Shown here piece by piece: positions 1-64,000 of a DNA stretch of 64,000 nucleotides (the first letter of the stretch is position 1; each line of letters starts with the position of its first letter). The notes beneath the pieces are model-generated. The model did not search any database and was not told the origin of the DNA. It saw nothing but the letters and a program-made list of their open reading frames with translations. A program made the position numbers and the translations under genes. The stretch spans positions 372,001 through 436,000 of the forward strand of contig NZ_CP019603.1 in assembly GCF_001661675.2 (NCBI RefSeq), in the 5' to 3' direction. This stretch comes from Croceicoccus marinus. GTDB lineage: Bacteria > Pseudomonadota > Alphaproteobacteria > Sphingomonadales > Sphingomonadaceae.

Positions 1-759
1 GTGCCGGGCATAACCCAGATGCTGTTCTATGCGCTGGTGATCTGGCTGCTGGTCCTTTTCCGCCCCTCCATCGCGCCGCGCAGCGACCGCGCCGGATGGG
101 GTGAGCGGATGCGCGCGCTGTCGCGCATCATCGACATGCTGGCGCTGATCGCACTGGTCATCGGCGGCATCGCGCTGGGCTGGATGAGCCCGACCGAGGC
201 CGCTTCGATCGGCGTGTCGGGCGCGCTGCTGATTTCGGCGCTGCGCCGCCGCCTGTCGCTGCCCATGCTTCAACACGCCTTTGGCGAGACGCTGCGAACC
301 AGCGGCATGATCCTGCTGGTGGTGATCGGGGCACTGGTCTTCTCGGTCTTCGTCAGCGTCACCGGGCTGGCCGATGCGCTGGGCACGCTGGTCACCGCGT
401 TCGACCTGGGACCCGTTGCCACCCTGCTGCTGGTCGCGCTGCTGCTGCTGCTGCTGGGCTCGGTGCTCGACGGGCTGGCGCTGATGCTGCTGACCACGCC
501 GATCCTGCTGCCCATCGTGCAGCAGGTGGGCATGTCGCCAATCTGGTTCGGCATCTTCATCTGCCGCGCGATGGAGATCGGCTTCGTCCACCCGCCGCTG
601 GGCATGAACCTCTATGTCATCCAGGGCGTGGCCAAGGACGTGCCGATCACCCGCATCTTCAAGGGCGTGACCCCCTTCCTGCTCAGCGATCTGCTGCATC
701 TGCTGCTGCTGATCCTGTTCCCCGCCATGGCCTTGTGGCTGCCGACGATACTGGAATGA
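1..759 (+). CDS. TRAP transporter large permease (DctM family), C-terminal part
   Basis: Membrane permease of a tripartite ATP-independent periplasmic transporter, which imports organic acids using the ion gradient. Only about 250 C-terminal residues are in the window; full DctM proteins are about 430 residues, so the true start lies to the left and the GTG at base 1 is only the first codon seen. Long hydrophobic stretches alternate with short loops, and the family signature near the end reads FVHPPLGMNLYVIQGVA, matching the conserved G-x-x-x-P-P-x-G-x-N element. Its stop overlaps the next start as ATGA (756-759), so it is co-translated with a CoA-dehydratase subunit. The matching solute receptor is encoded at 5034, so the transporter genes are split by the catabolic genes, which suggests they import the substrate of those enzymes. 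The small DctQ subunit is presumably upstream. Confidence 0.85.
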   Translation: MPGITQMLFYALVIWLLVLFRPSIAPRSDRAGWGERMRALSRIIDMLALIALVIGGIALGWMSPTEAASIGVSGALLISALRRRLSLPMLQHAFGETLRTSGMILLVVIGALVFSVFVSVTGLADALGTLVTAFDLGPVATLLLVALLLLLLGSVLDGLALMLLTTPILLPIVQQVGMSPIWFGIFICRAMEIGFVHPPLGMNLYVIQGVAKDVPITRIFKGVTPFLLSDLLHLLLLILFPAMALWLPTILE

Positions 760-1640
760 AGCCTATGATCGCCTCTGTCGGGCCGGTGCTGCCCCTTCCC
801 CTGCTTCGCGCGACGGGCCGCTATCGCGGCGCGCTGGGCTGGAATGTCGAGCGGGAGATGCCCTTTGCCGACCGCTGGCTGGAATCGAAGTTCCCCCGCT
901 GGGCCTTCTCGATCCTCGAAGATTGGGGCGCGGGACGGTTCGACGATCTGGAGACGGTCGTGTTCTCGCGCGCGGACGATGGGGCGCAGCGGCTGTATTA
1001 CTATGTCTGCGAATTGCAGCGACGCGGCGTGATGGGCGGGCCGCTGCCGCTGATCTGCGACGTCACGCTGATCCCCCGTCCGCACGGCCAGGCGCACCTG
1101 GAAGCCGCGCTGGCACGGCTGGCGGACCGGCTGGACGTGGGCAGGGACGCGCTGGCGCGTGCTCTGGACGAAGCCGCCTTGGGCGCACCCATGCCCCCGG
1201 AAGGGAACGGCCCGCTGTGCCTGCTGGCCGGAACCCCGCCGCCCGACCGCCGCCTGCACGATGCGGCGGCGCAGGCGGGCTGGCGCATGCACGGACCCAC
1301 GCTGACCGAAAGCTGGAACGACATGGCTGCGATCCCGCCGGAGCCGGGCGAGAGTCCCTTTGCCGCGCTGGCCCGCGCGATGCGCGCGACCACCGCCGCC
1401 AGCCGCGGCTTCCGCGACCGCAACGCCGCGCTCGCCGCCGAGGTCGGGCAGACCGGCGCCAGCGCCGCGGTGCTATGGTTCACCGAAGAGGACGAGGCCC
1501 GCATCTGGGACCTGCCCGGACAGAAGCGCGTGCTGGAGGAGCTGGGCGTGCCGGTGCTTGCGCTGACCCGCCGCGACTGGGCGGCACGCAACGGCGCGGG
1601 CCGCGAAATTACGCAGTTCCTGAAGGAGACAGCCGCATGA
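756..1640 (+). CDS. 2-hydroxyacyl-CoA dehydratase family subunit (smaller, alpha/BcrC-like)
   Basis: Protein of 294 residues related to the subunits of 2-hydroxyacyl-CoA dehydratases and benzoyl-CoA reductases, which remove water from 2-hydroxyacyl-CoA or reduce aryl-CoA through a ketyl-radical mechanism. The family is recognised from the block VVFSRADDGAQRLYYYVCEL at about residues 67-86 and the repeated Rossmann-like halves ending in GVPVLALTRRDW. The position where active subunits often carry a cluster-ligating Cys (SCD) here reads ADD, so this subunit may not hold an iron-sulfur cluster. The ATG at 756 overlaps the upstream stop; the open frame reaches 735, but coupling favours 756. The gene overlaps the CoA-transferase at 1637 by 4 bases, and the second subunit lies directly beyond it. 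The assignment to the superfamily is firm; the reaction is inferred. Confidence 0.7.
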   Translation: MKPMIASVGPVLPLPLLRATGRYRGALGWNVEREMPFADRWLESKFPRWAFSILEDWGAGRFDDLETVVFSRADDGAQRLYYYVCELQRRGVMGGPLPLICDVTLIPRPHGQAHLEAALARLADRLDVGRDALARALDEAALGAPMPPEGNGPLCLLAGTPPPDRRLHDAAAQAGWRMHGPTLTESWNDMAAIPPEPGESPFAALARAMRATTAASRGFRDRNAALAAEVGQTGASAAVLWFTEEDEARIWDLPGQKRVLEELGVPVLALTRRDWAARNGAGREITQFLKETAA

Positions 1641-3739
1641 AACCGCTGGCCGGACACCGCCTTGCCATGCTGGGCGCGATGCGGGACCGCCCGCTCGCCC
1701 GCTATCTGCTGTCGATGGGGGCAGAGCCTTGCGAACGGGTGGAGGATGCCTCGTTCGTGATCGACGACCTGGGACTTGCCGAAACGCGCGAGCTGCCGAT
1801 CCCGGCCAGCGCGGTCCATGTCTCGGTCACCCCGTTCGGATCGGGCGGCCCGCTGTCGCAGTGGAAGGGCGGAGAGCTGGTCGCATCCGCCATGGGCGGC
1901 GCGCTGCGCGTGACGGGCGAGCCGGGCCTGCCGCCGGTCAAGGAAGCGCTCGACGCGTGCACGTTCCATGCCGACATGGTGGCGGCCTGCGGCGCGATGG
2001 CGGCACATTATGCGCGTGGAAACGGCAAGTTCGGGCACGGAAGGGGCCAGCATGTCGACGTGTCGATCCAGCAGGTCGCCTTCAGCCGCAATTTCAACGG
2101 CGTGCTGGTCTGGCAGTTCGACCGGCGCAAGCTGGAACGAGTCGGCGGATCGCTCGCCTATGGCAAGGCCAAGGTGCGCGCGATCTGGACGCTGGCCGAC
2201 GGCTGGTGCTTCCATTCGCTGATGACGGGCCGGCTGGGCGCACCCGCGAACCAGGCCCTCTCTGACTGGATGGACGATGCCGGCATGCCCAACCCGCTGG
2301 CGGGTACCGACTGGCTATCCTATAATCGATCGACCCTGCCCGCCGAAACGCGCGCGGTATGGGAAGCCGCCATCGCGGCGTTCTTCGCCAGCCGGACCAA
2401 GGCTGAGATTGCCGACGAGGGGCACCGGCGCGGCATCAATGCCTGCGTCGTGAACGAACCGGCGGACGTGCTGGCCGATCGGCACCTGGCCGCGCGCGGT
2501 TTCTTCGATACTCCCAGCGGTCTGCCCGAACGCTTTGCCGCTCTGCGAGAGGGCGAGGCGAAAGCGCTACCGAATCCAGCCGTTCATGCGGGCGAGCGGC
2601 CCGGCCCGCTGTCGGGCGTCAGGGTGCTGGATTTTGCCTGGGCGCTGGTCGGATCGATCACCACCAAGACGCTGGGCGACCTGGGGGCCGAGATCGTGAA
2701 GATCGAAAGCCGCACTCGCCCCGATCTCGCCCGGCTGGACGTCCAGGTGTCGGCGTCGGAACATGGCAATCTGGACGACAAGCCATGGTTCGCCCATCTC
2801 AACAGTTCCAAGCGCAGCCTGTCGCTCGACATGAAGAACCCGCGTGCGCGCGAGATCCTGGACCCGCTCATCGACTGGGCCGATGTGGTGGTGGAGAATT
2901 TCTCGCCCGGCACCATGGGCAAGCTGGGGCTGGATTACGACACGCTGGCACGGCGCAATCCCGGCATCGTGATGGTATCGGGCAGCGTGTTCGGCCAAAC
3001 CGGGCCGATGGCGCAGGAATGGGGCGTCGACGGCACCGGCGGCGCGCTGTCGGGGCGGACCTTCCTGACCGGCTATCCCGGCCGCGATCCGGTGATCCCC
3101 GGCGCGGTGCCCTATGGCGATGTCATCGTGCCCTTCGTGATGGCCGCCGGTGTCGCGGCCGGGCTGCAGCACCGGCGCGACACCGGGCGCGGCTGCCACA
3201 TCGATGCATCGATGTACGAGATCTGCGTCCAGCAGATGCGCCCCAGCCTGGCCGCCGCGCTGGCCGGGCAGCGTCCGCAGCGCATGGGCAATGCCGATCC
3301 GCAGGTGCATTTCCAAGACGTGTTCCCCGCCGCGGGCGAGGATCGCTGGGTCGCCATCAGCGCGTTCACTGCCGATGAATACGAAAAGCTAATCGCCATT
3401 ACCGGCAGCGACATCTCCGCCTGGACCGCCGCCCGCGAGGATCGCGCCATCGCGCGGGAGCTTCAGGCCGCAGGTCTGGCCTGCGGCGTGGTGCAGGATG
3501 CCGAGGACATGATCGATCACGACCCGCAGCTTGCCGAAAGGGGCGCGCTGGTCATGCTGGACCATCCGCTGCTGGGCCCGTTCGGCCATATCGCCACGCC
3601 GATCCGCTTTTCGCACGATGGCTTCGAACCATTCCGCGCCCCGCGCATGGGCGAGCATTGCCGCGAAATCGCGCATGACATCTGCGGCCTGTCCGATGCC
3701 GCCATCGACGATCTGACCCAGGCCGGAGTCTTCCAATGA
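1637..3739 (+). CDS. Tandem-domain CaiB/BaiF (class III) CoA-transferase
   Basis: Protein of 700 residues made of two class III CoA-transferase modules, about twice the usual 380-420. These enzymes move CoA between carboxylic acids through an Asp-bound anhydride. The N-terminal module carries GRGQHVDVSIQQ with the expected nucleophile Asp141 but lacks much of the normal N-terminal Rossmann start. The C-terminal module begins near residue 325 (LSGVRVLDFAWALVG), has the usual VVVENFSPGTMGKLGLDY block, and GRGCHIDASMYE with Asp523. Both ends overlap neighbours by ATGA, placing it between the two dehydratase subunits. It probably activates the imported acid for the dehydratase. Fused double modules are known in the family; whether both sites work cannot be told from sequence. 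Confidence 0.85.
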   Translation: MKPLAGHRLAMLGAMRDRPLARYLLSMGAEPCERVEDASFVIDDLGLAETRELPIPASAVHVSVTPFGSGGPLSQWKGGELVASAMGGALRVTGEPGLPPVKEALDACTFHADMVAACGAMAAHYARGNGKFGHGRGQHVDVSIQQVAFSRNFNGVLVWQFDRRKLERVGGSLAYGKAKVRAIWTLADGWCFHSLMTGRLGAPANQALSDWMDDAGMPNPLAGTDWLSYNRSTLPAETRAVWEAAIAAFFASRTKAEIADEGHRRGINACVVNEPADVLADRHLAARGFFDTPSGLPERFAALREGEAKALPNPAVHAGERPGPLSGVRVLDFAWALVGSITTKTLGDLGAEIVKIESRTRPDLARLDVQVSASEHGNLDDKPWFAHLNSSKRSLSLDMKNPRAREILDPLIDWADVVVENFSPGTMGKLGLDYDTLARRNPGIVMVSGSVFGQTGPMAQEWGVDGTGGALSGRTFLTGYPGRDPVIPGAVPYGDVIVPFVMAAGVAAGLQHRRDTGRGCHIDASMYEICVQQMRPSLAAALAGQRPQRMGNADPQVHFQDVFPAAGEDRWVAISAFTADEYEKLIAITGSDISAWTAAREDRAIARELQAAGLACGVVQDAEDMIDHDPQLAERGALVMLDHPLLGPFGHIATPIRFSHDGFEPFRAPRMGEHCREIAHDICGLSDAAIDDLTQAGVFQ

Positions 3740-5037
3740 CCAGAGCGCCCTCAACAACAGGCACCGGCCAGCGCATGCGCAAGACACTGGCCTGCACGGC
3801 CGAGGCCGCCGCCTATCAGAAGGCCTATGGCATGGACCTGCGCCGCCGCGTGGTGGACGAAGGCGAGCCCTTTGCCATCGTGCAGGCCGACACCCCGCAC
3901 GAGATATTCCACGCAATGGACATACCGATCATCACCAACCAATGGTGGTCGGCCTATATCTCGGCCAAGCAGCTGTCGGGCCATTATTTCGAGGTTCTGG
4001 GGGACAAGGGCTATCCCGGCAACAGCTGCAAATATTGCTCGCTTGGCTTTGCCTGCACTTTGGCGAACGATCCCGAAACCGCGCCCTGGGGCGGCTTGCC
4101 GCGACCCACGGTGCTGGTCGCGCGGCTGACCTGCGACTGCATCCAGCATGTCTTCGGCCAGTGGGCCGAGGCGATGGATACCGAGTTCTTCCCGATGGAA
4201 GCCCCCGCGTGGGAGCACAAGGACCCGCGCTGGTTCGAGAATGCGCTGGACGACTGGGAGGAAGTCTATGGCCCCGCGCGCATCGACCTGATGGTCGCGG
4301 AAATGCGCGAGCTGATCGCCCTTCTGGAACAGCGCACCGGACGGCGTTTCGACGAGGAGAAGTTCCGGCACCTGATGGAACAGATCAACGTGCAGGAAGG
4401 CTATATCTGGGAAGCGAACCAGGCGCTGGCCAAGGCGCGCCCCTGCCCCGTGTCGATCGGCGAGCAGATGTCGAACACCATGATCCCCCAGTGGCACCGC
4501 GGATCCGACTGGGCGGTCGCGCATGCCAGGAAGTTCCGCGACGAGGTGATGGAGCGCATCGCGCAGGGCGAAGGCGCCGCGCAGGACGAGCGCGTCCGCC
4601 TGATGTGGATCGGCGCGGGGCTGTGGCACGATCCCGGCTTCTACCAGGCGCTGGAGGAGAAGATCGGCGCGGTCTTCGTCTGGTCGATGTACATGCCCTT
4701 TGCGGGGCCGCAATATATCCGCGCGCTGAAAGGCAGGCCGATGGAAGCGCTGGCCAGCCGGATCTGTTCGATGAACGAGGTGCTGCACCTGCCCCCCTGG
4801 ATGAACGGCTGGATGGGGAACGAGGCGCAGCGCTGCGGCATCGATGCCGCGCTGGTGCTGCTGCCGCCCGACAACCGCCTGTCGCAATCGGGCACCAGGA
4901 TGACCGCGCATACGCTGGAGGAAGCCGGCGTGCCGGTGCTGATGCTGGATGCCGACATGGTCGATGCCGCCAACTGGGACCATGACCGCATGGTGACGCT
5001 GGTGTGCGACTTCCTGAAGGAGAAGAGGCTGGCATGA
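3736..5037 (+). CDS. 2-hydroxyacyl-CoA dehydratase family subunit (larger, HgdB/BcrB-like)
   Basis: Protein of 433 residues of the HgdB/HadB/BcrB superfamily. Seen: IPIITNQWWSAYISAKQLSG, a Cys-rich segment SCKYCSLGFAC (Cys98, Cys101, Cys107), then TCDC (Cys133, Cys135) at the place where homologues have their ligand motif, followed by the C-terminal half with GVPVLMLDADMVDAANWD, the usual end block. These cysteines could bind a [4Fe-4S] cluster. Known enzymes of this family need an ATP-dependent activator of the ASKHA type and are inactivated by oxygen; no activator gene is in the window. Overlaps of 4 bases on both sides couple it to the CoA-transferase and the TRAP receptor. The superfamily call is good. 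Whether it is a dehydratase, reductase or something else is open. Confidence 0.75.
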   Translation: MTRAPSTTGTGQRMRKTLACTAEAAAYQKAYGMDLRRRVVDEGEPFAIVQADTPHEIFHAMDIPIITNQWWSAYISAKQLSGHYFEVLGDKGYPGNSCKYCSLGFACTLANDPETAPWGGLPRPTVLVARLTCDCIQHVFGQWAEAMDTEFFPMEAPAWEHKDPRWFENALDDWEEVYGPARIDLMVAEMRELIALLEQRTGRRFDEEKFRHLMEQINVQEGYIWEANQALAKARPCPVSIGEQMSNTMIPQWHRGSDWAVAHARKFRDEVMERIAQGEGAAQDERVRLMWIGAGLWHDPGFYQALEEKIGAVFVWSMYMPFAGPQYIRALKGRPMEALASRICSMNEVLHLPPWMNGWMGNEAQRCGIDAALVLLPPDNRLSQSGTRMTAHTLEEAGVPVLMLDADMVDAANWDHDRMVTLVCDFLKEKRLA

Positions 5038-6095
5038 CCGCCGCGCGCGCAGTTTTCGGCAGGTGGGCCGCCATCGTGCTGCTGGCGCTGGCCGGGCTGC
5101 TGGCGGGCTGCGCACAGCCTGCCCCGCCGGGAGTGACGGTGCTGACCTATGCCAGCCCATACGGCCCCGGCCACCCGTTCAGCCGCGCCGACCAGGAGTG
5201 GATCGACTGGGTGGAGAAGGAATCGGGCGGCAGCATCCAAATTCGCCCGAACTGGTCGGGCCAGCTGCTGTCCAGCGACATGTCGCTTGAGGAATTGCGC
5301 CACGGGGTCGCCGACATTGGCCTCATCACCCCGATCTATTCGCGCGGGGGAACGCATCTGACCCGCATCCAGACGGGTTTCTATTCGGGCGCGGACACCA
5401 TGCCGCAGCAGCTGGCGCTGTATCGCTGCATGCTGGAAAGCAGTCCGCAATTGAGAGCCGAGATCGCCGGGCTGAAGGTGCTGGCCGTGCAGGGCGGGCC
5501 GACCGTGGGCATCGTGACGCGCGACCGCAGGCTGTCCAGCCTGGACGATCTGCAGGGCCTGCGCCTGCGCGCCCCGACAGAACTGCTGACCGTGCTGGGC
5601 ACCCTGGGCGCGGACCCCGTCAACATGCCAATGGGAGAGGTCTATTCCGCGCTGGCCAAGGGGGTGATCGACGGGGTGATCGCGCCTGCCGACACGTTCC
5701 GGTCGCTGCATTTCGCCGAGGTGACGGGCCATTTCAACACGCTGGTGATCCCGCGCGGCGCCTATCCCGCGCGCGCCATGGGGCAGGAACGCTGGGACCG
5801 GCTGACGCCCGAACACCAGGCGCTGCTGGAACGGGGCATCGCGGTCTGGGAAGCGGCGATGATGACCGAGCTCGAGACCGCCTGGCAGCAGGGATATGAC
5901 GAGGCCGTGGCGCAGGGGATCGAGATCAGGGGCATGTCGCGGTCCGAACAGGCGCGCTTCGACGCGCTCTACCTTGCCGATGCGGAGCGCAATGCGCAGG
6001 CGCTGGGCCGCTTCGGCATCGATGGCGAGGCGGTGTTCCGCACCGCCCGAAGCAGCCTGCGCGAAGACGGCGCAATCTCATGCAACGAGGAGTGA
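5034..6095 (+). CDS. TRAP transporter solute-binding lipoprotein (DctP family)
   Basis: Periplasmic substrate receptor for the TRAP permease ending at 759. The ATG at 5034 overlaps the previous stop (ATGA), giving 353 residues; an earlier in-frame start is unlikely. The N-terminus is a lipoprotein signal with lipobox LLAGC, so Cys25 would be lipidated and the receptor tethered to the membrane. Family features follow: YASPYGPGHPFSRADQEWIDWVEKE, LEELRHGVADIGLI, LQGLRLRAPTELLTVLGTLGADPVNMPMGEVYSALAKGVIDGVI (shown in part as the usual R-x-P plus E-x-Y-x-A-L pattern) and the conserved Arg that clamps a carboxylate. The substrate is therefore probably an organic acid. Its position after the dehydratase genes suggests the acid is the precursor of the CoA-ester handled there. 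Confidence 0.9.
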   Translation: MTAARAVFGRWAAIVLLALAGLLAGCAQPAPPGVTVLTYASPYGPGHPFSRADQEWIDWVEKESGGSIQIRPNWSGQLLSSDMSLEELRHGVADIGLITPIYSRGGTHLTRIQTGFYSGADTMPQQLALYRCMLESSPQLRAEIAGLKVLAVQGGPTVGIVTRDRRLSSLDDLQGLRLRAPTELLTVLGTLGADPVNMPMGEVYSALAKGVIDGVIAPADTFRSLHFAEVTGHFNTLVIPRGAYPARAMGQERWDRLTPEHQALLERGIAVWEAAMMTELETAWQQGYDEAVAQGIEIRGMSRSEQARFDALYLADAERNAQALGRFGIDGEAVFRTARSSLREDGAISCNEE

Positions 6096-6100
6096 GAACG

Positions 6101-7093
6101 ATGATGGAGAGGACCCGAACTGCCCTGCGGGGAAGCGCGGCGGCGGCGGCCATGGCGGCGCTGGCGATGGCCCTGCCCGCGATGGCGGAGGACGAGCAGG
6201 CCCCCGCCCCTCCGGGCCCGATCGGCGATCCGACCGGCCATGGCGCATGGCCGGCCATTGCGGAATCGCGCGCCGATGCGCCGGGCTTCACCATCTATCG
6301 CCCCGCGCGCCTGCCCGATCGGCCGCTGCCGCTGGTGCTGTGGGGCAATGGCGGCTGCCGCGACGCGGGGCTATCGGCGGCGCATTTCCTGCGCGAGGTC
6401 GCGAGCCACGGCTATATCGTCATCGCCAATGGCGCGCCGCGCGGCGAACAGCCGGTGGATCCGGGACTGCCCGAACCCGAAGCGGCCGAAACGAGCGAAC
6501 CCCAATCCCCGCCTCCCCCGCCCCCGATGGGCCCGGACGAGACAAGCACCGCGCAGATGCTGGCCGGGATCGACTGGGCCATGGCGGCCAACACGCGCGC
6601 GGGCGATAGCCTGGAAGGCCATGTCGACACCGACCGCGTCGCGGTCATGGGCCACAGCTGCGGCGGGCTGCAGGCACTGCAGGCGGGCGCCGACCCGCGC
6701 GTCGACGCGGTGGTCGCGCTGGCCAGCGGGGTCTATGTGCAGACCGGCCCCGCGCGCAGCGGCGTGAACATCGCCAAGGCGGATCTGGCGCGGCTGCATA
6801 CCCCCGTCGCCTATATCCTGGGCGGGCCGAGCGACATTGCCTATCCCAACGGAATGGACGATTTTCAGCGGATCGAGCACGTGCCGGTGATGGCTGCTTC
6901 GCTCGACGTGGGGCACGGCGGGACGTTCAACCGGCCCGCGGGCGGCGAATGGGCGCTGGTCGGCACCGCCTGGCTCGACTGGCAGCTGAAGCAGGACGCC
7001 GCCGCCGCGCAATTCTTCACCGGCCCCGACTGCCGCCTTTGCGTATTGCCGGAATGGACCATCCGGCGAAAGAACTTCCCGGAGAACCCATGA
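6101..7093 (+). CDS. Secreted alpha/beta hydrolase (esterase-like)
   Basis: Protein of 330 residues with a Sec signal ending near AMA-EDE, so periplasmic or exported. It has the alpha/beta-hydrolase core: PLPLVLWGNGGCRDAG (oxyanion region) and the nucleophile elbow GHSCGG with Ser186; a likely His lies in DVGHGGTFNRP. A low-complexity Pro/Glu stretch sits at about residues 125-145 before the catalytic elbow. The start chosen (ATG 6101) has GAGGAG 8-14 bases upstream; the open frame extends to 6080. It could release the acid taken up by the TRAP system from an ester or lactone, which would explain its place between the receptor and the second CoA-transferase. The substrate is unknown. Confidence 0.75.
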   Translation: MMERTRTALRGSAAAAAMAALAMALPAMAEDEQAPAPPGPIGDPTGHGAWPAIAESRADAPGFTIYRPARLPDRPLPLVLWGNGGCRDAGLSAAHFLREVASHGYIVIANGAPRGEQPVDPGLPEPEAAETSEPQSPPPPPPMGPDETSTAQMLAGIDWAMAANTRAGDSLEGHVDTDRVAVMGHSCGGLQALQAGADPRVDAVVALASGVYVQTGPARSGVNIAKADLARLHTPVAYILGGPSDIAYPNGMDDFQRIEHVPVMAASLDVGHGGTFNRPAGGEWALVGTAWLDWQLKQDAAAAQFFTGPDCRLCVLPEWTIRRKNFPENP

Positions 7094-8244
7094 ACCAACC
7101 GCTTGCCGGCATCACGATTGCCGATTTCAGCCATGTCATGGCCGGTCCCTATGCCACCCATCTGCTGTGCATGCTGGGGGCCGACGTCATCAAGATCGAG
7201 GCGAAGGGCGGCGACAATTTCCGAAATTACGGTGCCGACCGGCGCTTCGACGGGATGTCGCCGGCCTTCATCGCGGCCAATGCGGGCAAGAAATCGATCG
7301 CGCTGGACCTGAAGGAAGATGGCGACGCCGCCATCGCGCAGCGCATCGTCGCGCGCTGCGACGTGGTGGTCGAGAATTTCCGCCCCGGCGTGATGGCGCG
7401 GCTGAACCTGGGCTATGACCAGGTCCGCGCCGCCAATCCGGACGTGATCTATTGCTCGATCTCGGGCTATGGGCAGGACAGTCCGCAGCGCGACTGGCCG
7501 GCGATCGACAATATCGTGCAGGCGACCAGCGGCATGATGCTGCTGAGCGGCAGCGAGACCGACGATCCCGTGCGCGTGGGTTTCCCCATCGTCGACACGC
7601 TGACCGGCCAGTCGGCGGCCATCGCGATCCTGAGCGCGGTGGTGCGCAGGCAGAACGGCGGCGGCGGCAGCCATATCGACGTCGCCATGTTCGATGCCGC
7701 GCTGGCGTTCATGACCTCGGCGCTGACACCCTTCATGGTGACGGGGCAGTCGATGCCGCGCATGGGCAATACCGGCTATTCGGGCCTGCCCACCGCGTCG
7801 CTGTTCACCGCGCGCGACGGGCGCGAGATTTCGCTGGGCGTGGTGCAGCCCAACCAGTTCGCGGCGCTGGCACGTTTCCTGGACCGGCTGGACTGGCTGG
7901 AGGATCCGCGCTTTGCCACCCCCGATGCGCGGCGCAAGAATTTCGACGCGATGACCCGCGAACTCGCCGCGGTGTTCGCAGCCCGCGATGCGGCGGACTG
8001 GGAAACCGGCCTGAATGCGGCGGGCATCCCCTGCGGCATGGTGCGCAAGGTAGAGGAAGCCGTTGCGCTGGCAGGCCCCGACGCGATGGTGACAATGGCG
8101 ATCGAGGGGATTCCGGGCGGCGACACGGTCGCCATTCCGGGTGCCGGTTTCCGCATGACGCCGGACGGGCCGGGGACCGACAGGCCCCCGCCCCGGCTGG
8201 ATGCCGACCGCGCGGACATACTGGAATGGCTGGACCGCGATTGA
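7090..8244 (+). CDS. CaiB/BaiF (class III) CoA-transferase
   Basis: Single-module class III CoA-transferase of 384 residues, normal family length. Seen: ITIADFSHVMAGPYATHLL at the N-terminus (Rossmann start), GADVIKIE, VVVENFRPGVMARLNLGYDQ, and GGGSHIDVAMFD containing the expected catalytic Asp197. Start ATG 7090 overlaps the hydrolase stop (ATGA). It is the last gene of the plus-strand operon and converges on ferA, separated by a GC-rich hairpin. With the tandem transferase at 1637 the operon has two activities of the same class, possibly for substrate activation and for recovering CoA from the product. Confidence 0.88.
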   Translation: MNQPLAGITIADFSHVMAGPYATHLLCMLGADVIKIEAKGGDNFRNYGADRRFDGMSPAFIAANAGKKSIALDLKEDGDAAIAQRIVARCDVVVENFRPGVMARLNLGYDQVRAANPDVIYCSISGYGQDSPQRDWPAIDNIVQATSGMMLLSGSETDDPVRVGFPIVDTLTGQSAAIAILSAVVRRQNGGGGSHIDVAMFDAALAFMTSALTPFMVTGQSMPRMGNTGYSGLPTASLFTARDGREISLGVVQPNQFAALARFLDRLDWLEDPRFATPDARRKNFDAMTRELAAVFAARDAADWETGLNAAGIPCGMVRKVEEAVALAGPDAMVTMAIEGIPGGDTVAIPGAGFRMTPDGPGTDRPPPRLDADRADILEWLDRD

Positions 8245-8253
8245 TCCGGCAAG

Positions 8254-8282
8254 TGCAGGCGGGCCGCTTCAGCCCGCCTGCA
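8254..8282. terminator. Hairpin between converging genes
   Basis: An 11-bp perfect stem TGCAGGCGGGC / GCCCGCCTGCA with a 7-base loop lies between the CoA-transferase stop (8244) and the ferA stop (8269-8271), overlapping the last ferA codons. It has no T-run on either side, so it may be a barrier hairpin rather than a classic intrinsic terminator. Confidence 0.45.
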
Positions 8283-10407
8283 TCAGCGCATCCAGCGCGC
8301 TGCATCCTTCGCCCTCGGGCAGCACCACCACGGGGTTGAGGTCGATTTCGCGAATGCCCGGCGTCCCGCGAACCGCCGCGCCCAGCCTTTCGACCAGCGC
8401 GGCCAAGGCCGCGACGTCAAGCCGGGTCGAACCACGAAACCCGGTCAGCAGCGCCGCGCCCTTCAAAGCGAGCAGTTCCGCCTCGATCGCCTTTGCCGAC
8501 AGATCGGGCACGATCACCCGCACATCCTGGTGCAGTTCCGCCTGCACCCCGCCGAAGCCGACCAGTATGACCGGGCCCCAATCGGGATCGTTCTTCGCGC
8601 CGACGATCATCTCCACGCCGCGCTTGCCCATCGCCTCGACCAGCACGCCGTCGAGCGTCAGCGAGGCGTCGTAAGCCGCGACATTGGCATGAAGCCGGTT
8701 CCATGCCTGGTCCATCGCTACATCGTCCGCGACATTCAGGATCACGCCGCCCGCATCGCTTTTATGGCTCAGCCTTGCGGACTGCGCCTTCAATGCGACC
8801 GGATAGCCGACCCGCGCGGCCACCGCCTTCGCCTCGTCCGCGCTGCGCGCAAAGCCGCCGGGCGGGAATGGTATGCCGACGGGGGCAAGCAATTGCTTGG
8901 CCCGGTATTCGGGGATCGTGCCCGCAAGCGGCAGGTCGATGGCAACCGGTTCAAGCGCAGAGCGCGCCGCCGCGCGTTCCATCGCCTCGCCATAGCGCCG
9001 GATCGCGCGAAAGGCGCGGTCGGGCGAAGGGAAATAGGACACGCCAAGCTCGCGCAGCCGCTCGATATAATGGGCGGGCACTTCGGCCCCGTCGTCCATG
9101 CCCGCGAAGATCACCGGGGTTTCGGGCGTCAGCTCCTCCATCGCGGCGATCACGGCGGGGAACTTGCGGTCGCTGGTCGGTGCGTCGGTCTGGATCACGG
9201 CAAAGACCACGCTGCCATATTGCGGATCGGCCAGCAGCGCCTGAAGCGTGCGGCGATAGAGATCGGGATCGACCAGCGCCTGCGCGGTCAGGTCCATCGG
9301 GTTCGACACCGGGATGAAATCCGGCAGCCCCTCGCGCAGCAGCGCGCTTGCCCGGTCCGATGGGTGCGGCAGGTCCAGCCCGATCTGCTCGCACAGATCC
9401 AGCGTCAGCGCCTTGAACGCGCCGCTTTCGGTCAGCACTGCCGCCGCGCCGACCGGCGGGCGCGGCGCACGCGCCGCCAGGTCGAGCACGTCGCCCAGTT
9501 CCTCAAGACTGTCGACCAGAACCACGCCCGCATCGCGCACCTTGGTCCGCATCACGCTGTAATCGCCCGCCATCGCCCCGGTATGGGTGGCGGCGGATTC
9601 GCGCGCCGCTGCGGACTTTCCGGGATGCAGCAGCACGATCGGCTTGCCCATCTCGGCCGCGCGCCGCGCCAGCGACAGGAAGCGCGCCGGATCGCGGAAC
9701 TGCTCGACGATCATGCCGATGATCTGCGTATCGGCATCGTCCAGCATCTGCTCGACATAATCCTCGACGCCCGACGCCGCCTCGTTCCCGGTCGAGATGA
9801 AATAGGAGAGGCCCAGCCCCTTGGCGATCAATGTCGTGGTCTCGACGATGGCCATCGCGCCCGATTGCGACACCAGCGCGATATTGCGGCCCGCACGCCG
9901 CGGGACGGGCGGAATCTCGACAAAGGTCAGCGGAATTCTGTCGAGGAAATTGGCCATGCCAAGGCAATTGGGCCCCTCGATCACCATGCCCGACCGGCGC
10001 GCGATCTCGCCGATCTCGGCCTGTGCGGCCAGCCCTTCGTCGCCGCCCTCGGCAAAGCCGGCGGAAAAGATGATCGCCGCGCCCGCCCCTCGCCGCGCCA
10101 GCGCGCGCACGCTGTCCAGCACGGCGGGGCCGGGTATCGCCAGCACCGCCACGTCGACCCCTTCGGGCAGGTCGTCGATCGAGGCGACGCAGGGCCGCCC
10201 GTCGATCTCCGAACGCCTGGGGTTCACCAGATGCAGATCGCCCACGAAACCAAGCCGGTCGAGGTTGCGCATCACCGAATTGCCCAGCGCGCCGGGCGTG
10301 GGCGACGCGCCCACGATGGCGACGGATCGCGGCCGCAGCAGCCGCGCCACGTCGGGCGCGCCTGCCGTATTGTCGGCTCCGGCGGCGGTCAGGCTGTCGG
10401 TGGTCAT
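8269..10407 (-). CDS. ferA: Feruloyl-CoA synthetase, NDP-forming acyl-CoA synthetase type (FerA-like)
   Basis: Protein of 712 residues of the NDP-forming acyl-CoA synthetase family. Order seen: CoA-binding Rossmann domain with VAIVGASPTPGALGNSVMRN; two ligase domains with SQSGAMAIVE and the phosphohistidine segment ATHTGAMAG (His275); then a C-terminal ATP-grasp domain (GIPFPPGGFA, VALKAQSARLSHKSDAGGV). Ferulate activation in Sphingobium SYK-6 is done by FerA of this type, not by an AMP-forming ligase. The neighbours ferB (5 bases upstream) and vdh complete the route ferulate to feruloyl-CoA to vanillin plus acetyl-CoA to vanillate, which supports the call. Without that context it would be only a generic acyl-CoA synthetase. 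It is the last gene of the minus-strand operon. Confidence 0.8.
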   Translation of the reverse strand: MTTDSLTAAGADNTAGAPDVARLLRPRSVAIVGASPTPGALGNSVMRNLDRLGFVGDLHLVNPRRSEIDGRPCVASIDDLPEGVDVAVLAIPGPAVLDSVRALARRGAGAAIIFSAGFAEGGDEGLAAQAEIGEIARRSGMVIEGPNCLGMANFLDRIPLTFVEIPPVPRRAGRNIALVSQSGAMAIVETTTLIAKGLGLSYFISTGNEAASGVEDYVEQMLDDADTQIIGMIVEQFRDPARFLSLARRAAEMGKPIVLLHPGKSAAARESAATHTGAMAGDYSVMRTKVRDAGVVLVDSLEELGDVLDLAARAPRPPVGAAAVLTESGAFKALTLDLCEQIGLDLPHPSDRASALLREGLPDFIPVSNPMDLTAQALVDPDLYRRTLQALLADPQYGSVVFAVIQTDAPTSDRKFPAVIAAMEELTPETPVIFAGMDDGAEVPAHYIERLRELGVSYFPSPDRAFRAIRRYGEAMERAAARSALEPVAIDLPLAGTIPEYRAKQLLAPVGIPFPPGGFARSADEAKAVAARVGYPVALKAQSARLSHKSDAGGVILNVADDVAMDQAWNRLHANVAAYDASLTLDGVLVEAMGKRGVEMIVGAKNDPDWGPVILVGFGGVQAELHQDVRVIVPDLSAKAIEAELLALKGAALLTGFRGSTRLDVAALAALVERLGAAVRGTPGIREIDLNPVVVLPEGEGCSALDALMQAG

Positions 10408-10412
10408 GGCGA

Positions 10413-11252
10413 TCAGCTCTTTTGCTTGTTCAGATCATAGGCGCCCAGGCCCGGCTTGTAGCTCTTCTCGTCGATGAACTGCTTGATGCCTTCCTTGCGC
10501 CCCTCGTTGTCGTAGCTGTTGGCGGCTTCCTGCGCGCGGACCAGGAAATCCTCGGCATTGTCATAGGTCATCTCGCCCACCCGGCGGATCGCGTCCTTGG
10601 TGGCCTTCAGCGCGACCGGGTTCTTCTGCAACAGCACCTGCGCGACGTCGTTAACGCGCTCCTTCAGCCGGTCGGCGGGCACCGCCTCGTTCACCAGCCC
10701 CCATTCGGCGGCGGTCTTGCCGTCGACGTTCTCGCCCATCATCGCGTGATACATGGCGTTGCGGAAATTGGTCAGCTCGCGGATGATCTTGGTCGCGCCG
10801 CCGCCGGGCAGGATGCCCCAGTTGATCTCCGACAGGCCGAACTGCGCATCTTCCGCCGCAAAAGCCAGATCGCAGGCGAACAGCGGGCCATAGGCGCCGC
10901 CAAAGCACCAGCCGTTGACCATGGCGATGGTCGGCTTCTGGTACCAGCGCAGCCGCCGCCACCAGCCATAGGACGAACGCTGCGCCGCGCGGGTCGCGCC
11001 CAGCCCCTTGGCCTCGGTCTCGCGGAAATATTCCTTCAGGTCCATGCCTGCGGAAAATGCCGTGCCCTCGCCCGTCAGCACCAGCACGCCGAAATCGTCG
11101 CGATATTCAAGCTCGTCCAGCACGGCATTCATGTCGTCGTTCAGCGTCGGGCTCATGCAGTTGCGCTTGTCGGGGCGGTTGAAATACAGCCATGCGACGC
11201 GGTCGACGATCTCGTATGCGACGGTGCCGCTTGCGGTGGTGGTCCTGGTCAT
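10413..11252 (-). CDS. ferB: Feruloyl-CoA hydratase-lyase (p-hydroxycinnamoyl-CoA hydratase/lyase)
   Basis: Crotonase-fold enzyme of 279 residues. It hydrates feruloyl-CoA (or p-coumaroyl-CoA) and cleaves the product to vanillin (4-hydroxybenzaldehyde) and acetyl-CoA. Diagnostic blocks: FNRPDKRNCMSPTLNDDM, the oxyanion stretch VNGWCFGGAYGPLFACDLAF, and LSEINWGILPGGG with Glu142, equivalent to the catalytic Glu143 of the Pseudomonas enzyme; the Tyr in MTYDNAEDF matches the substrate-binding Tyr. Start ATG 11252 has AAGGAG 7-12 bases upstream. It lies 5 bases before ferA. The long conserved N-terminus distinguishes it from ordinary enoyl-CoA hydratases. Confidence 0.9.
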   Translation of the reverse strand: MTRTTTASGTVAYEIVDRVAWLYFNRPDKRNCMSPTLNDDMNAVLDELEYRDDFGVLVLTGEGTAFSAGMDLKEYFRETEAKGLGATRAAQRSSYGWWRRLRWYQKPTIAMVNGWCFGGAYGPLFACDLAFAAEDAQFGLSEINWGILPGGGATKIIRELTNFRNAMYHAMMGENVDGKTAAEWGLVNEAVPADRLKERVNDVAQVLLQKNPVALKATKDAIRRVGEMTYDNAEDFLVRAQEAANSYDNEGRKEGIKQFIDEKSYKPGLGAYDLNKQKS

Positions 11253-11281
11253 GGAATGCTCCTTGAGGAAAAGATGCCGGC

Positions 11282-11836
11282 CTATTCGACCGAATAGAAA
11301 TCGATGATCACGCGGTCCGGAAACCGCACGCCGCGCGCGACGAAGACCTGCCGCTCAAGCCAATGGTGCGGGCCGTCCGCCACGCGAAAGCGCGGCTGCG
11401 TGCGGAAATAATAGCTGTCCTGCGGCACCGGCTCGCCGATGCGCAGCTTCTCGATGGTCGCCTCGTCCGCGACGCGCACGCCGGGGTTGTGGACCTCGAT
11501 CACCGTGCCGTCCTCGGCCTTCAGGAAATAGCGCGCCTCGATGTCGCTCAGCCCGCCCTTGCGGATGATTTGCCAGTCGCCGCCACCGGGCAGCACCGTG
11601 CCGGTCAGCCTTGGGCCATAGACCTCGCCCCCGGTGATCGGGATGAAGCGGCTGATGCCGCCGTCGATCTCGCCCTGCTCGATCGCGGGATCGACCTCGA
11701 CCCGGACCGAAAAGGCCCATTCCAGCGCGGGCTTGGGCGCGGCGGGGCCGGACCGATCGGGGCCGGACGGGTCCTGCGCCGCCGCGCCCGATGCCAGCCC
11801 TGCTGCGGCCGCGGCGGCGATGATGGATCTACGCAT
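11282..11836 (-). CDS. Exported DUF3237-like protein
   Basis: Protein of 184 residues with an Ala-rich Sec signal (cleavage after about residue 20, ASGAAAQDP). The mature part, EWAFSVRVEVDPAIEQGEI, followed by GGEVYGPRLTGTVLPGGGDW and a C-terminal FPDRVIIDFYSVE, fits the small beta-barrel DUF3237 family, often found in aromatic and steroid degradation clusters without an assigned reaction. It sits inside the ferulate operon, 17 bases after vdh and 29 before ferB. Periplasmic placement between cytoplasmic enzymes suggests a role in substrate handling or envelope access, but this is a guess. Confidence 0.65.
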   Translation of the reverse strand: MRRSIIAAAAAAGLASGAAAQDPSGPDRSGPAAPKPALEWAFSVRVEVDPAIEQGEIDGGISRFIPITGGEVYGPRLTGTVLPGGGDWQIIRKGGLSDIEARYFLKAEDGTVIEVHNPGVRVADEATIEKLRIGEPVPQDSYYFRTQPRFRVADGPHHWLERQVFVARGVRFPDRVIIDFYSVE

Positions 11837-11853
11837 CGGTTACGCCCTGCCGG

Positions 11854-13281
11854 TCAGATCGGGAAATGGCCGGGCTGGGTTTCCATCGTGATCCAGCGCG
11901 TCTCGGTAAAGCTGTCGATGCCCTGCCTGCCGCCGAACCGGCCATAGCCCGATGCGCCGACCCCGCCGAAAGGCATCTGCGCCTCGTCATGGACGGTTGG
12001 GCCGTTGACGTGGCAGATGCCGGACCTGACCTGCCGGGCGACGCGCAGACCGCGTGCCGTGTCGCGGGTGAAGACCGCGGCGGACAGGCCATATTGCGTG
12101 TCGTTCGCCAGCTCGATCGCATGCGCCTCGTCGCGGGCGCGGATCATGGCGACGACGGGGCCGAAGCTTTCGTCGCGGTACAGATTCATCGCATCGGTCA
12201 CGCCGTCGACCACGGTGGCGGGCATCAGCACGCTGTCGGCGGTGCCGCCGGTCAGCAATTTCGCGCCCTTGCCCTTCGCATCCTCGATCAGCGCATTGAC
12301 GTGATCGACCGTCTTGCGGTCCACGACCGCGCCCAGCGGAGTATTGCCCTTTCGCGGGTCGCCGGTGGCCATGCTGCCCGCCTTGGCGGCGAATTTCTCG
12401 GCAAAGGCGTCGGCGACCGAGTCGACAACGATGATCCGCTCGGTCGACATGCAGATCTGGCCCTGGTTCATGAAGGCGCCGAACGCCGCCGCCTTCACCG
12501 CCTCGTCCAGATCGGCATCGTCCAGCACGATCAGCGGCGCCTTGCCGCCCAGTTCCAGCAGGCAGGGCTTCAGATGCTCGGCCGCGCGCCTGGCGATGAT
12601 CCGGCCCACCGCGGTCGATCCGGTGAAATTGATGCGCCTGACTTGCGGAGCATCGATCAGCGCGCCGACCACCTCGGCAGCATCCTCGGGCGCGTTGGTC
12701 ACGACATTGACCACGCCTTCGGGGAAGCCGGCTTCCGCAAAAGCCTCGATGATCAGCGCATGGGTGCGCGGGCAGTTCTCGCTCGCCTTCAGGATCACGC
12801 TGTTTCCGCAGGCCAGCGGTACCGCGATGGCGCGCACGCCCAGGATGATCGGCGCGTTCCACGGCGCGATGCCCAGGATCACGCCCACCGGCTCCTTCAG
12901 CGCCATGGCCAGGCAGCCGGGCTTGTCCGACGGGATCACCTCGCCCGCGATCTGGGTGGTGATGGCCGCAGCCTCGCGCACCATGCCCGCGGCAAGGCCC
13001 AGGTTGAACATGGCCCAGCCCGCGGTCGATCCGGTTTCGGTCATCATCGCGGCAACAAAATCGTCCTTGCGCGATTCCAGCGCATCGGCCGCCTTGTTCA
13101 GCACTGCGCGGCGGGCGTTGGGGCCCATCTGCGACCATTCGGCGAATCCGGCCTGCGCCTTTTCGGCGATATGCGGAATGTCGTCGGCCTTCATGGCGGG
13201 CGCGGTGGAAGCGACCTCACCCGTCAGCGGGTCGAGGCGCGAAAATTCTTCGGCGGTGGACCGCCCGGGCTTGTCTGCCAT
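11854..13281 (-). CDS. vdh: Vanillin dehydrogenase-type aldehyde dehydrogenase
   Basis: NAD(P)-dependent aldehyde dehydrogenase of 475 residues, the normal family length, oxidising vanillin (or 4-hydroxybenzaldehyde) to the acid. Seen: GVILGIAPWNAPIILGVRAI, GGKAPLIVLDDADLDEAVKA with the conserved Glu in LELGGK, and the catalytic Cys277 in NQGQICMSTERI. The C-terminal block ICHVNGPTVHDEAQMPFGG is typical of the vanillin/salicylaldehyde dehydrogenase branch. Start ATG 13281 has AAGGAGAGG directly upstream, and a perfect inverted repeat (13296-13314) lies just beyond, so transcription probably starts under MarR control. First gene of vdh-DUF3237-ferB-ferA. Confidence 0.88.
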   Translation of the reverse strand: MADKPGRSTAEEFSRLDPLTGEVASTAPAMKADDIPHIAEKAQAGFAEWSQMGPNARRAVLNKAADALESRKDDFVAAMMTETGSTAGWAMFNLGLAAGMVREAAAITTQIAGEVIPSDKPGCLAMALKEPVGVILGIAPWNAPIILGVRAIAVPLACGNSVILKASENCPRTHALIIEAFAEAGFPEGVVNVVTNAPEDAAEVVGALIDAPQVRRINFTGSTAVGRIIARRAAEHLKPCLLELGGKAPLIVLDDADLDEAVKAAAFGAFMNQGQICMSTERIIVVDSVADAFAEKFAAKAGSMATGDPRKGNTPLGAVVDRKTVDHVNALIEDAKGKGAKLLTGGTADSVLMPATVVDGVTDAMNLYRDESFGPVVAMIRARDEAHAIELANDTQYGLSAAVFTRDTARGLRVARQVRSGICHVNGPTVHDEAQMPFGGVGASGYGRFGGRQGIDSFTETRWITMETQPGHFPI

Positions 13282-13295
13282 GTTCCTCTCCTTGG

Positions 13296-13314
13296 TTGTT
13301 ATAGGTCATAACAA
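13296..13314. promoter_or_regulatory. Inverted repeat, candidate MarR operator (vdh/MFS divergent region)
   Basis: TTGTTATAGGTCATAACAA: perfect 7-bp arms with a 5-base centre. It lies 15 bases before the vdh start and 143 before the divergent MFS carrier. The same TGTTAT-N5-ATAACA core occurs at 17734-17750, and a one-mismatch form at 26951-26969. The MarR protein at 14787 is the obvious candidate ligand. Confidence 0.7.
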
Positions 13315-13456
13315 TGACCGAAGCCTCGTGCAAGCACCTGCAGCCTGAAAAAACGCATCCCGCTGCTTGGAAGTTGTGCAAGATAACAATATCGCCTTAT
13401 GAAAGCATCACGCGACGAAGCGGCGGCAATATGAACCGCATGAGAGGATGATGGAA

Positions 13457-14755
13457 ATGGACCCCCGCAAGACGATCGAATCGGGCCCGATGACCCGCTT
13501 CCAGTGGTCGGTCGTGGCGATCATGATCGGGCTGATCGCGCTGGACGGGTTCGACGTGCTGTCGATCAGCTTCGCCTCGCCCGGTATCGCGGCGGAATGG
13601 GGGATCGACCGCGCGGCGCTGGGACTGGTGCTGTCGATGGAGCTGATCGGCATGTCGGTCGGGTCCATCGTGTTCGGGCGGCTGGCCGACGGCTATGGCC
13701 GGCGCACCACCATCCTTGCGTGCCTTGGCGTGATCGCGCTGGGCATGTTCGGCGCATCGACCGCGGGCGGGGTGGTGTCGCTGTCGGCCTGGCGCGTGGG
13801 CACCGGGCTGGGGCTGGGCGGGATGCTGGCCGCCACCAATGCCGCCACGGCAGAGGTCGCCAATGGCCGCTTTCGGTCGCTGTGCGTGGTGATGATGGCC
13901 GCGGGCTATCCGCTGGGCAATGTCATCGGCGGCAGCGTGGCGGCGCAATTGCTGGCGATGTACGACTGGCGCGCGATCTTTCAGTTCGGCGCGATCGTCG
14001 CGGCGCTGTTCGTGCCGCTGGTCTGGTTCTGCGCGCCGGAATCGATCGAATTCCTGATGCACCGCCGCCCGGCGGGCGCGCTCGCCAAGGTGAACCGCAC
14101 GCTGGTCCGCATGGGCAAGCCCACCATCGACGCCCTGCCCGAGGTGGAGGTCCAGCGCGAAAAGGCGGGCCTGCGCACGCTGATGAACGGCCAGCACATG
14201 GTCCCCACGCTGGCGCTGACCTTCGTCTATTTCGCGCATATCATGACGTTCTATTTCATCCTGAAATGGATCCCCAAGATCGTCGCCGACATGGGCTTCG
14301 AACCTTCCGCCGCGGCAGGGGTGCTGGTGTGGGCCAGTGTGGGCGGCCTGCTGGGCAGCGCGCTGCTGGGCCTGCTGACCATTCGCGTACGGGTGTTCTG
14401 GCTGACGGTGGTCGCGATGGCCGCATCGTCGCTGATGGTGATCTGGTTCGGCCAGTCGCAAAGCGATCTTGCATCGCTGTCGATCACCGCGGCAGCGGCT
14501 GGATTTGCGACCAATGCGGGCGTGGTGGGGCTTTACGCGGTGGTGGCGGCGGCCTTTCCCACCGCCCTGCGCGCATCGGCCACCGGGGTGGTCATCGGCA
14601 TCGGTCGCGGCGGATCGGCGCTGGCGCCCGCGCTGGCCGGCTTCCTGTTCGCCGCGGGCTATGGGCTGGGCACGGTGGCGCTGCTGATGGCGCTGGGGTC
14701 GCTGGCGGCCGCACTTGTGCTGCTGCTAATCGTGCGCCATGCGATTGCGACATGA
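13457..14755 (+). CDS. MFS aromatic acid:H+ symporter (AAHS family, PcaK/VanK-like)
   Basis: Inner-membrane carrier of about 432 residues with twelve hydrophobic segments. The first segment carries LIALDGFDVLSISFASPGI; the Asp-x-x-Asp motif in helix 1 is characteristic of the aromatic acid/H+ symporters. The loop 2-3 motif is GRLADGYGRRTTIL. The best-spaced ribosome site (AGAGGA, 13443-13448) favours ATG 13457; ATG 13448 is also in frame. It is transcribed divergently from the vdh-ferA operon across a shared operator, and the MarR gene follows after 31 bases. It most likely imports ferulate, vanillate or related acids. Confidence 0.85.
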   Translation: MDPRKTIESGPMTRFQWSVVAIMIGLIALDGFDVLSISFASPGIAAEWGIDRAALGLVLSMELIGMSVGSIVFGRLADGYGRRTTILACLGVIALGMFGASTAGGVVSLSAWRVGTGLGLGGMLAATNAATAEVANGRFRSLCVVMMAAGYPLGNVIGGSVAAQLLAMYDWRAIFQFGAIVAALFVPLVWFCAPESIEFLMHRRPAGALAKVNRTLVRMGKPTIDALPEVEVQREKAGLRTLMNGQHMVPTLALTFVYFAHIMTFYFILKWIPKIVADMGFEPSAAAGVLVWASVGGLLGSALLGLLTIRVRVFWLTVVAMAASSLMVIWFGQSQSDLASLSITAAAAGFATNAGVVGLYAVVAAAFPTALRASATGVVIGIGRGGSALAPALAGFLFAAGYGLGTVALLMALGSLAAALVLLLIVRHAIAT

Positions 14756-14786
14756 CCGACCGACCCGCATCACCGGACAGACCTGC

Positions 14787-15239
14787 ATGAACGAAGCGCG
14801 CGACAATCTGGGCCCGCTCGACCGTCTGGCCGGCTATCATTTCCGCCGCACGTCCAGCGCGATGCGCAAGGATTTCGAAAAGGCGGTGGACGGGCTTGGC
14901 ATAAGCCAGGTGTCCTTTGCCGTGCTGTCGGTGATCTCGGCCAATCCGGGCATCCGGCAGGGCGAAGTCGGGCGCATGCTCGACATCCAGCGCGCGAACA
15001 TGGTCACGATGATCGGCGACCTGACGAAATCGGAACTGGTCACGCGCGGCCGGGACGAAAGCGACCGCCGGGCCGTGACCCTGTCCCTGACCCCGCGCGG
15101 CCAGGATCAGCTGGCCGCCAGCCTCGCCCGCATCCAGGCGCGCGAGGCAAAGGCGCTGGAAGGGCTGGACGAAAAGCAGGTCGCGGCGCTGATCGCCACG
15201 CTGAACGCCATCCGCCGCAATTGCGAGAACGCGGACTGA
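14787..15239 (+). CDS. MarR-family transcriptional regulator (ferulate regulator, FerC-like)
   Basis: DNA-binding protein of 150 residues, typical for MarR. The winged helix is visible: ISQVSFAVLSVISANPGIRQ, then MLDIQRANMVTMIGDL as recognition helix, then the wing RGRDESDRRAVTLSLTPRG with the conserved D-x-R-R. In SYK-6 the ferulate genes are repressed by the MarR protein FerC and released by feruloyl-CoA. By position this gene is the likely counterpart, acting on the inverted repeats at 13296 and 17734. Start ATG 14787 chosen; an upstream in-frame ATG at 14739 would lie within the MFS gene and lacks a ribosome site. Confidence 0.85.
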   Translation: MNEARDNLGPLDRLAGYHFRRTSSAMRKDFEKAVDGLGISQVSFAVLSVISANPGIRQGEVGRMLDIQRANMVTMIGDLTKSELVTRGRDESDRRAVTLSLTPRGQDQLAASLARIQAREAKALEGLDEKQVAALIATLNAIRRNCENAD

Positions 15240-15298
15240 TCCCGCCGCCGGGAACAGGCGCATCAAGCGACCTGCCCCCGGCCAGCGGAACCCGCGCG

Positions 15299-17673
15299 TC
15301 AGAACTCCGCGGAAAGCTGGACGTACCAGTTCTGCGGGCGGGCATAGATCTTTTCCGCATAGCCCAGCGTGCCCAGCGATGCGTTGCCCTGGATCAGGTA
15401 ATCCTTGTCGAACAGGTTGATGACGCCGGCCTGCAGCCGGTACCGGTCCATGAACTCCAGCTCGATGGAGGCATTGCCCACGAAATAGCCGTCCTGCTCG
15501 ATCTCGGGCACGCTGCCGGTAATGAACACCAGGCTTGAGGTATAGCTGCCATCGAAACGCGGCGTGACGGTATAGTCGGTGCCGACGTCGAATTCGTAGC
15601 CGATCGCGAAATTGCCCTGGAACGACGGAGTCAGCGGCAGGTCGTCGCCCGGTTGCACGGTCGCGGTCGCGCCCGGCACTTCGGTGATCGACTTGATCTG
15701 GTCGTCCAGCACGCTCATCCCCGCATCCAGCCGGAGCCCGCTGCCGAACGGGTGATAGCTCGCCTCCGCCTCGAACCCGCGGATCCGCGCCTTGCCCGCG
15801 TTGAACAGCAGCGGGACCACACCCTGGCGGAACACCAGCTGGATGTCGCTGTAATCCGCCTGGAACGCCGCCAGGTTCAGCCGCAAATCGCCCAGCTGCA
15901 TCTTGGCGCCGACTTCATAGCTGTCGACCGTCTCCTCGCCGAAAGGCACCGGCTCGAAACCCGGCGGCGGCGCGTTATAGCGGGTGTTGAACCCGCCCGA
16001 CTTGAAGCTGCGCGCATAGGAGACATAGCCGTTCAGCCAGTCGGTGAAGCGATAGGCCGCGCTCGCCGATCCGGTCAGCGCGCTGAATGTGTCGCGGAAC
16101 GGTTCGTCATAGATGAACAGCGATCCGCCTTCGGGGATCGCCTCGGTCGGAAGCGGGTCGGGATCGGGCAGGGTAGCCCGCCCGTCAGCTCGAGATCGGT
16201 GACGACTTCGACCGAAGCCTCGCCGAATACCGCGATCGACCGCGTTTCGAGGTCCGAGAACTGCAGGTCGCGCGTACCCGGCCCGCCCGCCAGAATCGAT
16301 CCGATCACCGGCGGCGACGGCGGGAACGACAGCGGCACGGTGGCCCGCTCGTTGGTGTCCTCATCGAAGTAATACGCGCCCAGAATGCCGCTGAGCGGCC
16401 CCGAATCGTATTGCAGCTGAACTTCCTGGCTGAACTGGTCGGACTGCGATCCCACGTCGGTGGTGATGATCAAAAACGGCGTGTTGTCCGCATCGCGAAT
16501 GCCACGCGATTCGGTCGATCGATAGGCCGTGATGCTCTTCAGCGTGATGCTGTCCGACAGGTCCAGCGTGGCGGTGCCCGACATGCCCCAAACCTCGGAC
16601 ATGCTCATGACATTGGCGGTGCCGCCATTGGTGTACTTGCCCAGTTCCTGGAAATCATTGGCGCAGCGCGCATCGTCGATATCGGGCACGAAGGGGGCGC
16701 CGAAATTCGGATCGCCCGGCGCCAGCGGAGCGAATGGGATCGTCGCGCCGGGACAGCCCGCGGCCACGCTGACGATGGCGGGAACGGGCGCATTCTCGTT
16801 GATGCCGGCAAAGACGAAGGGCGCGCCGTTCTCCTTGCGCTTCGTATAGTCGGCGCGCAGCGACACTTCCAGATTATAGGCCGGCTCCCAGCGCAAGGCG
16901 CCGTTCAGCGTGCGGCTGTTGTCATTGCCCAGGTCCAGCCCGTCGAACGCGCGAATGACATAGCCGTCGCGCTTGCGGAAACCGCCCGAAACGCGCGCCG
17001 CAATCGTCTCGCCAATGGGCAGGTTGAGCGCGGCGAAACCCTCGAACAGATCGTCCTCGCCCACGCGCAAGCGGCCGTCGCCGGAAAATTCGCCGAACTC
17101 GGGCTGCTTGGTACGAACCAGGATCGCGCCGCCGATGGTGTTGCGCCCGAACAAGGTGCCCTGCGGTCCGCGCAGCACCTCGACGCTGGCGATGTCGCCG
17201 AATTCGATGGTGCCGCCGACCGCGCGGCCGACATAGACCTCGTCAATATAGATGCCGACGCCCGGATCGACCGCCGCCGTGGGGTCCAGCTGACCGACAC
17301 CGCGGATGAAGACCACCGACGATGCGCTATTGCCCGAAAGCTGCCCGGCGGGCTTGAACTGCAGGCTGGGGGTGATCCGTTCCAGGTCGGATGTCTGGGT
17401 GATCTGGCGTTCCTGCAGCGTCTCGGCGCTGAAGGCGGAGATCGCGATCGGCGTTTCCTGCAGGCTCTCCTCGCGCCGACGGGCGGTCACGACGATCGGC
17501 TCGGCGCCCTGCTGCTCGCGCACTTCCTGCTGCGTGTTGCCGGTGGTGCCCGCGACCTGCGCGGCGGCCGGAAGGGCGGACGTCGCCGCCAGCATCAGCA
17601 GGGCCGAACCGCCCATCAGACGGGACTTGCACACACGACGGACGCGCAGCTGCGGTGTCTTGAAAACCATCAT
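15299..17673 (-). pseudogene. TonB-dependent receptor, interrupted by a frameshift
   Basis: Outer-membrane receptor of about 790 residues if repaired. The N-terminal part has a signal peptide ending ALPAAAQ, a plug with EPIVVTARRREESLQETPIAI, and the conserved plug blocks VFIRGVGQLDPTAAVDPGVG and VEVLRGPQGTLFGRNTIGGA. The C-terminal part ends in a normal aromatic terminus (LSAEF). The two parts are in different frames: the first runs past a barrel strand (VTDLELTGG) and then reads nonsense to a stop at 16075. The correct sequence resumes in the other frame at LPDPDPLPTEAIPEGG and stays open to 15299. The shift lies at about 16177-16186 and fits a net loss of one base (or 3n+1). Expected residues of the strand LRYT-x-E-x-K are missing. 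Either a broken gene or a sequence error. ATG 17673 follows GGGGAG. Confidence 0.8.
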
Positions 17674-17733
17674 CAATCTCCCCCAATCCGGTTCCCGGCT
17701 TTTGCGCCGAGTCACATCGTCTTGTGTCGCTAT

Positions 17734-17750
17734 TGTTATCAAGGATAACA
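17734..17750. promoter_or_regulatory. Inverted repeat, candidate MarR operator before the TonB receptor
   Basis: TGTTATCAAGGATAACA: perfect palindromic arms of 7 bases around a 3-base centre, equal to TGTTAT-N5-ATAACA as at 13296-13314. It lies 60 bases upstream of the receptor start at 17673, in a gap of 184 bases (17674-17857) with no gene. This ties the receptor to the ferulate regulon. Confidence 0.7.
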
Positions 17751-17857
17751 GATATAGCCAACAACAATATCGTTACGCCAAAACAGGTCCCGGCGCAGCT
17801 TGCATTCACGGATGGGGGTCAGGGCTTTCGGGCATCGCCGCCGGTCAGCCATGCAGG

Positions 17858-19228
17858 TCAGGAAATGGGTTCGAACAGGCTCCTCATATTGGTGATGGCG
17901 GATGGATCGCGGATCGCATCGGCCAGCTTGCGGACCTGGTCTTCCCCGGGCCGCACGGCCGCGCGCGAGGCGCAATCGGCGAATTTCGCGGCAAGCTCGT
18001 CCTCGCTCATCGGGCGCGAGGGCGCGCCGCGTGCCAGCGGAATCTGATCCCTGCGGTGCGTGCCATCCTTCAGCCTCACGGTCGCCGCGCCCCCCGCGCC
18101 GCGGTCCAGCGCCGGGTCGGCGGCGATCCGCGCGGAAATCCGCCGCGCCATCGCCAGTATCGCCTCATCGCGCAGCGCTGCGGCAGAGAAATCGTCAAGC
18201 CCCGCCCTGCCCCGCACGATCGCCACCGCCATGGCGAAGGGGATCGAGAACTTGGCATCGATCACCACTTCGGGCGCGCGCTTGCGCTCCGGCGGTTCGA
18301 CCAGCATCTGCTGGACCGGGCTGACCTCGACCTCGATGCTCTCGATCCGGTCCGGACCGGCGGCGGCCAGTTCCAGCCCGATCTCGATAAAGGGATGCGT
18401 GCCTCGGCAGCTGGGCCATGGCTTGAAGGTCAGCTCTTCCACCAGGAAGCGTTCGCCGATCCCCGCGGTCAGCCTCTCGGGTGAGAATTCGCCGCCCGCG
18501 AACAGGGCATAGAACCCGGCGCGGCCTTCCAGCGGAGCCTCGACCCCGGCGACGCCGCCGGCGGCCAGCTGCGCGCTGGTGACGGCGGCCTGCGCGGGAA
18601 ACGCCTCGCGCACGGCGCGCAGCACGGTGCGCTGCGAGTACTTGATCTCGCCCGGCATCACCGCCTGACACAGCATCATCGACAGCGCATCGCGCAGCGC
18701 CCGCGCATCCAGCGCCAGCAGATGCGCCGCGCCCAGCGCCGCGCCGAACGCGGCATTGATCGGCGGGGGATACCAGCCCCCCTCCTCCATCGGCCGGTCC
18801 AGCGCCAGCCCGATACGGCAGGACAGGTCGCATCCGACCGCGATGGCCGCGATCAGCCGCTTGCCGTCGATGCCGCCCTTTTCCTGCGCCAGCGCCAGCA
18901 GCGCCGGGACCAGCGAGGCATTGGGATGCGCGAAAGCGGCATCGAACGTATCCTCGTAATCCAGCGCATGGGCCAGCGCGCCATTGGCCAGCGCCGCCTG
19001 CGGCGCGGCGGCGGTCAGCCCGGTGCCCAGTATGGTGCACGGGCCGGGCGACCTTGCGGCCAGCTCGATGAAGGGGCGCGCCTCTGCCGCCATGCCGCTG
19101 GCGGCCAGCATCACCCCGGTCGCATCCAGCAGCACCCGGCTGCAGGCCGCGACGGTGCTTTCGGGCAGATCGTCGTATCCGATCGCCGCATAGGCCGCGC
19201 ACAGCCGGTCGGTGACGCCCTCTGCCAT
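17858..19228 (-). CDS. MmgE/PrpD family protein
   Basis: Cytoplasmic protein of 456 residues of the MmgE/PrpD fold, whose known members dehydrate 2-methylcitrate or decarboxylate cis-aconitate. Seen: the N-terminal helical block VTDRLCAAYAAIGYDDLPES, RVLLDATGVMLAASG, GALAHALDYEDTFD (the conserved H-x-x-D-Y-D/E-D active-site run), the central HPNASLVPALLALAQ, and the C-terminal FKPWPSCRGTHPFIEIGLEL. Last gene of a three-gene minus-strand operon with a membrane protein (3 bases upstream) and a CapA-type protein. No propionate genes (prpB, prpC) are near, so a role in the methylcitrate cycle is doubtful; a related dehydratase or decarboxylase of a dicarboxylic intermediate is possible. Confidence 0.8.
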   Translation of the reverse strand: MAEGVTDRLCAAYAAIGYDDLPESTVAACSRVLLDATGVMLAASGMAAEARPFIELAARSPGPCTILGTGLTAAAPQAALANGALAHALDYEDTFDAAFAHPNASLVPALLALAQEKGGIDGKRLIAAIAVGCDLSCRIGLALDRPMEEGGWYPPPINAAFGAALGAAHLLALDARALRDALSMMLCQAVMPGEIKYSQRTVLRAVREAFPAQAAVTSAQLAAGGVAGVEAPLEGRAGFYALFAGGEFSPERLTAGIGERFLVEELTFKPWPSCRGTHPFIEIGLELAAAGPDRIESIEVEVSPVQQMLVEPPERKRAPEVVIDAKFSIPFAMAVAIVRGRAGLDDFSAAALRDEAILAMARRISARIAADPALDRGAGGAATVRLKDGTHRRDQIPLARGAPSRPMSEDELAAKFADCASRAAVRPGEDQVRKLADAIRDPSAITNMRSLFEPIS

Positions 19229-19231
19229 GGC

Positions 19232-20269
19232 TCAGGCCGATTCCGCCCGGGCCCGCCGGGTCGCCGCATCGATGCGCGGCGCGACCGACAGCAGCACGAT
19301 GGCCGCGATCAGGATCCCTGCGCCCACCAGCTCGGCATCGCGGGGGTGTTCCAGGCCCCAGAACCAGGCCAGCAGCAGCGCCGCGCCCACGCCAGCGACC
19401 AGGCTGGCCGCGCGTTCCAGCGGCAAGCAGAATGCATTCTCGCGGGGGTCGAGCAGGATGATGATCGACACCACCGAAATCGCGGTCAGGGTCAACCCGA
19501 TCCAGAAGATCGGCCACATCGCGGGATCGGTCCAGACCTCGACAAAGCCCCATTCCAGCTCGCCCGGCTGGCCGCCGATGCCGGTGGCCGACAACACCGC
19601 CAGAGCGGCGACCGACAGCGGAAGGGCGATGATCTTCTCCTCGACGAAATAGCGGCGCACCGTCGCGGGATCGCCGTCCTTCGCGGTCTTGTTCATCACC
19701 ACCAGGCGCAGGAAATAGCCCAGGGTATAGAACACCACCGTCGCGATCGCGATCGGCGGCAGCTTCAGCCCGCCGCGGTCGAACAGGGTCAGCGCCAGCG
19801 CCAGCAGCACCATGACCAGCGCGGTCCAGCTCCACCAGCGCACCTTGCGCCCGAACATCAGGTCGACAACCGGCGCGATGATCAATATGTCGCCGCGCAT
19901 CAGCAATTGCATGAAGGGGATCGACACCCCCTCGATGGTGAAGGACATCGGCACGGTGAAAAGCACCATCGCCGTGCCCAGCCCCGACAGCGCGGTATAG
20001 CGCGTGGGCAGCGGCACCCGCGTGCCGCCAAGCTGCACGCCATGCGCGTCGCGGTGCCAGCCCGACAGCCAGATGAACAGATAGGTCAGCACCAGCGACA
20101 CGGTCAGCGACGCGGGCAATGTCTCAAGCCCCGTCAGCGGCCGGCCCAGCCCCGGATGGACCTGGCTGGTCAGCAGCTTGGTGATCATCGCATTGGGCAG
20201 ATAGAGGAGGAGGTAGAACACGATCCACCCCTCGATCGGCAGCACGGAGATGAGGCTCTTGCGGCCCAT
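19232..20269 (-). CDS. Polytopic inner-membrane protein, function unknown
   Basis: Protein of 345 residues with about ten hydrophobic segments spread over its length (for example IEGWIVFYLLLYLPNAM, LTVSLVLTYLFIWLSGW, WWSWTALVMVLLALALTLFD, MWPIFWIGLTLTAISVVSII). I do not recognise the family with confidence; the internal pairing of helices resembles drug/metabolite transporter-like proteins. The ATG at 20269 shares a base with the stop of the CapA-like gene (TGATG), so translation is coupled. An upstream open frame continues to 20530, but that part overlaps the CapA gene and looks non-coding (Arg-rich). Its partners suggest transport or modification of a polymer or small acid, not provable here. 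Confidence 0.65.
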   Translation of the reverse strand: MGRKSLISVLPIEGWIVFYLLLYLPNAMITKLLTSQVHPGLGRPLTGLETLPASLTVSLVLTYLFIWLSGWHRDAHGVQLGGTRVPLPTRYTALSGLGTAMVLFTVPMSFTIEGVSIPFMQLLMRGDILIIAPVVDLMFGRKVRWWSWTALVMVLLALALTLFDRGGLKLPPIAIATVVFYTLGYFLRLVVMNKTAKDGDPATVRRYFVEEKIIALPLSVAALAVLSATGIGGQPGELEWGFVEVWTDPAMWPIFWIGLTLTAISVVSIIILLDPRENAFCLPLERAASLVAGVGAALLLAWFWGLEHPRDAELVGAGILIAAIVLLSVAPRIDAATRRARAESA

Positions 20270-21387
20270 CACGATACCACCACCATGTCGTCGGTAACCG
20301 AGTAGCGCGCGTTCAGCCCCGCCTCGCGCGTGACGGCGGTCATGTAGTCGACGATATTGGCATGCTCCTCGCTGCCGGGCGGGGCGAAGCGCGGCACCGC
20401 GTCGCGCCCGATGGTCAGCGGCAGGAACCCCGCGCGCAGCAGCTTGCCGCCCGCGATCTCGAGCCGGGCGACGATGTTCTTGCGGCTTTCGGTCGGGAAA
20501 TTGAACAGCCCCTCGAAATCGGGCTCCCATTCCTCGGCCAGGACGCGGATCTCGTTCCAGCTTTTCGACTTGGCGTGCGCCTCGTCCATGCGAAGATCGA
20601 CCGCGAAATTGGACAGCGAATAGAACACGGGCTTGCCCTCGATCATCTCACAGCCTTTCAGCACATGGGCATGGGTGCCCAGGATCGCGTCGGCCCCCGC
20701 CGCGATGGTCGCGCGGGCGACGTCGCGCTGGTAGTCGGCGATGGATGCGCGCACGAAATGGATGCCCCAGTGGTGCGACACGAAGACCAGGTCGGCCTGC
20801 TTTTTCGCCTTGCGGATGTCTTCCTGCATCGCCTCCAGGTCGCCCTGGTGCGGCCAGGTATGGACACGCGCGGGGGTGCCGGGCTGGTCGTGCTCGATCT
20901 GCTCGTAATGGGTGAAGGCGCGCATCGGGGCGCAGCCGGCGCGGCGCTCCTCGGCCCAATAGGCCTGCGGCAGGATCGAGCAATAGGCCAGCATCGCCAG
21001 CCGTGTGCCGTCGCGCAGGGTGAAGAACGAAGGAGTGCGCGCCTCGGCGATATTGGCCCCGGCGCCCACCACGCGGATACCCGCCGCGCGCAGATTGTCG
21101 CGCGTCTCGACCAGAGCCTCGTTCCCCCAGTCGAGGCAATGGTTGCCCGCCATCGAGATGCAGTCGAACCCGGCCACGCCCAGTGCGGCCGCCCCCTCTG
21201 GCCGCGCCATCACCGCGTGGCGGGCCTGCGGCAGGCGCGTGCCGCCCGACGCGAAGCTGGTCTCAAGCTGTCCGAAGGTCACGTCGGCGGCGCGCAGCAC
21301 ATCCGCCGTGGCGACGAAGCTTTCGTCGTAATGCTCCCGGTCCAGCGCGATGTCGCCGGTGGCCAGCAGGATATGGGGAGCGCTCAT
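20269..21387 (-). CDS. CapA/PgsA-family metallophosphatase-like protein
   Basis: Protein of 372 residues of the CapA (poly-gamma-glutamate synthesis accessory) family, a branch of the metallophosphatase fold. Metal-site motifs are all visible: the N-terminal ATGDIALDREH, GQLETSFASGG, AGNHCLDWGNEALVET, VSHHWGIHF and ILGTHAHVLKG, followed by GKPVFYSLSNFAVD. Unlike capsule CapA it has no membrane anchor or signal at its N-terminus, so it probably acts in the cytoplasm. It starts the operon with a membrane protein and a PrpD homologue. No CapB/CapC ligase genes are near, so polyglutamate synthesis is unlikely. CapA-like proteins also occur in small-molecule catabolic clusters. Confidence 0.8.
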   Translation of the reverse strand: MSAPHILLATGDIALDREHYDESFVATADVLRAADVTFGQLETSFASGGTRLPQARHAVMARPEGAAALGVAGFDCISMAGNHCLDWGNEALVETRDNLRAAGIRVVGAGANIAEARTPSFFTLRDGTRLAMLAYCSILPQAYWAEERRAGCAPMRAFTHYEQIEHDQPGTPARVHTWPHQGDLEAMQEDIRKAKKQADLVFVSHHWGIHFVRASIADYQRDVARATIAAGADAILGTHAHVLKGCEMIEGKPVFYSLSNFAVDLRMDEAHAKSKSWNEIRVLAEEWEPDFEGLFNFPTESRKNIVARLEIAGGKLLRAGFLPLTIGRDAVPRFAPPGSEEHANIVDYMTAVTREAGLNARYSVTDDMVVVS

Positions 21388-21484
21388 GCACGAGTCTCGC
21401 GGGCGGGAAGGGCCTTGCGGGGGGAAAGGAACATCATCGGCAGATCATCTCGCATCGAGAGGGAACGGGAAGGACGGCACTGGG

Positions 21485-23059
21485 TCACGGCCGGTCCAGC
21501 ATGGCGCGAAGGGCGGGATCGTCCTCGCAGGTAAAGGACCCGGCTTCGTCGGGCAGCTCTCCGGCGCGGTGGCGTGCGCTTTGCGGGAACGGGCACAGGC
21601 GGCGGGTCAGCCCCGGCGCGCTGGCGGGATTGCGCGCCGCCACGATGCTTTGGGGCGTGCGGTCATCCTCCACCCAGCGGATCAGTGCCCACAGCATGTC
21701 GCGCGTGGGATCGGCCCCCGCGGCCAGCGGGAATTGCCCCGATCCGCCGAAGATGTCAGCGCCCGGTCCGCCCTGGCAGTGATACATGCCCGGCACCATG
21801 AACAGGCGCACCGCATCGGACAGCGCCGCGACGCCGCCATGCTCGCGCGCCAGCGCGGCGTAATAGTCGATGGTGGGCCCGGCATTGGTCGAGGGATCCT
21901 GCCAGCCCTGATAGATGATCGCCTTGCTTCCGCCCTGGATGAAGGGCCTGATCGCGGTCCGGTCGGCGCGCAGCTCGGGCATCGCCGCATTGGCCTTGGC
22001 CAGGTCGCCGCTGCGCGAGAAACTCATGGGGTCCCAGTCGGGATCGTCATGCACCCCGTCCGCCCACATCGCGCGCAATAGGGGCGAGGGCGGCCCGGGC
22101 CGCGTGCGCACGCCGGGGAACAGCCCCCCGTCCATCGGCGCACCGTCCTCGTCGGTCATGGGCGAAATGATGGCATCCAGCATCGCAAGGCGCGGCGCGG
22201 TCAGGCAGCCTTCCGCCTGGCCCGGCCTGCACAGCAATCGCGCGGTGTCGAACCGGCATGTCGCGGGGTTCTCGACGATGCCGTCGCGCACGCCGTCGCT
22301 GGCGTCGCAGGCCTTGGTCACGCTGGCTTCGTACAGCGCCCAGTCCTGCTCGCGCAGAGCGCCCTTCGGCTTGCGCTGCTGTTCCAGCGCGAACCACAGC
22401 ATGCGAACCGATTGCAGCGGCATGTAGGGGCCCGGCGCACCCGCCAATATGCCGTCGTAATCGCCGGGATAGTTCTGCATCTCCTTCAGCGCCTGCCGCC
22501 CGCCGCCGGAACAGCCGGTGAAATAGGCACGCGCGGGCGCCTCGCCGTAAAAGCGCGCGGCCAGCGTCTTGGCGGCCAGCGTCGACAAATGCACCGCGCG
22601 GTGCTCGTAATCCACGCGCGCCTTGGGATCGGCCATCCAGCGTTCCTGCGAAGCCTTGTGCCCGCCGTCGGTGGTGACGGTGGCAAAGCCCTGCGCCAGG
22701 CGCGCCGCCATGTGGGCATGGTTATAGACCCCCGCCGGACCGCCCACGCCCGCACCCAGCAGCCGCTTGTTCCACTGGCGAGGCAGCCACACCTCGAAGC
22801 CGATATTGCCCTCGATCCGCCCCTCGACGCGGCAGAACGCGTCATGCACGGGCACCGCGCGGGCGCCCGCATCGGGATCCGCCACGAACAGCGGATCGGG
22901 CGTGACTGCCGCGGCGCTGACCACCATTTCGCCATCGCGCCCGGCCAGCGCGGCGCAATCCGCCTGCCAAGTGCCCGCCGCGGGCGACGCGGCGGCGGAA
23001 GCCTGAGCAAGCATCGGGGCAACCAGCCCTGCCGCCAGTGTCAGCGTGATGCCGATCAT
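21485..23059 (-). CDS. Tannase/feruloyl esterase family protein, exported
   Basis: Protein of 524 residues with a signal peptide (MIGITLTLAAGLVAPMLAQA) and the tannase/feruloyl esterase fold. The nucleophile lies in GCSGGGRQALKEM (Ser184 next to Cys183) and the catalytic His427 in GMYHCQGGPGAD next to Cys428. This CS-D-HC arrangement, in which a disulfide joins the residues beside Ser and His, is the family hallmark. ADIF-GGSGQFPL and AIIYQGWQDPSTN, with the acid residue, follow the family pattern. It would hydrolyse ferulate (or gallate-type) esters outside the cytoplasm, feeding the ferulate module 8 kb away. Start ATG 23059 is preceded by GGGAGGA. It is 31 bases after a TonB receptor gene on the same strand, so they are probably co-transcribed. 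Confidence 0.88.
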   Translation of the reverse strand: MIGITLTLAAGLVAPMLAQASAAASPAAGTWQADCAALAGRDGEMVVSAAAVTPDPLFVADPDAGARAVPVHDAFCRVEGRIEGNIGFEVWLPRQWNKRLLGAGVGGPAGVYNHAHMAARLAQGFATVTTDGGHKASQERWMADPKARVDYEHRAVHLSTLAAKTLAARFYGEAPARAYFTGCSGGGRQALKEMQNYPGDYDGILAGAPGPYMPLQSVRMLWFALEQQRKPKGALREQDWALYEASVTKACDASDGVRDGIVENPATCRFDTARLLCRPGQAEGCLTAPRLAMLDAIISPMTDEDGAPMDGGLFPGVRTRPGPPSPLLRAMWADGVHDDPDWDPMSFSRSGDLAKANAAMPELRADRTAIRPFIQGGSKAIIYQGWQDPSTNAGPTIDYYAALAREHGGVAALSDAVRLFMVPGMYHCQGGPGADIFGGSGQFPLAAGADPTRDMLWALIRWVEDDRTPQSIVAARNPASAPGLTRRLCPFPQSARHRAGELPDEAGSFTCEDDPALRAMLDRP

Positions 23060-23090
23060 GCCATCCTCCCGTCGCGCATCGCCATGACGG

Positions 23091-25754
23091 CTACAGCTTC
23101 ACCCCCGCCGTGACGGCGATGGTGCGCGGCAGCGGGTTGGCCGATTGCGGATCATAGCCGCGGTCGACATCGACAAAGGGCGGTTCCTCGTCAAACAGAT
23201 TGCGCACGTCGATGCCGAAGCGGAACGCGTCATTGACGTCCCAGCCCATCACAAGGTCGAACGTGCTATAGTCGGAAACCTCCTGAACCGGCGTCACCGT
23301 GTCGTTGTCGTAACCGGGCAGGTAGTTCCAGGTCAGCCGCGCGCTGAAGCTGTCCCACTTCGCCCCGATGTCTGCGCGCAGGCGATAGTCCTGCGGGTTG
23401 TTGATCGTGCCCGCGACATCGCGCAGCCCCAGTCCCGGCACGGATTCGAACGAGTACTTGGTGTACCACGTGCCCTGCACCGCGCCGTCCATCGTCACCT
23501 CGCCCAAATCCCATGCGCCCAGTATGCCGAAGTCGAAGCCGCGCACGATGGTGCGGCCCAGGTTCTGGCGGCGCCCGTCGGCGATGAAGGACACATCCGT
23601 GGTGTCGATCGGCGAATTGACCGGCAGCCCCGACGCGATCAGCGCGGCCACCTGCTCGTCGGTGGGGTTCAGGATGCGGAACGGCGCATAGGCGGGGTTG
23701 GTCAGGTAACCCGGCGTGCGGCGCAGCGCGATGATCTGGTCCTTGTAGTCGATGTCGAAATAGGTCGCGGTCAGGCGAATGTCGCTGCCCGCCTCGAACT
23801 CCGCGCCCAGCGACCAGGTGGTCGCGGTCTCGGGCTGCAGGTCGGGATTGCCGCCCGCGATGCCGATGCCGTTGATCAGCGTGCCGTCCGGCCCCGGCTG
23901 GTCGCGGTCGTAATACAGGCCCGCACCGCCCGCGATCTCCGACACCTCGGTAAAGGTCGGCGCGCGGAACGACGTGCCATAGCTGCCGCGCAGCGACAGC
24001 GCATCGAACGGGCGCCAGGTGACGCCGATCTTGGGATTGGTCGTCGATCCGAAGTCGCTGTATTCCTCGTACCGGCCTGCGACCGACAGCGACAGCTCCT
24101 CGATCCCCGGCATGGCGTTGCCGCCGCCCACGATGGGCACGTAAAGCTCGCCGAACACCGCCTTGACGTCGCGCGATCCGCCATCGGCGATCACCATCGA
24201 CGCGGCGCTCGATCCGATGTCCAGGCTGGTGAAGGTATATTCGTCGCGGTACTCGCCCCCCACGGCCAGCCGGACCGCGCCGCCGGGCAGATCGAACAGC
24301 GAACCGTCGGCCTGCACATTGACCACGTCCAGCTTGGTCTTGCCATAGATCACGAACAGCCGGTCGCGGATCGCCGCGATGGTGTCGGGATTGTTGGGCC
24401 CGCCGAACAGGTTGAGCGCGGTCGCCGGATTGGTATCGGCCAGCGCGGCGTTCAGCGCCCCGTTATTCAGCCCCACCCGCCGGTCGGCGATATCCTCGCT
24501 CTCACCATGCTGGTAATAGGCGGTCACGCTCCAGTCGGAGAAGGCGCGCACCTCGACCCCGCCCGCGACGTTCCAGAACGTGCCTTCATAGGGGTTCACG
24601 TCCGGCCCGAACGCGGGGGTCAGCGAATATGCGACATTGACCGATTCCGCGCCCGCCACCGGCGACACGAAGAACGGATTGCTGCTGGGCACCACGGCGT
24701 TGATCGCGCTGGTCCCGGCGATTTCGCCCTTGCGGTGCGAATAGAAGCCGTCGGCGAACAGCCGCACGCTGGACCCCAGCTCCTGCGAGACATTGCCCAC
24801 GAAGCTATAGCGGCTTTCCGACGGGATCACGGATTCGTATCCGGTCAGGTCGCAGCGATTGGCGGTGCCCGCGACCAGCGATCCCCCCTCGCCCGGAGCG
24901 ACGCCGCCCTGCGGGATGGCATAGCTCTGCCCCCCGGCGGTGATGGTACCCGGATCGCAATTGGTGGAACGGAAATCGCGCCCGCCGCGATCCCTGTTGT
25001 CCAGCCGGTAGAAATCGAGATCGCGGCCGAACAGCGCGGAATTATGACTATATTCGCCCGCGACGGTCACCCAGCCGCTGCCCCAGTCCTGCCCGGCGAT
25101 GCCCGACAGCTGCTGCTCGGCATAATTGCTTTCGCTGAAGCCCGAGCGGGCGCGGAACTCCGCCCCGTCCATGCCGCGGCGCAGGATGAAATTGACCACG
25201 CCCGCGATCGCATCCGATCCATAGATCGCCGACGCGCCATCGGCCACGACCTCGACCCGCTCAAGCGCGATGGTCGGAATGACCGAAGGGTCGGTATATT
25301 GCCCCTGCGTGCCCTGCGGCGGAAAACGGCGGCCATTGTACAGCAGCAGCGTCGCATTGGTCGAAATGCCGCGAAGATTGATGCCGCCCGCGCGCGTCGC
25401 ATTGGCCGCGCCGTTCTGCGCGCTGCCGCCCTGCCGGTTCGCGCCCAGCGACACCACCTGCGGCACGCGGCGCAGCAGGTCGCTGGTCGAGACGACGGGT
25501 TCCTGCGCGATCTCGTCCACGCCGATGCTGATCACATTGGATCCGACAGCGTCGACGCCGCGGATCCGGCTGCCGGTGACGATGATGTCGCCCCCCAGCG
25601 GATTGGGCGCGGGGACATTGTCCTCCTGCGCCGTAGTCGCCGGTGTTGGCGAACCCTGTGCCGGCAGGTCCTGCGCCAAGGCCGGATCCGCAAGGGCGGA
25701 CATCGCTATCAGCGAGGCAGCGCATGCAAGCCGCGTGGTCATCCTGACATTCAT
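23091..25754 (-). CDS. TonB-dependent outer-membrane receptor
   Basis: Receptor of 887 residues with a signal ending PALAQD, the N-terminal NPLGGDIIVTGSRIRG block, a plug containing VEVVADGASAIYGSDAIAGVVNFILR, and a long barrel that ends with ...TIAVTAGVKL. The terminal residue is Leu rather than the common Phe. Long extracellular loops are inferred from repeated Gly/Asn-rich segments. ATG 25754 follows GGGAGAAC. The feruloyl esterase starts 31 bases downstream, so the receptor probably imports the esters or oligosaccharide esters that the esterase cuts. Confidence 0.9.
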   Translation of the reverse strand: MNVRMTTRLACAASLIAMSALADPALAQDLPAQGSPTPATTAQEDNVPAPNPLGGDIIVTGSRIRGVDAVGSNVISIGVDEIAQEPVVSTSDLLRRVPQVVSLGANRQGGSAQNGAANATRAGGINLRGISTNATLLLYNGRRFPPQGTQGQYTDPSVIPTIALERVEVVADGASAIYGSDAIAGVVNFILRRGMDGAEFRARSGFSESNYAEQQLSGIAGQDWGSGWVTVAGEYSHNSALFGRDLDFYRLDNRDRGGRDFRSTNCDPGTITAGGQSYAIPQGGVAPGEGGSLVAGTANRCDLTGYESVIPSESRYSFVGNVSQELGSSVRLFADGFYSHRKGEIAGTSAINAVVPSSNPFFVSPVAGAESVNVAYSLTPAFGPDVNPYEGTFWNVAGGVEVRAFSDWSVTAYYQHGESEDIADRRVGLNNGALNAALADTNPATALNLFGGPNNPDTIAAIRDRLFVIYGKTKLDVVNVQADGSLFDLPGGAVRLAVGGEYRDEYTFTSLDIGSSAASMVIADGGSRDVKAVFGELYVPIVGGGNAMPGIEELSLSVAGRYEEYSDFGSTTNPKIGVTWRPFDALSLRGSYGTSFRAPTFTEVSEIAGGAGLYYDRDQPGPDGTLINGIGIAGGNPDLQPETATTWSLGAEFEAGSDIRLTATYFDIDYKDQIIALRRTPGYLTNPAYAPFRILNPTDEQVAALIASGLPVNSPIDTTDVSFIADGRRQNLGRTIVRGFDFGILGAWDLGEVTMDGAVQGTWYTKYSFESVPGLGLRDVAGTINNPQDYRLRADIGAKWDSFSARLTWNYLPGYDNDTVTPVQEVSDYSTFDLVMGWDVNDAFRFGIDVRNLFDEEPPFVDVDRGYDPQSANPLPRTIAVTAGVKL

Positions 25755-25989
25755 GCTTGTTCTCCCTATTTTATCGTTGGTGGCGCCAATGCGCGTCAGA
25801 TCGATGAAAGCCCTTGCAGCAGTGATTGCAACACAAGAACCAGAATATTCATTCCTTAATCACTTGCGAGATACCCACACCGCCCGCCGCCACCTGTGCG
25901 ATGCGCCCGGCGGAGCCAAAACTGCGCCCTTTCGCGTCCCAGGCTGGCCAAAACGCGGCGCGTAGCGGCCGAAAGACTGGCGCGCATTG

Positions 25990-26892
25990 TCACCGGGCGT
26001 GCTCCCCTGCCGCGCCCATGAAGCCCTGCTCGCCAAGCCATGCGAACAGACGGTCGCCCCATAGGGCCACCGTCATGTCGCGTGCCGGAACGTCATAGAC
26101 GTGCAGTTCCACCGGTGCGCGGGCAGCGGCCCAGATCTGGTGCAGCGCGACGATACCGTCGGTGACGGGGCCGTGATGGGCATCCACCGCAAGGAACAGC
26201 GGCGGCGCATCGCCGCCGACCGCGACATCCTGCAAAGCCGGTCCGAAATTCGACACGATGAAGGCGGGCCGCACCGACGGATCGCCGCCCAGCAAGGCGC
26301 CAAATGCCACCCCGCCCCCCGCCGAGGTTCCGATCATGCCGATCCGCTGCGGATCCACGCCCCACTCGCCGGCATGGGCGCGCACATAGCGCATCGCCCG
26401 TTCGGCATCGTCGGTGGCAAAGGCCAGCACCTCGTCCAGCGCCGGATTGCCGCGCGCGGGGTTGGCATTGCCGTTCACGATCTGCACTTTGGGCGGATCG
26501 CCCGGCGGCGGGGCGGCCGGCGGGGCATCGGGATCGATCTGCAAAAGCCGATATTTCAGCAGGATGGCGGTAATTCCCTGCGCATTCAGCCGCTCGATCA
26601 GGGCCTGCGTGTCATCCCCCACGCTCAATATGCGAAGACCGCCGCCGGGCAGGACGATCGCCGCCGTGCCATTCGCCTTGGCCGGATCGGCGGGATAGAC
26701 GCTGATTTCGGGATCGCGGACATTGTGGACGATCCGCTCTGGTCCCGACACCTCGATCCGTTCGGGAAAGGCCCAGTCCTGCGAACCGGGCGCGGGACCG
26801 TCGTGCAGCCGCATGGTCCGCTCCTGCGCGCAGGCCGGTGCGGCAAGCAGAAGGCCGCATGTCAGAAGCATTCCCGATATGGCGCGGAACAT
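25990..26892 (-). CDS. Exported alpha/beta hydrolase (acetyl-xylan/feruloyl esterase-like)
   Basis: Protein of 300 residues with a signal peptide ending ACAQE. It shows the short-chain esterase layout: AAIVLPGGGLRILS (oxyanion loop, HGGG position replaced by PGGG), nucleophile elbow GMIGTSAGGGVAFGAL with Ser190, and a C-terminal APVELHVYD. The PGGG oxyanion loop and total size resemble acetyl-xylan esterases and BD-FAE enzymes, whose natural substrates are plant polysaccharide esters. Its promoter region holds a MarR-like and a LacI-like palindrome (26951-26988), linking it to the ferulate and possibly a sugar signal. ATG 26892 has GGAG nine bases upstream. Confidence 0.8.
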   Translation of the reverse strand: MFRAISGMLLTCGLLLAAPACAQERTMRLHDGPAPGSQDWAFPERIEVSGPERIVHNVRDPEISVYPADPAKANGTAAIVLPGGGLRILSVGDDTQALIERLNAQGITAILLKYRLLQIDPDAPPAAPPPGDPPKVQIVNGNANPARGNPALDEVLAFATDDAERAMRYVRAHAGEWGVDPQRIGMIGTSAGGGVAFGALLGGDPSVRPAFIVSNFGPALQDVAVGGDAPPLFLAVDAHHGPVTDGIVALHQIWAAARAPVELHVYDVPARDMTVALWGDRLFAWLGEQGFMGAAGEHAR

Positions 26893-26950
26893 CCGAAACT
26901 CCTCTCCCGAAAGTGCGACTCTGAAGTGATCGCATCATGTCGGTGGAGGA

Positions 26951-26969
26951 TTGTTATCAGACACAACAA
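26951..26969. promoter_or_regulatory. Degenerate MarR-type operator before the exported hydrolase
   Basis: TTGTTATCAGACACAACAA matches the ferulate operator core TGTTAT-N5-ATAACA with one mismatch in the right arm (ACAACA). It lies 58 bases upstream of the hydrolase start (26892). Confidence 0.5.
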
Positions 26970-26974
26970 AGCGT

Positions 26975-26988
26975 TGCAAGCGCTTGCA
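26975..26988. promoter_or_regulatory. Perfect 14-bp palindrome of LacI/GalR operator form
   Basis: TGCAAGCGCTTGCA is a perfect palindrome that fits the general LacI-family operator pattern TGnAAnCGnTTnCA with the central CG. It is 5 bases beyond the MarR-like site and 82 bases upstream of the hydrolase start. No LacI-type gene is in the window. Confidence 0.5.
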
Positions 26989-27225
26989 GCGGTCGTTTTC
27001 ACAACCTGCTGATGAACCTTATGTCTGCTCAATCGCGGCAAACCGGGCTTACGCAGCATTAGAATTGCCAAATGATTACACTTGAAATCGAAACCCTTGC
27101 CAACATGGTCGCAATGGTTACTATCCTAATAATGGGACTGGATAGTGTGTCGGCGTGTTACTTTGTTGCCGAGCCGGGGTATATTCCCACCTGGCGCCAA
27201 TGCTGTCCGATTTAAGGAGGCTTCA

Positions 27226-28728
27226 TTGAAACTCAGGCATGATATTGACGAGTTGGGTCGCGTCGGTGATCTTCTATCAATCGAAAATCCACTTCAGTTC
27301 AATCTCGACAACTATGTAGGCGGTACTTTCCGCGGCAAGCCGATCTTCGATCTCGACGGTGTGGAAGACCAGATCGATTCGGGCCGATCGCAGAAGGTCA
27401 CGGCCAACGGCAAGATCACCTATACCTTCCTCGACGAAGGTGACGGGCTGATCGGCATCTACAACAACAAGAACTACGGCTTCACCGCAGGCGAGGGGCT
27501 TGCCGCCTTCTCTGCCGCGCAAGAGGCCGAGGCGCGCGATTCGATCACCCTGTGGGACGATCTGGTCGCACCCGAGTTCGTCGAAACCGAAGGTCGCGGC
27601 GCGGACATCCAGTTCGCCAACTCGACCGATCCGGCGCAGGCCTATGCCTATTATCCCAGTGAAAAGGGCGGGCAAAAATACCTAGGCGACGTGTTCGTGG
27701 CCGATCCCGCGGTCAACTGGACCAACGCCTGGCTGGGCTATGGCGGCTATGGCGCGACGACGCTGGTGCACGAGCTGGGCCATGCGCTCGGCCTCAGCCA
27801 TCCGGGCAACTACAACTACGACCCGGACCTTCCGCTGAGCTATGCGAACTACGCCGAATATGCCCAGGATTCCGAGCAGTACACGATCATGTCCTACTGG
27901 TCGGCGCAGGAAACCGGTGCCCGCATCGTGAACTGGGACCTGTTGCAGTTCAACAATCCCCAGACCCCGCTGCTGCATGACATCTATGTCATCCAGGAAA
28001 AGTATGGCGCGGATCCGACGACGCGGACCGGCGACACCACCTATGGCTTCAATTCGACCGCCGATCGCGAAGTCTATGATTTCGACGCCAACCCCTTCCC
28101 CTATCTGTCGATCTACGACGCAGGGGGCGAGGATACGCTCGACTTCTCGGGCTTCTTCGGCGGTACCGTACTGAACCTCAACGACGGAGAGTTCTCGTCG
28201 GGCGGATCGGCCATTCCGAGTGCGGCCGAAATCAACGCCAACGCGCTTGAGCTGTATTACGAAACCGGCGAAGTCGACTACATCGGCGGTGTCGACCAGG
28301 CGACGATCGACTCGATCTCGTCGCGGTACATCAGCAACAACGCCCGCGATATCTCCATCGACACCGGATACACTGGCGTGAATGCGGTGAACTACGAGAA
28401 TATCTCGATCGCCTATGGCACCATGATCGAGAATGCGGTCGGTTCGGAATATCGCGATATCATCATCGCGAACGAGCTGGACAATACGCTCACCGGCAAC
28501 GGCGGCGCAGACGTGTTCGTGTTCCAGGACGGCGGCACCGACACGATCACCGACTTCCTCGCCGGCGAAGACCTGATCGACCTGTCGGCGCTGGCGGGTG
28601 AAGATACCGCCATCGACTTCGGCGCCGGCTTCCTCGAAGCCGACTTCGACGGCGACGGTGCGGTGGACCTGACGCTGGTGTTCGACAATGGCGCGGAACT
28701 GACCGCGGCGGACGTCTACATGGGCTGA
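27226..28728 (+). CDS. Serralysin-like M10 metalloprotease (secreted, RTX-type)
   Basis: Zinc protease of about 500 residues. The catalytic helix reads LVHELGHALGLSHPG, giving zinc ligands His182, His186 and His192 with Glu183 as base, and the Met-turn is YTIMSYW. This combination defines the metzincin serralysins. The C-terminal region is a beta-roll-like domain, but only a short run (LDNTLTGNGGADVFVF) resembles RTX; the usual series of GGxGxDxUx repeats is missing. The C-terminus ends ADVYMG, with no classic hydrophobic Val-Asp end. The start is TTG 27226, with AAGGAGG 5 bases upstream; the open frame before it has no ribosome site. No Sec signal is present, as expected for type I secretion by the transporter encoded at 28819-33385. 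Confidence 0.88.
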   Translation: MKLRHDIDELGRVGDLLSIENPLQFNLDNYVGGTFRGKPIFDLDGVEDQIDSGRSQKVTANGKITYTFLDEGDGLIGIYNNKNYGFTAGEGLAAFSAAQEAEARDSITLWDDLVAPEFVETEGRGADIQFANSTDPAQAYAYYPSEKGGQKYLGDVFVADPAVNWTNAWLGYGGYGATTLVHELGHALGLSHPGNYNYDPDLPLSYANYAEYAQDSEQYTIMSYWSAQETGARIVNWDLLQFNNPQTPLLHDIYVIQEKYGADPTTRTGDTTYGFNSTADREVYDFDANPFPYLSIYDAGGEDTLDFSGFFGGTVLNLNDGEFSSGGSAIPSAAEINANALELYYETGEVDYIGGVDQATIDSISSRYISNNARDISIDTGYTGVNAVNYENISIAYGTMIENAVGSEYRDIIIANELDNTLTGNGGADVFVFQDGGTDTITDFLAGEDLIDLSALAGEDTAIDFGAGFLEADFDGDGAVDLTLVFDNGAELTAADVYMG

Positions 28729-28752
28729 TCCGCCCAGGCATGATGTCCAGCG

Positions 28753-28790
28753 AAAAGGGCCGCGGGATCCGTTCCCGCGGCCCTTTTTTC
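28753..28790. terminator. Bidirectional intrinsic terminator
   Basis: An 11-bp perfect GC-rich stem (GGGCCGCGGGA / TCCCGCGGCCC, loop TCCGT), with AAAA before and TTTTTT after, so it can stop transcription from both sides. It lies between the protease stop and the HlyD-type stop on the other strand. Confidence 0.85.
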
Positions 28791-28818
28791 GTTCGCCGCT
28801 ACCGTGTCCTTCCCGGGC

Positions 28819-30117
28819 CTATTCGGTAAAGGCGCGCTGCTGAAGCCGGGTGAAGGGCCGCAATATATAGCTCAGCACCGAACGCTTCTCGCCGATCAGC
28901 GAGACTTCGGCAGTCATGCCCGGCCCGATCGGCAACTCGCGCCCCGCATTGTCGGTGATCGCCTGGGCCTGGGTGCGGACCTCGACTTCATAGAAGCTTT
29001 CGCCCGTGCGCTCGTCCAGCGTGGTATCTGGGCTGATCGTCACGACCTCGCCCGGCAGGCCGCCATAGACCGTGGGGTCATAGGCGGTGATGTTGACGCG
29101 CGCGGGCTGGCCGATGGCGACCCAGCCGATGTCCTGCGGACGGATGCGCGCCTGGACCATCAGCGAATCGTCCGACGGCACGATCTCGACCAGCGGCTCG
29201 CCGGGGGCGACCGATCCGCCCACCGTGCTGACCAGCACGCGGTTGACGCGGCCCGACAGCGGCGCGCGCAGCACGGTGCGGTCCACGCGCCCGCGCAGTG
29301 CGGGCTGCGCCTCGCGCTTGGCGGCCAGTTCGCCGCGCGCCTCGGCCAGTTCCGCCGCTGCGCGCGAACGCCAGTCCTGCACCTGCTGCGACATGCTGGC
29401 CCGCGCCTCGGCTACCGCGGATTGCGCGCGGGTGACGCCGGCTGCGGCGGCCGATACTTCGGATTGCGCGACCGACGCGCGGCTTTCCGCCTGGATCAGC
29501 GACAGGCGCGGCTCCACCCCGCTTTCGACCAGCGGGCGGACCAGCTCCAGCTCCTCGCGCGCGGCGCGGGCGTTCTCGCGCCGCGCTTCGGCTGCCGCCT
29601 GCGCTTCGGCGACCGCGCGTTCGGCCTGCGCCACGCGGGCGCGCGCCGCGCTGGTCAGGCTGGCAAGGTCGGACTGGCGGCTGGAATAAAGCGATCGCTC
29701 GATCTCCACCTGCTCGGCCAGTCGGGGCGACCCGGTCACCGGAAAGCGCGGAGCCCTGCCGGCGACCTCCGCCTCGAGCCGGGCGATGCGGGCCGCCAGC
29801 GCGGCGGAGGTAGCCTCGGCCGCCGACAGGCTCGATCCCGTCTCGGTCGCGTCCAGCCGGACCAGCGGGGCGCCCTGCCGGACCAGTTCGCCCGCGGAGA
29901 CGAGGATCTGTTCGACCACGCCCCCTTCCAGATTGGACACCACCTGCAATTGCGATGACGGTACCACCCGCCCCTGCCCGCGCACGGTCACGTCCAGCTG
30001 CGCGAACGCCGCCCACAGCAGGAAGACGGCGACGAAGCCGGTCACGGCATACAGCAGCCAGTTCGCCGCGCGCGCGGGCGCGATATTCGCCATGCGATCC
30101 TCGACAAGCGTGGTCAT
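28819..30117 (-). CDS. Type I secretion membrane fusion protein (HlyD family)
   Basis: Periplasmic adaptor of 432 residues. One N-terminal membrane segment (LLYAVTGFVAVFLLWAAFAQ) is followed by the beta/lipoyl half VVPSSQLQVVSNLEGGVVEQILVSAGELVR, then a long Ala/Glu/Arg-rich coiled coil (about residues 95-250) and the second lipoyl half (APLSGRVNRVLVSTVGGSVAPGEPLVEIVP). It joins the ABC exporter to the outer-membrane channel in a type I secretion system. The ATG at 30117 overlaps the ABC stop (ATGA). The order channel, ABC, adaptor matches protease exporters such as AprDEF/PrtDEF in content, though here the channel gene comes first. Confidence 0.9.
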   Translation of the reverse strand: MTTLVEDRMANIAPARAANWLLYAVTGFVAVFLLWAAFAQLDVTVRGQGRVVPSSQLQVVSNLEGGVVEQILVSAGELVRQGAPLVRLDATETGSSLSAAEATSAALAARIARLEAEVAGRAPRFPVTGSPRLAEQVEIERSLYSSRQSDLASLTSAARARVAQAERAVAEAQAAAEARRENARAAREELELVRPLVESGVEPRLSLIQAESRASVAQSEVSAAAAGVTRAQSAVAEARASMSQQVQDWRSRAAAELAEARGELAAKREAQPALRGRVDRTVLRAPLSGRVNRVLVSTVGGSVAPGEPLVEIVPSDDSLMVQARIRPQDIGWVAIGQPARVNITAYDPTVYGGLPGEVVTISPDTTLDERTGESFYEVEVRTQAQAITDNAGRELPIGPGMTAEVSLIGEKRSVLSYILRPFTRLQQRAFTE

Positions 30118-31886
30118 GATGCGTTCCCGTCGTTGATCGCGGCGGTGCTGGTGGTTACGCGCGCACCCTGCTGGCCGCGCATGCGGGCGAGCACCTCGTC
30201 GCGCGGGCCGTCGCCCACGATGCGCCCGCGGTCGACCACGATCAGCCGGTCGACCAGCTGCAGGAACGGCGTGCGATGGGTGATGACGACCAGCGTCCGG
30301 TCCGCAAGTTCGCCCTGCAGCCGGTCCAGCAGCGCGGCTTCGCCCTGCGTGTCCATGTGGCTGGAAGGTTCGTCCAGCAGCAGCACGTCGGGCCTGCCCG
30401 CCAGCGCGCGGGCAAGCGCGATCGACTGCTTCTGCCCGCCCGACAGCCCCTCGCCCCGGTCGGCGAGCTTGCGTTCATAACCGTTGGGCAGCACCGACAT
30501 GAACTCGTCCGTGCCCGACAGGCGTGCGGCGCGCAGCATTTCCTCGTCGTCGATGTCGTCGCGGCCCAGCGTAATATTGTCGCGCACCGTGCCCGAGAAC
30601 AGCACCGTTTCCTGCAGCGCCGAACCGATCCGGCGGCGCAGCACGTCAGGCTCGAACTGGCGCAGTTCCGATCCGTCCACCATGACGGCCCCGCTCTCCG
30701 GCTCGTACAGGCCCAGCAGCAGGCGCGCGATGGTCGACTTGCCCGAGCCGACGCGCCCGATGATCGCCACCTTCTCGCCCGGCGCGATACGGAACGAGAC
30801 ATTGTCCAGCGCCTTCGCCCCGCCCGGATAGGAGAAGGTGAGGTCGCGCATCTCGATCTCGCCGCGCAAGGCGGGCGGAGACAGGCGGCGGTCCTCCGTC
30901 ACCTCGTTCTCCTGCTGCATCAGCCGGTCGATCTGCGCATAGGCGACGCGGGTGGAGGTGAGCCGCGACAGCAGCTGCGTCAGCTGGGTCAGCGGCGCGA
31001 CCGCCCTGCCCGCCAGGATCGAACATGCCAGCAGCCCGCCCAGCGACAGATCGCCGTCGCCCACCAGGTCCACGCCCACGATGACGACGCCGACATAGCT
31101 CATCATCTGGCCCGCCTGCGCCAGCGTGACCGCCAGGTTAGACACCAGCCTCTGCCGCAGCGATATGCCCGCATGATCCTGCAGCGCGCGGTCCCAGCGC
31201 CGTTCCAGCATCGGCGCGGCACCGCTGGCCTTGACCGTTTCCAGCCCGCCGATCGTCTCGACCAGCACGGTCTGCTTGCCCAGCCCATCCTTCATCGCCG
31301 CCGCGCTCAGCCGGTTCAGCACCGGTTGCAGCAGCCAGCCCGACAGAACGACCAGCGGAATGATGACCAGCGGCACCAGCACGACCGGGCCGCCGATCAC
31401 GAAGATCAGCACCAGCGTGATCAGCGCGAAGGGCACGTCGACCAGCGCGGTAACAGTCGCGCTGGCGAAGAAGTCGCGCAATGTCTCAAGCTCGCGCATC
31501 AGGCCGGCCTGCGCGCCGGTCGAACCGCGGCGGCTGCCGAAGCGGATCGCGATCAGCTGGCGGAACACCGACGTACCGATGGCGCGGTCCACGCGCGCGC
31601 CCGCGAAATCGGTGAAATAGCCGCGCAGCAGCTTCAGCACGACGTCGAACAGGATGATGATGCCCATGCCGATGGACAGCGCGATCAGCGAATCCACCGC
31701 GTCGTTGGGCAGCACCCGGTCATAGACGACCATGGTGAAGATGCTGGCGGCCAGCGCGAACAGATTGGTGAACAGCGCCGCCAGCGCGATCCGCATATAG
31801 ATCGGCCGGTTCTCGCGGATGGGGCCCGAAAGCCAGTCGGCGATGCGCGGCGGGCGCGCCGCGATGTCCATGTCGTTGTCGGTCAT
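30114..31886 (-). CDS. Type I secretion ABC transporter, permease/ATPase (PrtD/LapB-like)
   Basis: Protein of about 590 residues with an N-terminal exporter membrane domain (six helices, about residues 20-310) and a C-terminal ATPase. Motifs: Walker A GRVGSGKST with Lys383, the signature LSGGQKQSIALARAL, Walker B VLLLDEPSSHMD and the H-loop VVITHRT. There is no N-terminal C39 peptidase domain, as expected for RTX exporters that carry an unprocessed C-terminal signal. The chosen start at 31886 (MTDNDMDI) overlaps the TolC-type stop by ATGA; an upstream start at 31925 is less likely. It probably exports the protease at 27226. Confidence 0.92.
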   Translation of the reverse strand: MTDNDMDIAARPPRIADWLSGPIRENRPIYMRIALAALFTNLFALAASIFTMVVYDRVLPNDAVDSLIALSIGMGIIILFDVVLKLLRGYFTDFAGARVDRAIGTSVFRQLIAIRFGSRRGSTGAQAGLMRELETLRDFFASATVTALVDVPFALITLVLIFVIGGPVVLVPLVIIPLVVLSGWLLQPVLNRLSAAAMKDGLGKQTVLVETIGGLETVKASGAAPMLERRWDRALQDHAGISLRQRLVSNLAVTLAQAGQMMSYVGVVIVGVDLVGDGDLSLGGLLACSILAGRAVAPLTQLTQLLSRLTSTRVAYAQIDRLMQQENEVTEDRRLSPPALRGEIEMRDLTFSYPGGAKALDNVSFRIAPGEKVAIIGRVGSGKSTIARLLLGLYEPESGAVMVDGSELRQFEPDVLRRRIGSALQETVLFSGTVRDNITLGRDDIDDEEMLRAARLSGTDEFMSVLPNGYERKLADRGEGLSGGQKQSIALARALAGRPDVLLLDEPSSHMDTQGEAALLDRLQGELADRTLVVITHRTPFLQLVDRLIVVDRGRIVGDGPRDEVLARMRGQQGARVTTSTAAINDGNAS

Positions 31887-33385
31887 GTTGGGGGAATATC
31901 GCCTTCGTCGGGGACGCTGCCCCAATCTTGCGGAAGCGCAGCTTCGTCGTCCTGCGGCAGTCCCAGCGCGTCGATCAGCCGCCCGGTTCTTGCCAGCAGC
32001 ACGTATCGGGCGGCGTCGCGGTCGGCGAGCACCTCTATATAGCGGGCCGCGATGGCGAAGAAGCTGTCCTGCGCCAGCATCACGTCCAGCAGGTCGCCGC
32101 GCGCGGCCTCGAAACGCAGGGCCAGCACGTCGCGGGTCTGCCGGCTGGCGACGTAATTGTCGGCCAGCGCGCCAAGCTCCAGCTCCAGGCTGTCGACATC
32201 GGCCCAGGCGATGGCGGCGGCGCGGGCAGCCTCGTCGGCCACGGCGTCGGCCCTTGCATCGGCGGCGCGGGCCTGTGCGCTGGCCCCGCGGGCGCGCGGG
32301 AATGCGCCGGTGAAAAAGTTCTGCCGCAGGGTCAGCACGGCGCGAATGTCGTAATCGCCGTTGTATTCGTCGCGCACCAGCCCATAGCGCCCACCCTCGA
32401 GCGAGCCGTCGATCACCGGCAGGCGTTCACCCTTCGCGGCCCTGGCATCGTCGCGCGCGGCGCGGGCCTCGGCCTCCGCCGACAGGACCGATGGCGTGCG
32501 GCGGGCTAGAAAAGCCGCCATCTCGGCGGTTACGGCGGGCACTTCGGGCGCGGGTGCTCGCTGCAGATCCTGGGGCGGGGGCGCGCCGATGAATTCGACA
32601 TAGGCGGCTTCCGCCCCGGCCAGCATGCGGCGATACCGCGCCCGGTTGGTGCGCGCCAGCGCCAGCGAGGAGCGCAGCCGCGCTATATCGCCTTCCGCCG
32701 AAAAGCCACTGGCGATGCGCTGTTCCAGGTCGGCGACCAGCCCTTCCTGTTCGGCCACGAAACTGTCGCTGAGGCCGACCAGCGCGCGGGCGGCGAACAC
32801 GTCGTACCATGCGGCGATGGCGGACATGGCGACCTGCTCGCGCGTAGCGTCCAGATCCTCGCGCGCGGCGCGCAGGCGCTGTCCGGCGGCGTCGATATTG
32901 GCGCCCGTCACGCCGAAATCCAGCAGGGTCTGGCGCACCTGGAACGTTCCGTCGACGCGGCTGCGCGCGCGGGTGCGTTCGAACTGGGTGCCAGGCTGGC
33001 CCGAAAAGCTGCTGGCGATGCTCTCGCGCGATTGCAGGCTCAGCTGGACATCGGGCACCAGCCCCATCCACGCCTCGTCCCGGCGGGCGTCGGCGGCATC
33101 GACCAGCGCCGCGGCAGAGCGCACGCTGCCATGGCGCGCGACCGCCCGGCCGACCGCCGCCCTGAAGCCGCCGCCATCGCCCTGCTCGCGCCCCAGTGAC
33201 AGCAACGGATCGGTCTCGCTGGATTCAAGCGGACGTTCGGACACGGTGGGCAACGAGGGACCGGCCGGGTCGCCATCGCCATCGCCATCGCCATCGCCAT
33301 CGCCATCAGCAGTCTGGCCGCTGGCGGCGGGCACAAACAGCAGCGCCGCGCCCATCGCACCGGTCAGCCATGCCCTGAATTTCAT
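31883..33385 (-). CDS. TolC-family outer-membrane efflux/secretion channel
   Basis: Protein of about 500 residues with a signal peptide (MKFRAWLTGAMGAALLFVPAASGQ) and long Ala-rich coiled-coil helices typical of TolC trimers, for example AVGRAVARHGSVRSAAALVDAADARRDEAW (shown in part) and the block QTLLDFGVTGANIDAAGQRL. It is the outer-membrane exit of the type I secretion system. Near the N-terminus of the mature protein it has an unusual run of alternating Asp and Gly (about 12 residues), encoded by six copies of a 6-base repeat. The start at 33385 (MKFRAW) was chosen because it opens directly into the signal; 33403 is also possible. Followed by the ABC gene with a 4-base overlap. Confidence 0.9.
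   Translation of the reverse strand: MKFRAWLTGAMGAALLFVPAASGQTADGDGDGDGDGDGDPAGPSLPTVSERPLESSETDPLLSLGREQGDGGGFRAAVGRAVARHGSVRSAAALVDAADARRDEAWMGLVPDVQLSLQSRESIASSFSGQPGTQFERTRARSRVDGTFQVRQTLLDFGVTGANIDAAGQRLRAAREDLDATREQVAMSAIAAWYDVFAARALVGLSDSFVAEQEGLVADLEQRIASGFSAEGDIARLRSSLALARTNRARYRRMLAGAEAAYVEFIGAPPPQDLQRAPAPEVPAVTAEMAAFLARRTPSVLSAEAEARAARDDARAAKGERLPVIDGSLEGGRYGLVRDEYNGDYDIRAVLTLRQNFFTGAFPRARGASAQARAADARADAVADEAARAAAIAWADVDSLELELGALADNYVASRQTRDVLALRFEAARGDLLDVMLAQDSFFAIAARYIEVLADRDAARYVLLARTGRLIDALGLPQDDEAALPQDWGSVPDEGDIPPT
33271..33306. repeat. Six tandem copies of a 6-base repeat in the TolC-type gene
   Basis: CGCCAT occurs six times without change (33271-33306), read on the coding strand as GATGGC, i.e. 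Asp-Gly. Copy number changes would keep the frame and change the length of the Asp-Gly run just after the signal peptide. Confidence 0.9.
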
Positions 33386-33454
33386 TGCCAGTCCCTCATT
33401 CACCCAAGGGGATAGCGAGGGGCAGGGGTAATCTCAATCGAAACCATCTGGCCG

Positions 33455-34090
33455 TTAACCATCATCAAGTCCGGCCTTTTCGCGGCCCTGGGGGCGCGGG
33501 ACCTGCGCCTCGATCCCCGCGGCCAGCAGGCGGCTGCACAGGCGGTGTGCCTCGGTCCGGTCGAGGTGGCCCGCGCGCCATTGCTTGCCCGCTTCCTCGG
33601 GGATGACCGCCAGCAATTGCACCAGCGCCAGCGCATCGGGTGCGGGCATCTGCAAATCGCGCCGCGCCGCGCGGGTCAGCCTGCGATAGATGCGGCTGCG
33701 GATCGCCGAAGCCTCGGTCTGCAATTCGCGCATGACTTCCGGCTCGCGCATCACGATTTCCAGCACCGAACCGTGCCGCGCCACATGGTCCAGATAAATC
33801 GCCGCGACCCGCCCCGCCCGCTCGGCGAACGAGCCGTCCGTGCCTGCTTCGTCGAGCCCCGCGCCCAGCAGCAGCTCGGCCTCGCGGTCCAGCACCGCCT
33901 CGATCAAACGGTGGCGATCCGCGAAATAGGCATAGGCGAGCGCACGGCTGGCCCCCACCGCATCGGCGACGTCGCGCAGCGAAAGCTCGGTCGAACGCTC
34001 CCGCTCGATGATGGCATGGGCGGCATCGATCATCTGCGCGGCGCGTTCGTCCGCCGTCCGGTAATCGCGCTTGCCCGCCCCTTCGGCCAT
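33455..34090 (-). CDS. TetR-family transcriptional regulator
   Basis: Protein of 211 residues. The N-terminal DNA-binding domain is clear: MIDAAHAIIERERSTELSLR, then VADAVGASRALAYAYFADRHRLIEAVLD, the standard TetR helix-turn-helix ending in Y-F-x-x-x-x-x-L. The C-terminal ligand domain is not of a recognised type. ATG 34090 has GGGGAGG 4 bases upstream; a start at 34108 is less well supported. It lies on the same strand as the secretion genes downstream and the fusion gene upstream, so it could control either. No clear operator was found. Confidence 0.85.
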   Translation of the reverse strand: MAEGAGKRDYRTADERAAQMIDAAHAIIERERSTELSLRDVADAVGASRALAYAYFADRHRLIEAVLDREAELLLGAGLDEAGTDGSFAERAGRVAAIYLDHVARHGSVLEIVMREPEVMRELQTEASAIRSRIYRRLTRAARRDLQMPAPDALALVQLLAVIPEEAGKQWRAGHLDRTEAHRLCSRLLAAGIEAQVPRPQGREKAGLDDG

Positions 34091-34150
34091 CGAACCTCCC
34101 CGCTCCATTCGAACGAGGTCTAGTCGATGGCGATGCGATCAGGCAATCGA

Positions 34151-35959
34151 TCAGCCGGGCGTAACCACAATCTTGCCGATGGCCTTGCGGCTCGCCAGCC
34201 ACTGGATCGCCTCGCCGCCCTGCTCCAGCTTGTACTGGCGGTCGATGCGCGGGGTGATCCTGCCCTGCTGCCACCACTCCATCAATTGCGCGACATGCTG
34301 CGCGTTACGCTGGGGTTCGCGGGCCGCGAACGCGCCCCAGAACACGCCGCACACGTCGCAGCTTTTCAGCAGCGTCAGGTTGAGCGGCAGGCGCTGGATC
34401 CCCGCCGGAAAGCCGACCACCAGATAGCGCCCCTCCCAGCCGATGGAGCGCAGCGCAGGCTCGCAGTAATCGCCGCCGACGGGGTCATAGATCACATCCG
34501 CGCCGTCCTTGCCGACGGCCTGCTTGAAACGGTCGGCCAGCGCCTTGGACTGCGCCTTGTCGAAAGGCGCGCGGTCATAGATCAGCGCCTCGTCCGCGCC
34601 CGCATCGCGCGCGGCCTGCGCCTTGTCCTCGCTCGACACCGCAGCGACGACGCGCGCGCCCAGTGCCTTGCCGATCTCCACCGCGGCCAGTCCGACCCCG
34701 CCCGCCGCGCCCAGCACCAGCAGGGTCTGCCCCGCCTGCAGATGGCCGCGATCGATCAGCGCGTGGATCGTGGTGGTATAGGTCATCAGCAGCGCCGCGC
34801 CCTGCACCGGATCGGCGCCCTGGGGCAGGCGGAAACTGCGGTTCGCGGGGACGGTCATCTGCTCGCACAATCCGCCATGGCCGGTCACGCAGATCAGCCG
34901 GTCACCCTGCGCCCAACCGGACACGCCCGCGCCGACCGCCAGTACCTCGCCGCAGATCTCGCTGCCCGGCGCGAAGGGGCGTTCGGGCTTGAACTGGTAT
35001 TTGTCCTCGATGATAAGCACGTCGGGATAGTTGATGCCGCAGGCCAGCACGCGGACCAGCAGCTCGCCTTCCCTGGGATCGGGCGCGGGAATATCCTCTA
35101 GGCTGAGCGTGTCGGGGCCGCCGACTTCCTTCAACAAAAGCACCTTCATGGATTGGATCCTTCCCTGTTCCTGCAGCAATGCGCCGCCCATCCTCTGGCG
35201 CATGGCCTCGTCCACGCCCAAGCTGTCGAGATAGCCGATGACCGAGCCATGCGAGGCATCGATGGCATCCAGCGCAGACCCGATATAGGCAGGCGGCGCG
35301 GCCATCATTACCGCGATCGCCTCCGCGCCGAAACGTTCGTGAAAGGCGCTGCGCGAACCGTCCCGCAGCACCGCGCGCGCCTGGTCGCCGGTGTCCTGCC
35401 GGGTCAGCCCCGTCAGAGCGTAATCGGCAAGGATGAGGTCGCGCTCCACCCCCAGCGCCGCCAGCACCAGCGCCGCCGCCATGCCGGTGCGGTCCTTGCC
35501 CGCCGAGCAATGGATCACGCAGGGCACAGCGCCATCGGCGATGCGGTGCAGCACCTCGCCAAAGACATGCGCCATGGTGCGCGGCAGTTCGGCATAGAAA
35601 TCGATCATCAGCCGGTGCGCGCCTTCCTCGGTCGGCGGATAATCCATCGCCATGTCGATCAGGCGGCGCTTGTGGCCGGGGCGGAAGACATGGGTTTCCA
35701 GATGCTCGCCGGTCCATGCGGTCGGATCGGCCTCCCGCTCATGCCGGGCACGCAGGTCGAAGATCGTGCGGATGCCCAGATCGTCCAGCGTGCGGCAATC
35801 CTGCGTGCTAAGCCGCGAAAGCCGGTTCGCGCGAAACAGCCGCCCGCGCCGCACGATCCGCCCGTCGGCCGCCGGATAGCCGCCAAAATCGCGGAAATTG
35901 CGCGCCCCGTCCAGCGCGACCAGCCGCTCGGCCAGCAAGGTTTGCGCTTCGCCCGTCAT
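34151..35959 (-). CDS. Fusion: tyrosine phosphatase domain plus NADPH:quinone oxidoreductase
   Basis: One uninterrupted reading frame of 602 residues. Residues 1-265 form a tyrosine phosphatase-like domain (Y_phosphatase3 type) with the N-terminal ARNFRDFGGYPAADGRIVRRG and the P-loop HCSAGKDRTG, catalytic Cys151 and its Arg. Residues 271-602 are a complete zinc-free MDR quinone oxidoreductase, starting MKVLLLKEVGGPDTLSLED and containing the NADPH site GAAGGVGLAAVEIGKALGAR and the ending SRKAIGKIVVTPG. These are normally two genes. The internal ATG at 35149 has AGGGAAGG upstream, so the second enzyme may also be made alone. The gene overlaps MaoC by ATGA at the 5' side. A lost stop codon between ancestral genes is the simplest history. 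Confidence 0.85.
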   Translation of the reverse strand: MTGEAQTLLAERLVALDGARNFRDFGGYPAADGRIVRRGRLFRANRLSRLSTQDCRTLDDLGIRTIFDLRARHEREADPTAWTGEHLETHVFRPGHKRRLIDMAMDYPPTEEGAHRLMIDFYAELPRTMAHVFGEVLHRIADGAVPCVIHCSAGKDRTGMAAALVLAALGVERDLILADYALTGLTRQDTGDQARAVLRDGSRSAFHERFGAEAIAVMMAAPPAYIGSALDAIDASHGSVIGYLDSLGVDEAMRQRMGGALLQEQGRIQSMKVLLLKEVGGPDTLSLEDIPAPDPREGELLVRVLACGINYPDVLIIEDKYQFKPERPFAPGSEICGEVLAVGAGVSGWAQGDRLICVTGHGGLCEQMTVPANRSFRLPQGADPVQGAALLMTYTTTIHALIDRGHLQAGQTLLVLGAAGGVGLAAVEIGKALGARVVAAVSSEDKAQAARDAGADEALIYDRAPFDKAQSKALADRFKQAVGKDGADVIYDPVGGDYCEPALRSIGWEGRYLVVGFPAGIQRLPLNLTLLKSCDVCGVFWGAFAAREPQRNAQHVAQLMEWWQQGRITPRIDRQYKLEQGGEAIQWLASRKAIGKIVVTPG

Positions 35960-36432
35960 GCGGATGCGTCCACCACGAACTGCCCGATCCAGCGCGCGAT
36001 CAGGGCGGGCTTGTCCTGCCCCTTCACCTGCATCTCGGCGTCCAGCACCTGTTGATAGCGGCCCGGCGCCTTTTCCTGGATGTCGGCAATGGTGAACCGC
36101 CCCCGCACCTCGGACTCCGTCCGAACCGGCTGGACGAAGCGGACCCGGTCGGTGCCGTAATTAATGCCCATCACCACCCCCGGTATCGCGGGCCTGCCCG
36201 CATCGGCCAGCAGCCGCGGCAGCAGCGACAGCAGCAGGAAGCCATGCGCGATGGTGCCGCCGAACGGCGTCTGCGCGGCCCGCTCGGGATCGACATGGAT
36301 GTACTGGTGATCGCCGGTCGCATCGGCGAAGCGGTCGACCATCTGCTGCGACACGGCGAGCCATCCCGATGTATAGACCGCCCCCGTCATGCGGGCGATC
36401 ACCTGCGCCCGTTCCTCGGCCATCTGCGTCAT
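35956..36432 (-). CDS. MaoC-family (R)-specific enoyl-CoA hydratase
   Basis: Hot-dog-fold protein of 158 residues that adds water to enoyl-CoA. The hydratase motif is ATGDHQYIHVDPERA, with the catalytic Asp and His, followed by FGGTIAHGFLLLSLLP. Start ATG 36432 (MTQMAEERAQ) follows GGAAAGGA; the frame extends to 36471 without a better site. It is the first gene of a minus-strand operon with the phosphatase-quinone reductase fusion, divergent from the kinase-like gene at 36634. Confidence 0.85.
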   Translation of the reverse strand: MTQMAEERAQVIARMTGAVYTSGWLAVSQQMVDRFADATGDHQYIHVDPERAAQTPFGGTIAHGFLLLSLLPRLLADAGRPAIPGVVMGINYGTDRVRFVQPVRTESEVRGRFTIADIQEKAPGRYQQVLDAEMQVKGQDKPALIARWIGQFVVDASA

Positions 36433-36633
36433 TCGGCATTCCTTTCCCGCGCGCAGCCTATGCGCGGCCATGCACCCGGCACAAGCCTTTTTTGAACTTG
36501 TGGTATTGAATGGGCCCGAACTTCAAACAAACGCATATCCCTTGTTGGCGGCGCGAATTGCTGTTGCCATCCGCGCTGCTTTGAACATAAGGTATCTATC
36601 AAACAGAACATCACGGGACGGGATGGAGCAAAG

Positions 36634-37695
36634 GTGACCAAGGAACCGGCCGCGCCGCAAGCGACTTCTGGCGATTCGCAATACGCGGACCTGGACGAGG
36701 ACAGGCTGACCGCCTGGATGGGCGAGCATGTCGCGGGTTCCGGCCCGATCCGCTCCATCGTCAAGTTCCCCGGCGGCCAGTCCAATCCGACCTATCGGAT
36801 CGATACCGACAGCCGGAAATATGTGCTGCGTCGCAAGCCCTTCGGCCCGCTGCTCCCCTCTGCCCATGCGGTAGAGCGCGAGTTTCGCCTGATCAGCGCG
36901 CTATATCCTACCGATGTCCCCGTCGCCCGCCCCTATGCTTTGTGCGAGGACGAGAATGTCATCGGATCGACGTTCTATGTCATGGAAATGGTCGAGGGGC
37001 GCACCTTCTGGAACGGCGCGCTGCCCGATTGCGCCCCGGCGGAGCGTACCGCGATCTATCGCGCGATGGTGGATGCGCTGGCGCAGCTGCACGCGGTCGA
37101 ACCCGAAGCGGTCGGCCTTGGCGACTATGGCGCGCCCGGCAATTATTTCGAACGTCAGGTCCGGCGCTGGACCCGCCAGTACCGCGCCTCGCAGACCGAC
37201 GACATTCCGGAAGTCGAGCGGCTGATCGAATGGCTGCCCAAGGGGCTACCGGTGCAGGACCGCGTCTCGATCATCCACGGCGATTACCGGATCGACAATC
37301 TGATCTATGCGCCGGACCGGCCCGAGATACTGGCGATGCTGGACTGGGAGCTGTCCACCCTAGGCGATCCACTGGCCGATTTCGCCTATCTGGCGATGAA
37401 CTGGGCCATGCCGCAGGGTGAGCGCGGCGCGCAGCTGGGCGGTCTGGACCTGCCCGCGCTGGGCATACCGACGCTGGAGGAGATCACCGACCTCTATTGC
37501 GAGAAGACCGGGCGCAGCGGGGTGCCCGACCTCAACTGGTATTTCGCCTATAATCTCTTCCGCCTTGTCGGCATCGTGCAGGGCATCAGGAAACGCATCA
37601 TCGATGGCAACGCCTCCAGCGCCGAGGCGGAGCGAACGGCGGCGCGGGTCGTTCCCCTGGCACAGCAGGCGGGGGCCTTCGCGCAGCAGGCTTGA
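36634..37695 (+). CDS. APH-like phosphotransferase (ACAD10/LvaA-type acyl-CoA kinase family)
   Basis: Protein of 353 residues with the aminoglycoside-phosphotransferase kinase fold. The start is GTG, preceded by GGAGCAAAG. Seen: N-terminal FPGGQSNPTYRIDTDSRKYVLRRKPFGPLLPSAH (in parts), the catalytic loop IIHGDYRIDNL, and the metal-binding LDWELSTLGDPLAD in place of DFG. This subgroup is fused to an acyl-CoA dehydrogenase in human ACAD10/ACAD11. In Pseudomonas putida LvaA of this type phosphorylates 4-hydroxyvaleryl-CoA so that an acyl-CoA dehydrogenase-like partner can eliminate phosphate. It is therefore likely to act on a hydroxyacyl-CoA, not an antibiotic. It opens the plus-strand operon that runs through two SDRs and a thioesterase. 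Confidence 0.8.
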   Translation: MTKEPAAPQATSGDSQYADLDEDRLTAWMGEHVAGSGPIRSIVKFPGGQSNPTYRIDTDSRKYVLRRKPFGPLLPSAHAVEREFRLISALYPTDVPVARPYALCEDENVIGSTFYVMEMVEGRTFWNGALPDCAPAERTAIYRAMVDALAQLHAVEPEAVGLGDYGAPGNYFERQVRRWTRQYRASQTDDIPEVERLIEWLPKGLPVQDRVSIIHGDYRIDNLIYAPDRPEILAMLDWELSTLGDPLADFAYLAMNWAMPQGERGAQLGGLDLPALGIPTLEEITDLYCEKTGRSGVPDLNWYFAYNLFRLVGIVQGIRKRIIDGNASSAEAERTAARVVPLAQQAGAFAQQA

Positions 37696-37727
37696 TCCGC
37701 CGCCATCAACATAGCAGGAGCATATCC

Positions 37728-38489
37728 ATGTCGCTTTTCGACCTGACCGGCAAGACCGCCATCGTGACCGGATCCTCGCGCGGGATCGGCCGCGCCATCG
37801 CGCAGCAACTGGCCGCGCATGGCGCGAATGTGGTGATATCCAGCCGCACGCAGGAAGACTGCGACACGGTGGCCAAGGAGATCAACGCCAAGGGTGCGGG
37901 CCGCGCGGTCGCCATCGCCGCCAGCATCTCGTCCAAGCAGGCGCTTGAGGAGCTGGCCGCCAAGACTCGCGCCGAGTTCGGCCCGATCGACATCATGGTC
38001 TGCAACGCCGCCAGCAACCCGCATTACGGCTCGCTCGACGACATCAGCGACGATCAGTTTCGCAAGGTGCTCGACAATAATGTGCTGTCGAACCATTGGC
38101 TGATCCAGCAGGCGCTGCCCGACATGCGCGCCAGCGGCGGGGGCGCGATCATTGTCGTATCGTCCATCGGCGGCCTGCGCGGATCGCCCACCATCGGCGC
38201 CTATAACGTCTCCAAGGCCGCCGACTTCCAGCTGGTGCGCAATTACGCGGTCGAGAACGGCAAGCACAATATCCGCATCAACGCCATCGCGCCGGGCGTG
38301 GTGAAAACCGACTTCGCCCGCGCCTTGTGGGAGGACCAGAAGGTCCACGACGCGACCGCCGCCCGCACGCCGATGCGGCGCCTCGGCGATCCCGACGACA
38401 TCGCGGGCGTCGCGGTCATGCTGGCCAGCCGGGCGGGCGGCTGGATGACCGGGCAGATGGTCGTGATCGACGGCGGCATCACGATATGA
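37728..38489 (+). CDS. Short-chain dehydrogenase/reductase (DHRS4-like)
   Basis: Classical SDR of 253 residues using NAD(P). Nucleotide site TGSSRGIGRA, structural NAASNPHYGS, catalytic Ser in VVSSIGG, and YNVSK with Tyr and Lys. The C-terminal GWMTGQMVVIDGG is usual for the family. The start at 37728 has AGGAG 9-13 bases upstream, so the 36 bases after the kinase-like stop are non-coding. The next SDR overlaps by ATGA. Probably oxidises a hydroxyl group formed in the beta-oxidation of the operon's substrate. Confidence 0.88.
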   Translation: MSLFDLTGKTAIVTGSSRGIGRAIAQQLAAHGANVVISSRTQEDCDTVAKEINAKGAGRAVAIAASISSKQALEELAAKTRAEFGPIDIMVCNAASNPHYGSLDDISDDQFRKVLDNNVLSNHWLIQQALPDMRASGGGAIIVVSSIGGLRGSPTIGAYNVSKAADFQLVRNYAVENGKHNIRINAIAPGVVKTDFARALWEDQKVHDATAARTPMRRLGDPDDIAGVAVMLASRAGGWMTGQMVVIDGGITI

Positions 38490-39280
38490 GCGGGGCGCTG
38501 GCAGGCAAGGTCGCGGTCATCACCGGCGCGGCATCGGGCATCGGGCGCGCCAGCGTGCTCGCCTTCGCCGGCGCGGGCGCCAAAGTTCTGGCCTTCGACC
38601 GCGAACCGGCGGTGGACGACCTTGCAAGCGAGAGCGTGATCGCGCAGCAGGGCGACGCGGGCAGCGAAGCCGACATCACCGCCGCGATTCAGCGGGCCGA
38701 GGCGGAATTCGGCAGGCTGGACATCTTCTATGCCAATGCGGGGATCACCGGGGGCACGCCCGGCGGCTATTTCGATGCCACGCCCGAATTGTGGCTGGAG
38801 GTGCTGCGCGTCAATCTGATCGGCCCCTTCCTCGCGGTGAAGCATGCCGCGCCCGTCATCGCACGCCATGGCGGCGGGGCGATCCTGTGCACCGCCAGCG
38901 TCGCGGGTTTGCGTTCGGGCGCGGGGCCGGCGCAATATTCGGCGTCGAAAGCGGCCGTCATCAGCCTGGTGCAGACCGCATCGCAGCAGCTTGCCGGATC
39001 GGGCGTGCGCATCAACGCGGTGTGCCCCGGCCTGATCGAAACCGGCATGACCCGCCCGCTGTTCGACGGCGCACGCGCGGCGGGCAAGCTGGACAAGGTG
39101 GGCATGCTGAACCCGCTGGGCCGCGGCGGAGAGCCGGACGAGATCGCCGCCACCGCGCTGTTCCTGTGCTCCGACGCGGCGAGCTATATTACCGGGCAGG
39201 CGCTGGCGGTCGATGGCGGGCTGTCCGCGTCGCACCCCACCGCGCACCGCCCGGCCGAACAGAAGGGCGCGGCATGGTAG
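38486..39280 (+). CDS. Short-chain dehydrogenase/reductase
   Basis: Classical SDR of 264 residues: [40 protein letters not shown] and [12 protein letters not shown]. Start ATG 38486 overlaps the previous stop. The thioesterase start at 39274 overlaps its 3' end. It differs strongly from the first SDR, so the pair is not a recent duplicate and the two probably act on different steps. Confidence 0.88.
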
Positions 39281-40050
39281 CGGCAGGCGAATGGCTCGCA
39301 TCGGCGCTGGTCGATGCCGGGCGGGTCGAGGGCGAGATCCCCAATGACTGGAAACAGGGCCGCACCTGCTATGGCGGGCTGTCGAGCGCGCTGGCATGGC
39401 GCGCCGCGGCCACGCTGCTGCCCGACCTTCCCCCGCTGCGCAGCGCGCAGATCGCCTTCGTCGGCCCGGTCGAGGGTCATGTCACCGGCTCTGCCCGCCT
39501 GCTGCGACGGGGCCGTTCCAGCGCCTTTGTCGAGGCCGAGCTGAAGGGCCCGCAAGGCGTGGTGCTGAAGGCGATCTTCGCCTGTCTGGACGAGCGCCCC
39601 TCGCGCGCCGAGCTGGCCGCGGCGCCCGCCCCGCCCGGCCCCGCGGCGGGCGAAATTCCGCAGGAGCTGCCCGAAAGCGCGCCCGCCTTCGTGCGCAAGA
39701 TGGAATTCGCCCATTCGCTGCCGCCCGATGAGACCGGCGAACCGTTGCTGCGCCGCTGGGTCCGCCTGCGTGAGCGCGAGGGGCTGGATGCGACGACCGA
39801 GTTGCTGCTGATGGGCGACGGCCTGCCCCCTGCCGCGATCCGCCTGCTCGACGGGACCGGGCCGGTATCCTCGGCGACATGGACGCTGAACATCGTCACC
39901 GCCGATCCGCGCACCCATGACGGCTGGTGGCTGCTGCAATCGCGTAGCGACCAGGCGCAGCGCGGATTGTCGGCGGAATCGTGCGAAATCTGGAATAGCG
40001 CGGGCGAGGCCGTGGCCACCGGCTCGCAGACCGTCTCGATCTTCGGCTGA
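39274..40050 (+). CDS. Acyl-CoA thioesterase-like protein (hot-dog fold)
   Basis: Protein of 258 residues with two hot-dog halves. N-terminal: VEGEIPNDWKQGRTCYGGLSSALAWRA; then VGPVEGHVTGSARLLRRGRS. C-terminal half: SSATWTLNIVTADPRTHDGWWLLQSRSDQAQRG. The layout is typical of the TesB/4HBT-like thioesterase family, which hydrolyse acyl-CoAs. The start at 39274 overlaps the SDR stop (39278-39280) by 7 bases. Last gene of the kinase-SDR-SDR operon. Confidence 0.8.
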   Translation: MVAAGEWLASALVDAGRVEGEIPNDWKQGRTCYGGLSSALAWRAAATLLPDLPPLRSAQIAFVGPVEGHVTGSARLLRRGRSSAFVEAELKGPQGVVLKAIFACLDERPSRAELAAAPAPPGPAAGEIPQELPESAPAFVRKMEFAHSLPPDETGEPLLRRWVRLREREGLDATTELLLMGDGLPPAAIRLLDGTGPVSSATWTLNIVTADPRTHDGWWLLQSRSDQAQRGLSAESCEIWNSAGEAVATGSQTVSIFG

Positions 40051-40196
40051 ACCGCCGCCGAATCGCGCGCGGCAACCGCCGCCCTTCCCTCACATTCCTG
40101 TTTTCGGTTTGCCGGGCTCGCCTTGTGATGCCCGGTGGGATTGCCATGCCGATTGCGGCATTCGTCCGGGGTATTGCCACGATGCGTAAACGGCGC

Positions 40197-40223
40197 TTGA
40201 TCTGGAAAGCGATTTGTTAGAAT
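40197..40223 (+). promoter_or_regulatory. Weak candidate promoter for the FadJ-like operon
   Basis: TTGATC (40197-40202) and TAGAAT (40218-40223) with a 15-base spacer, 86 bases before the start codon. The spacing is short for a sigma70 promoter. Confidence 0.3.
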
Positions 40224-40308
40224 AGTGGGTATGCCAAGCCCGCCGCGACGGGCAGGGCCGCGCGATGCCATCGGCAAGCGGGGCCGCAACGGGATCGAGG
40301 AGAGTGCA

Positions 40309-42363
40309 ATGTCCGTGATATCCACCCGCATCCAGGGCGACGTGCTGGTCGTCACTGCCGACAACCCGCCGGTCAACGCACTGGGCGCGGCGGTCCGGCA
40401 GGGGCTGATGGACGCGATGCGCCAGGCCGCGTCGGACGATGCCGTCAAGGCGGTGGTGATCCGCTGCGACGGGCGCACCTTCTTCGCGGGCGCGGACATC
40501 ACCGAATTCGGCAAGCCGCCGGTCTCCCCCAGCCTGCCCGAAGTGATCGACGCGATCGAGAATTGCCCCAAGCCCGTCGTCGCCGCGATCCACGGCACCG
40601 CGCTGGGCGGCGGGCTGGAGGTCGCGCTGGGCTGCCATTACCGCGTCGCCGTGCCCTCGGCAAAACTGGGCCTGCCCGAGGTGAAGCTGGGCATCCTGCC
40701 CGGCGCTGGCGGGACGCAGCGCCTGCCCCGCGTCGTGGGGGTCGAGGCCGCGCTGCCAATGATCGTCACCGGCGATCCCGTTCCCGCGAAAAAGGCCAAG
40801 GCAATGGGCCTGCTCGACGCGCTGGTGGAGGATGAGGCAGGGCTGGAGGATGCCGCCATCGCCTTTGCGCAGGATGTCGCGGGCCGATCCGAACATCCGG
40901 TATCCAGCCGCCGCAGCGACCGCATCGCCGATACGCCGCCATCCGCCTTCGACGATTTCCGCAAGGCCAATGCCCGCCGCCTGAAAGGCTTCGAAGCGCC
41001 AGAGGCCTGCATCCAGGCAGTCGAGGCCGCGGTCAGCCAGCCCTACGAGGAAGGCATCAAGACCGAGCGGGTCCTGTTCCAGAAGTTCGTCACCGGCACG
41101 CAGTCGAAAGCCTTGCGCCACGTGTTCTTCGCCGAACGCGCCGCGCAGAAGATCGACGATCTCCCCAAGGACATCGAGATCCTGCCCATCCGCAAGGTCG
41201 GCATCATCGGCGCGGGCACCATGGGCGGCGGGATCGCGATGAATTTCCTGTCCGCGGGCATCCCCGTCACCATGGTCGAGATGAAGCAGGACGCGCTCGA
41301 CCGCGGCATGGGCATCATCCGCCGCAATTACGACAATACCGCCAAGAAGGGCCGCATCACGCAGCAGCAGGTCGATACCGCGATGAGCAACCTGACCGGA
41401 TCGCTCGACTATGCGGACCTCGCCGATTGCGATCTGGTGATCGAGGCGGTGTTCGAGCTGATGGACATCAAGAAGCAGGTGTTCGGCAAGCTCGATTCCA
41501 TCATGAAGCCGGGCGCGATCCTGGCGACCAACACCAGCTATCTGAACGTGAACGAGATTGCCGCGTCGACCGGCCGTCCCGAATGGGTGATCGGGCTCCA
41601 TTTCTTCTCGCCCGCCAATGTCATGCGACTGCTGGAAATCGTGCGCGGCGACAGGACCGCGCCGCAGGTGCTGGCGACCGCGATGAAGCTGGCCAGGACC
41701 ATCGGCAAGGTCGCGGTCGTGTCGGGCGTGTGCCACGGCTTTATCGGCAATCGCATGCTCGCCGCGCGGCAGAAACAGGCCAATGCGCTGCTGATGGAAG
41801 GCGCAAAGCCGCACCAGATCGACCAGGTACTGCTGGATTTCGGCTTTCCCATGGGGCCGTTCCAGATGGCCGACCTCGCCGGCCTCGACCTTGGGTGGAA
41901 GGAAGAGGAATCGAAGGGCGAGACGATCCGCGACGTGCTGTGCGAACGCGGGCGGCGCGGGCAGAAGACCGGCAAGGGCTTCTACGATTACGACGAAAAG
42001 CGCAATCGCACCCCTTCGGACGAGGTGAACGCCATCGTCGCCGGTTTCGCCGCGAAATCGGGCAAGGCCCAGCGCGACATCGGCGATGACGAGATCCGCG
42101 AGCGGCTGCTTTTTCCCATGGTCAACGAAGGCGCGCTGATCCTGGAGGAAGGGATCGCCCAGCGCGCCAGCGACATCGATATGGTCTGGCTCAACGGTTA
42201 CGGCTGGCCTGCCTATACGGGAGGGCCGATGTTCTGGGCGGACATTGTGGGGCTGAGCACCGTCGTTGCGGGGCTGGAACGCCACGGGGATGCGATGCCC
42301 GACCTCACGATCTCGTCGCTGCTGAAGGACAAGGCCGCGAAGGGCGAGCGGTTCAATGGCTGA
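40309..42363 (+). CDS. Bifunctional enoyl-CoA hydratase/3-hydroxyacyl-CoA dehydrogenase (FadJ/FadB-like)
   Basis: Fused beta-oxidation enzyme of 684 residues. N-terminal crotonase half: [33 protein letters not shown], and both catalytic glutamates, the second in [19 protein letters not shown]. From about residue 300 the dehydrogenase half: NAD site [19 protein letters not shown], then [16 protein letters not shown] with the catalytic His, and GFIGNRML. Start ATG 40309 follows GAGGAGAG. The following dehydrogenase overlaps by 8 bases. No FadA partner is in the same operon; thiolases lie at 47015 and 59285. Confidence 0.93.
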
Positions 42364-43540
42364 CGACCTTGCCGCCTTCCGCGCCGAAACCCGCGCGTGG
42401 CTCGAGTCGAACTGCCCGCCCGAAATGCGCACGCCGCCTCGCAGCGATGCCGATGTCTGCTGGGGCGGGCGCAAGTTTCAGCCCTCCAGCCCGGCGCAGG
42501 CCGAATGGCTGCGGGCGATGGGGGAGCGCGGCTGGACGGTGCCCGACTGGCCCGCCGAATATGGCGGCGGCGGGCTGACCGCCGCCGAGGCCAAGGTGCT
42601 GCGCGAGGAAATGGCCGCATTGGCCTGCCGCAATCCGCTGCAGAGCTTCGGCATCTCGATGCTCGGCCCCGCGCTGCTGAAATATGGGACCGAGGAGCAG
42701 AAGCACGAACACCTCCCCCGCATCGCGCGCGGCGAGATCCGCTGGTGCCAGGGCTATTCCGAACCCAATGCGGGGTCCGATCTCGCCAGCCTGGCCACCC
42801 GGGCCGAGGACATGGGCGATCATTTCATCGTCAATGGCCAGAAGGTCTGGACCAGCTATGCCGACAAGGCGGACATGATCTTCTGCCTGGTACGCACCGA
42901 TACAAGCAGCAAGCAGGGCGGCATTTCCTTCCTGCTGTTCGACATGGAGCAGGAGGGCGTTTCCACGAAACCCATCCGCCTGATCAGCGGCTATTCCCCG
43001 TTCTGCGAGACCTTCTTCGACGATGTGAAAGTGCCCAAGTCGAACGTGGTCGGAGAGATCAACAAGGGCTGGGACGTCGCCAAATATCTGCTGGGGCACG
43101 AGCGGGAGATGATATCGGGCATGGGATCGCGCGGCGGCGGGGCATCGGTGCCGGATACCGCGCTGCACCATCTGGGGCGGGATGAGGACGGCCGGCTCGA
43201 CGATCCGGTGCTGCGCGCGCGCATCGCCCTGTTCGAGGTGCGCAGCCGCGCCTTTGCAGCCATGGCCGAGCGTTTCATCGACACGCTGAAGGCCGGCAAG
43301 GCGCATGCCGCGCAGCCGTCGATGATGAAATATTTCGGGACCGAGCTGAACAAGCAGCGGCACGAACTGCTGATGGCGGCGGGCGGGCATGACGCGCTGG
43401 AATGGGACAGCGAGGGCAGCAATGGCGGCGCCGCGCCGCGCGCATGGCTGCGCACCAGGGCCAATTCGATCGAGGGCGGCACGTCCGAGATCCAGCTGAA
43501 CATCATCGCCAAGCGCATTCTTGACCTGCCGGGGGGCTGA
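42356..43540 (+). CDS. Acyl-CoA dehydrogenase, subunit of a probable heteromeric pair
   Basis: FAD enzyme of 394 residues. Flavin and substrate motifs: [37 protein letters not shown], and the end [18 protein letters not shown], where the Glu before GGT takes the place of the catalytic base of MCAD-type enzymes. ATG 42356 lies inside the end of the FadJ-like gene (8 bases overlap). A second, unlike dehydrogenase follows after 3 bases. Adjacent pairs of this form make alpha2beta2 enzymes in actinobacterial steroid side-chain breakdown, which is the model proposed here. Confidence 0.88.
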
Positions 43541-43543
43541 CTT

Positions 43544-44680
43544 ATGCCGACGTACTGGAACGAGGACCAGCAGATGCTGGCCGACAGCGCCCGCCCCTTT
43601 CTGGCCGACAAGGCGCCGGTATCGCACCTGCGCGCGCTGCGCGACGAAGGGAACGCCGACGGCTTCTCACGCGATTTGTGGCGCGAATTCGCGGACATGG
43701 GCTTCACCGGCCTGTTGGTGGGCGAGGAAGACGGCGGGCTCGGCCTCGGCCATGTCGAGGCGGGGGTGGTGCTGGAGGAGATCGGGCGCAACCTGTCGCC
43801 CTCGCCCTTCCTGACGACTTCGATCGGCGCGGTGACGGCGCTGAAATCCGGCAGTCCGGCAGCGCGGCAGGCATGGCTGCCCGGCATCGTCGCGGGCGAA
43901 ACCGTCGCCGCGCTGGCGCTGGAGGAAGGCGCGCGGCACCGCCCGCACCGGGTCGCCACGAAAGCGCAGCGCAGCGGCAATGGCTTCCGCATCGACGGGG
44001 CGAAGAGCTTTGCCGTGCAGGCGCAGGCCAGCGACCTGCTGATCGTCTCCGCCCGTACCGCCGGCGGCGAGCGCGAGGCGGACGGCATCACTTTGTTCGC
44101 CATCCCGCGCAGCGCGCCGGGCGTGACGCTGCAGTCCGAAATGCTGGTCGACGGCGGCCACGCCGCCCGCGTGCTGCTGGAAGGGGTGGAGGTCGACGGC
44201 GATGCCGTTCTGGGCGAGGTTGACCGCGGATCTGACACGCTGGGCCATGTGCTGTCCGCCCTGCGCGCGGGTTCGTCGGCCGAGCTGGTCGGTCTTGCCG
44301 AAGGGGCGAGCGGCATGACGCTGTCCTATCTGCGCACCCGCAAGCAGTTCGACCGCATCATCGGATCGTTCCAGGCGCTGCAGCACCGCGCGGCGCAACT
44401 GTACTGCGAGATCGAGGTGGCGCGCGCCGCCACGCTGAAGGCGCAGCAATTGCTGGATGATGGCAGCGAGGGCGCGCATGAAGCCGCCAGCGTCGCCAAG
44501 GCGATGACCGGCATGGCCAGCGCGCTGGCGGTGCAGGAAGCGATCCAGATGCACGGCGGCATCGGCATGACCGACGAGCACGATATCGGCTTCTTCATGA
44601 AGCGCCAGCGCGTGCTGGCCGAAATGTTCGGCGACGCCGACTTCCATGCCGAGGCGCTGGCACGGGCCGCCGGATATTGA
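43544..44680 (+). CDS. Acyl-CoA dehydrogenase, second subunit of the pair
   Basis: Protein of 378 residues of the same superfamily but with a short N-terminal half and divergent mid-part (LEEGARHRPHRVATKAQR instead of the usual T-E-P-x-x-G-S-D). The C-terminal half is normal: YLRTRKQFDRIIGSFQALQH, and QMHGGIGMTDEHDIGFFMKR. In paired enzymes the unlike subunit often loses catalytic or flavin residues and has a structural role. Starts 3 bases after the first subunit stop and ends near a terminator shared with the converging operon. Confidence 0.85.
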   Translation: MPTYWNEDQQMLADSARPFLADKAPVSHLRALRDEGNADGFSRDLWREFADMGFTGLLVGEEDGGLGLGHVEAGVVLEEIGRNLSPSPFLTTSIGAVTALKSGSPAARQAWLPGIVAGETVAALALEEGARHRPHRVATKAQRSGNGFRIDGAKSFAVQAQASDLLIVSARTAGGEREADGITLFAIPRSAPGVTLQSEMLVDGGHAARVLLEGVEVDGDAVLGEVDRGSDTLGHVLSALRAGSSAELVGLAEGASGMTLSYLRTRKQFDRIIGSFQALQHRAAQLYCEIEVARAATLKAQQLLDDGSEGAHEAASVAKAMTGMASALAVQEAIQMHGGIGMTDEHDIGFFMKRQRVLAEMFGDADFHAEALARAAGY

Positions 44681-44683
44681 AAC

Positions 44684-44713
44684 GGGGCGGGTCCGGCGGC
44701 CCGCCCCCCTTTT
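44684..44713. terminator. Intrinsic terminator between converging dehydrogenase operons
   Basis: GGGGCGGG stem (8 bp, perfect) with an 8-base loop, CCCGCCCC, followed by CCTTTT. It lies just after the stop of the plus-strand gene (44680) and just before the last codons of the minus-strand gene (44716). Confidence 0.6.
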
Positions 44714-44715
44714 CG

Positions 44716-45801
44716 TCAGGCCGCCTTCCCCAGTTCGATGAAACGCGCGAGATGCTCGTCCTCATCCCCCAGCACATGGCCCAGCATGATCATGCGCTTG
44801 GCGTAATGCGACAGCGGCAATTCCCAGGTCATGCCGATGCCGCCATGCAGCTGGATCGCTTCCTCCGCCGCCAGGCTGCCGACCGCGCCCAGCGTGTATT
44901 TCGCCGCCGAGCAAAAGCGGTCGCGCGTCGCCGGGTCCTTGTCATAATTGGCGGCGGCGTAGATCGCGGCGGACCGTGCCTGCTCGATCTCGAGCGCGAC
45001 GGTCGCCATGCGGTGTTGCAGCGCCTGGAACTTGCCGATCGGCACGCCGAACTGCTTGCGCGTGCGCAGATAGTCCAGCGTCATCGCGCGCAGCACGTCC
45101 ATCACCGCGACGCCTTCCCAGGTGACGGCGACCAGTCCCATCGCCCTTGCCGCATCGATGGCATCGCCCGCCTTGCCGGATTCGCCCAGCAGGGTCGCGG
45201 GCGCACCGTTCAGCCGCAATTCGCCCGCCGATCCGCCGTCCACCAGCGGATAATCGCGGACCGTGACACCATCGGAGGACAAGTCGACCAGAAATGCCGA
45301 TCCCTCGCTTGTGACTACCGCCTTGTCCGCGCTGCCCAGATATTCGACCACGCCCTTCGCGCCCGTCAGCGTCCAGCCGCCGTCGGCCTGCTTCGCGGTA
45401 ACGTCGGGCAAGGGCGCGCCGTCGCTGCCGATGGCCGGGTCATGCGCGAATGTGACGATGCTTTCGCCCGAAATCATGGCTTCCAGCGCGGCGTGATCGC
45501 CCAAGGCTTCCAGCACCTTGCCCGCCATCAGACAGCCCAGGAACGGCCCCGTCGCCAATGCGCGGCCCAGTTCGCCGAAGGTCGCACCGACATCGAAGGC
45601 GCCGCCGCCATAGCCGCCCGCATCCTCGGCAAACCACGACCCGATCACGCCCAGTTCGGCCAGCCCGTTCCACAGCTCGCGGTTGAAGCCTTCGTCGCTG
45701 GCGATGGCGGTCTCGCGCGCCTTCCAGTCGAAATTGCCTGCCAGAAAACGCGACAGAGAATCGACCAGCATCTGCCGGTCTTCGCCCAGTGAGAAATCCA
45801 T
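44716..45801 (-). CDS. Acyl-CoA dehydrogenase, probable second subunit of a pair
   Basis: Protein of 361 residues. N-terminal MDFSLGEDRQMLVDSLSRFL, C-terminal DYLRTRKQFGVPIGKFQALQ and QLHGGIGMTWELPLSHYAKR, as in dehydrogenase beta subunits. The middle is divergent (FAHDPAIGSDGAPLPDVTAK), with no normal T-E-P-x-x-G-S-D. It starts 3 bases after the larger subunit at 45805, mirroring the arrangement at 42356-44680 on the other strand. Last gene of a four-gene minus operon. Confidence 0.85.
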   Translation of the reverse strand: MDFSLGEDRQMLVDSLSRFLAGNFDWKARETAIASDEGFNRELWNGLAELGVIGSWFAEDAGGYGGGAFDVGATFGELGRALATGPFLGCLMAGKVLEALGDHAALEAMISGESIVTFAHDPAIGSDGAPLPDVTAKQADGGWTLTGAKGVVEYLGSADKAVVTSEGSAFLVDLSSDGVTVRDYPLVDGGSAGELRLNGAPATLLGESGKAGDAIDAARAMGLVAVTWEGVAVMDVLRAMTLDYLRTRKQFGVPIGKFQALQHRMATVALEIEQARSAAIYAAANYDKDPATRDRFCSAAKYTLGAVGSLAAEEAIQLHGGIGMTWELPLSHYAKRMIMLGHVLGDEDEHLARFIELGKAA

Positions 45802-45804
45802 GAA

Positions 45805-47001
45805 TCAGAGCTCCAGAATGGCCTTGGTGATGATCTCGCGCTGCACCTCGTTCGAGCCGCCGAAGATCGAAAGCTTGCGCGTGTTGAAATATTGCGCCGC
45901 GGTCGGCGCGGCCCAGTCGGGGCCCACCGGCTCGCCGTTGAAGCCTTCCTCCAGCGCCTCGGTGATGAAGGGCTGGGCATAGCGGCCCGCGGCGCGGCGC
46001 ATCAGGTCGGTGATCTGCTGGCGGATCTCGGTCCCCCGGATCTTAAGCATCGAGCTTTCCGCCATCGGCGCCTGACCATGCCCCGCCGCGTCCAGCACGC
46101 GCAGGTTAGTGGTCTTCATGTTCTCCAGCTCAATTTCCAGCTTCGCCAGCCGGGCGGCGAACAGCGGATCCTCGGTCAGCGGCTTGCCGTTTCGCATGGT
46201 GGTGCGGGCGTGTTCCTTCAGCTGCTCGAACGCCGCCATCGATGCGCCCACGCCCGCGATATTGGTGCGTTCATAGGTCAGCAGGTACTTGGCATAGGTC
46301 CAGCCCTTGTTCTCCTCGCCGACAAGGTTTTCTACCGGCACCTTCACGTCGGTGAAGAACACCTCGTTCACTTCCATGTCGCCTTCCAGCAGCTTGATCG
46401 GGCGCACCTCGATCCCCGGCGTGGCCATGTCGATAAGGAGGAAGCTGATCCCCTCCTGCTTCTTGCCGGTGTTGTCAGTGCGCACGAGGCAGAAGATCAT
46501 GTCGGCATACTGGCCCAGCGTGGTCCAGGTCTTCTGCCCGTTGACGATGTAATGATCGCCCTCGCGCCGCGCGCTGGTCTTCAGGCTGGCAAGGTCGGAC
46601 CCCGCGCCGGGTTCGGAATAGCCCTGGCACCACCAGTCGGTGCCGTCGAGGATGCGGGGCAGCCAGTGCTTCTTCTGCTCCTCGCTGCCGTATTTGATCA
46701 GCACCGGGGCCAGCATCGACAGGCCAAAGGGCACGATGCGCGGGGCATGCGCCATGGCGACCTCGGTCTCGAAGATGAAGCGCTGGATCACGCTCCACCC
46801 GGTGCCGCCCCATTCCTGGGGCCAATGGTTCGCCAGCCAGCCCTTCTCGTTCAGGATGGCATGCCATTCCTCCATGTCCTCTTTCGTCAGGCGCTGACCC
46901 TGCCGCACCTTGTCGGACAGGCGGGCGGGCAGCTTTTCCTTCAGGAAGCTGCGTACTTCCTCGCGAAAGGCTTCGTCTTCGGGGGTAAAGTTCAAATCCA
47001 T
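45805..47001 (-). CDS. Acyl-CoA dehydrogenase, probable first subunit of a pair
   Basis: Protein of 398 residues with [40 protein letters not shown] and the end SIFGGSNEVQREIITKAIL. The residue before GGS is Phe, not the Glu found in the paralogue at 42356, so the catalytic base may lie elsewhere or be supplied differently. Start ATG 47001 (MDLNFTPEDEAF); an upstream frame to 47091 is the tail of the thiolase region. Lies 13 bases after the thiolase stop. Confidence 0.88.
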   Translation of the reverse strand: MDLNFTPEDEAFREEVRSFLKEKLPARLSDKVRQGQRLTKEDMEEWHAILNEKGWLANHWPQEWGGTGWSVIQRFIFETEVAMAHAPRIVPFGLSMLAPVLIKYGSEEQKKHWLPRILDGTDWWCQGYSEPGAGSDLASLKTSARREGDHYIVNGQKTWTTLGQYADMIFCLVRTDNTGKKQEGISFLLIDMATPGIEVRPIKLLEGDMEVNEVFFTDVKVPVENLVGEENKGWTYAKYLLTYERTNIAGVGASMAAFEQLKEHARTTMRNGKPLTEDPLFAARLAKLEIELENMKTTNLRVLDAAGHGQAPMAESSMLKIRGTEIRQQITDLMRRAAGRYAQPFITEALEEGFNGEPVGPDWAAPTAAQYFNTRKLSIFGGSNEVQREIITKAILEL

Positions 47002-47014
47002 GGCTTGTGTCCTG

Positions 47015-48232
47015 TCATGAGGGGATTTCGAAAAGTCCGGCCGCGCCCATGCCGCCCGCCACGCACATGGAAACGACCACATGGCGCACATTGCGCCGCC
47101 GCCCTTCCAGCAGCGCCGCGCCGACCAGACGCGATCCGGTCATGCCGAAGGGGTGGCCGATGGCGATGGCGCCGCCATTGACGTTGAGCCGGTCGGGATC
47201 GATCCCCAGCCGGTCGCGGCAATAGAGCGCCTGGCTGGCGAAGGCCTCGTTGATCTCCCACAGCCCGATGTCGGCGATTGTCAGCCTTGCGCGGTCCAGC
47301 AGTTTGGGGATCGCGAAGACCGGCCCGATGCCCATCTCGTCGGGCGCGCAGCCCGCAGCCTGGAACCCACGAAAGATGCCCAGCACCTCGCGTCCCTCGG
47401 CCTCGGCGGCCGCGCGGTCCATCACGATCTGCGCGGCGGCGCCGTCGGATAGCTGGCTGGCGTTTCCAGCGGTGACGAAGCGGCCTTCTTTCACCTTCAT
47501 CCCGTCCTTCCACACCGGCTTCAGCGCGGAGAGCGCCTCGGCCGTGGTGTCGGCGCGGATGCCTTCGTCGGCGCTGACGGTCAGCGTCTCGCGCCCCGTT
47601 TCGGTCCCGTCCTTCGCGCGCAGGATCTTTTCGACCGTGATCGGCACGATTTCGTCCGCCAACCTGCCCGCCCGGGTCGCATCGGCGGCGCGCTGCTGGC
47701 TGGTGGCGGAAAATTCGTCCTGCGCCTCGCGGCTGATGCCATAGCGTTCGGCCACGATCTCGGCAGTCTCGATCATCGCCATATAGGCGTCGGGCTCGGC
47801 CTCGCTCACGGTGGGGGAACGCCAGTGCGGCCCCGCGATGGGCGGCTGGCCCAGGGTGGTGGAGATCGATTCCGATCCGCCTGCCAACACCACGTCGGCA
47901 TCCCCCGCGATAATGCTGCGCGCTGCCAGCGCCACCGTGGTCAAGCCCGACGCGCATTTGCGGTCCAGCGTGAACGCAGGCAGTTCCTGCGGCAGGCCCG
48001 CGGTGAACAGGCTCATGCGCCCGACATTGTAGAACTGCGGACCGAACTGCCCGCCTGCACCCCACATGACGTCGTCGATGCGCGCGGGATCGATCCCGGC
48101 ACGGTCTATCGCGGCATTCATCGCATGCGCGGCCAGCACATCGGGCATGGTCGCATTGAACGCGCCGCGATGCGCCTTGCCGACGGGCGTGCGGGCGGTC
48201 GAAACGATGACGGCTTCGCGCATGGCAGGCAT
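47015..48232 (-). CDS. Thiolase (acetyl-CoA C-acetyltransferase family)
   Basis: Protein of 405 residues. Seen: [20 protein letters not shown], nucleophile Cys in [14 protein letters not shown] (residue 93 from ATG 48232), [27 protein letters not shown] with His, and [18 protein letters not shown] with the second Cys. The start at 48232 shares a base with the upstream stop (TGATG); ATG 48223 is possible. It cleaves 3-ketoacyl-CoA or makes acetoacetyl-CoA. In an operon with three acyl-CoA dehydrogenases, thiolytic cleavage is likelier. A close relative lies at 59285. Confidence 0.9.
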
Positions 48233-49497
48233 CAGCGCATCCCCGGCAGTTTCTGTTTAAGGTCAGCGTATTTGCCGAATTCCTCGCGCGCGATGGCGCG
48301 GCAATGCACCTCGTCCGGGCCGTCGGCAAAGCGCAAGGTGCGGATGCTGGCCCACATATGCGCCAGCACCGTGTCCTGCGACACGCCCGCGCCGCCATAG
48401 GCCTGGATCGCGTCGTCGATGATCTGCAGCGCCATGGTGGGCGCTTGCACCTTGATCATCGCGATCTCGCTCTTCGCCGCCTTGTTGCCCGCGCGGTCCA
48501 TCATGTCGGCGGCCTTCAGGCAAAGGAGGCGGCTCATCTCGATATCGATGCGCGCGCGCGCGACGCGCTGTTCCCAGACCGAGTGGTCGGAAATGCGCTT
48601 GCCAAAGGCGACGCGCCCGGTCAGCCGGCGGCACATCATTTCCAGCGCGACTTCCGCCGCGCCGATGGTGCGCATGCAGTGATGGATGCGCCCCGGCCCC
48701 AGCCGGCCCTGCGCGATCTCGAACCCGCGCCCCTCGCCCAGCAGCATGTTGGTCGCGGGCACGCGGACGTTTTCCAGCACCACCTCGCCGTGGCCGTGCG
48801 GGGCGTGGTCATAGCCGAACACCGACAGCATGCGTTCGATGGTCACGCCGGGCGCGTCCATCCGCATCAGGATCATCGACTGGCTGCCATGGCGCGACCC
48901 GTCGGGATCGGACTTGCCCATTACGATGGCCAGTTCGCAGCGCGGATCGCCCACGCCCGACGACCACCACTTGCGCCCGTTGATCACGTAATCGTCGCCG
49001 TCGCGGATGATCGAGCATTCGATATTGGTCGCATCCGACGAGGCCACGGCGGGCTCGGTCATCAGGAAGGCGGAACGGATCTTGCCCTCCATCAGCGGCG
49101 CCAGCCAGCGGTCCTTCTGCTCGCGCGTACCATAGCGGTGCAGCACTTCCATGTTGCCGGTGTCGGGGGCCGAGCAATTGAACACCTCGCTCGACCATGG
49201 CAGCCGCCCCATCTCCTCGGCGCAGAGCGCATATTCGAGGTTGGTGAGCTGCTCGCCCTGAAATTCGAAGCTGTCGTCGACATGGGCGCGGCCTGCGCGC
49301 GGCGGCATGAACAGGTTCCAAAGCCCTGCTTCGCGTGCCTTTGGCTTCAGCTCCTCGACCACGGGGATGACTTTCCAAGGGTCGCCCTCGTCGTGCTGGG
49401 CGCGGTAATCGTCGGTGCGGGGGCGGATCTCGCTCTCGATGAAATCCCGTACCCGGTCGCGGAATGCGCGTTGCCGGTCGCTCAGCTCGAAATCCAT
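48232..49497 (-). CDS. Acyl-CoA dehydrogenase, ACAD10/11-like
   Basis: Protein of 421 residues, first gene of the minus operon. Motifs: [60 protein letters not shown], and the C-terminal [20 protein letters not shown]. This set matches the ACAD10/ACAD11 branch, whose bacterial relatives include LvaC of the levulinate pathway. These act on 4-hydroxyacyl-CoA after phosphorylation by an APH-like kinase; such a kinase is encoded at 36634 in this window. ATG 49497 follows GAGGG. Confidence 0.85.
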
Positions 49498-49556
49498 TAT
49501 ACCCTCTTCCCTATGGCGTAGCGCACCCTTGCAGCGAGTCGCCCGTTCTATCGCGA

Positions 49557-49585
49557 TTTACATACGCTATTTTCGATAAATTCAA
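49557..49585 (-). promoter_or_regulatory. Candidate promoter of the ACAD11-like operon
   Basis: On the minus strand TTGAAT (49585-49580), 17-base spacer, TGTAAA (49562-49557); each box matches 4 of 6 consensus bases. It is 60 bases upstream of the start at 49497 in an AT-rich stretch. Confidence 0.4.
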
Positions 49586-49605
49586 AATTCCACGGAAAAA
49601 CGTGC

Positions 49606-49633
49606 TTGGCAAGCGTGCCTGATTTATTATTTT
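49606..49633 (+). promoter_or_regulatory. Candidate promoter of the zinc alcohol dehydrogenase, overlapped by a palindrome
   Basis: TTGGCA (49606-49611), 16-base spacer, TATTTT (49628-49633). The odd palindrome GCTTGGCAAGC (49604-49614) covers the -35 box and could be a regulator site. Confidence 0.35.
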
Positions 49634-49659
49634 GCGAATCAACCTTTGGGAGAGAGATG

Positions 49660-50742
49660 ATGAAAGCAGCCGTTTTGCGCGCCGTCGGCGCCCCTCTGGA
49701 GATAGAGGATGTCGCCATTTCCAAGCCCGGCCCGCAAGAGGTGCTGATCCGCGCCATCGCCACCGGCGTGTGCCATTCCGACCTGCATTTCCAGAAAGGC
49801 CACTATCCCGCCGCGCTTCCGACCGTGCTGGGCCATGAATGTGCCGGGGTCGTGGAGCAGATCGGCTCCGAAGTGCGCACGGTGAAGCCGGGCGACCATG
49901 TCGTCACCTGCCTTTCCGCCTTTTGCGGGCACTGCGAGTTCTGCGTGTCGGGCCATCTGTCGCTGTGCGAGGAGCCGGAGCTGCAGCGCGCCAGGGACGA
50001 GGCCCCGCGGCTGGGCACCGGCGACAGGCCGATGACCCAGTTCCTCAACCTTTCCGCCTTTGCCGAGCAGTTGCTGATCCACGAACATGCCTGCGTGAAG
50101 ATCCGGCCCGACATGCCGCTCGACCGGGCGGCGCTGATCGGATGCGCGGTGACCACCGCCTACGGTTCGGTCATCCGCACCGCCGAGCTGCGCCCCGGCC
50201 AGAGCGTCGCGGTGCTGGGCTGCGGCGGGATCGGGCTTGCCACCATCAATGCCGCCGCCATCGCGGGCGCCGGGCGGATCATCGCGATCGACCGGGTCGC
50301 GTCCAAGGAACAGCTCGCCCGCGAATTCGGCGCGACCGATTTCGTCGACGCATCGGACGGCGATGTGTGGAAAAAGGTGCTGTCCATGACCGCGGGCGGC
50401 GTCGACCATGCGTTCGAGGCGATCGGCCTGACCGCCACGGCAGAGGAAGCGTTCCGCATGCTGCGGCGGCGCGGCATTGCCACGATCATCGGCATGATCC
50501 CGGTGGGGCAGAAGCTGTCGCTGAACGGCTATGAATTCCTCAAGGAGAAGCAGATCCGCGGGTCGTTCATGGGATCGAACCAGTTCCCGATCGACATTCC
50601 GCGCATCGTCGATTTCTACATGAGCGGGCGGCTGAAGCTGGACGAGATGATCTCGCGCCGGATCAGGCTGGACCAGGTCAACGAGGCGTTCGCCGAGATG
50701 GAGAGCGGGGCCATCGCGCGATCGGTCATCACCTTCGACTGA
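49660..50742 (+). CDS. Zinc-dependent alcohol dehydrogenase (class III-like MDR)
   Basis: Protein of 360 residues. Catalytic zinc ligands in TGVCHSDLHF and GHECAGVVEQIG; structural zinc cysteines in FCGHCEFCVSGHLSLCEEPE; NAD site VAVLGCGGIGLATINAAAIA. The start at 49660 has GGGAGA 6 bases upstream; ATG 49657 is adjacent and possible. It is divergent from the ACAD11-like operon. Probably oxidises an alcohol to the aldehyde or ketone in the same pathway; substrate unknown. The family also includes formaldehyde/S-hydroxymethylglutathione enzymes, but the sequence is not close enough to call it that. Confidence 0.85.
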   Translation: MKAAVLRAVGAPLEIEDVAISKPGPQEVLIRAIATGVCHSDLHFQKGHYPAALPTVLGHECAGVVEQIGSEVRTVKPGDHVVTCLSAFCGHCEFCVSGHLSLCEEPELQRARDEAPRLGTGDRPMTQFLNLSAFAEQLLIHEHACVKIRPDMPLDRAALIGCAVTTAYGSVIRTAELRPGQSVAVLGCGGIGLATINAAAIAGAGRIIAIDRVASKEQLAREFGATDFVDASDGDVWKKVLSMTAGGVDHAFEAIGLTATAEEAFRMLRRRGIATIIGMIPVGQKLSLNGYEFLKEKQIRGSFMGSNQFPIDIPRIVDFYMSGRLKLDEMISRRIRLDQVNEAFAEMESGAIARSVITFD

Positions 50743-50751
50743 CGGCGGCGA

Positions 50752-51609
50752 TCAGCCCTCTCGTTCGCGCGGGCGCATCAGGCTTTCCTGCATGACCGTC
50801 GCGATCAGCGCCCCATCGCGGTCGACCACGTGCCCGCGGCTCAGCCCGCAGGCATGGGCGGCCCAGGGGCTGTCGGTGACAAAGGCCAGCCAGTCGTTCA
50901 CCTGCGGCGTTTCGTGGAACCAGATCGTGTGGTCCAGGCTGGCCGACTGCACATCGGGCGATCCCGGCCTGACCCCGTGCGGCAGCAGCGCGGTGCGAAG
51001 GAACATCATGTCGGACGCATAGGCCAGCACGGCGCGCTGCAATACCGGATCGGGCTTTACCGGGCGGCGCAGGCGCATCCACCATCCCGACGCGGGCTGC
51101 GCCTGCGCGCTGCCATACAGCGTCGCGGGGTCGAAGGGGATGACATCGACCGGGCGCTCCGCGAACCGGTCGATCATGCGGGCGAGCGGACCGTGGCGAT
51201 TGGCCTCGGCCCATTCGTCGAAACGCTGCTGCGCTTCTTCCGGGCCGATCGGCGGGCTTATGTCGGCGGCATGGCGCCAGCCCTGCTCCGCCCGGTGGAA
51301 CGAGGCGACCATGGTGAAGATCACGCCATTTCCCTGCGCCCCCTCGATCCGGCGGGTGGCAAAGCTGCGCCCCTCGGTCAGCGGCGTCACCGACAGATCC
51401 ATCGGATCGGCGGCAGCCCCGGCCTTGAGGAAATAGGCATGCGCCGAATGGGCGAGCCGCCCTTCCCTCTCGGCCAGAGAGGCTGCCATCAGCGCCTGCG
51501 CAAAGGCCTGCCCGCCGAACAGACGGCTGCCAAAGCTTGGCCCCGTCGGCCCCCGATAAAGGCCCTCGCCGGTTTTCTCCGGCACCAGCAGCCCGCTCAG
51601 ATCAAGCAT
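50752..51609 (-). CDS. tesB: Acyl-CoA thioesterase II (TesB)
   Basis: Protein of 285 residues, the length of TesB. Two hot-dog halves: YRGPTGPSFGSRLFGGQAFAQALMAASL at the N-terminus, and the C-terminal half with VQSASLDHTIWFHETPQVNDWLAFVTDSPWA containing the catalytic Asp region. It hydrolyses medium/long-chain or branched acyl-CoAs and prevents CoA being trapped. The gene converges on the alcohol dehydrogenase with a 9-base gap, so no intrinsic terminator is seen there. Confidence 0.9.
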   Translation of the reverse strand: MLDLSGLLVPEKTGEGLYRGPTGPSFGSRLFGGQAFAQALMAASLAEREGRLAHSAHAYFLKAGAAADPMDLSVTPLTEGRSFATRRIEGAQGNGVIFTMVASFHRAEQGWRHAADISPPIGPEEAQQRFDEWAEANRHGPLARMIDRFAERPVDVIPFDPATLYGSAQAQPASGWWMRLRRPVKPDPVLQRAVLAYASDMMFLRTALLPHGVRPGSPDVQSASLDHTIWFHETPQVNDWLAFVTDSPWAAHACGLSRGHVVDRDGALIATVMQESLMRPREREG

Positions 51610-51762
51610 TCGTTCTCCCTTTCGCGTGTTTTGACACTGACACCATTTGATTGTTGGGCTGTCTTAAATCGCCGTTGCTGTCAAAGGTGATTCGCGCCGT
51701 TGGATCGGCAGGACCTTCGGCACGTCATGCGGAGCGTATTGGGGCAAGACAACCTATTCAAC

Positions 51763-51771
51763 TGATATAAT
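51763..51771 (+). promoter_or_regulatory. Candidate extended -10 promoter before the amidohydrolase
   Basis: TGATATAAT: extended -10 (TGn) directly joined to a perfect TATAAT, 126 bases before the start codon at 51897, in the divergent gap 51610-51896. No good -35 box was found, which fits the extended -10 type. Confidence 0.4.
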
Positions 51772-51896
51772 ACCTGTTTTCAGATAAAGCTCCGCCCCAT
51801 GCCCGTCATCCAGAACCGCGCAAGAAAATCTTTTGACTCTCGCTCTACTTTAGCCGATGCTTGGAAAGTCACAGCAAGCACGTACAGGAGAGATTT

Positions 51897-53075
51897 ATGA
51901 CTTATGTCGGCGGGCGCATCGTCAATGACGCGGATGCCCACACCATGGAAACGCAGGACTGGCTGGCCCCCTATCTCGAGGGCGAATACAAGGAAAAATA
52001 CTCGCAGGTGTATTCCAGGGGCGAGGGCGGCGAGCGGATCGTCAAGATGATCGACGCGGCCAAGGCGCGGAAGACCAACCCCGAGGAACGCGCCAAGGTC
52101 GCCGCCAATCCGATCGAGGGGCCCAAGGGCTGGCTCGGCTATGGCGGCTTCGACAAGGAGGAACGGGTCGAGGCGCTCGACTGGCTGGGCTTCAACAGCC
52201 AGCTGGTGTTCCCGACCTTCGGCCTCGCTGCGATCACCCGCGCCAAGTCCGAGGATCAGGCCTATGCCGCGGCGCGCGCGCTGAACCTGGCGCAGATCGA
52301 TTTCTGCGACGCGGACGAACGGCTGGTCGCGGTGGCGTTCTGCCCGCTGGACGATCCGAAGCGCGCATTGGAAGAAGCGAAATTCGCGGTCGGCAAGGGC
52401 GCGGGCGCGGTGATGTTCTCCGCCGAGGCGGCGGGCGGACGTTCGCCGGGCCATCCCGACCTCGACCCGTTCTGGCAATATCTGCAGGACAATCGCATCC
52501 CGTTCCAGCTGCACATCGGGCCGGGCACCAAGCGCCAGCCCGAAGGCTACATGAACAACGGGCGCGAACGTTCGCCCGACCTGCACGGCGGGGGCGAGAA
52601 CCTGCGCTTCCCCGATTTCATGTGCCTGTGGTACGCGCCGCAGGAATTCCTGACCGCGCTGGTCTATGATGGCGTGTTCCAGCGCTTTCCCGGCCTGCGC
52701 GGCGGGGTGATCGAATGCGGCGCGGGATGGGTGCCCGAATTCCTGCGCATGCTGGACCACGGCTATGTCTCGTTCTCGAAGTCCGATCCCTATCTGCAGT
52801 CGATGGACATGAAGCCTTCGGACTACATCAAGCGCGCCGTGCGCTTCACCCCGTTCCCGAACGAGGACGTTGGCTGCATGATCAAGGACAGCGTGCCCGA
52901 ACTCTATATGTTCTCCAGCGACTATCCGCACCCCGAAGGGACGCGCGACCCGTTCGGCAAGTTCGAAGCCTCGCTCGAAGGGTTCGACGAGGATGTGAAG
53001 GACATGTTCTACCGCTCCAACTACGACCACATGCTGTTCCGCGAGGACCAGGCGGTGGCGGTCGCCGCCGAATAG
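51897..53075 (+). CDS. Amidohydrolase-family metal-dependent hydrolase/decarboxylase
   Basis: Protein of 392 residues of the amidohydrolase-2 (ACMSD-like) group. Metal-binding region at the N-terminus: IVNDADAHTMETQDW (D-x-H form); FQLHIGPGTK with a metal-ligand His; and SSDYPHPEGTRDPF near the C-terminus with the conserved Asp/His. Members decarboxylate or hydrolyse aromatic or cyclic acids without oxygen. The start at 51897 (MTYVGG) follows AGGAGA; the frame extends to 51861 with no ribosome site. It is followed by a strong hairpin terminator, so it is a single-gene unit. Substrate unknown; its place beside ester and acyl-CoA enzymes suggests a ring or carboxylate step. Confidence 0.8.
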   Translation: MTYVGGRIVNDADAHTMETQDWLAPYLEGEYKEKYSQVYSRGEGGERIVKMIDAAKARKTNPEERAKVAANPIEGPKGWLGYGGFDKEERVEALDWLGFNSQLVFPTFGLAAITRAKSEDQAYAAARALNLAQIDFCDADERLVAVAFCPLDDPKRALEEAKFAVGKGAGAVMFSAEAAGGRSPGHPDLDPFWQYLQDNRIPFQLHIGPGTKRQPEGYMNNGRERSPDLHGGGENLRFPDFMCLWYAPQEFLTALVYDGVFQRFPGLRGGVIECGAGWVPEFLRMLDHGYVSFSKSDPYLQSMDMKPSDYIKRAVRFTPFPNEDVGCMIKDSVPELYMFSSDYPHPEGTRDPFGKFEASLEGFDEDVKDMFYRSNYDHMLFREDQAVAVAAE

Positions 53076-53375
53076 GGCAGCGGCAGGCGCGAATCGCCCT
53101 GGGGCGGATCGTGGGGGCGTGTCGCCATTGGCGGCGCGCCCCTTTGCCTGTCCGGGCGCCCTTCTTCCGCCATACCGCCGAGCGGATCGGCCCATCACAC
53201 GCATACGCCAGCCACCTTCTCTCCCGCACGCGAAACCCGGTATTCGGACTTTCGCCCGCGCTCTCGGTCCTTGCCTAGCGTCCCTCTTCGAAATTGCCAT
53301 ACCCTATATTCTATTTATGGGTTGGCAGCGGCAATCTTTGTGCTATGCATACTCCCGATACGAATGGGAGAAGGT
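53076..53375. other. Intergenic region before the carboxylesterase
   Basis: Contains the terminator at 53114-53145 and, from about 53290, an AT-rich run (CTATATTCTATTTATGG) that probably carries the promoter for the carboxylesterase, although no consensus pair with proper spacing could be set. No gene seen. Confidence 0.5.
53114..53145 (+). terminator. Terminator hairpin after the amidohydrolase
   Basis: A 13-bp stem (two G-T pairs) with a 3-base loop, GGGGCGTGTCGCC / GGCGGCGCGCCCC, followed by TTT. Only a short T-run, but the stem is very stable. Confidence 0.55.
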
Positions 53376-54785
53376 ATGATCGTCAGGCTGCTCTCGGCTG
53401 CTGCATGCGGCTCGGCAATCCTAGCCATCCCTGCGGTTCGGGCGCAGATGCCGCCTTCGCCCACGCCCGTCGTCGTCGATGTCGAACAAGGTTCGCTCTC
53501 GGGCGATTCGCAGGGCGGGGTCGATGTGTTTCGCGGCATACCCTATGCAGCACCGCCGGTCGGACCGCTGCGCTGGAAAGCGCCGCGGCCGGTTCCGGCC
53601 TGGCGCGGAATCCGTACCGCAACCGCGAACGAGCCTGCCTGCCCGCAGCCGGTCGATCCCGATCCATCGGTACCGAACTTCGGCGGGGTTCAGGGCGCGC
53701 AGTCGGAAGACTGCCTCTACCTCACGCTTTTCGCACCCGCGAATGCCAGCGGCGCCCCGGTGGTGGTGTGGCTGCACGGCGGGGCCTATTTCCTCGGCGC
53801 GGGCAGCCTCGGCTCCTATGACGGGACTGCCAATGCGCGTGACGGGGTGATCACGGTCGACGTCAATTACCGCCTCGGCTCGATGGCGAATTTCACCCAC
53901 CCCGCGCTGGCCGCCGAAGGGGACGCGGAAGGCACCGGCAATTACGCGATGATGGACGCGGTCGCCGCGCTGGAGTGGGTGCGCGACAATATCGCGGCGT
54001 TCGGCGGCGATCCGGGCAATGTCACCATCGCGGGCCAGTCGGCGGGCGGCGGGCTGGTCACCGGCCTGCTCTCGCTCCCCGCGGCGGAGGGGCTCTATCA
54101 CAAGGCGCTGATCCAGTCGGGATCGCTGCTGCGCCCCGACCGCGACGAGCGCGAGGCGAGCGAGGCCGTCGTCAAGGCGCTGGGCGACATCGGCCTGGGC
54201 GCGGATGCCAGCGCCGACGATCTGCGCAGCGTCTCGGCCCAGACGCTGGTGGCGACCCCGTCGCTGATGCGCGGCTTCTATTTCACGACCAATGCGTACA
54301 ACCCCAACGCGACGATCGACGCGCTGAAGGCCGGGACCGAGCAGGACGTGCCGGTCATGGTCGGCACCAATGCGGGCGAAGGCGGCTTTGGCAATGCGCG
54401 CATCGTGGCGGATCTGGCCGGCGACAGCGGCGCGCCCGCCTTCCTCTATCGCTTCGACCATGTGCCCGCCTTCCGCCAGGCGGAATGGACGCAGGGCCCG
54501 GTCCACTCGGCCGAGCTGATGTTCAGCTTCGATTCCATCGACACCTCCAGCTGGGGCGGCCCCGACGCCGATGCCGCCGACCGGGCGCTGGCGGAAAAGA
54601 TGCAGTCGTGCTGGACCGCCTTCTACAAGATGCCCGCGGACAGCCGCGCGATACGCTGCGCCGACGGTTTCGTGTGGGAACCTTATGGTGCAGCGCGGCA
54701 GGCCGCCATCTTCGAAACGGATGGCCCCGCGATGGCCCCCGCCGCCGATCTGCCCGACGGGCCGGAGGAAACCGCCAGCAACTAG
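53376..54785 (+). CDS. Type B carboxylesterase, exported
   Basis: Protein of 469 residues with a signal peptide (MIVRLLSAAACGSAILAIPAVRAQ). Family blocks: VDVFRGIPYAAPPVGPLRWK, SEDCLYLTLFAP, VVVWLHGGAYFLGAGS (oxyanion HGG), IAGQSAGGGLVTGLLS with nucleophile Ser222, GTNAGEG with the acid Glu, and GPVHSAELMFSF with the His. The complete Ser-Glu-His triad is visible. Slightly shorter than the usual 500-550. The start at 53376 has GGGAGAAGG just before it. A TonB receptor starts 56 bases after its stop, so the pair probably imports and hydrolyses an ester-containing substrate. Confidence 0.9.
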   Translation: MIVRLLSAAACGSAILAIPAVRAQMPPSPTPVVVDVEQGSLSGDSQGGVDVFRGIPYAAPPVGPLRWKAPRPVPAWRGIRTATANEPACPQPVDPDPSVPNFGGVQGAQSEDCLYLTLFAPANASGAPVVVWLHGGAYFLGAGSLGSYDGTANARDGVITVDVNYRLGSMANFTHPALAAEGDAEGTGNYAMMDAVAALEWVRDNIAAFGGDPGNVTIAGQSAGGGLVTGLLSLPAAEGLYHKALIQSGSLLRPDRDEREASEAVVKALGDIGLGADASADDLRSVSAQTLVATPSLMRGFYFTTNAYNPNATIDALKAGTEQDVPVMVGTNAGEGGFGNARIVADLAGDSGAPAFLYRFDHVPAFRQAEWTQGPVHSAELMFSFDSIDTSSWGGPDADAADRALAEKMQSCWTAFYKMPADSRAIRCADGFVWEPYGAARQAAIFETDGPAMAPAADLPDGPEETASN

Positions 54786-54841
54786 ACCGACAGAGGCCGA
54801 CCCATGATCGGCCCATTACAGGGAAGTGGGAGAAGGACAGG

Positions 54842-57769
54842 ATGAAGGTCAAATCATATTACCTGCTCGGTTCGGCAATCGGCGCGGTGGCGTCGATGGG
54901 ACTGGCAGCACCCGCCATGGCGCAGGACGCGGACGCGGCCATCGCCGCCGATCCGCAGCCGCTGCGGACCGAACCGGCCCCGCGCGAGATCGTGGTCACC
55001 GGCTCCTACCTCCGCGTGGGCGAGCAGGAGGACGGCGCGCTTCCCGTGGACGTGTTCGGGGTAGAGGAGCTTGAGGTGCGCGGCATCGAAAGCCCGCTCG
55101 AATTCATCAAGACGCTGCCGTCGGTCGGCACCTCGCTGGGCGATTCCAACCAGTACGGTGCGGGCAACAGCCAGGGCGTCGGCTCGCTCAACCTGCGCAA
55201 CCTGGGGCGTGAGCGTACCCTGGTCCTGTTCAACAGCCGCCGCTACATGCCCGAACCCGGCGACGGCGCGGTCGACACCAATTTGATCCCGATGTTCGCG
55301 CTCGACCGGATCGAGGTGCTGAAGGACGGCGCGGCATCGACCTATGGCTCGGACGCGATCGCGGGCGTCGCCAATTTCGTCACCCGCCGCGGCTTCGACG
55401 GGCTTGAGGTGGAGGGCAACTATACCTTCATCGACGGGTCCGACGGCGACTGGCAGGGATCGATCCTGTTCGGCAAGAACCTTGGCGATGCCAACATCAT
55501 GCTGGGCGCCGGCTATCAGCGCCGGTCAGAACTGCCCACGACCGAGCGCGACTTCACACAGCAGGCGTTTTCGGACAATCCGTCGGGCTATTCCCCGGTC
55601 AGCAATCCGGGCATCTATATCCCGCTGTTCAACGGCACCCCGATCGCGGGGCCTGCACAGGACGGACAGCTGGTCGACGCATGCGAAAGCCTGGGCGGCA
55701 TCGACGAGGGCGCGGTCTGCCGCTACTCCTATATCCCCTTCGTCAATCTGGTGGAGGACCAGGAACGCTATCAGTTCTACGGCCAGCTGGACGTGGATCT
55801 GAGCGACAGCACCCGCTTCCATTCCGAGGCGATCTATGCCCACACCTCGTCGGATTCGCTGGGATATTCGCCCAGCTATCCGATCACGTCGGGCCCCAAC
55901 GGGCCGGGTAGCATCGGGCAATTCGTGGTGCCCGCCTATAATCCCTATTTCGGCGATTTCCTGAACCAGACCTTTGCCCCCGGCACGCTGCCGGTGGCGC
56001 CCAATGCCGCGCTGATCTATCTGTTCCGCCCCTTCGCGCTGGGCGGCAGCCCTACCGATCCGCGCGGCGCGGGGCTTGGCGGGGCCGAGAACAACGGCTG
56101 GCGCGTCGTCGGCGGGCTCGAGCATGATTTCTCCGACGATTTCTCGGGCCAGGTCTATGGCACCTTCCTGCGCAGCACGCGCACGGCCTATTCGCTCGAC
56201 TTCATCAGCCAGCGGCTGCAGTCGGCGCTGTTCGGCTTTGGCGGGGAAGACTGCACCGGCGGCGTGCCGGGCGTGGGCGGGTGCGAGTTCTTCAATCCCT
56301 TCATCAATGCCGCACCGGGCAATCCGGCGCTCGGCCTCGACAATCCGGGCTATGTTCCGGGGAACGAGAACAGCACCGCGCTGCTCGACTGGGTCCGCCA
56401 GCCCAGCGGCACCACCGGGATCGAGGAGCAATTCATCCTCGACATGGTGTTCAACGGCTATTCGAACCTGTTCGGCATGGATCTCGACTATGCGTTCGGC
56501 GGGCAGTACCGGCATACCGACTATCGCAACAAGCCGATCAACCGGTTCAGCGATCCGCTGCTGTACCCCTGCGTGAACGACGGCGATTTTTCGTGCCTGG
56601 AAGATCCGGACGACAACAACTTTCCGACCGGGCCGTTCACCTTCCTGGGCCAGTATCCCGCCGACAGCCTGAACCAGAGCGTCTATGCCGTCTTTGCCGA
56701 GGCGCGGATCGAGCCGTTCGACGGTTTCGAGCTGATCGGCGCACTGCGTTACGAGGATTACGGCGATCCGGTGGGATCGACGCTGAATCCCAAGCTGTCG
56801 GCCCGCTGGGCGGCGACCGAGTGGCTGACTTTGCGCGGATCGGTGGGCGACACGTTCCGCGGGCCGCTGCCGGTCAATCTGACGCTGGGCGGACCCAGCG
56901 GTGTTGCGGGCATCGACGTGCTGGGCAACAATTACAAGGCGACCGACAATACCGGCAACCCGGACCTCGATCCCGAAACCGCGCTGACCTATAACGTCGG
57001 CGCCGTGGTCGAATTCGGCGGCTTCAGCGCAAGTGTCGACTTCTGGACCTATGAGTTCAACGGACGCTTCACCGATTTGCCGGTCCAGGCGATCGCCGCC
57101 GCGGTCGCGCCGGGCGGGACCAGCGGCAACCAGCTGGCCGATTGTTCCAGCCCCTTCACCCAGTTCGTCACCTTCGCGGGCGGCGTGTGCGAACAGGGCA
57201 CGACCATCGGCGACGACATCTCGCGCATCCGCACGCTGACCGTGAACGGGCCCGACGTGACGACCCGCGGGCTCGACTTCTCGCTCAGCTATGTGCGCGA
57301 CTTCGGCAATTTCGGCCTCTCGGCGGGCGCGAACGCGACCTATACCCTGGAATATGACTTCACCGATTTCGTCTATGAAGGGCTGACCTTTTCGGAAGGA
57401 TACGACGCCAAGGGCTTCGCCAACTACAACCGCGCCCCCGGCACCGTGTCGCCCTGGCGCGCCAACGGCTATGCCTCGGCACGGTTCGGCAATGCGTCGC
57501 TGACCTGGAACATGACCTATATCGACGGGGTGACCGACAATCGCACGCCCGACGATCCGTTCGCGGGCACGGTAGGGTCCTTCTTCAAGAACGACCTGCT
57601 GGGCGCCTACACCTTTGACATAAAGGGAGGCCAGCTGCGCCTCAGCGCCTCGGTCGAGAATATCTTCGACCAGGATCCACCGCTCGCGCGCCTTGAATAC
57701 AGCTATGATCCGTTCATCGGCACCGCTCTTGGCCGGACCTATCGGCTGGGTGCCAGGGTCTCGTTCTGA
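54842..57769 (+). CDS. TonB-dependent outer-membrane receptor
   Basis: Receptor of 975 residues. Signal peptide MKVKSYYLLGSAIGAVASMG ending at AMAQD; plug start PREIVVTGSYLRVGEQEDGA; plug blocks ERTLVLFNSRRYMPEPGDGA and IEVLKDGAASTYGSDAIAGV; a long beta-barrel ending in a typical aromatic terminus (GRTYRLGARVSF). The IVVTGS followed by a long disordered linker is typical of sphingomonads and Caulobacter-type receptors. The start at 54842 is preceded by GAAGGACAGG. Followed by a strong intrinsic terminator. Paired with the upstream carboxylesterase. Confidence 0.92.
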   Translation: MKVKSYYLLGSAIGAVASMGLAAPAMAQDADAAIAADPQPLRTEPAPREIVVTGSYLRVGEQEDGALPVDVFGVEELEVRGIESPLEFIKTLPSVGTSLGDSNQYGAGNSQGVGSLNLRNLGRERTLVLFNSRRYMPEPGDGAVDTNLIPMFALDRIEVLKDGAASTYGSDAIAGVANFVTRRGFDGLEVEGNYTFIDGSDGDWQGSILFGKNLGDANIMLGAGYQRRSELPTTERDFTQQAFSDNPSGYSPVSNPGIYIPLFNGTPIAGPAQDGQLVDACESLGGIDEGAVCRYSYIPFVNLVEDQERYQFYGQLDVDLSDSTRFHSEAIYAHTSSDSLGYSPSYPITSGPNGPGSIGQFVVPAYNPYFGDFLNQTFAPGTLPVAPNAALIYLFRPFALGGSPTDPRGAGLGGAENNGWRVVGGLEHDFSDDFSGQVYGTFLRSTRTAYSLDFISQRLQSALFGFGGEDCTGGVPGVGGCEFFNPFINAAPGNPALGLDNPGYVPGNENSTALLDWVRQPSGTTGIEEQFILDMVFNGYSNLFGMDLDYAFGGQYRHTDYRNKPINRFSDPLLYPCVNDGDFSCLEDPDDNNFPTGPFTFLGQYPADSLNQSVYAVFAEARIEPFDGFELIGALRYEDYGDPVGSTLNPKLSARWAATEWLTLRGSVGDTFRGPLPVNLTLGGPSGVAGIDVLGNNYKATDNTGNPDLDPETALTYNVGAVVEFGGFSASVDFWTYEFNGRFTDLPVQAIAAAVAPGGTSGNQLADCSSPFTQFVTFAGGVCEQGTTIGDDISRIRTLTVNGPDVTTRGLDFSLSYVRDFGNFGLSAGANATYTLEYDFTDFVYEGLTFSEGYDAKGFANYNRAPGTVSPWRANGYASARFGNASLTWNMTYIDGVTDNRTPDDPFAGTVGSFFKNDLLGAYTFDIKGGQLRLSASVENIFDQDPPLARLEYSYDPFIGTALGRTYRLGARVSF

Positions 57770-57793
57770 CTCCACTCCGGACGAGACCGAGAT

Positions 57794-57828
57794 GGGGCCG
57801 GGGCTACGCGCACCCGGCCCCTTTTTTT
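57794..57828 (+). terminator. Intrinsic terminator after the TonB receptor
   Basis: GGGGCCGGG stem (9 bp) with a 10-base loop, CCCGGCCCC, then seven T. It sits between the receptor stop and the converging esterase stop at 57834. Confidence 0.85.
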
Positions 57829-57833
57829 GCGCG

Positions 57834-59069
57834 TCAGGCGCGGCTTTCGTCCAGCGCCGCATAGATCAGCGTCTTGAGCTGGCGGCGCAGCGGATAGATG
57901 TTCGAAGGATAGAGCTGCGTCATGAAGACCATGGTGATCGCCTCCACCGGATCGACGAAGAAGGCGGTCGAATAGGCCCCGCCCCAATAGAATTCGCCCT
58001 TGCTGGCGGGCATCAGCGTGCGGGCCGGATCGATCACCGTGGCGAAACCCAGACCAAAACCGGTGCCTGCATTGCTCGCCTCGGAAAACAGGCTTTCGGA
58101 CATCTGCGACAGATCCTTGCCGCCCGGCAGATGGTTCGCAGTCATCAGCGCCAGCGTCTTGGGCGCCACGATCCGCGCGCCGTCCAGCGATCCGCGATTG
58201 CCCAGCATCGTCACGAAGCGCTGGTAATCCGCCATCGTCCCGGCCAGCCCGCCGCCGCCGCCCTGGAACTTCGCGGGACTCGCGAAGCGGCTGCTGGCAC
58301 CCGGATCGATCATCCTGGGCGCGCCGCCCGGCTGATAGGCCCAAGCATCGGCCAGCCGATCCAGCTTGTCTTGCGGCACATGGAAGGCGGTATCGGTCAT
58401 GCCCAGCGGGGCAAAGATGTGCTTTTCAAAATACTCGCCCAGCTTCATCCCCGACAGGCGCTCGATCGCGATGCCCAGCACGTCGTGCGACACCGAGTAG
58501 TTCCAGCGCTCGCCCGGATGAAAATCCAGCGGGATGGCGGCGAGCTTCGCGACATATTCGTCCCCGTCCATCTCTCCGCGCGCAAGGTCCAGATTGTGCT
58601 GGCGATAGGCGGCGTCGACATTGGTGCGGTTCTGGAAGCCATAGGTAAGCCCGGACATATGCGTCATCAGGTCGACAAAGCGCATCGGGTGCGCAGGCAA
58701 AGTGGGCGCAAAGGGCACCGCCCCGCCGCCGCCCGCATAGACGCCCAGCTTCGCGAATTCGGGAATGACGCGCGATACCGGATCCTCCAGCGCGACCGCG
58801 CATCTTTCGACCAGCTGCATGAAGGCGATGCAGGTTACCGCCTTTGTCATCGAGGCGAGGCGGAAGATCGCGTCGTCGCGCATTTCTGTCCCGTCCTCGC
58901 GCATCCGGCCCTGCATGCCATAGTGTACCGGCGTGCCTTCGCGCGCGACCAGAACCTGCGTCATCGGCAGCTTTCCGCTGTCGATGTAGTGCTCCTTCAG
59001 GAAGCTGTCGATCCGCTTCAGCCGGGCGGCATCCATGCCCAGCTGCGCCGGGTCGGTGATGTCGAACAT
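57834..59069 (-). CDS. Serine hydrolase of the beta-lactamase/EstB class (class C fold)
   Basis: Protein of 411 residues with the penicillin-binding fold. The nucleophile motif is SMTK (Ser73, Lys76), and WNYSVSHDVLG contains the Tyr-x-Ser/Asn motif; the expected third motif lies in the C-terminal WGGAYSTAFFVDP. No signal peptide is obvious, so it may act in the cytoplasm. Such enzymes are esterases (EstB type) rather than antibiotic resistance factors. Start ATG 59069 (MFDITD) follows GGGAGAG; the frame extends to 59144 without a site. Divergent from the thiolase at 59285. Confidence 0.85.
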   Translation of the reverse strand: MFDITDPAQLGMDAARLKRIDSFLKEHYIDSGKLPMTQVLVAREGTPVHYGMQGRMREDGTEMRDDAIFRLASMTKAVTCIAFMQLVERCAVALEDPVSRVIPEFAKLGVYAGGGGAVPFAPTLPAHPMRFVDLMTHMSGLTYGFQNRTNVDAAYRQHNLDLARGEMDGDEYVAKLAAIPLDFHPGERWNYSVSHDVLGIAIERLSGMKLGEYFEKHIFAPLGMTDTAFHVPQDKLDRLADAWAYQPGGAPRMIDPGASSRFASPAKFQGGGGGLAGTMADYQRFVTMLGNRGSLDGARIVAPKTLALMTANHLPGGKDLSQMSESLFSEASNAGTGFGLGFATVIDPARTLMPASKGEFYWGGAYSTAFFVDPVEAITMVFMTQLYPSNIYPLRRQLKTLIYAALDESRA

Positions 59070-59284
59070 ATATTCTCTCCCGCTACATACCCTTGTTTCA
59101 TTCCGCGCGATGGCCCGATCGGGTGCAACCGGACCTGAAAGCATCGTTCTGCGGGGATCACTCTAATCACTCGCGACTAGAAAAACATACCCGTTCTTCA
59201 TTTTTATGATTTCCGGGCTTGCGCTCGGCGGGCTCTCCGATCAAGATGCGGGTCAACAACACAACATCCAAGGAGAGGTTCACG

Positions 59285-60463
59285 ATGCGCGAAGCCGTGA
59301 TCGTATCGACCGCGCGAACACCGCTGGCCAAGGCGGTGCGCGGTGCGTTCAACGCCGCCCACGCCGTCCAGCTGGGCGCATGGTCGGTGGCAGAGGCGGC
59401 AAGGCGCGCCAATCTTTCCGGCGAGGAAGTGGACGACGTGCTGATCGGCGCGGCGATGCAGCAGGGGCAGCAGGCGCCCAACATGGGCCGGCTGGTCGCG
59501 CTGCGCGCCGGATTGCCGGTGACGGTCGCGGGCATGACCATCGACCGGCAATGCTCGTCGGGGCTGATGACCATCGCCACCGCCGCCAAGCAGATCATCG
59601 TCGACCGCATGGACATCTGCATCGCGGGCGGCGTCGAATCGATCTCGGCGCTGCGGTCGGGCAAAAGCAATATCGTGCCCGACGAAGGGCTGATCGCGAT
59701 GCATCCCGCCACCTATATGCCGATGATCGGCACGGCAGAGGTCGTCGCAAAGCGCTATGGCATCAGCCGTCAGGCGCAGGACGAATATTCGCTGCGATCG
59801 CAGCAGCGCACCGCCGCCGCGCAAAAGGCCGGGCGCTTCGATGACGAGATCGTGCCCGTCACCACCACCATGAACGTCACCGACAAGGCGACGGGAGAGG
59901 TCTCGCAGCGCGAAGTCACGATCGACATGGACGATTGCAACCGCCCCGACACCACGCTGGAAGGGCTCGCCTCGCTGCAGCCGGTGATGGGCGAAGGGCA
60001 CACGATCACCGCGGGCAATGCCAGCCAGCTGTCCGACGGCTCCTCCGCCGCGGTGCTGATGGAGGCCGGCGTCGCCAGGGAACGCGGGCTTGCCCCGCTG
60101 GGCCGCTATGTCGGCATGGCGGTCGCGGGGACCGAGCCAGACGAGATGGGCATCGGCCCCGTCCATGCGATCCCCAAGCTGCTGGACCGGTTCGGCCTTT
60201 CGATGGACGACATCGGCCTGTGGGAGCTGAACGAGGCGTTCGCAGTGCAGGTGCTCTATTGCCGCGACAGGCTGGGGATCCCGGACGACAGGCTCAATGT
60301 CAACGGCGGCTCGATCTCCATCGGCCATCCGTTCGGCATGACCGGCGCGCGCTGCACCGGCCATGCGCTGATCGAGGGGAAGCGGCGCGGCGCCCGATAT
60401 GTCGTCGTCACCATGTGCGTGGGCGGCGGCATGGGCGCGGCCGGGCTGTTCGAGGTTCTCTGA
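59285..60463 (+). CDS. Thiolase (acetyl-CoA C-acetyltransferase family), second copy
   Basis: Protein of 392 residues closely similar in layout to that at 47015. Nucleophile Cys90 in [35 protein letters not shown] with the His, and [19 protein letters not shown] with the second Cys. ATG 59285 follows AAGGAGAGG. The acyl-CoA ligase starts 2 bases after its stop, so the two are co-translated. Could serve the last cleavage step of the acid activated by that ligase. Confidence 0.9.
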
Positions 60464-60465
60464 CC

Positions 60466-62259
60466 GTGGAAACGACCGCACTGGACACGTCCCGCTGGAC
60501 GCCCCCCGCCGGCTGGCCCGCCATGAGCCGCCGGCAATGCCGCGAGATCCTGACCGCGCCCGGCCAGCGATTCGAGATGGAAGAGGTCGAGATCCGCGGC
60601 GTGCGCCTGCGCACCTGGAAGAACGCCCCGCCCAGCCTGCGCGCCATCGCGCTGGCGGGCCGCACACATGGCGACAGCGAATTCGTGGTGTACGAGGATG
60701 AGCGCGTCACCTTCGACGGCTGGTTCCGCGCCGTCGCCACCCTGGCGCATCATTTGCAGGAACTGGGCGTCCGAAAGGGCGACCGCGTCGCGCTGGCGAT
60801 GCGCAACCTGCCCGAATGGCCGGTCGCCTTCTTCGCCGCCACTTCCATCGGCGCGATCATCGTGCCGCTCAACGCATGGTGGACCAGCGCGGAACTTACC
60901 TATGGCCTGTCGGATTCGGGCGCCAAGGTGCTGATCTGCGACGACGAGCGGTGGGAGCGCATCGCGCCGCATGCGGGCGAATTGCCCGGTCTGGAACGCG
61001 CGCTCGTCTCGCGCGCGGCAACGCCGCTCTCGCCTCCGGCCTCCGCGCTGGAGGATCTGATCGGCACGCCGCCCGATTACACTTCTCTGCCCCCGCGCGA
61101 ACTGCCCGATGTCTCGATTCTGCCCGATGACGATGCCACGATATTCTACACCAGCGGCACCACCGGCATGCCCAAGGGCGCGCTGGGCACGCATCGCAAC
61201 ATCACCACCAATGTGCTGTCGGGCGCCTATGCGGTCGCCTGCGCCGCGCTGCGCCGGGGAGAGGTTCCGCCCGAGCCGGTGAAGAAGACCGGGCTGGTCG
61301 TCATACCGCTGTTCCACGTCACCGCCTGCTCGGCCAGCCTGATGGGCAGCGTGGTCGCGGGCAACCGCGCGGTCTACATGTACCGCTGGGACCCGGAAAA
61401 AGCCTTCGCCATCATCGAGCGCGAGAAGGTCAACGCCACCGGCGGCGTGCCGACCATCGCATGGCAATTGCTGGACCACCCGGCGAGGGACAGGTTCGAC
61501 CTCTCCTCGATCGAATCCATCGCCTATGGCGGCGCCCCCGCCGCGCCCGAACTGGTCCGCCGCATCCACGCCGAATTCGGCGCATTGCCCAGCAACGGAT
61601 ATGGCATGACCGAGACGATGGCGACCGTCACCAGCCATTCGAGCGAGGACTATCTCAACCGCCCCGACAGCTGCGGCCATCCCGTGGCGGTCGTCGACAT
61701 CAAGATTACCGGCGAGGACGGCGAGACCGAACTGCCGCCCGGCGAAGTGGGCGAGATCTGGGTGCGCGGGCCGCAGGTGGTGAAAGGCTATTGGAACAAG
61801 CCCGAGGAAACCGCCGAATGCTTCATCGAAGGCTGGGTCCGCACCGGCGACCTGGGCCGCATGGACGAGGAAGGCTTCCTGTTCATCGTCGACCGCGCCA
61901 AGGACATGATCATTCGCGGCGGCGAGAACATCTATTCGTGCGAGGTCGAGAACGTGCTCTACGACCATCCAGCGGTATCCGACGCCGCGCTGGTCGGCCT
62001 GCCCCACCCCACCCTGGGCGAGGAACCCGCCGCCGTCGTGTATCTCGCCCCCGGCAAGACCGCGAGCGAGGCGGAGCTGCAGGCCTGGGTGGGCGAGCGG
62101 CTCGCCCGCTTCAAGGTGCCGGTCAGGATCGGCTTTTCGCCCGAAACCCTGCCGCGCAACGCCAATGGCAAGATCCTGAAGGGCGAATTGCAACATCTGC
62201 TTGACGGCGCTACGGAAAAGGCGACGACGGGCGAGGTCCGGCCGCCGTCGAGCGGCTGA
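60466..62259 (+). CDS. AMP-forming fatty-acyl/aryl-CoA ligase
   Basis: Adenylate-forming enzyme of about 597 residues. P-loop TIFYTSGTTGMPKGALGTHRN, aromatic-A motif NGYGMTETMATVTSH, hinge VRTGDLGRMDEEGFLFIVDR, DMIIRGGENIYSCEVENVLY, and the catalytic Lys in NANGKILKG. The start is GTG 60466 just after the thiolase stop; a later ATG (60523) is also possible. A long N-terminal extension before the core (residues 1-45) is odd, with the hydrophobic RGVRLRTWKNAPP. Substrate unknown; FadD-like medium or long chain, or aryl acids. Confidence 0.88.
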   Translation: METTALDTSRWTPPAGWPAMSRRQCREILTAPGQRFEMEEVEIRGVRLRTWKNAPPSLRAIALAGRTHGDSEFVVYEDERVTFDGWFRAVATLAHHLQELGVRKGDRVALAMRNLPEWPVAFFAATSIGAIIVPLNAWWTSAELTYGLSDSGAKVLICDDERWERIAPHAGELPGLERALVSRAATPLSPPASALEDLIGTPPDYTSLPPRELPDVSILPDDDATIFYTSGTTGMPKGALGTHRNITTNVLSGAYAVACAALRRGEVPPEPVKKTGLVVIPLFHVTACSASLMGSVVAGNRAVYMYRWDPEKAFAIIEREKVNATGGVPTIAWQLLDHPARDRFDLSSIESIAYGGAPAAPELVRRIHAEFGALPSNGYGMTETMATVTSHSSEDYLNRPDSCGHPVAVVDIKITGEDGETELPPGEVGEIWVRGPQVVKGYWNKPEETAECFIEGWVRTGDLGRMDEEGFLFIVDRAKDMIIRGGENIYSCEVENVLYDHPAVSDAALVGLPHPTLGEEPAAVVYLAPGKTASEAELQAWVGERLARFKVPVRIGFSPETLPRNANGKILKGELQHLLDGATEKATTGEVRPPSSG

Positions 62260-62309
62260 GACCTCTTGGCCGAAAGGCCGCATCGAGGGGCGCGCGGACC
62301 AGGAAAGAC

Positions 62310-63545
62310 ATGGCAGTGAAGGCGAGCGCCGAAACCGAACGGTTCGAGAAAAAGCGGCAGGACGTCATCGACGCCGCCTCGGTGCTGATCAACGAGCTTG
62401 GCGTCAAGGGCATGACCTTTGCCGATGTCGCGGCCGAGGTGGGGCTGAACGCCACCAGCATCACCTATTATTTCGGGCGCAAGGAAAGGCTGGTCGTCGC
62501 GGTATACGAAGCGACTCTCGACCGGCTGGAGGCGATGGCGGCCGAGGCGGGCGCGCAGCCCGATCCGCGTTCACGCGTGCGCCATTTCCTGCACGCCAAT
62601 ATCGAACTGCGCAAACGCATCCGCCGGGGCGAGCGCGGGCTGATCACCGTGCTGGCCGAAATGCGCACGCTGGACGAGGATGCGCAGCAGCCGCTGCTGG
62701 ATCATTTCCGCCGCATCTCGCACTGCCTGCGCGATTTCTTCGGCCCCGCGAAGGACCCGATGGGCAAGGCGCTGAACACCGCGCGCGCGCACGCGCTGCT
62801 GGAATCGGTGTTCTGGTGGCCGATCTGGTCGCTGCGCTATTCCACCCACGATTTCGACCGGATCGAGGAGCGCTGGTTCGACATCCTCGAAAACGGCATT
62901 GCGGCCCGCCCCGGCGAATGGCAGCCGCAGCCACTGGGCCGCGACTGGCGCACCGATGACGAGGGCGAGGCGAACACGCTGGACCAGTTCCTGAGGTCCG
63001 CGACCGCGATGATCAACCAGCGCGGCTATCGCGGCGCGTCGGTCAATCGCATCGCAAAAGAACTGAACGTCACCAAGGGCAGCTTCTATCACCACCACAG
63101 CGCCAAGGACGACCTGGTGCTTAGCTGTTTCGAGCGCAGCTATGACCGGCTGGCGGCGGTGCAGCTTGCCGGACAGGCGCTTGAGGCCGATTACTGGACC
63201 CGCCTGTCGAGCACGCTGGCCGAGCTGATCGATTTGCAGTTCTTCGACGGCATGCCGCTGCTGCGCACCACCGCGCTCCACGCCATTCCCAGCGAGGAGC
63301 GCGAGGATGTGGTGACGCGGTCGAACCGGCTGGCGCGGCGCTTTGCGGGCATGCTGATCGACGGGATCGCCGATGGCTCGATCCGGCCGGTCGATCCGCT
63401 GATCGCCAGCCAGGTGATCATGTCGACGCTGAACTCTGCATATGAAGCGCGCCACTGGGCCGAGCGGTTCGACGATCCGGCCAAGGCGGTGCGCTATTAC
63501 GGCTGGGTCTTCACCGCCGGGCTGTTCACGGATCCGCCGGATTGA
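62310..63545 (+). CDS. Transcriptional regulator with two TetR DNA-binding domains
   Basis: Protein of 411 residues, double the usual TetR length. The first domain (about 15-60): KKRQDVIDAASVLINELGVKG, ADVAAEVGLNATSITYYFGRKERL. A ligand-domain-like stretch follows. A second, independent DNA-binding domain begins near residue 222: DQFLRSATAMINQRGYRGAS, RIAKELNVTKGSFYHHHSAKDD. Both end in the normal Y-Y/H-F/H pattern. The recognition helices differ (ATSITYYF against TKGSFYHH), so they may read different half-sites. Lies 50 bases after the CoA ligase and converges with the MFS gene, overlapping its stop by 20 bases. Confidence 0.85.
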   Translation: MAVKASAETERFEKKRQDVIDAASVLINELGVKGMTFADVAAEVGLNATSITYYFGRKERLVVAVYEATLDRLEAMAAEAGAQPDPRSRVRHFLHANIELRKRIRRGERGLITVLAEMRTLDEDAQQPLLDHFRRISHCLRDFFGPAKDPMGKALNTARAHALLESVFWWPIWSLRYSTHDFDRIEERWFDILENGIAARPGEWQPQPLGRDWRTDDEGEANTLDQFLRSATAMINQRGYRGASVNRIAKELNVTKGSFYHHHSAKDDLVLSCFERSYDRLAAVQLAGQALEADYWTRLSSTLAELIDLQFFDGMPLLRTTALHAIPSEEREDVVTRSNRLARRFAGMLIDGIADGSIRPVDPLIASQVIMSTLNSAYEARHWAERFDDPAKAVRYYGWVFTAGLFTDPPD

Positions 63546-64000
63546 TCCCCTGCGCCGCCGCGGCGGGCAGGTGACGCGGTTCGCGCACCCGCGCCAGCAG
63601 CACGACCAGCGCGGCCAGTAATGCGACGATGATCGCACCAAACAGCGGCACGAACCCGGCCAGCGCCACGGTCACGCCCGCCAGCACCGGGCCGAGGGCG
63701 GCGATCGCGCCCTCCACCGTGGTCACGAAGGCGAGGCGCATCGGCGTGTCCTTCTCCTCGCCGAATTCCAGCACCATCGTGCCGGCCGCCAGCATCCAGC
63801 CCGAACCGCCCGCGCCCAGCAGGACGAAGGCCGCATAGATCGCCGTCTCGCCTCCCGCGACAAGCAGCAGGACAACCCCCGCCAGCGAACAGGCGAGCGA
63901 GGCGGCATAGACCCCGCGAAAGCCCCAGCGGTCCCCCGCATTGCCCCAGATCACGTTCGACAGCGTATCCGCGCCCAGATACAGCAGGCTCAGGCTGCCG
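63526..64000 (-). CDS. MFS transporter, C-terminal part (cut by the window edge)
   Basis: The last 158 residues of a membrane carrier. Hydrophobic segments such as GVYAASLACSLAGVVLLLVA, AIYAAFVLLGAGGSGWMLAA and FGAIIVALLAALVVLLARV, the loop GEEKDTPMRLAFVTTVEGAI, and the six-helix pattern fit the major facilitator superfamily. The frame is still open at base 64000, so the true start lies beyond the edge. It converges with and overlaps the TetR-type gene by 20 bases. Confidence 0.65.
   Translation of the reverse strand, partial: GSLSLLYLGADTLSNVIWGNAGDRWGFRGVYAASLACSLAGVVLLLVAGGETAIYAAFVLLGAGGSGWMLAAGTMVLEFGEEKDTPMRLAFVTTVEGAIAALGPVLAGVTVALAGFVPLFGAIIVALLAALVVLLARVREPRHLPAAAAQGINPADP

Follow-up and report, generated by a model that had tools for sequence, protein, structure and literature searches.

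Known 2-hydroxyacyl-CoA dehydratases are air-sensitive anaerobic enzymes and depend on a helper protein, an ATP-driven activase. What, then, is the role of two subunits of this family in an operon of Croceicoccus marinus, whose genome is of aerobic type, with four COX1-family genes above cut-off and no anaerobic ribonucleotide reductase? The original prediction, made on the 64,000-nucleotide stretch of DNA analysed here (the window), placed the locus in an aerobic setting, and the host genome bears this out. Its title word "oxygen-sensitive" reflects what holds for the known family and says nothing about the window proteins themselves. The question matters for the chemistry of the family at large: in the part of PMC11574389 drawn on here, 2-hydroxyacyl-CoA dehydration is the textbook example of a reaction for which a low-potential radical is considered necessary.

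An operon of transport, CoA-transferase and HGD-D genes

Positions 1 to 8244 of the window form the right-hand part of one operon, which brings together a TRAP transporter, two subunits (small and large) that resemble 2-hydroxyacyl-CoA dehydratase (HGD-D), two CoA-transferases, the first of them fused and BbsEF-like, and a hydrolase, all on the forward strand. Neighboring genes overlap at all six junctions, by ATGA at 756, 1637, 3736, 5034 and 7090 and by GTGA at 6092. The TRAP/CoA-transferase operon with two dehydratase-family subunits that had been described from its ATGA overlaps is confirmed, one of the six overlaps being GTGA. The window begins within the TRAP large permease DctM, whose C-terminal part occupies 1 to 759 (PF06808, 5.7e-50); the gene begins outside the window, on its left side, and ends at L017:10759, which corresponds to window position 759, and upstream of it lie DctQ (PF04290, L017:9003-9452) and a CapA-like gene. 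The small HGD-D-like subunit of 294 aa (756 to 1640) and the large HGD-D subunit of 433 aa (3736 to 5037) flank the fused two-domain class III CoA-transferase of 700 aa (1637 to 3739; PF02515). They are followed by the TRAP solute-binding protein DctP (5034 to 6095; PF03480, 1.1e-31), an alpha/beta hydrolase that is weakly PETase-like (6092 to 7093; PF12740, 6.5e-6, 26.2 bits, below the cut-off of 28) and the second class III CoA-transferase, of the CaiB/BaiF type (7090 to 8244; PF02515, 1.4e-107).

The arrangement recurs. TRAP and CoA-transferase genes adjoin the large-subunit gene in 75 of 80 named loci, a relative of the hydrolase is found at 43 of the 80, and a relative of the second CoA-transferase at 76, a count that paralogous CaiB genes could satisfy. 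HadA/FldA systems have a CoA-transferase in the same operon, a feature present here in the class III enzymes (PF02515) at 1637 to 3739 and 7090 to 8244. The first of these resembles the benzylsuccinate CoA-transferase BbsEF, its N half matching 9fn0_A (4.6e-16) and its residues 324 to 591 matching 9fn0_B (6.2e-48); however, BbsEF is a heterodimer of two chains, whereas the window version is a single fused chain tied to the HGD-D pair. The closest solved chains to DctP are 4nap (1.4e-23) and 4pgn (1.5e-23), which we take to bind tryptophan and indole pyruvate. A literature search on the ligands of these two chains found nothing. A PHROGs search gave no match.

To the right of the operon, on the reverse strand, lies a group of hydroxycinnamate genes (8269 to 13281) that are possibly linked to it in function. 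The p-hydroxycinnamoyl-CoA hydratase/lyase (10413 to 11252) scores 453 bits against a cut-off of 276, and the other three, an ADP-forming acyl-CoA synthetase-like gene (8269 to 10407), a conserved small protein that is presumably DUF3237-like (11282 to 11836) and an aldehyde dehydrogenase (11854 to 13281), fall below the cut-offs of the listed models. Among 92 loci (the 80 named and 12 others), the hydratase/lyase adjoins the module in two, the window and its distant relative L116. The aldehyde dehydrogenase recurs in 8 of the 92 with an identity of at least 71.9%, in two of them over only about 200 of 475 residues, and one additional copy is found at 35% identity. That aryl-lactates enter the ferulate pathway by such a route, presumably an aerobic counterpart of FldABC, may be taken as a lead only.

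Cluster ligands in the two subunits and their relatives

The HGD-D domain is clearly present in the large subunit (PF06050, 1.2e-48; 166.9 bits against a cut-off of 28.4), which has 2198 homologues at E<=1e-3 among 8000 scored candidates. The best solved match of its single sequence is HadB (3o3m_A, 3.1e-12; 2.6e-22 by clade profile), and that of the clade profile is the class I benzoyl-CoA reductase MbdO (4.4e-27). MbdO and BzdO allow the Cys ligand positions to be transferred to the window protein. In the portion of PMC11971306 drawn on here, BzdO uses Cys95, Cys128, Cys380, Glu65 and His131, with Glu65 named as its acid/base. The corresponding window residues are Cys, Cys, Asn, Gln and Ile. 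By sequence alignment the first and second canonical cluster ligands map to C98 and C133, the third position is Asn380, and Gln69 stands in the position of Glu65; the [4Fe-4S] ligand set of the active-site subunit is incomplete, at two of three Cys. In contrast to the class I benzoyl-CoA reductases, neither a double-cubane subunit nor ATP-binding subunits were found here. The double-cubane-cluster protein DCCP (6eno) is distantly related through HGD-D (clade profile, 3.1e-6) and differs in its Cys layout, and the window protein reaches 29.6 bits on the NCBIfam double_cubane model, below the cut-off of 350.

Beyond the canonical ligands, the large subunit has three extra conserved Cys, and none of the five (C98, C101, C107, C133 and C135) is lost in any of the 120 listed members; these include the window protein, to which the other 119 are 75 to 84% identical. 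The dN/dS values of the large subunit are 0.13 and 0.16, within an overall range of 0.13 to 0.37 that indicates purifying selection. Judged by sequence conservation, the five Cys of the window's own type look like a metal or Fe-S site rather than a dead one.

The small subunit has no Pfam or NCBIfam match and 339 homologues at E<=1e-3, and it is HadC-like only through its family profile, which matches HadC of 2-hydroxyisocaproyl-CoA dehydratase (3o3m_B) weakly, with an E value of 8e-4. Two sister small subunits match HGD-D at 1.7e-13 and 6.2e-38. In the alignment columns of the three cluster ligands, the window small subunit has no Cys at all; "ADD instead of SCD", as the original prediction had it, is a correct reading, but all three ligand Cys are gone and not one, and the alignment finds both subunits more altered than was first seen.

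These changes define a clade of 34 of the 39 aligned rows, the other 5 being canonical. A Cys is found at none of the three small-subunit positions in any of 26 clade members, compared with all three in 4 of 4 canonical rows, and the third position is Asp or Glu in 25 of the 26. Of the 34 large subunits of the clade, 32 have Gln where BzdO has Glu65, a position that is Glu in all 5 canonical rows. Asp or Glu is found at position 134, beside the second Cys, in 34 of 34, and 58 columns are conserved in 33 or all 34 rows. A single clade member, L116, has all three large-subunit ligands, with Gln instead of Glu and no relay ligands. It has no TRAP gene within its 20 kb, and because of this the genomic context differs across the clade. 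At the other extreme, 14 clade rows lack Cys at every large-subunit position in question. Nine of them have window-like TRAP and CoA-transferase neighbors; of the remaining five, two (L113 and L114) lie on short loci, two (L104 and L120) show a CoA-transferase but no TRAP match, and L101 has neither. In several members the small and large subunit genes are fused.

The altered subunits are a clade-wide variant. A chance origin of the observation is excluded, because there are 2198 homologues, the dN/dS values are low and the TRAP and CoA-transferase context recurs in 75 of 80 loci. The spread of relatives suggests that similar versions exist in many other bacteria, mostly air-living ones, the aerobic type having been examined in the window genome only.

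The activator question

Searches of the whole genome for an activator of the HgdC/HadI type gave no matches to PF01869 and none to PF09989, in agreement with the predicted absence of an activator, and in the 10 kb to the left of the window no ORF of at least 140 aa reads as one. All five canonical genomes tested have an adjacent PF01869 match of 1.4e-75 or better; outside these five is a sixth relative, G072, with another, partial HGD-D match. Among 22 genomes with the window's type, 3 have a PF01869 match better than 1e-20.

By E-value (down to 1.8e-48), the PF01869 matches in genomes with the window's type resembled activators, but those retrieved were rejected. DxGGQD is the activase signature; it is found in 4 of 4 control activases and is missing in 16 of 16 matches retrieved from such genomes, which we take to be proteins of the BadF/N-acetylglucosamine-kinase type. 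Outside the 16 are the G1156 match (at the same coordinates as that of G226, which is included), the second, weak G1189 match, four more G1179 matches and all matches weaker than 1e-10. A true activase does occur in one genome that carries the window's type, the deltaproteobacterial metagenome-assembled genome G1179 (locus L079).

Proposed function and rival readings

An adjacent activator together with normal ligands had been named in advance as the mark of an ordinary anaerobic dehydratase; we looked for both and found neither. Such an enzyme with its activator just outside the window has only the family name in its favor and is already refuted, since no activator was found in the 10 kb to the left or, by PF01869 and PF09989, elsewhere in the genome and the ligands are abnormal in both subunits; its chance of being right is close to nil. 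A normal radical dehydratase whose activase escapes PF01869 and PF09989, or is supplied from elsewhere, would fit the two retained large-subunit ligands, the class III CoA-transferase in the operon and the true activase of G1179. It is very unlikely, however, given the small subunit without relay-cluster ligands, the replaced Glu65 and two empty profile searches set against an adjacent activase in every canonical relative tested.

The same losses of ligands and catalytic Glu, along with the fusion of the subunit genes in several members, might instead point to a pair that has degenerated and no longer catalyses a reaction, acting as a scaffold for CoA esters or as an allosteric partner of the CoA-transferases. 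The 75 to 84% identity of the other listed members to the window protein, the dN/dS values of 0.13 and 0.16 and the 58 nearly invariant columns go beyond what a scaffold would be expected to preserve, and we consider this improbable. More serious, although still rather unlikely, is a new Fe-S cluster held by the CxxCx5C...CxC pattern of the large subunit, which would run reductive or radical chemistry on an ordinary donor such as ferredoxin or a P450 reductase chain. The invariance of the five Cys, two of them canonical ligands, in the listed members and the full canonical set in L116 speak for it. Against it stand the 14 rows of the same clade that lack those Cys, 9 of them in the window-like context, the absence of relay ligands from the small subunit and a host of aerobic type.

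The reading that we favor, on balance, is an activator-free, relay-less and probably redox-neutral CoA-ester lyase or dehydratase built on the HAD/BCR fold. The window pair resembles HadBC, FldBC and HgdAB in having an HGD-D large subunit, two subunits and a class III CoA-transferase in the operon. Unlike those systems, it has no detected activase, its small subunit lacks the relay-cluster ligands and its large one both the third ligand and the catalytic Glu, and it sits in an aerobic-type host with TRAP, esterase and P450 genes nearby. Counting against this reading are the five conserved Cys of the window's own type, the true activase of G1179, the different gene context of L116 and, for an aromatic substrate, the presence of the hydratase/lyase at only 2 of 92 loci. 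Going by the protein families, the TRAP system would import an organic acid, possibly aromatic, and the class III CoA-transferases would load it onto CoA. The thioester would then pass to the two-subunit HGD-D protein, which may have kept the fold and the CoA-ester business of the dehydratase/benzoyl-CoA reductase family while giving up the radical machinery, and which could catalyse a lyase-type reaction on a CoA ester, such as an elimination or a hydration, that is redox-neutral and tolerates oxygen. The former cluster sites might now supply Lewis-acid or acid/base groups, namely the Asp/Glu of the small subunit and Asp134 of the large one, with the rearranged Cys set also at the former cluster site in the window's own type.

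How such a protein might have arisen can be outlined more tentatively. Both [4Fe-4S] sites of a 2-hydroxyacyl-CoA dehydratase may have been converted stepwise, with carboxylates taking over, so that a radical family came to work without its radical. The relay cluster and the activase would have gone first, the change of Glu to Gln would have come together with these or next, and the active-site cluster would have been lost last; L116 would be a surviving intermediate. The product would be a dehydratase or lyase for CoA esters that tolerates oxygen and fills the role of an anaerobic radical enzyme by ionic or mononuclear-metal chemistry.

The aerobic, activator-free variant of the original prediction holds at the level of sequence, in the missing activator, the altered ligands and the aerobic-type host, but not as a one-off, being clade-wide; the "another chemistry" proposed with it is plausible. 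The lost ligands and the lost helper, in versions that appear widespread in mostly air-living bacteria, together suggest that an old anaerobic enzyme has been rebuilt for a different chemistry. The source names of these proteins, "benzoyl-CoA reductase subunit B" and "2-hydroxyacyl-CoA dehydratase", may mislead on what they do. Among the openly licensed papers listed, judged by titles and the starts of abstracts, no activator-free or aerobic HGD-D protein was recognised. With members that retain three, two or none of the canonical ligands, the clade is a ready series for finding out which components of the machinery the enzyme can do without. If the fold and its CoA-transferase partners are indeed kept without clusters or activase, they would show either that such eliminations can proceed in air or that a radical fold has been put to new use.

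The operon, its replicon and its protein families

Window positions 1-8244 cover the right-hand portion of an operon; the contig measures 761,621 bases and the genome 4.1 Mb. The genes for DctM (ending at 759), the small subunit (756-1640), a double CaiB-type CoA-transferase (1637-3739), the large subunit (3736-5037), DctP (5034-6095), a hydrolase (6092-7093) and a second CaiB protein (7090-8244) overlap by ATGA, as originally predicted; this sequence stands at five junctions (756, 1637, 3736, 5034 and 7090), and GTGA at 6092. Croceicoccus marinus OT19 carries a 1.03-Mb plasmid that encodes a protein 100% identical to the large subunit, so the window most likely derives from a Croceicoccus plasmid. 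To the left of the window, Pfam matches reveal DctQ, a P450 and a CocE/S15 hydrolase, and our own reading, combined with likeness to annotated neighbours on Novosphingobium plasmids, adds a CapA-like gene, GntR and LacI regulators and a TonB receptor. None of the open reading frames of at least 140 aa in these 10 kb (locus L017, in which window position 1 corresponds to base 10001) reads as an activator.

The large subunit is an HGD-D protein (PF06050, 1.2e-48). As a single sequence its best solved match is HadB (3.1e-12), and a clade-wide profile matches the solved structures of MbdO (4.4e-27), HadB (2.6e-22) and BzdO (1e-21). Neither Pfam nor NCBIfam gives a match for the small subunit; its family profile matches HadC at 8e-4, and two sister small subunits match HGD-D at 1.7e-13 and 6.2e-38. 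The 700-aa CoA-transferase matches 9fn0 chain A with its N-terminal half and chain B with its C-terminal half, and is thus a BbsEF-like pair fused in one chain. The subunit genes are under selection, as dN/dS is 0.13 (large) and 0.37 (small) against a Croceicoccus MAG and 0.16 (large) against Novosphingobium arvoryzae.

Cluster ligands in the two subunits

BzdO binds its cluster through Cys95, Cys128 and Cys380, and Glu65 and His131 lie at the water ligand (PMC11971306). In sequence alignments, these residues correspond to C98, C133, N380, Q69 and I136 of the window's large subunit, which has three further conserved cysteines (101, 107 and 135). All five cysteines are kept in 120 of the 120 members listed, of 2198 found among 8000 candidates scored.

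In a midpoint-rooted tree of 39 large subunits, for which the program warned of long branches, 34 of the window's kind grouped together, separate from five canonical ones (100/98). By record title, most rows belong to Proteobacteria, and Myxococcota accounts for two. Cysteines at 98 and 133 are present in 20 of the 34, one of which, L116, also has the third canonical ligand. The other 14 have no cysteine at any ligand or extra position: L097 to L100 together with L113; a group of six in which small and large subunits are fused (L020, L102, L103, L105, L114 and L117); L104 by itself; and the pair L101 and L120. At the Glu65 position, 32 clade rows have Gln, L101 has Ala and L120 has Thr; at position 134, 31 rows have Asp and three have Glu.

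The original prediction that one subunit lacks the usual cysteine holds for the small subunit in the clade rows compared: none of 26 has Cys at the three canonical ligand columns, each of which is Cys in 4/4 canonical rows. Asp occupies the second column in 19 and the third in 23 (Glu in two), and Trp251 is present in all 26. The small subunit of L116 likewise has none of the ligands. From this one tree, we infer that, most simply, the relay ligands and Glu were lost before the active-site ligands.

Activators and a probably aerobic host

A profile search of the whole genome returned no match to PF01869 or PF09989, which, together with the left flank, bears out the predicted lack of an activator. 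In a survey of 27 genomes, PF01869 matches of 1.4e-75 or better adjoin the dehydratase genes in all five canonical genomes; among the 22 with the window's type, eight have any match at 1e-3 and three a match better than 1e-20. A second survey of 47 genomes (one, G973, canonical) found a match at 1e-10 in 13; the surveys share some genomes, so their counts are not additive. The activase motif DxGGQD occurs in 0/16 examined matches from window-type genomes and 4/4 controls, with the exception that one control genome, the deltaproteobacterial MAG G1179, also carries a window-type protein (L079). The L116 genome, with its three large-subunit ligands, offers only a match that lacks the motif (L126). 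The losses of relay ligands and activase coincide, as expected if electrons are no longer needed.

On a Rhizobium leguminosarum plasmid, typed conjugative, an HGD-D pair with canonical ligands has two activases by annotation nearby (L122, 8809-14237), one example of their co-occurrence outside strict anaerobes. Genes for a substrate-binding protein, a rhodanese and a sulfate permease are also present there.

The window's own genome has four COX1-family genes over the cut-off, and anaerobic ribonucleotide reductase was not found in it; these fit an aerobic host, in line with the aerobic look noted earlier. A genome of the window's family (G257) encodes a glycyl-radical enzyme of full length with PFL-like and Gly_radical domains (L104, 14389-16806, minus strand; 506 bits to PFL2-3, under the NCBIfam cut-off), a further radical family of anaerobic type for this lineage. 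The same 20-kb stretch holds an RPE65-type oxygenase as well as an HGD-D pair without cysteines at the ligand positions and, by our reading, ends in the start of an apparent second glycyl-radical gene.

Gene context, possible substrate and proposed chemistry

A scan of named genomes confirmed 177 places, and the best 80 were retained as loci. With a minimum identity of 30% and a minimum query coverage of 40%, these best 80 of 177 contain homologues of DctP (71), DctM (70), DctQ (61), the double CaiB (74), the small subunit (60), the TonB receptor and CocE hydrolase (49 each), the PETase-like hydrolase (43), GntR (28) and P450 (6), while 75 of the loci combine one or more TRAP matches with one or more CaiB matches and 47 have the CapA-like cluster; many loci end at contig ends, and CaiB queries can be met by paralogous genes. 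The distribution is patchy: with the own genome counted, 19/396 genomes of the order, 4/385 of the class and 5/398 of the phylum, one of the last five (G973) being canonical. TRAP and CoA-transferase matches adjoin nine of the 14 Cys-free large subunits; the loci of L113 and L114 are short, a CoA-transferase without a TRAP match is present in L104 and L120, and L101 has neither. L116 has CoA-transferase, CocE and TonB matches and no TRAP match.

Several flanking genes may bear on the substrate. Hydroxycinnamate genes adjoin the operon in the window: they encode a p-hydroxycinnamoyl-CoA hydratase/lyase (453 bits against a cut-off of 276), an aldehyde dehydrogenase, a protein resembling ADP-forming acyl-CoA synthetases and an MFS transporter of the aromatic-acid type (304 bits, below the cut-off of 418). 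Between the first two lies a small conserved protein (11282-11836, minus strand) that we take to be DUF3237-like; L097, from Rhodobacterales, carries a gene 34% identical to it. L116, from a different family of the class, has the hydratase/lyase (76% identical) and aldehyde dehydrogenase (72%) near its module, and across 92 loci the former occurs in two and the latter, at 71.9% or more, in eight. Glucuronate genes, a tannase/feruloyl esterase and MmgE/PrpD adjoin the cluster in Novosphingobium ES2-1. Our leading guess, held with low confidence, is an aryl-lactate or other acid from hydroxycinnamate esters.

The Cys-free module of L120 (Rhizobium sp. SSA_523 plasmid, 43% identical) has no TRAP match, and we read two of its genes as MmgE/PrpD and its transporter genes as ABC type, which suggests a different substrate for that subfamily. 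L060, from a MAG titled Klebsiella pneumoniae, carries the module's TRAP, CaiB and HGD-D genes and groups in the tree with an uncultured gammaproteobacterial row; its label is probably wrong. A protein of about 538 aa with CxxCH motifs and no Pfam match (L074, 18852-20465, minus strand) recurs in module flanks at 16 loci, and a second gene (11 loci) adjoins it in some.

In the mechanism we propose, the TRAP system would import the acid, a CoA-transferase step would then load CoA, and the HGD-D pair, a predicted heterodimer, would carry out CoA-ester elimination or a related lyase step without an ATP-driven electron supply. The five cysteines of the window's type may bind a metal or cluster. 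The existence of Cys-free relatives, nine of the 14 sharing these operon partners, argues that the chemistry common to the clade needs no such site, unless subfamilies differ in reaction.
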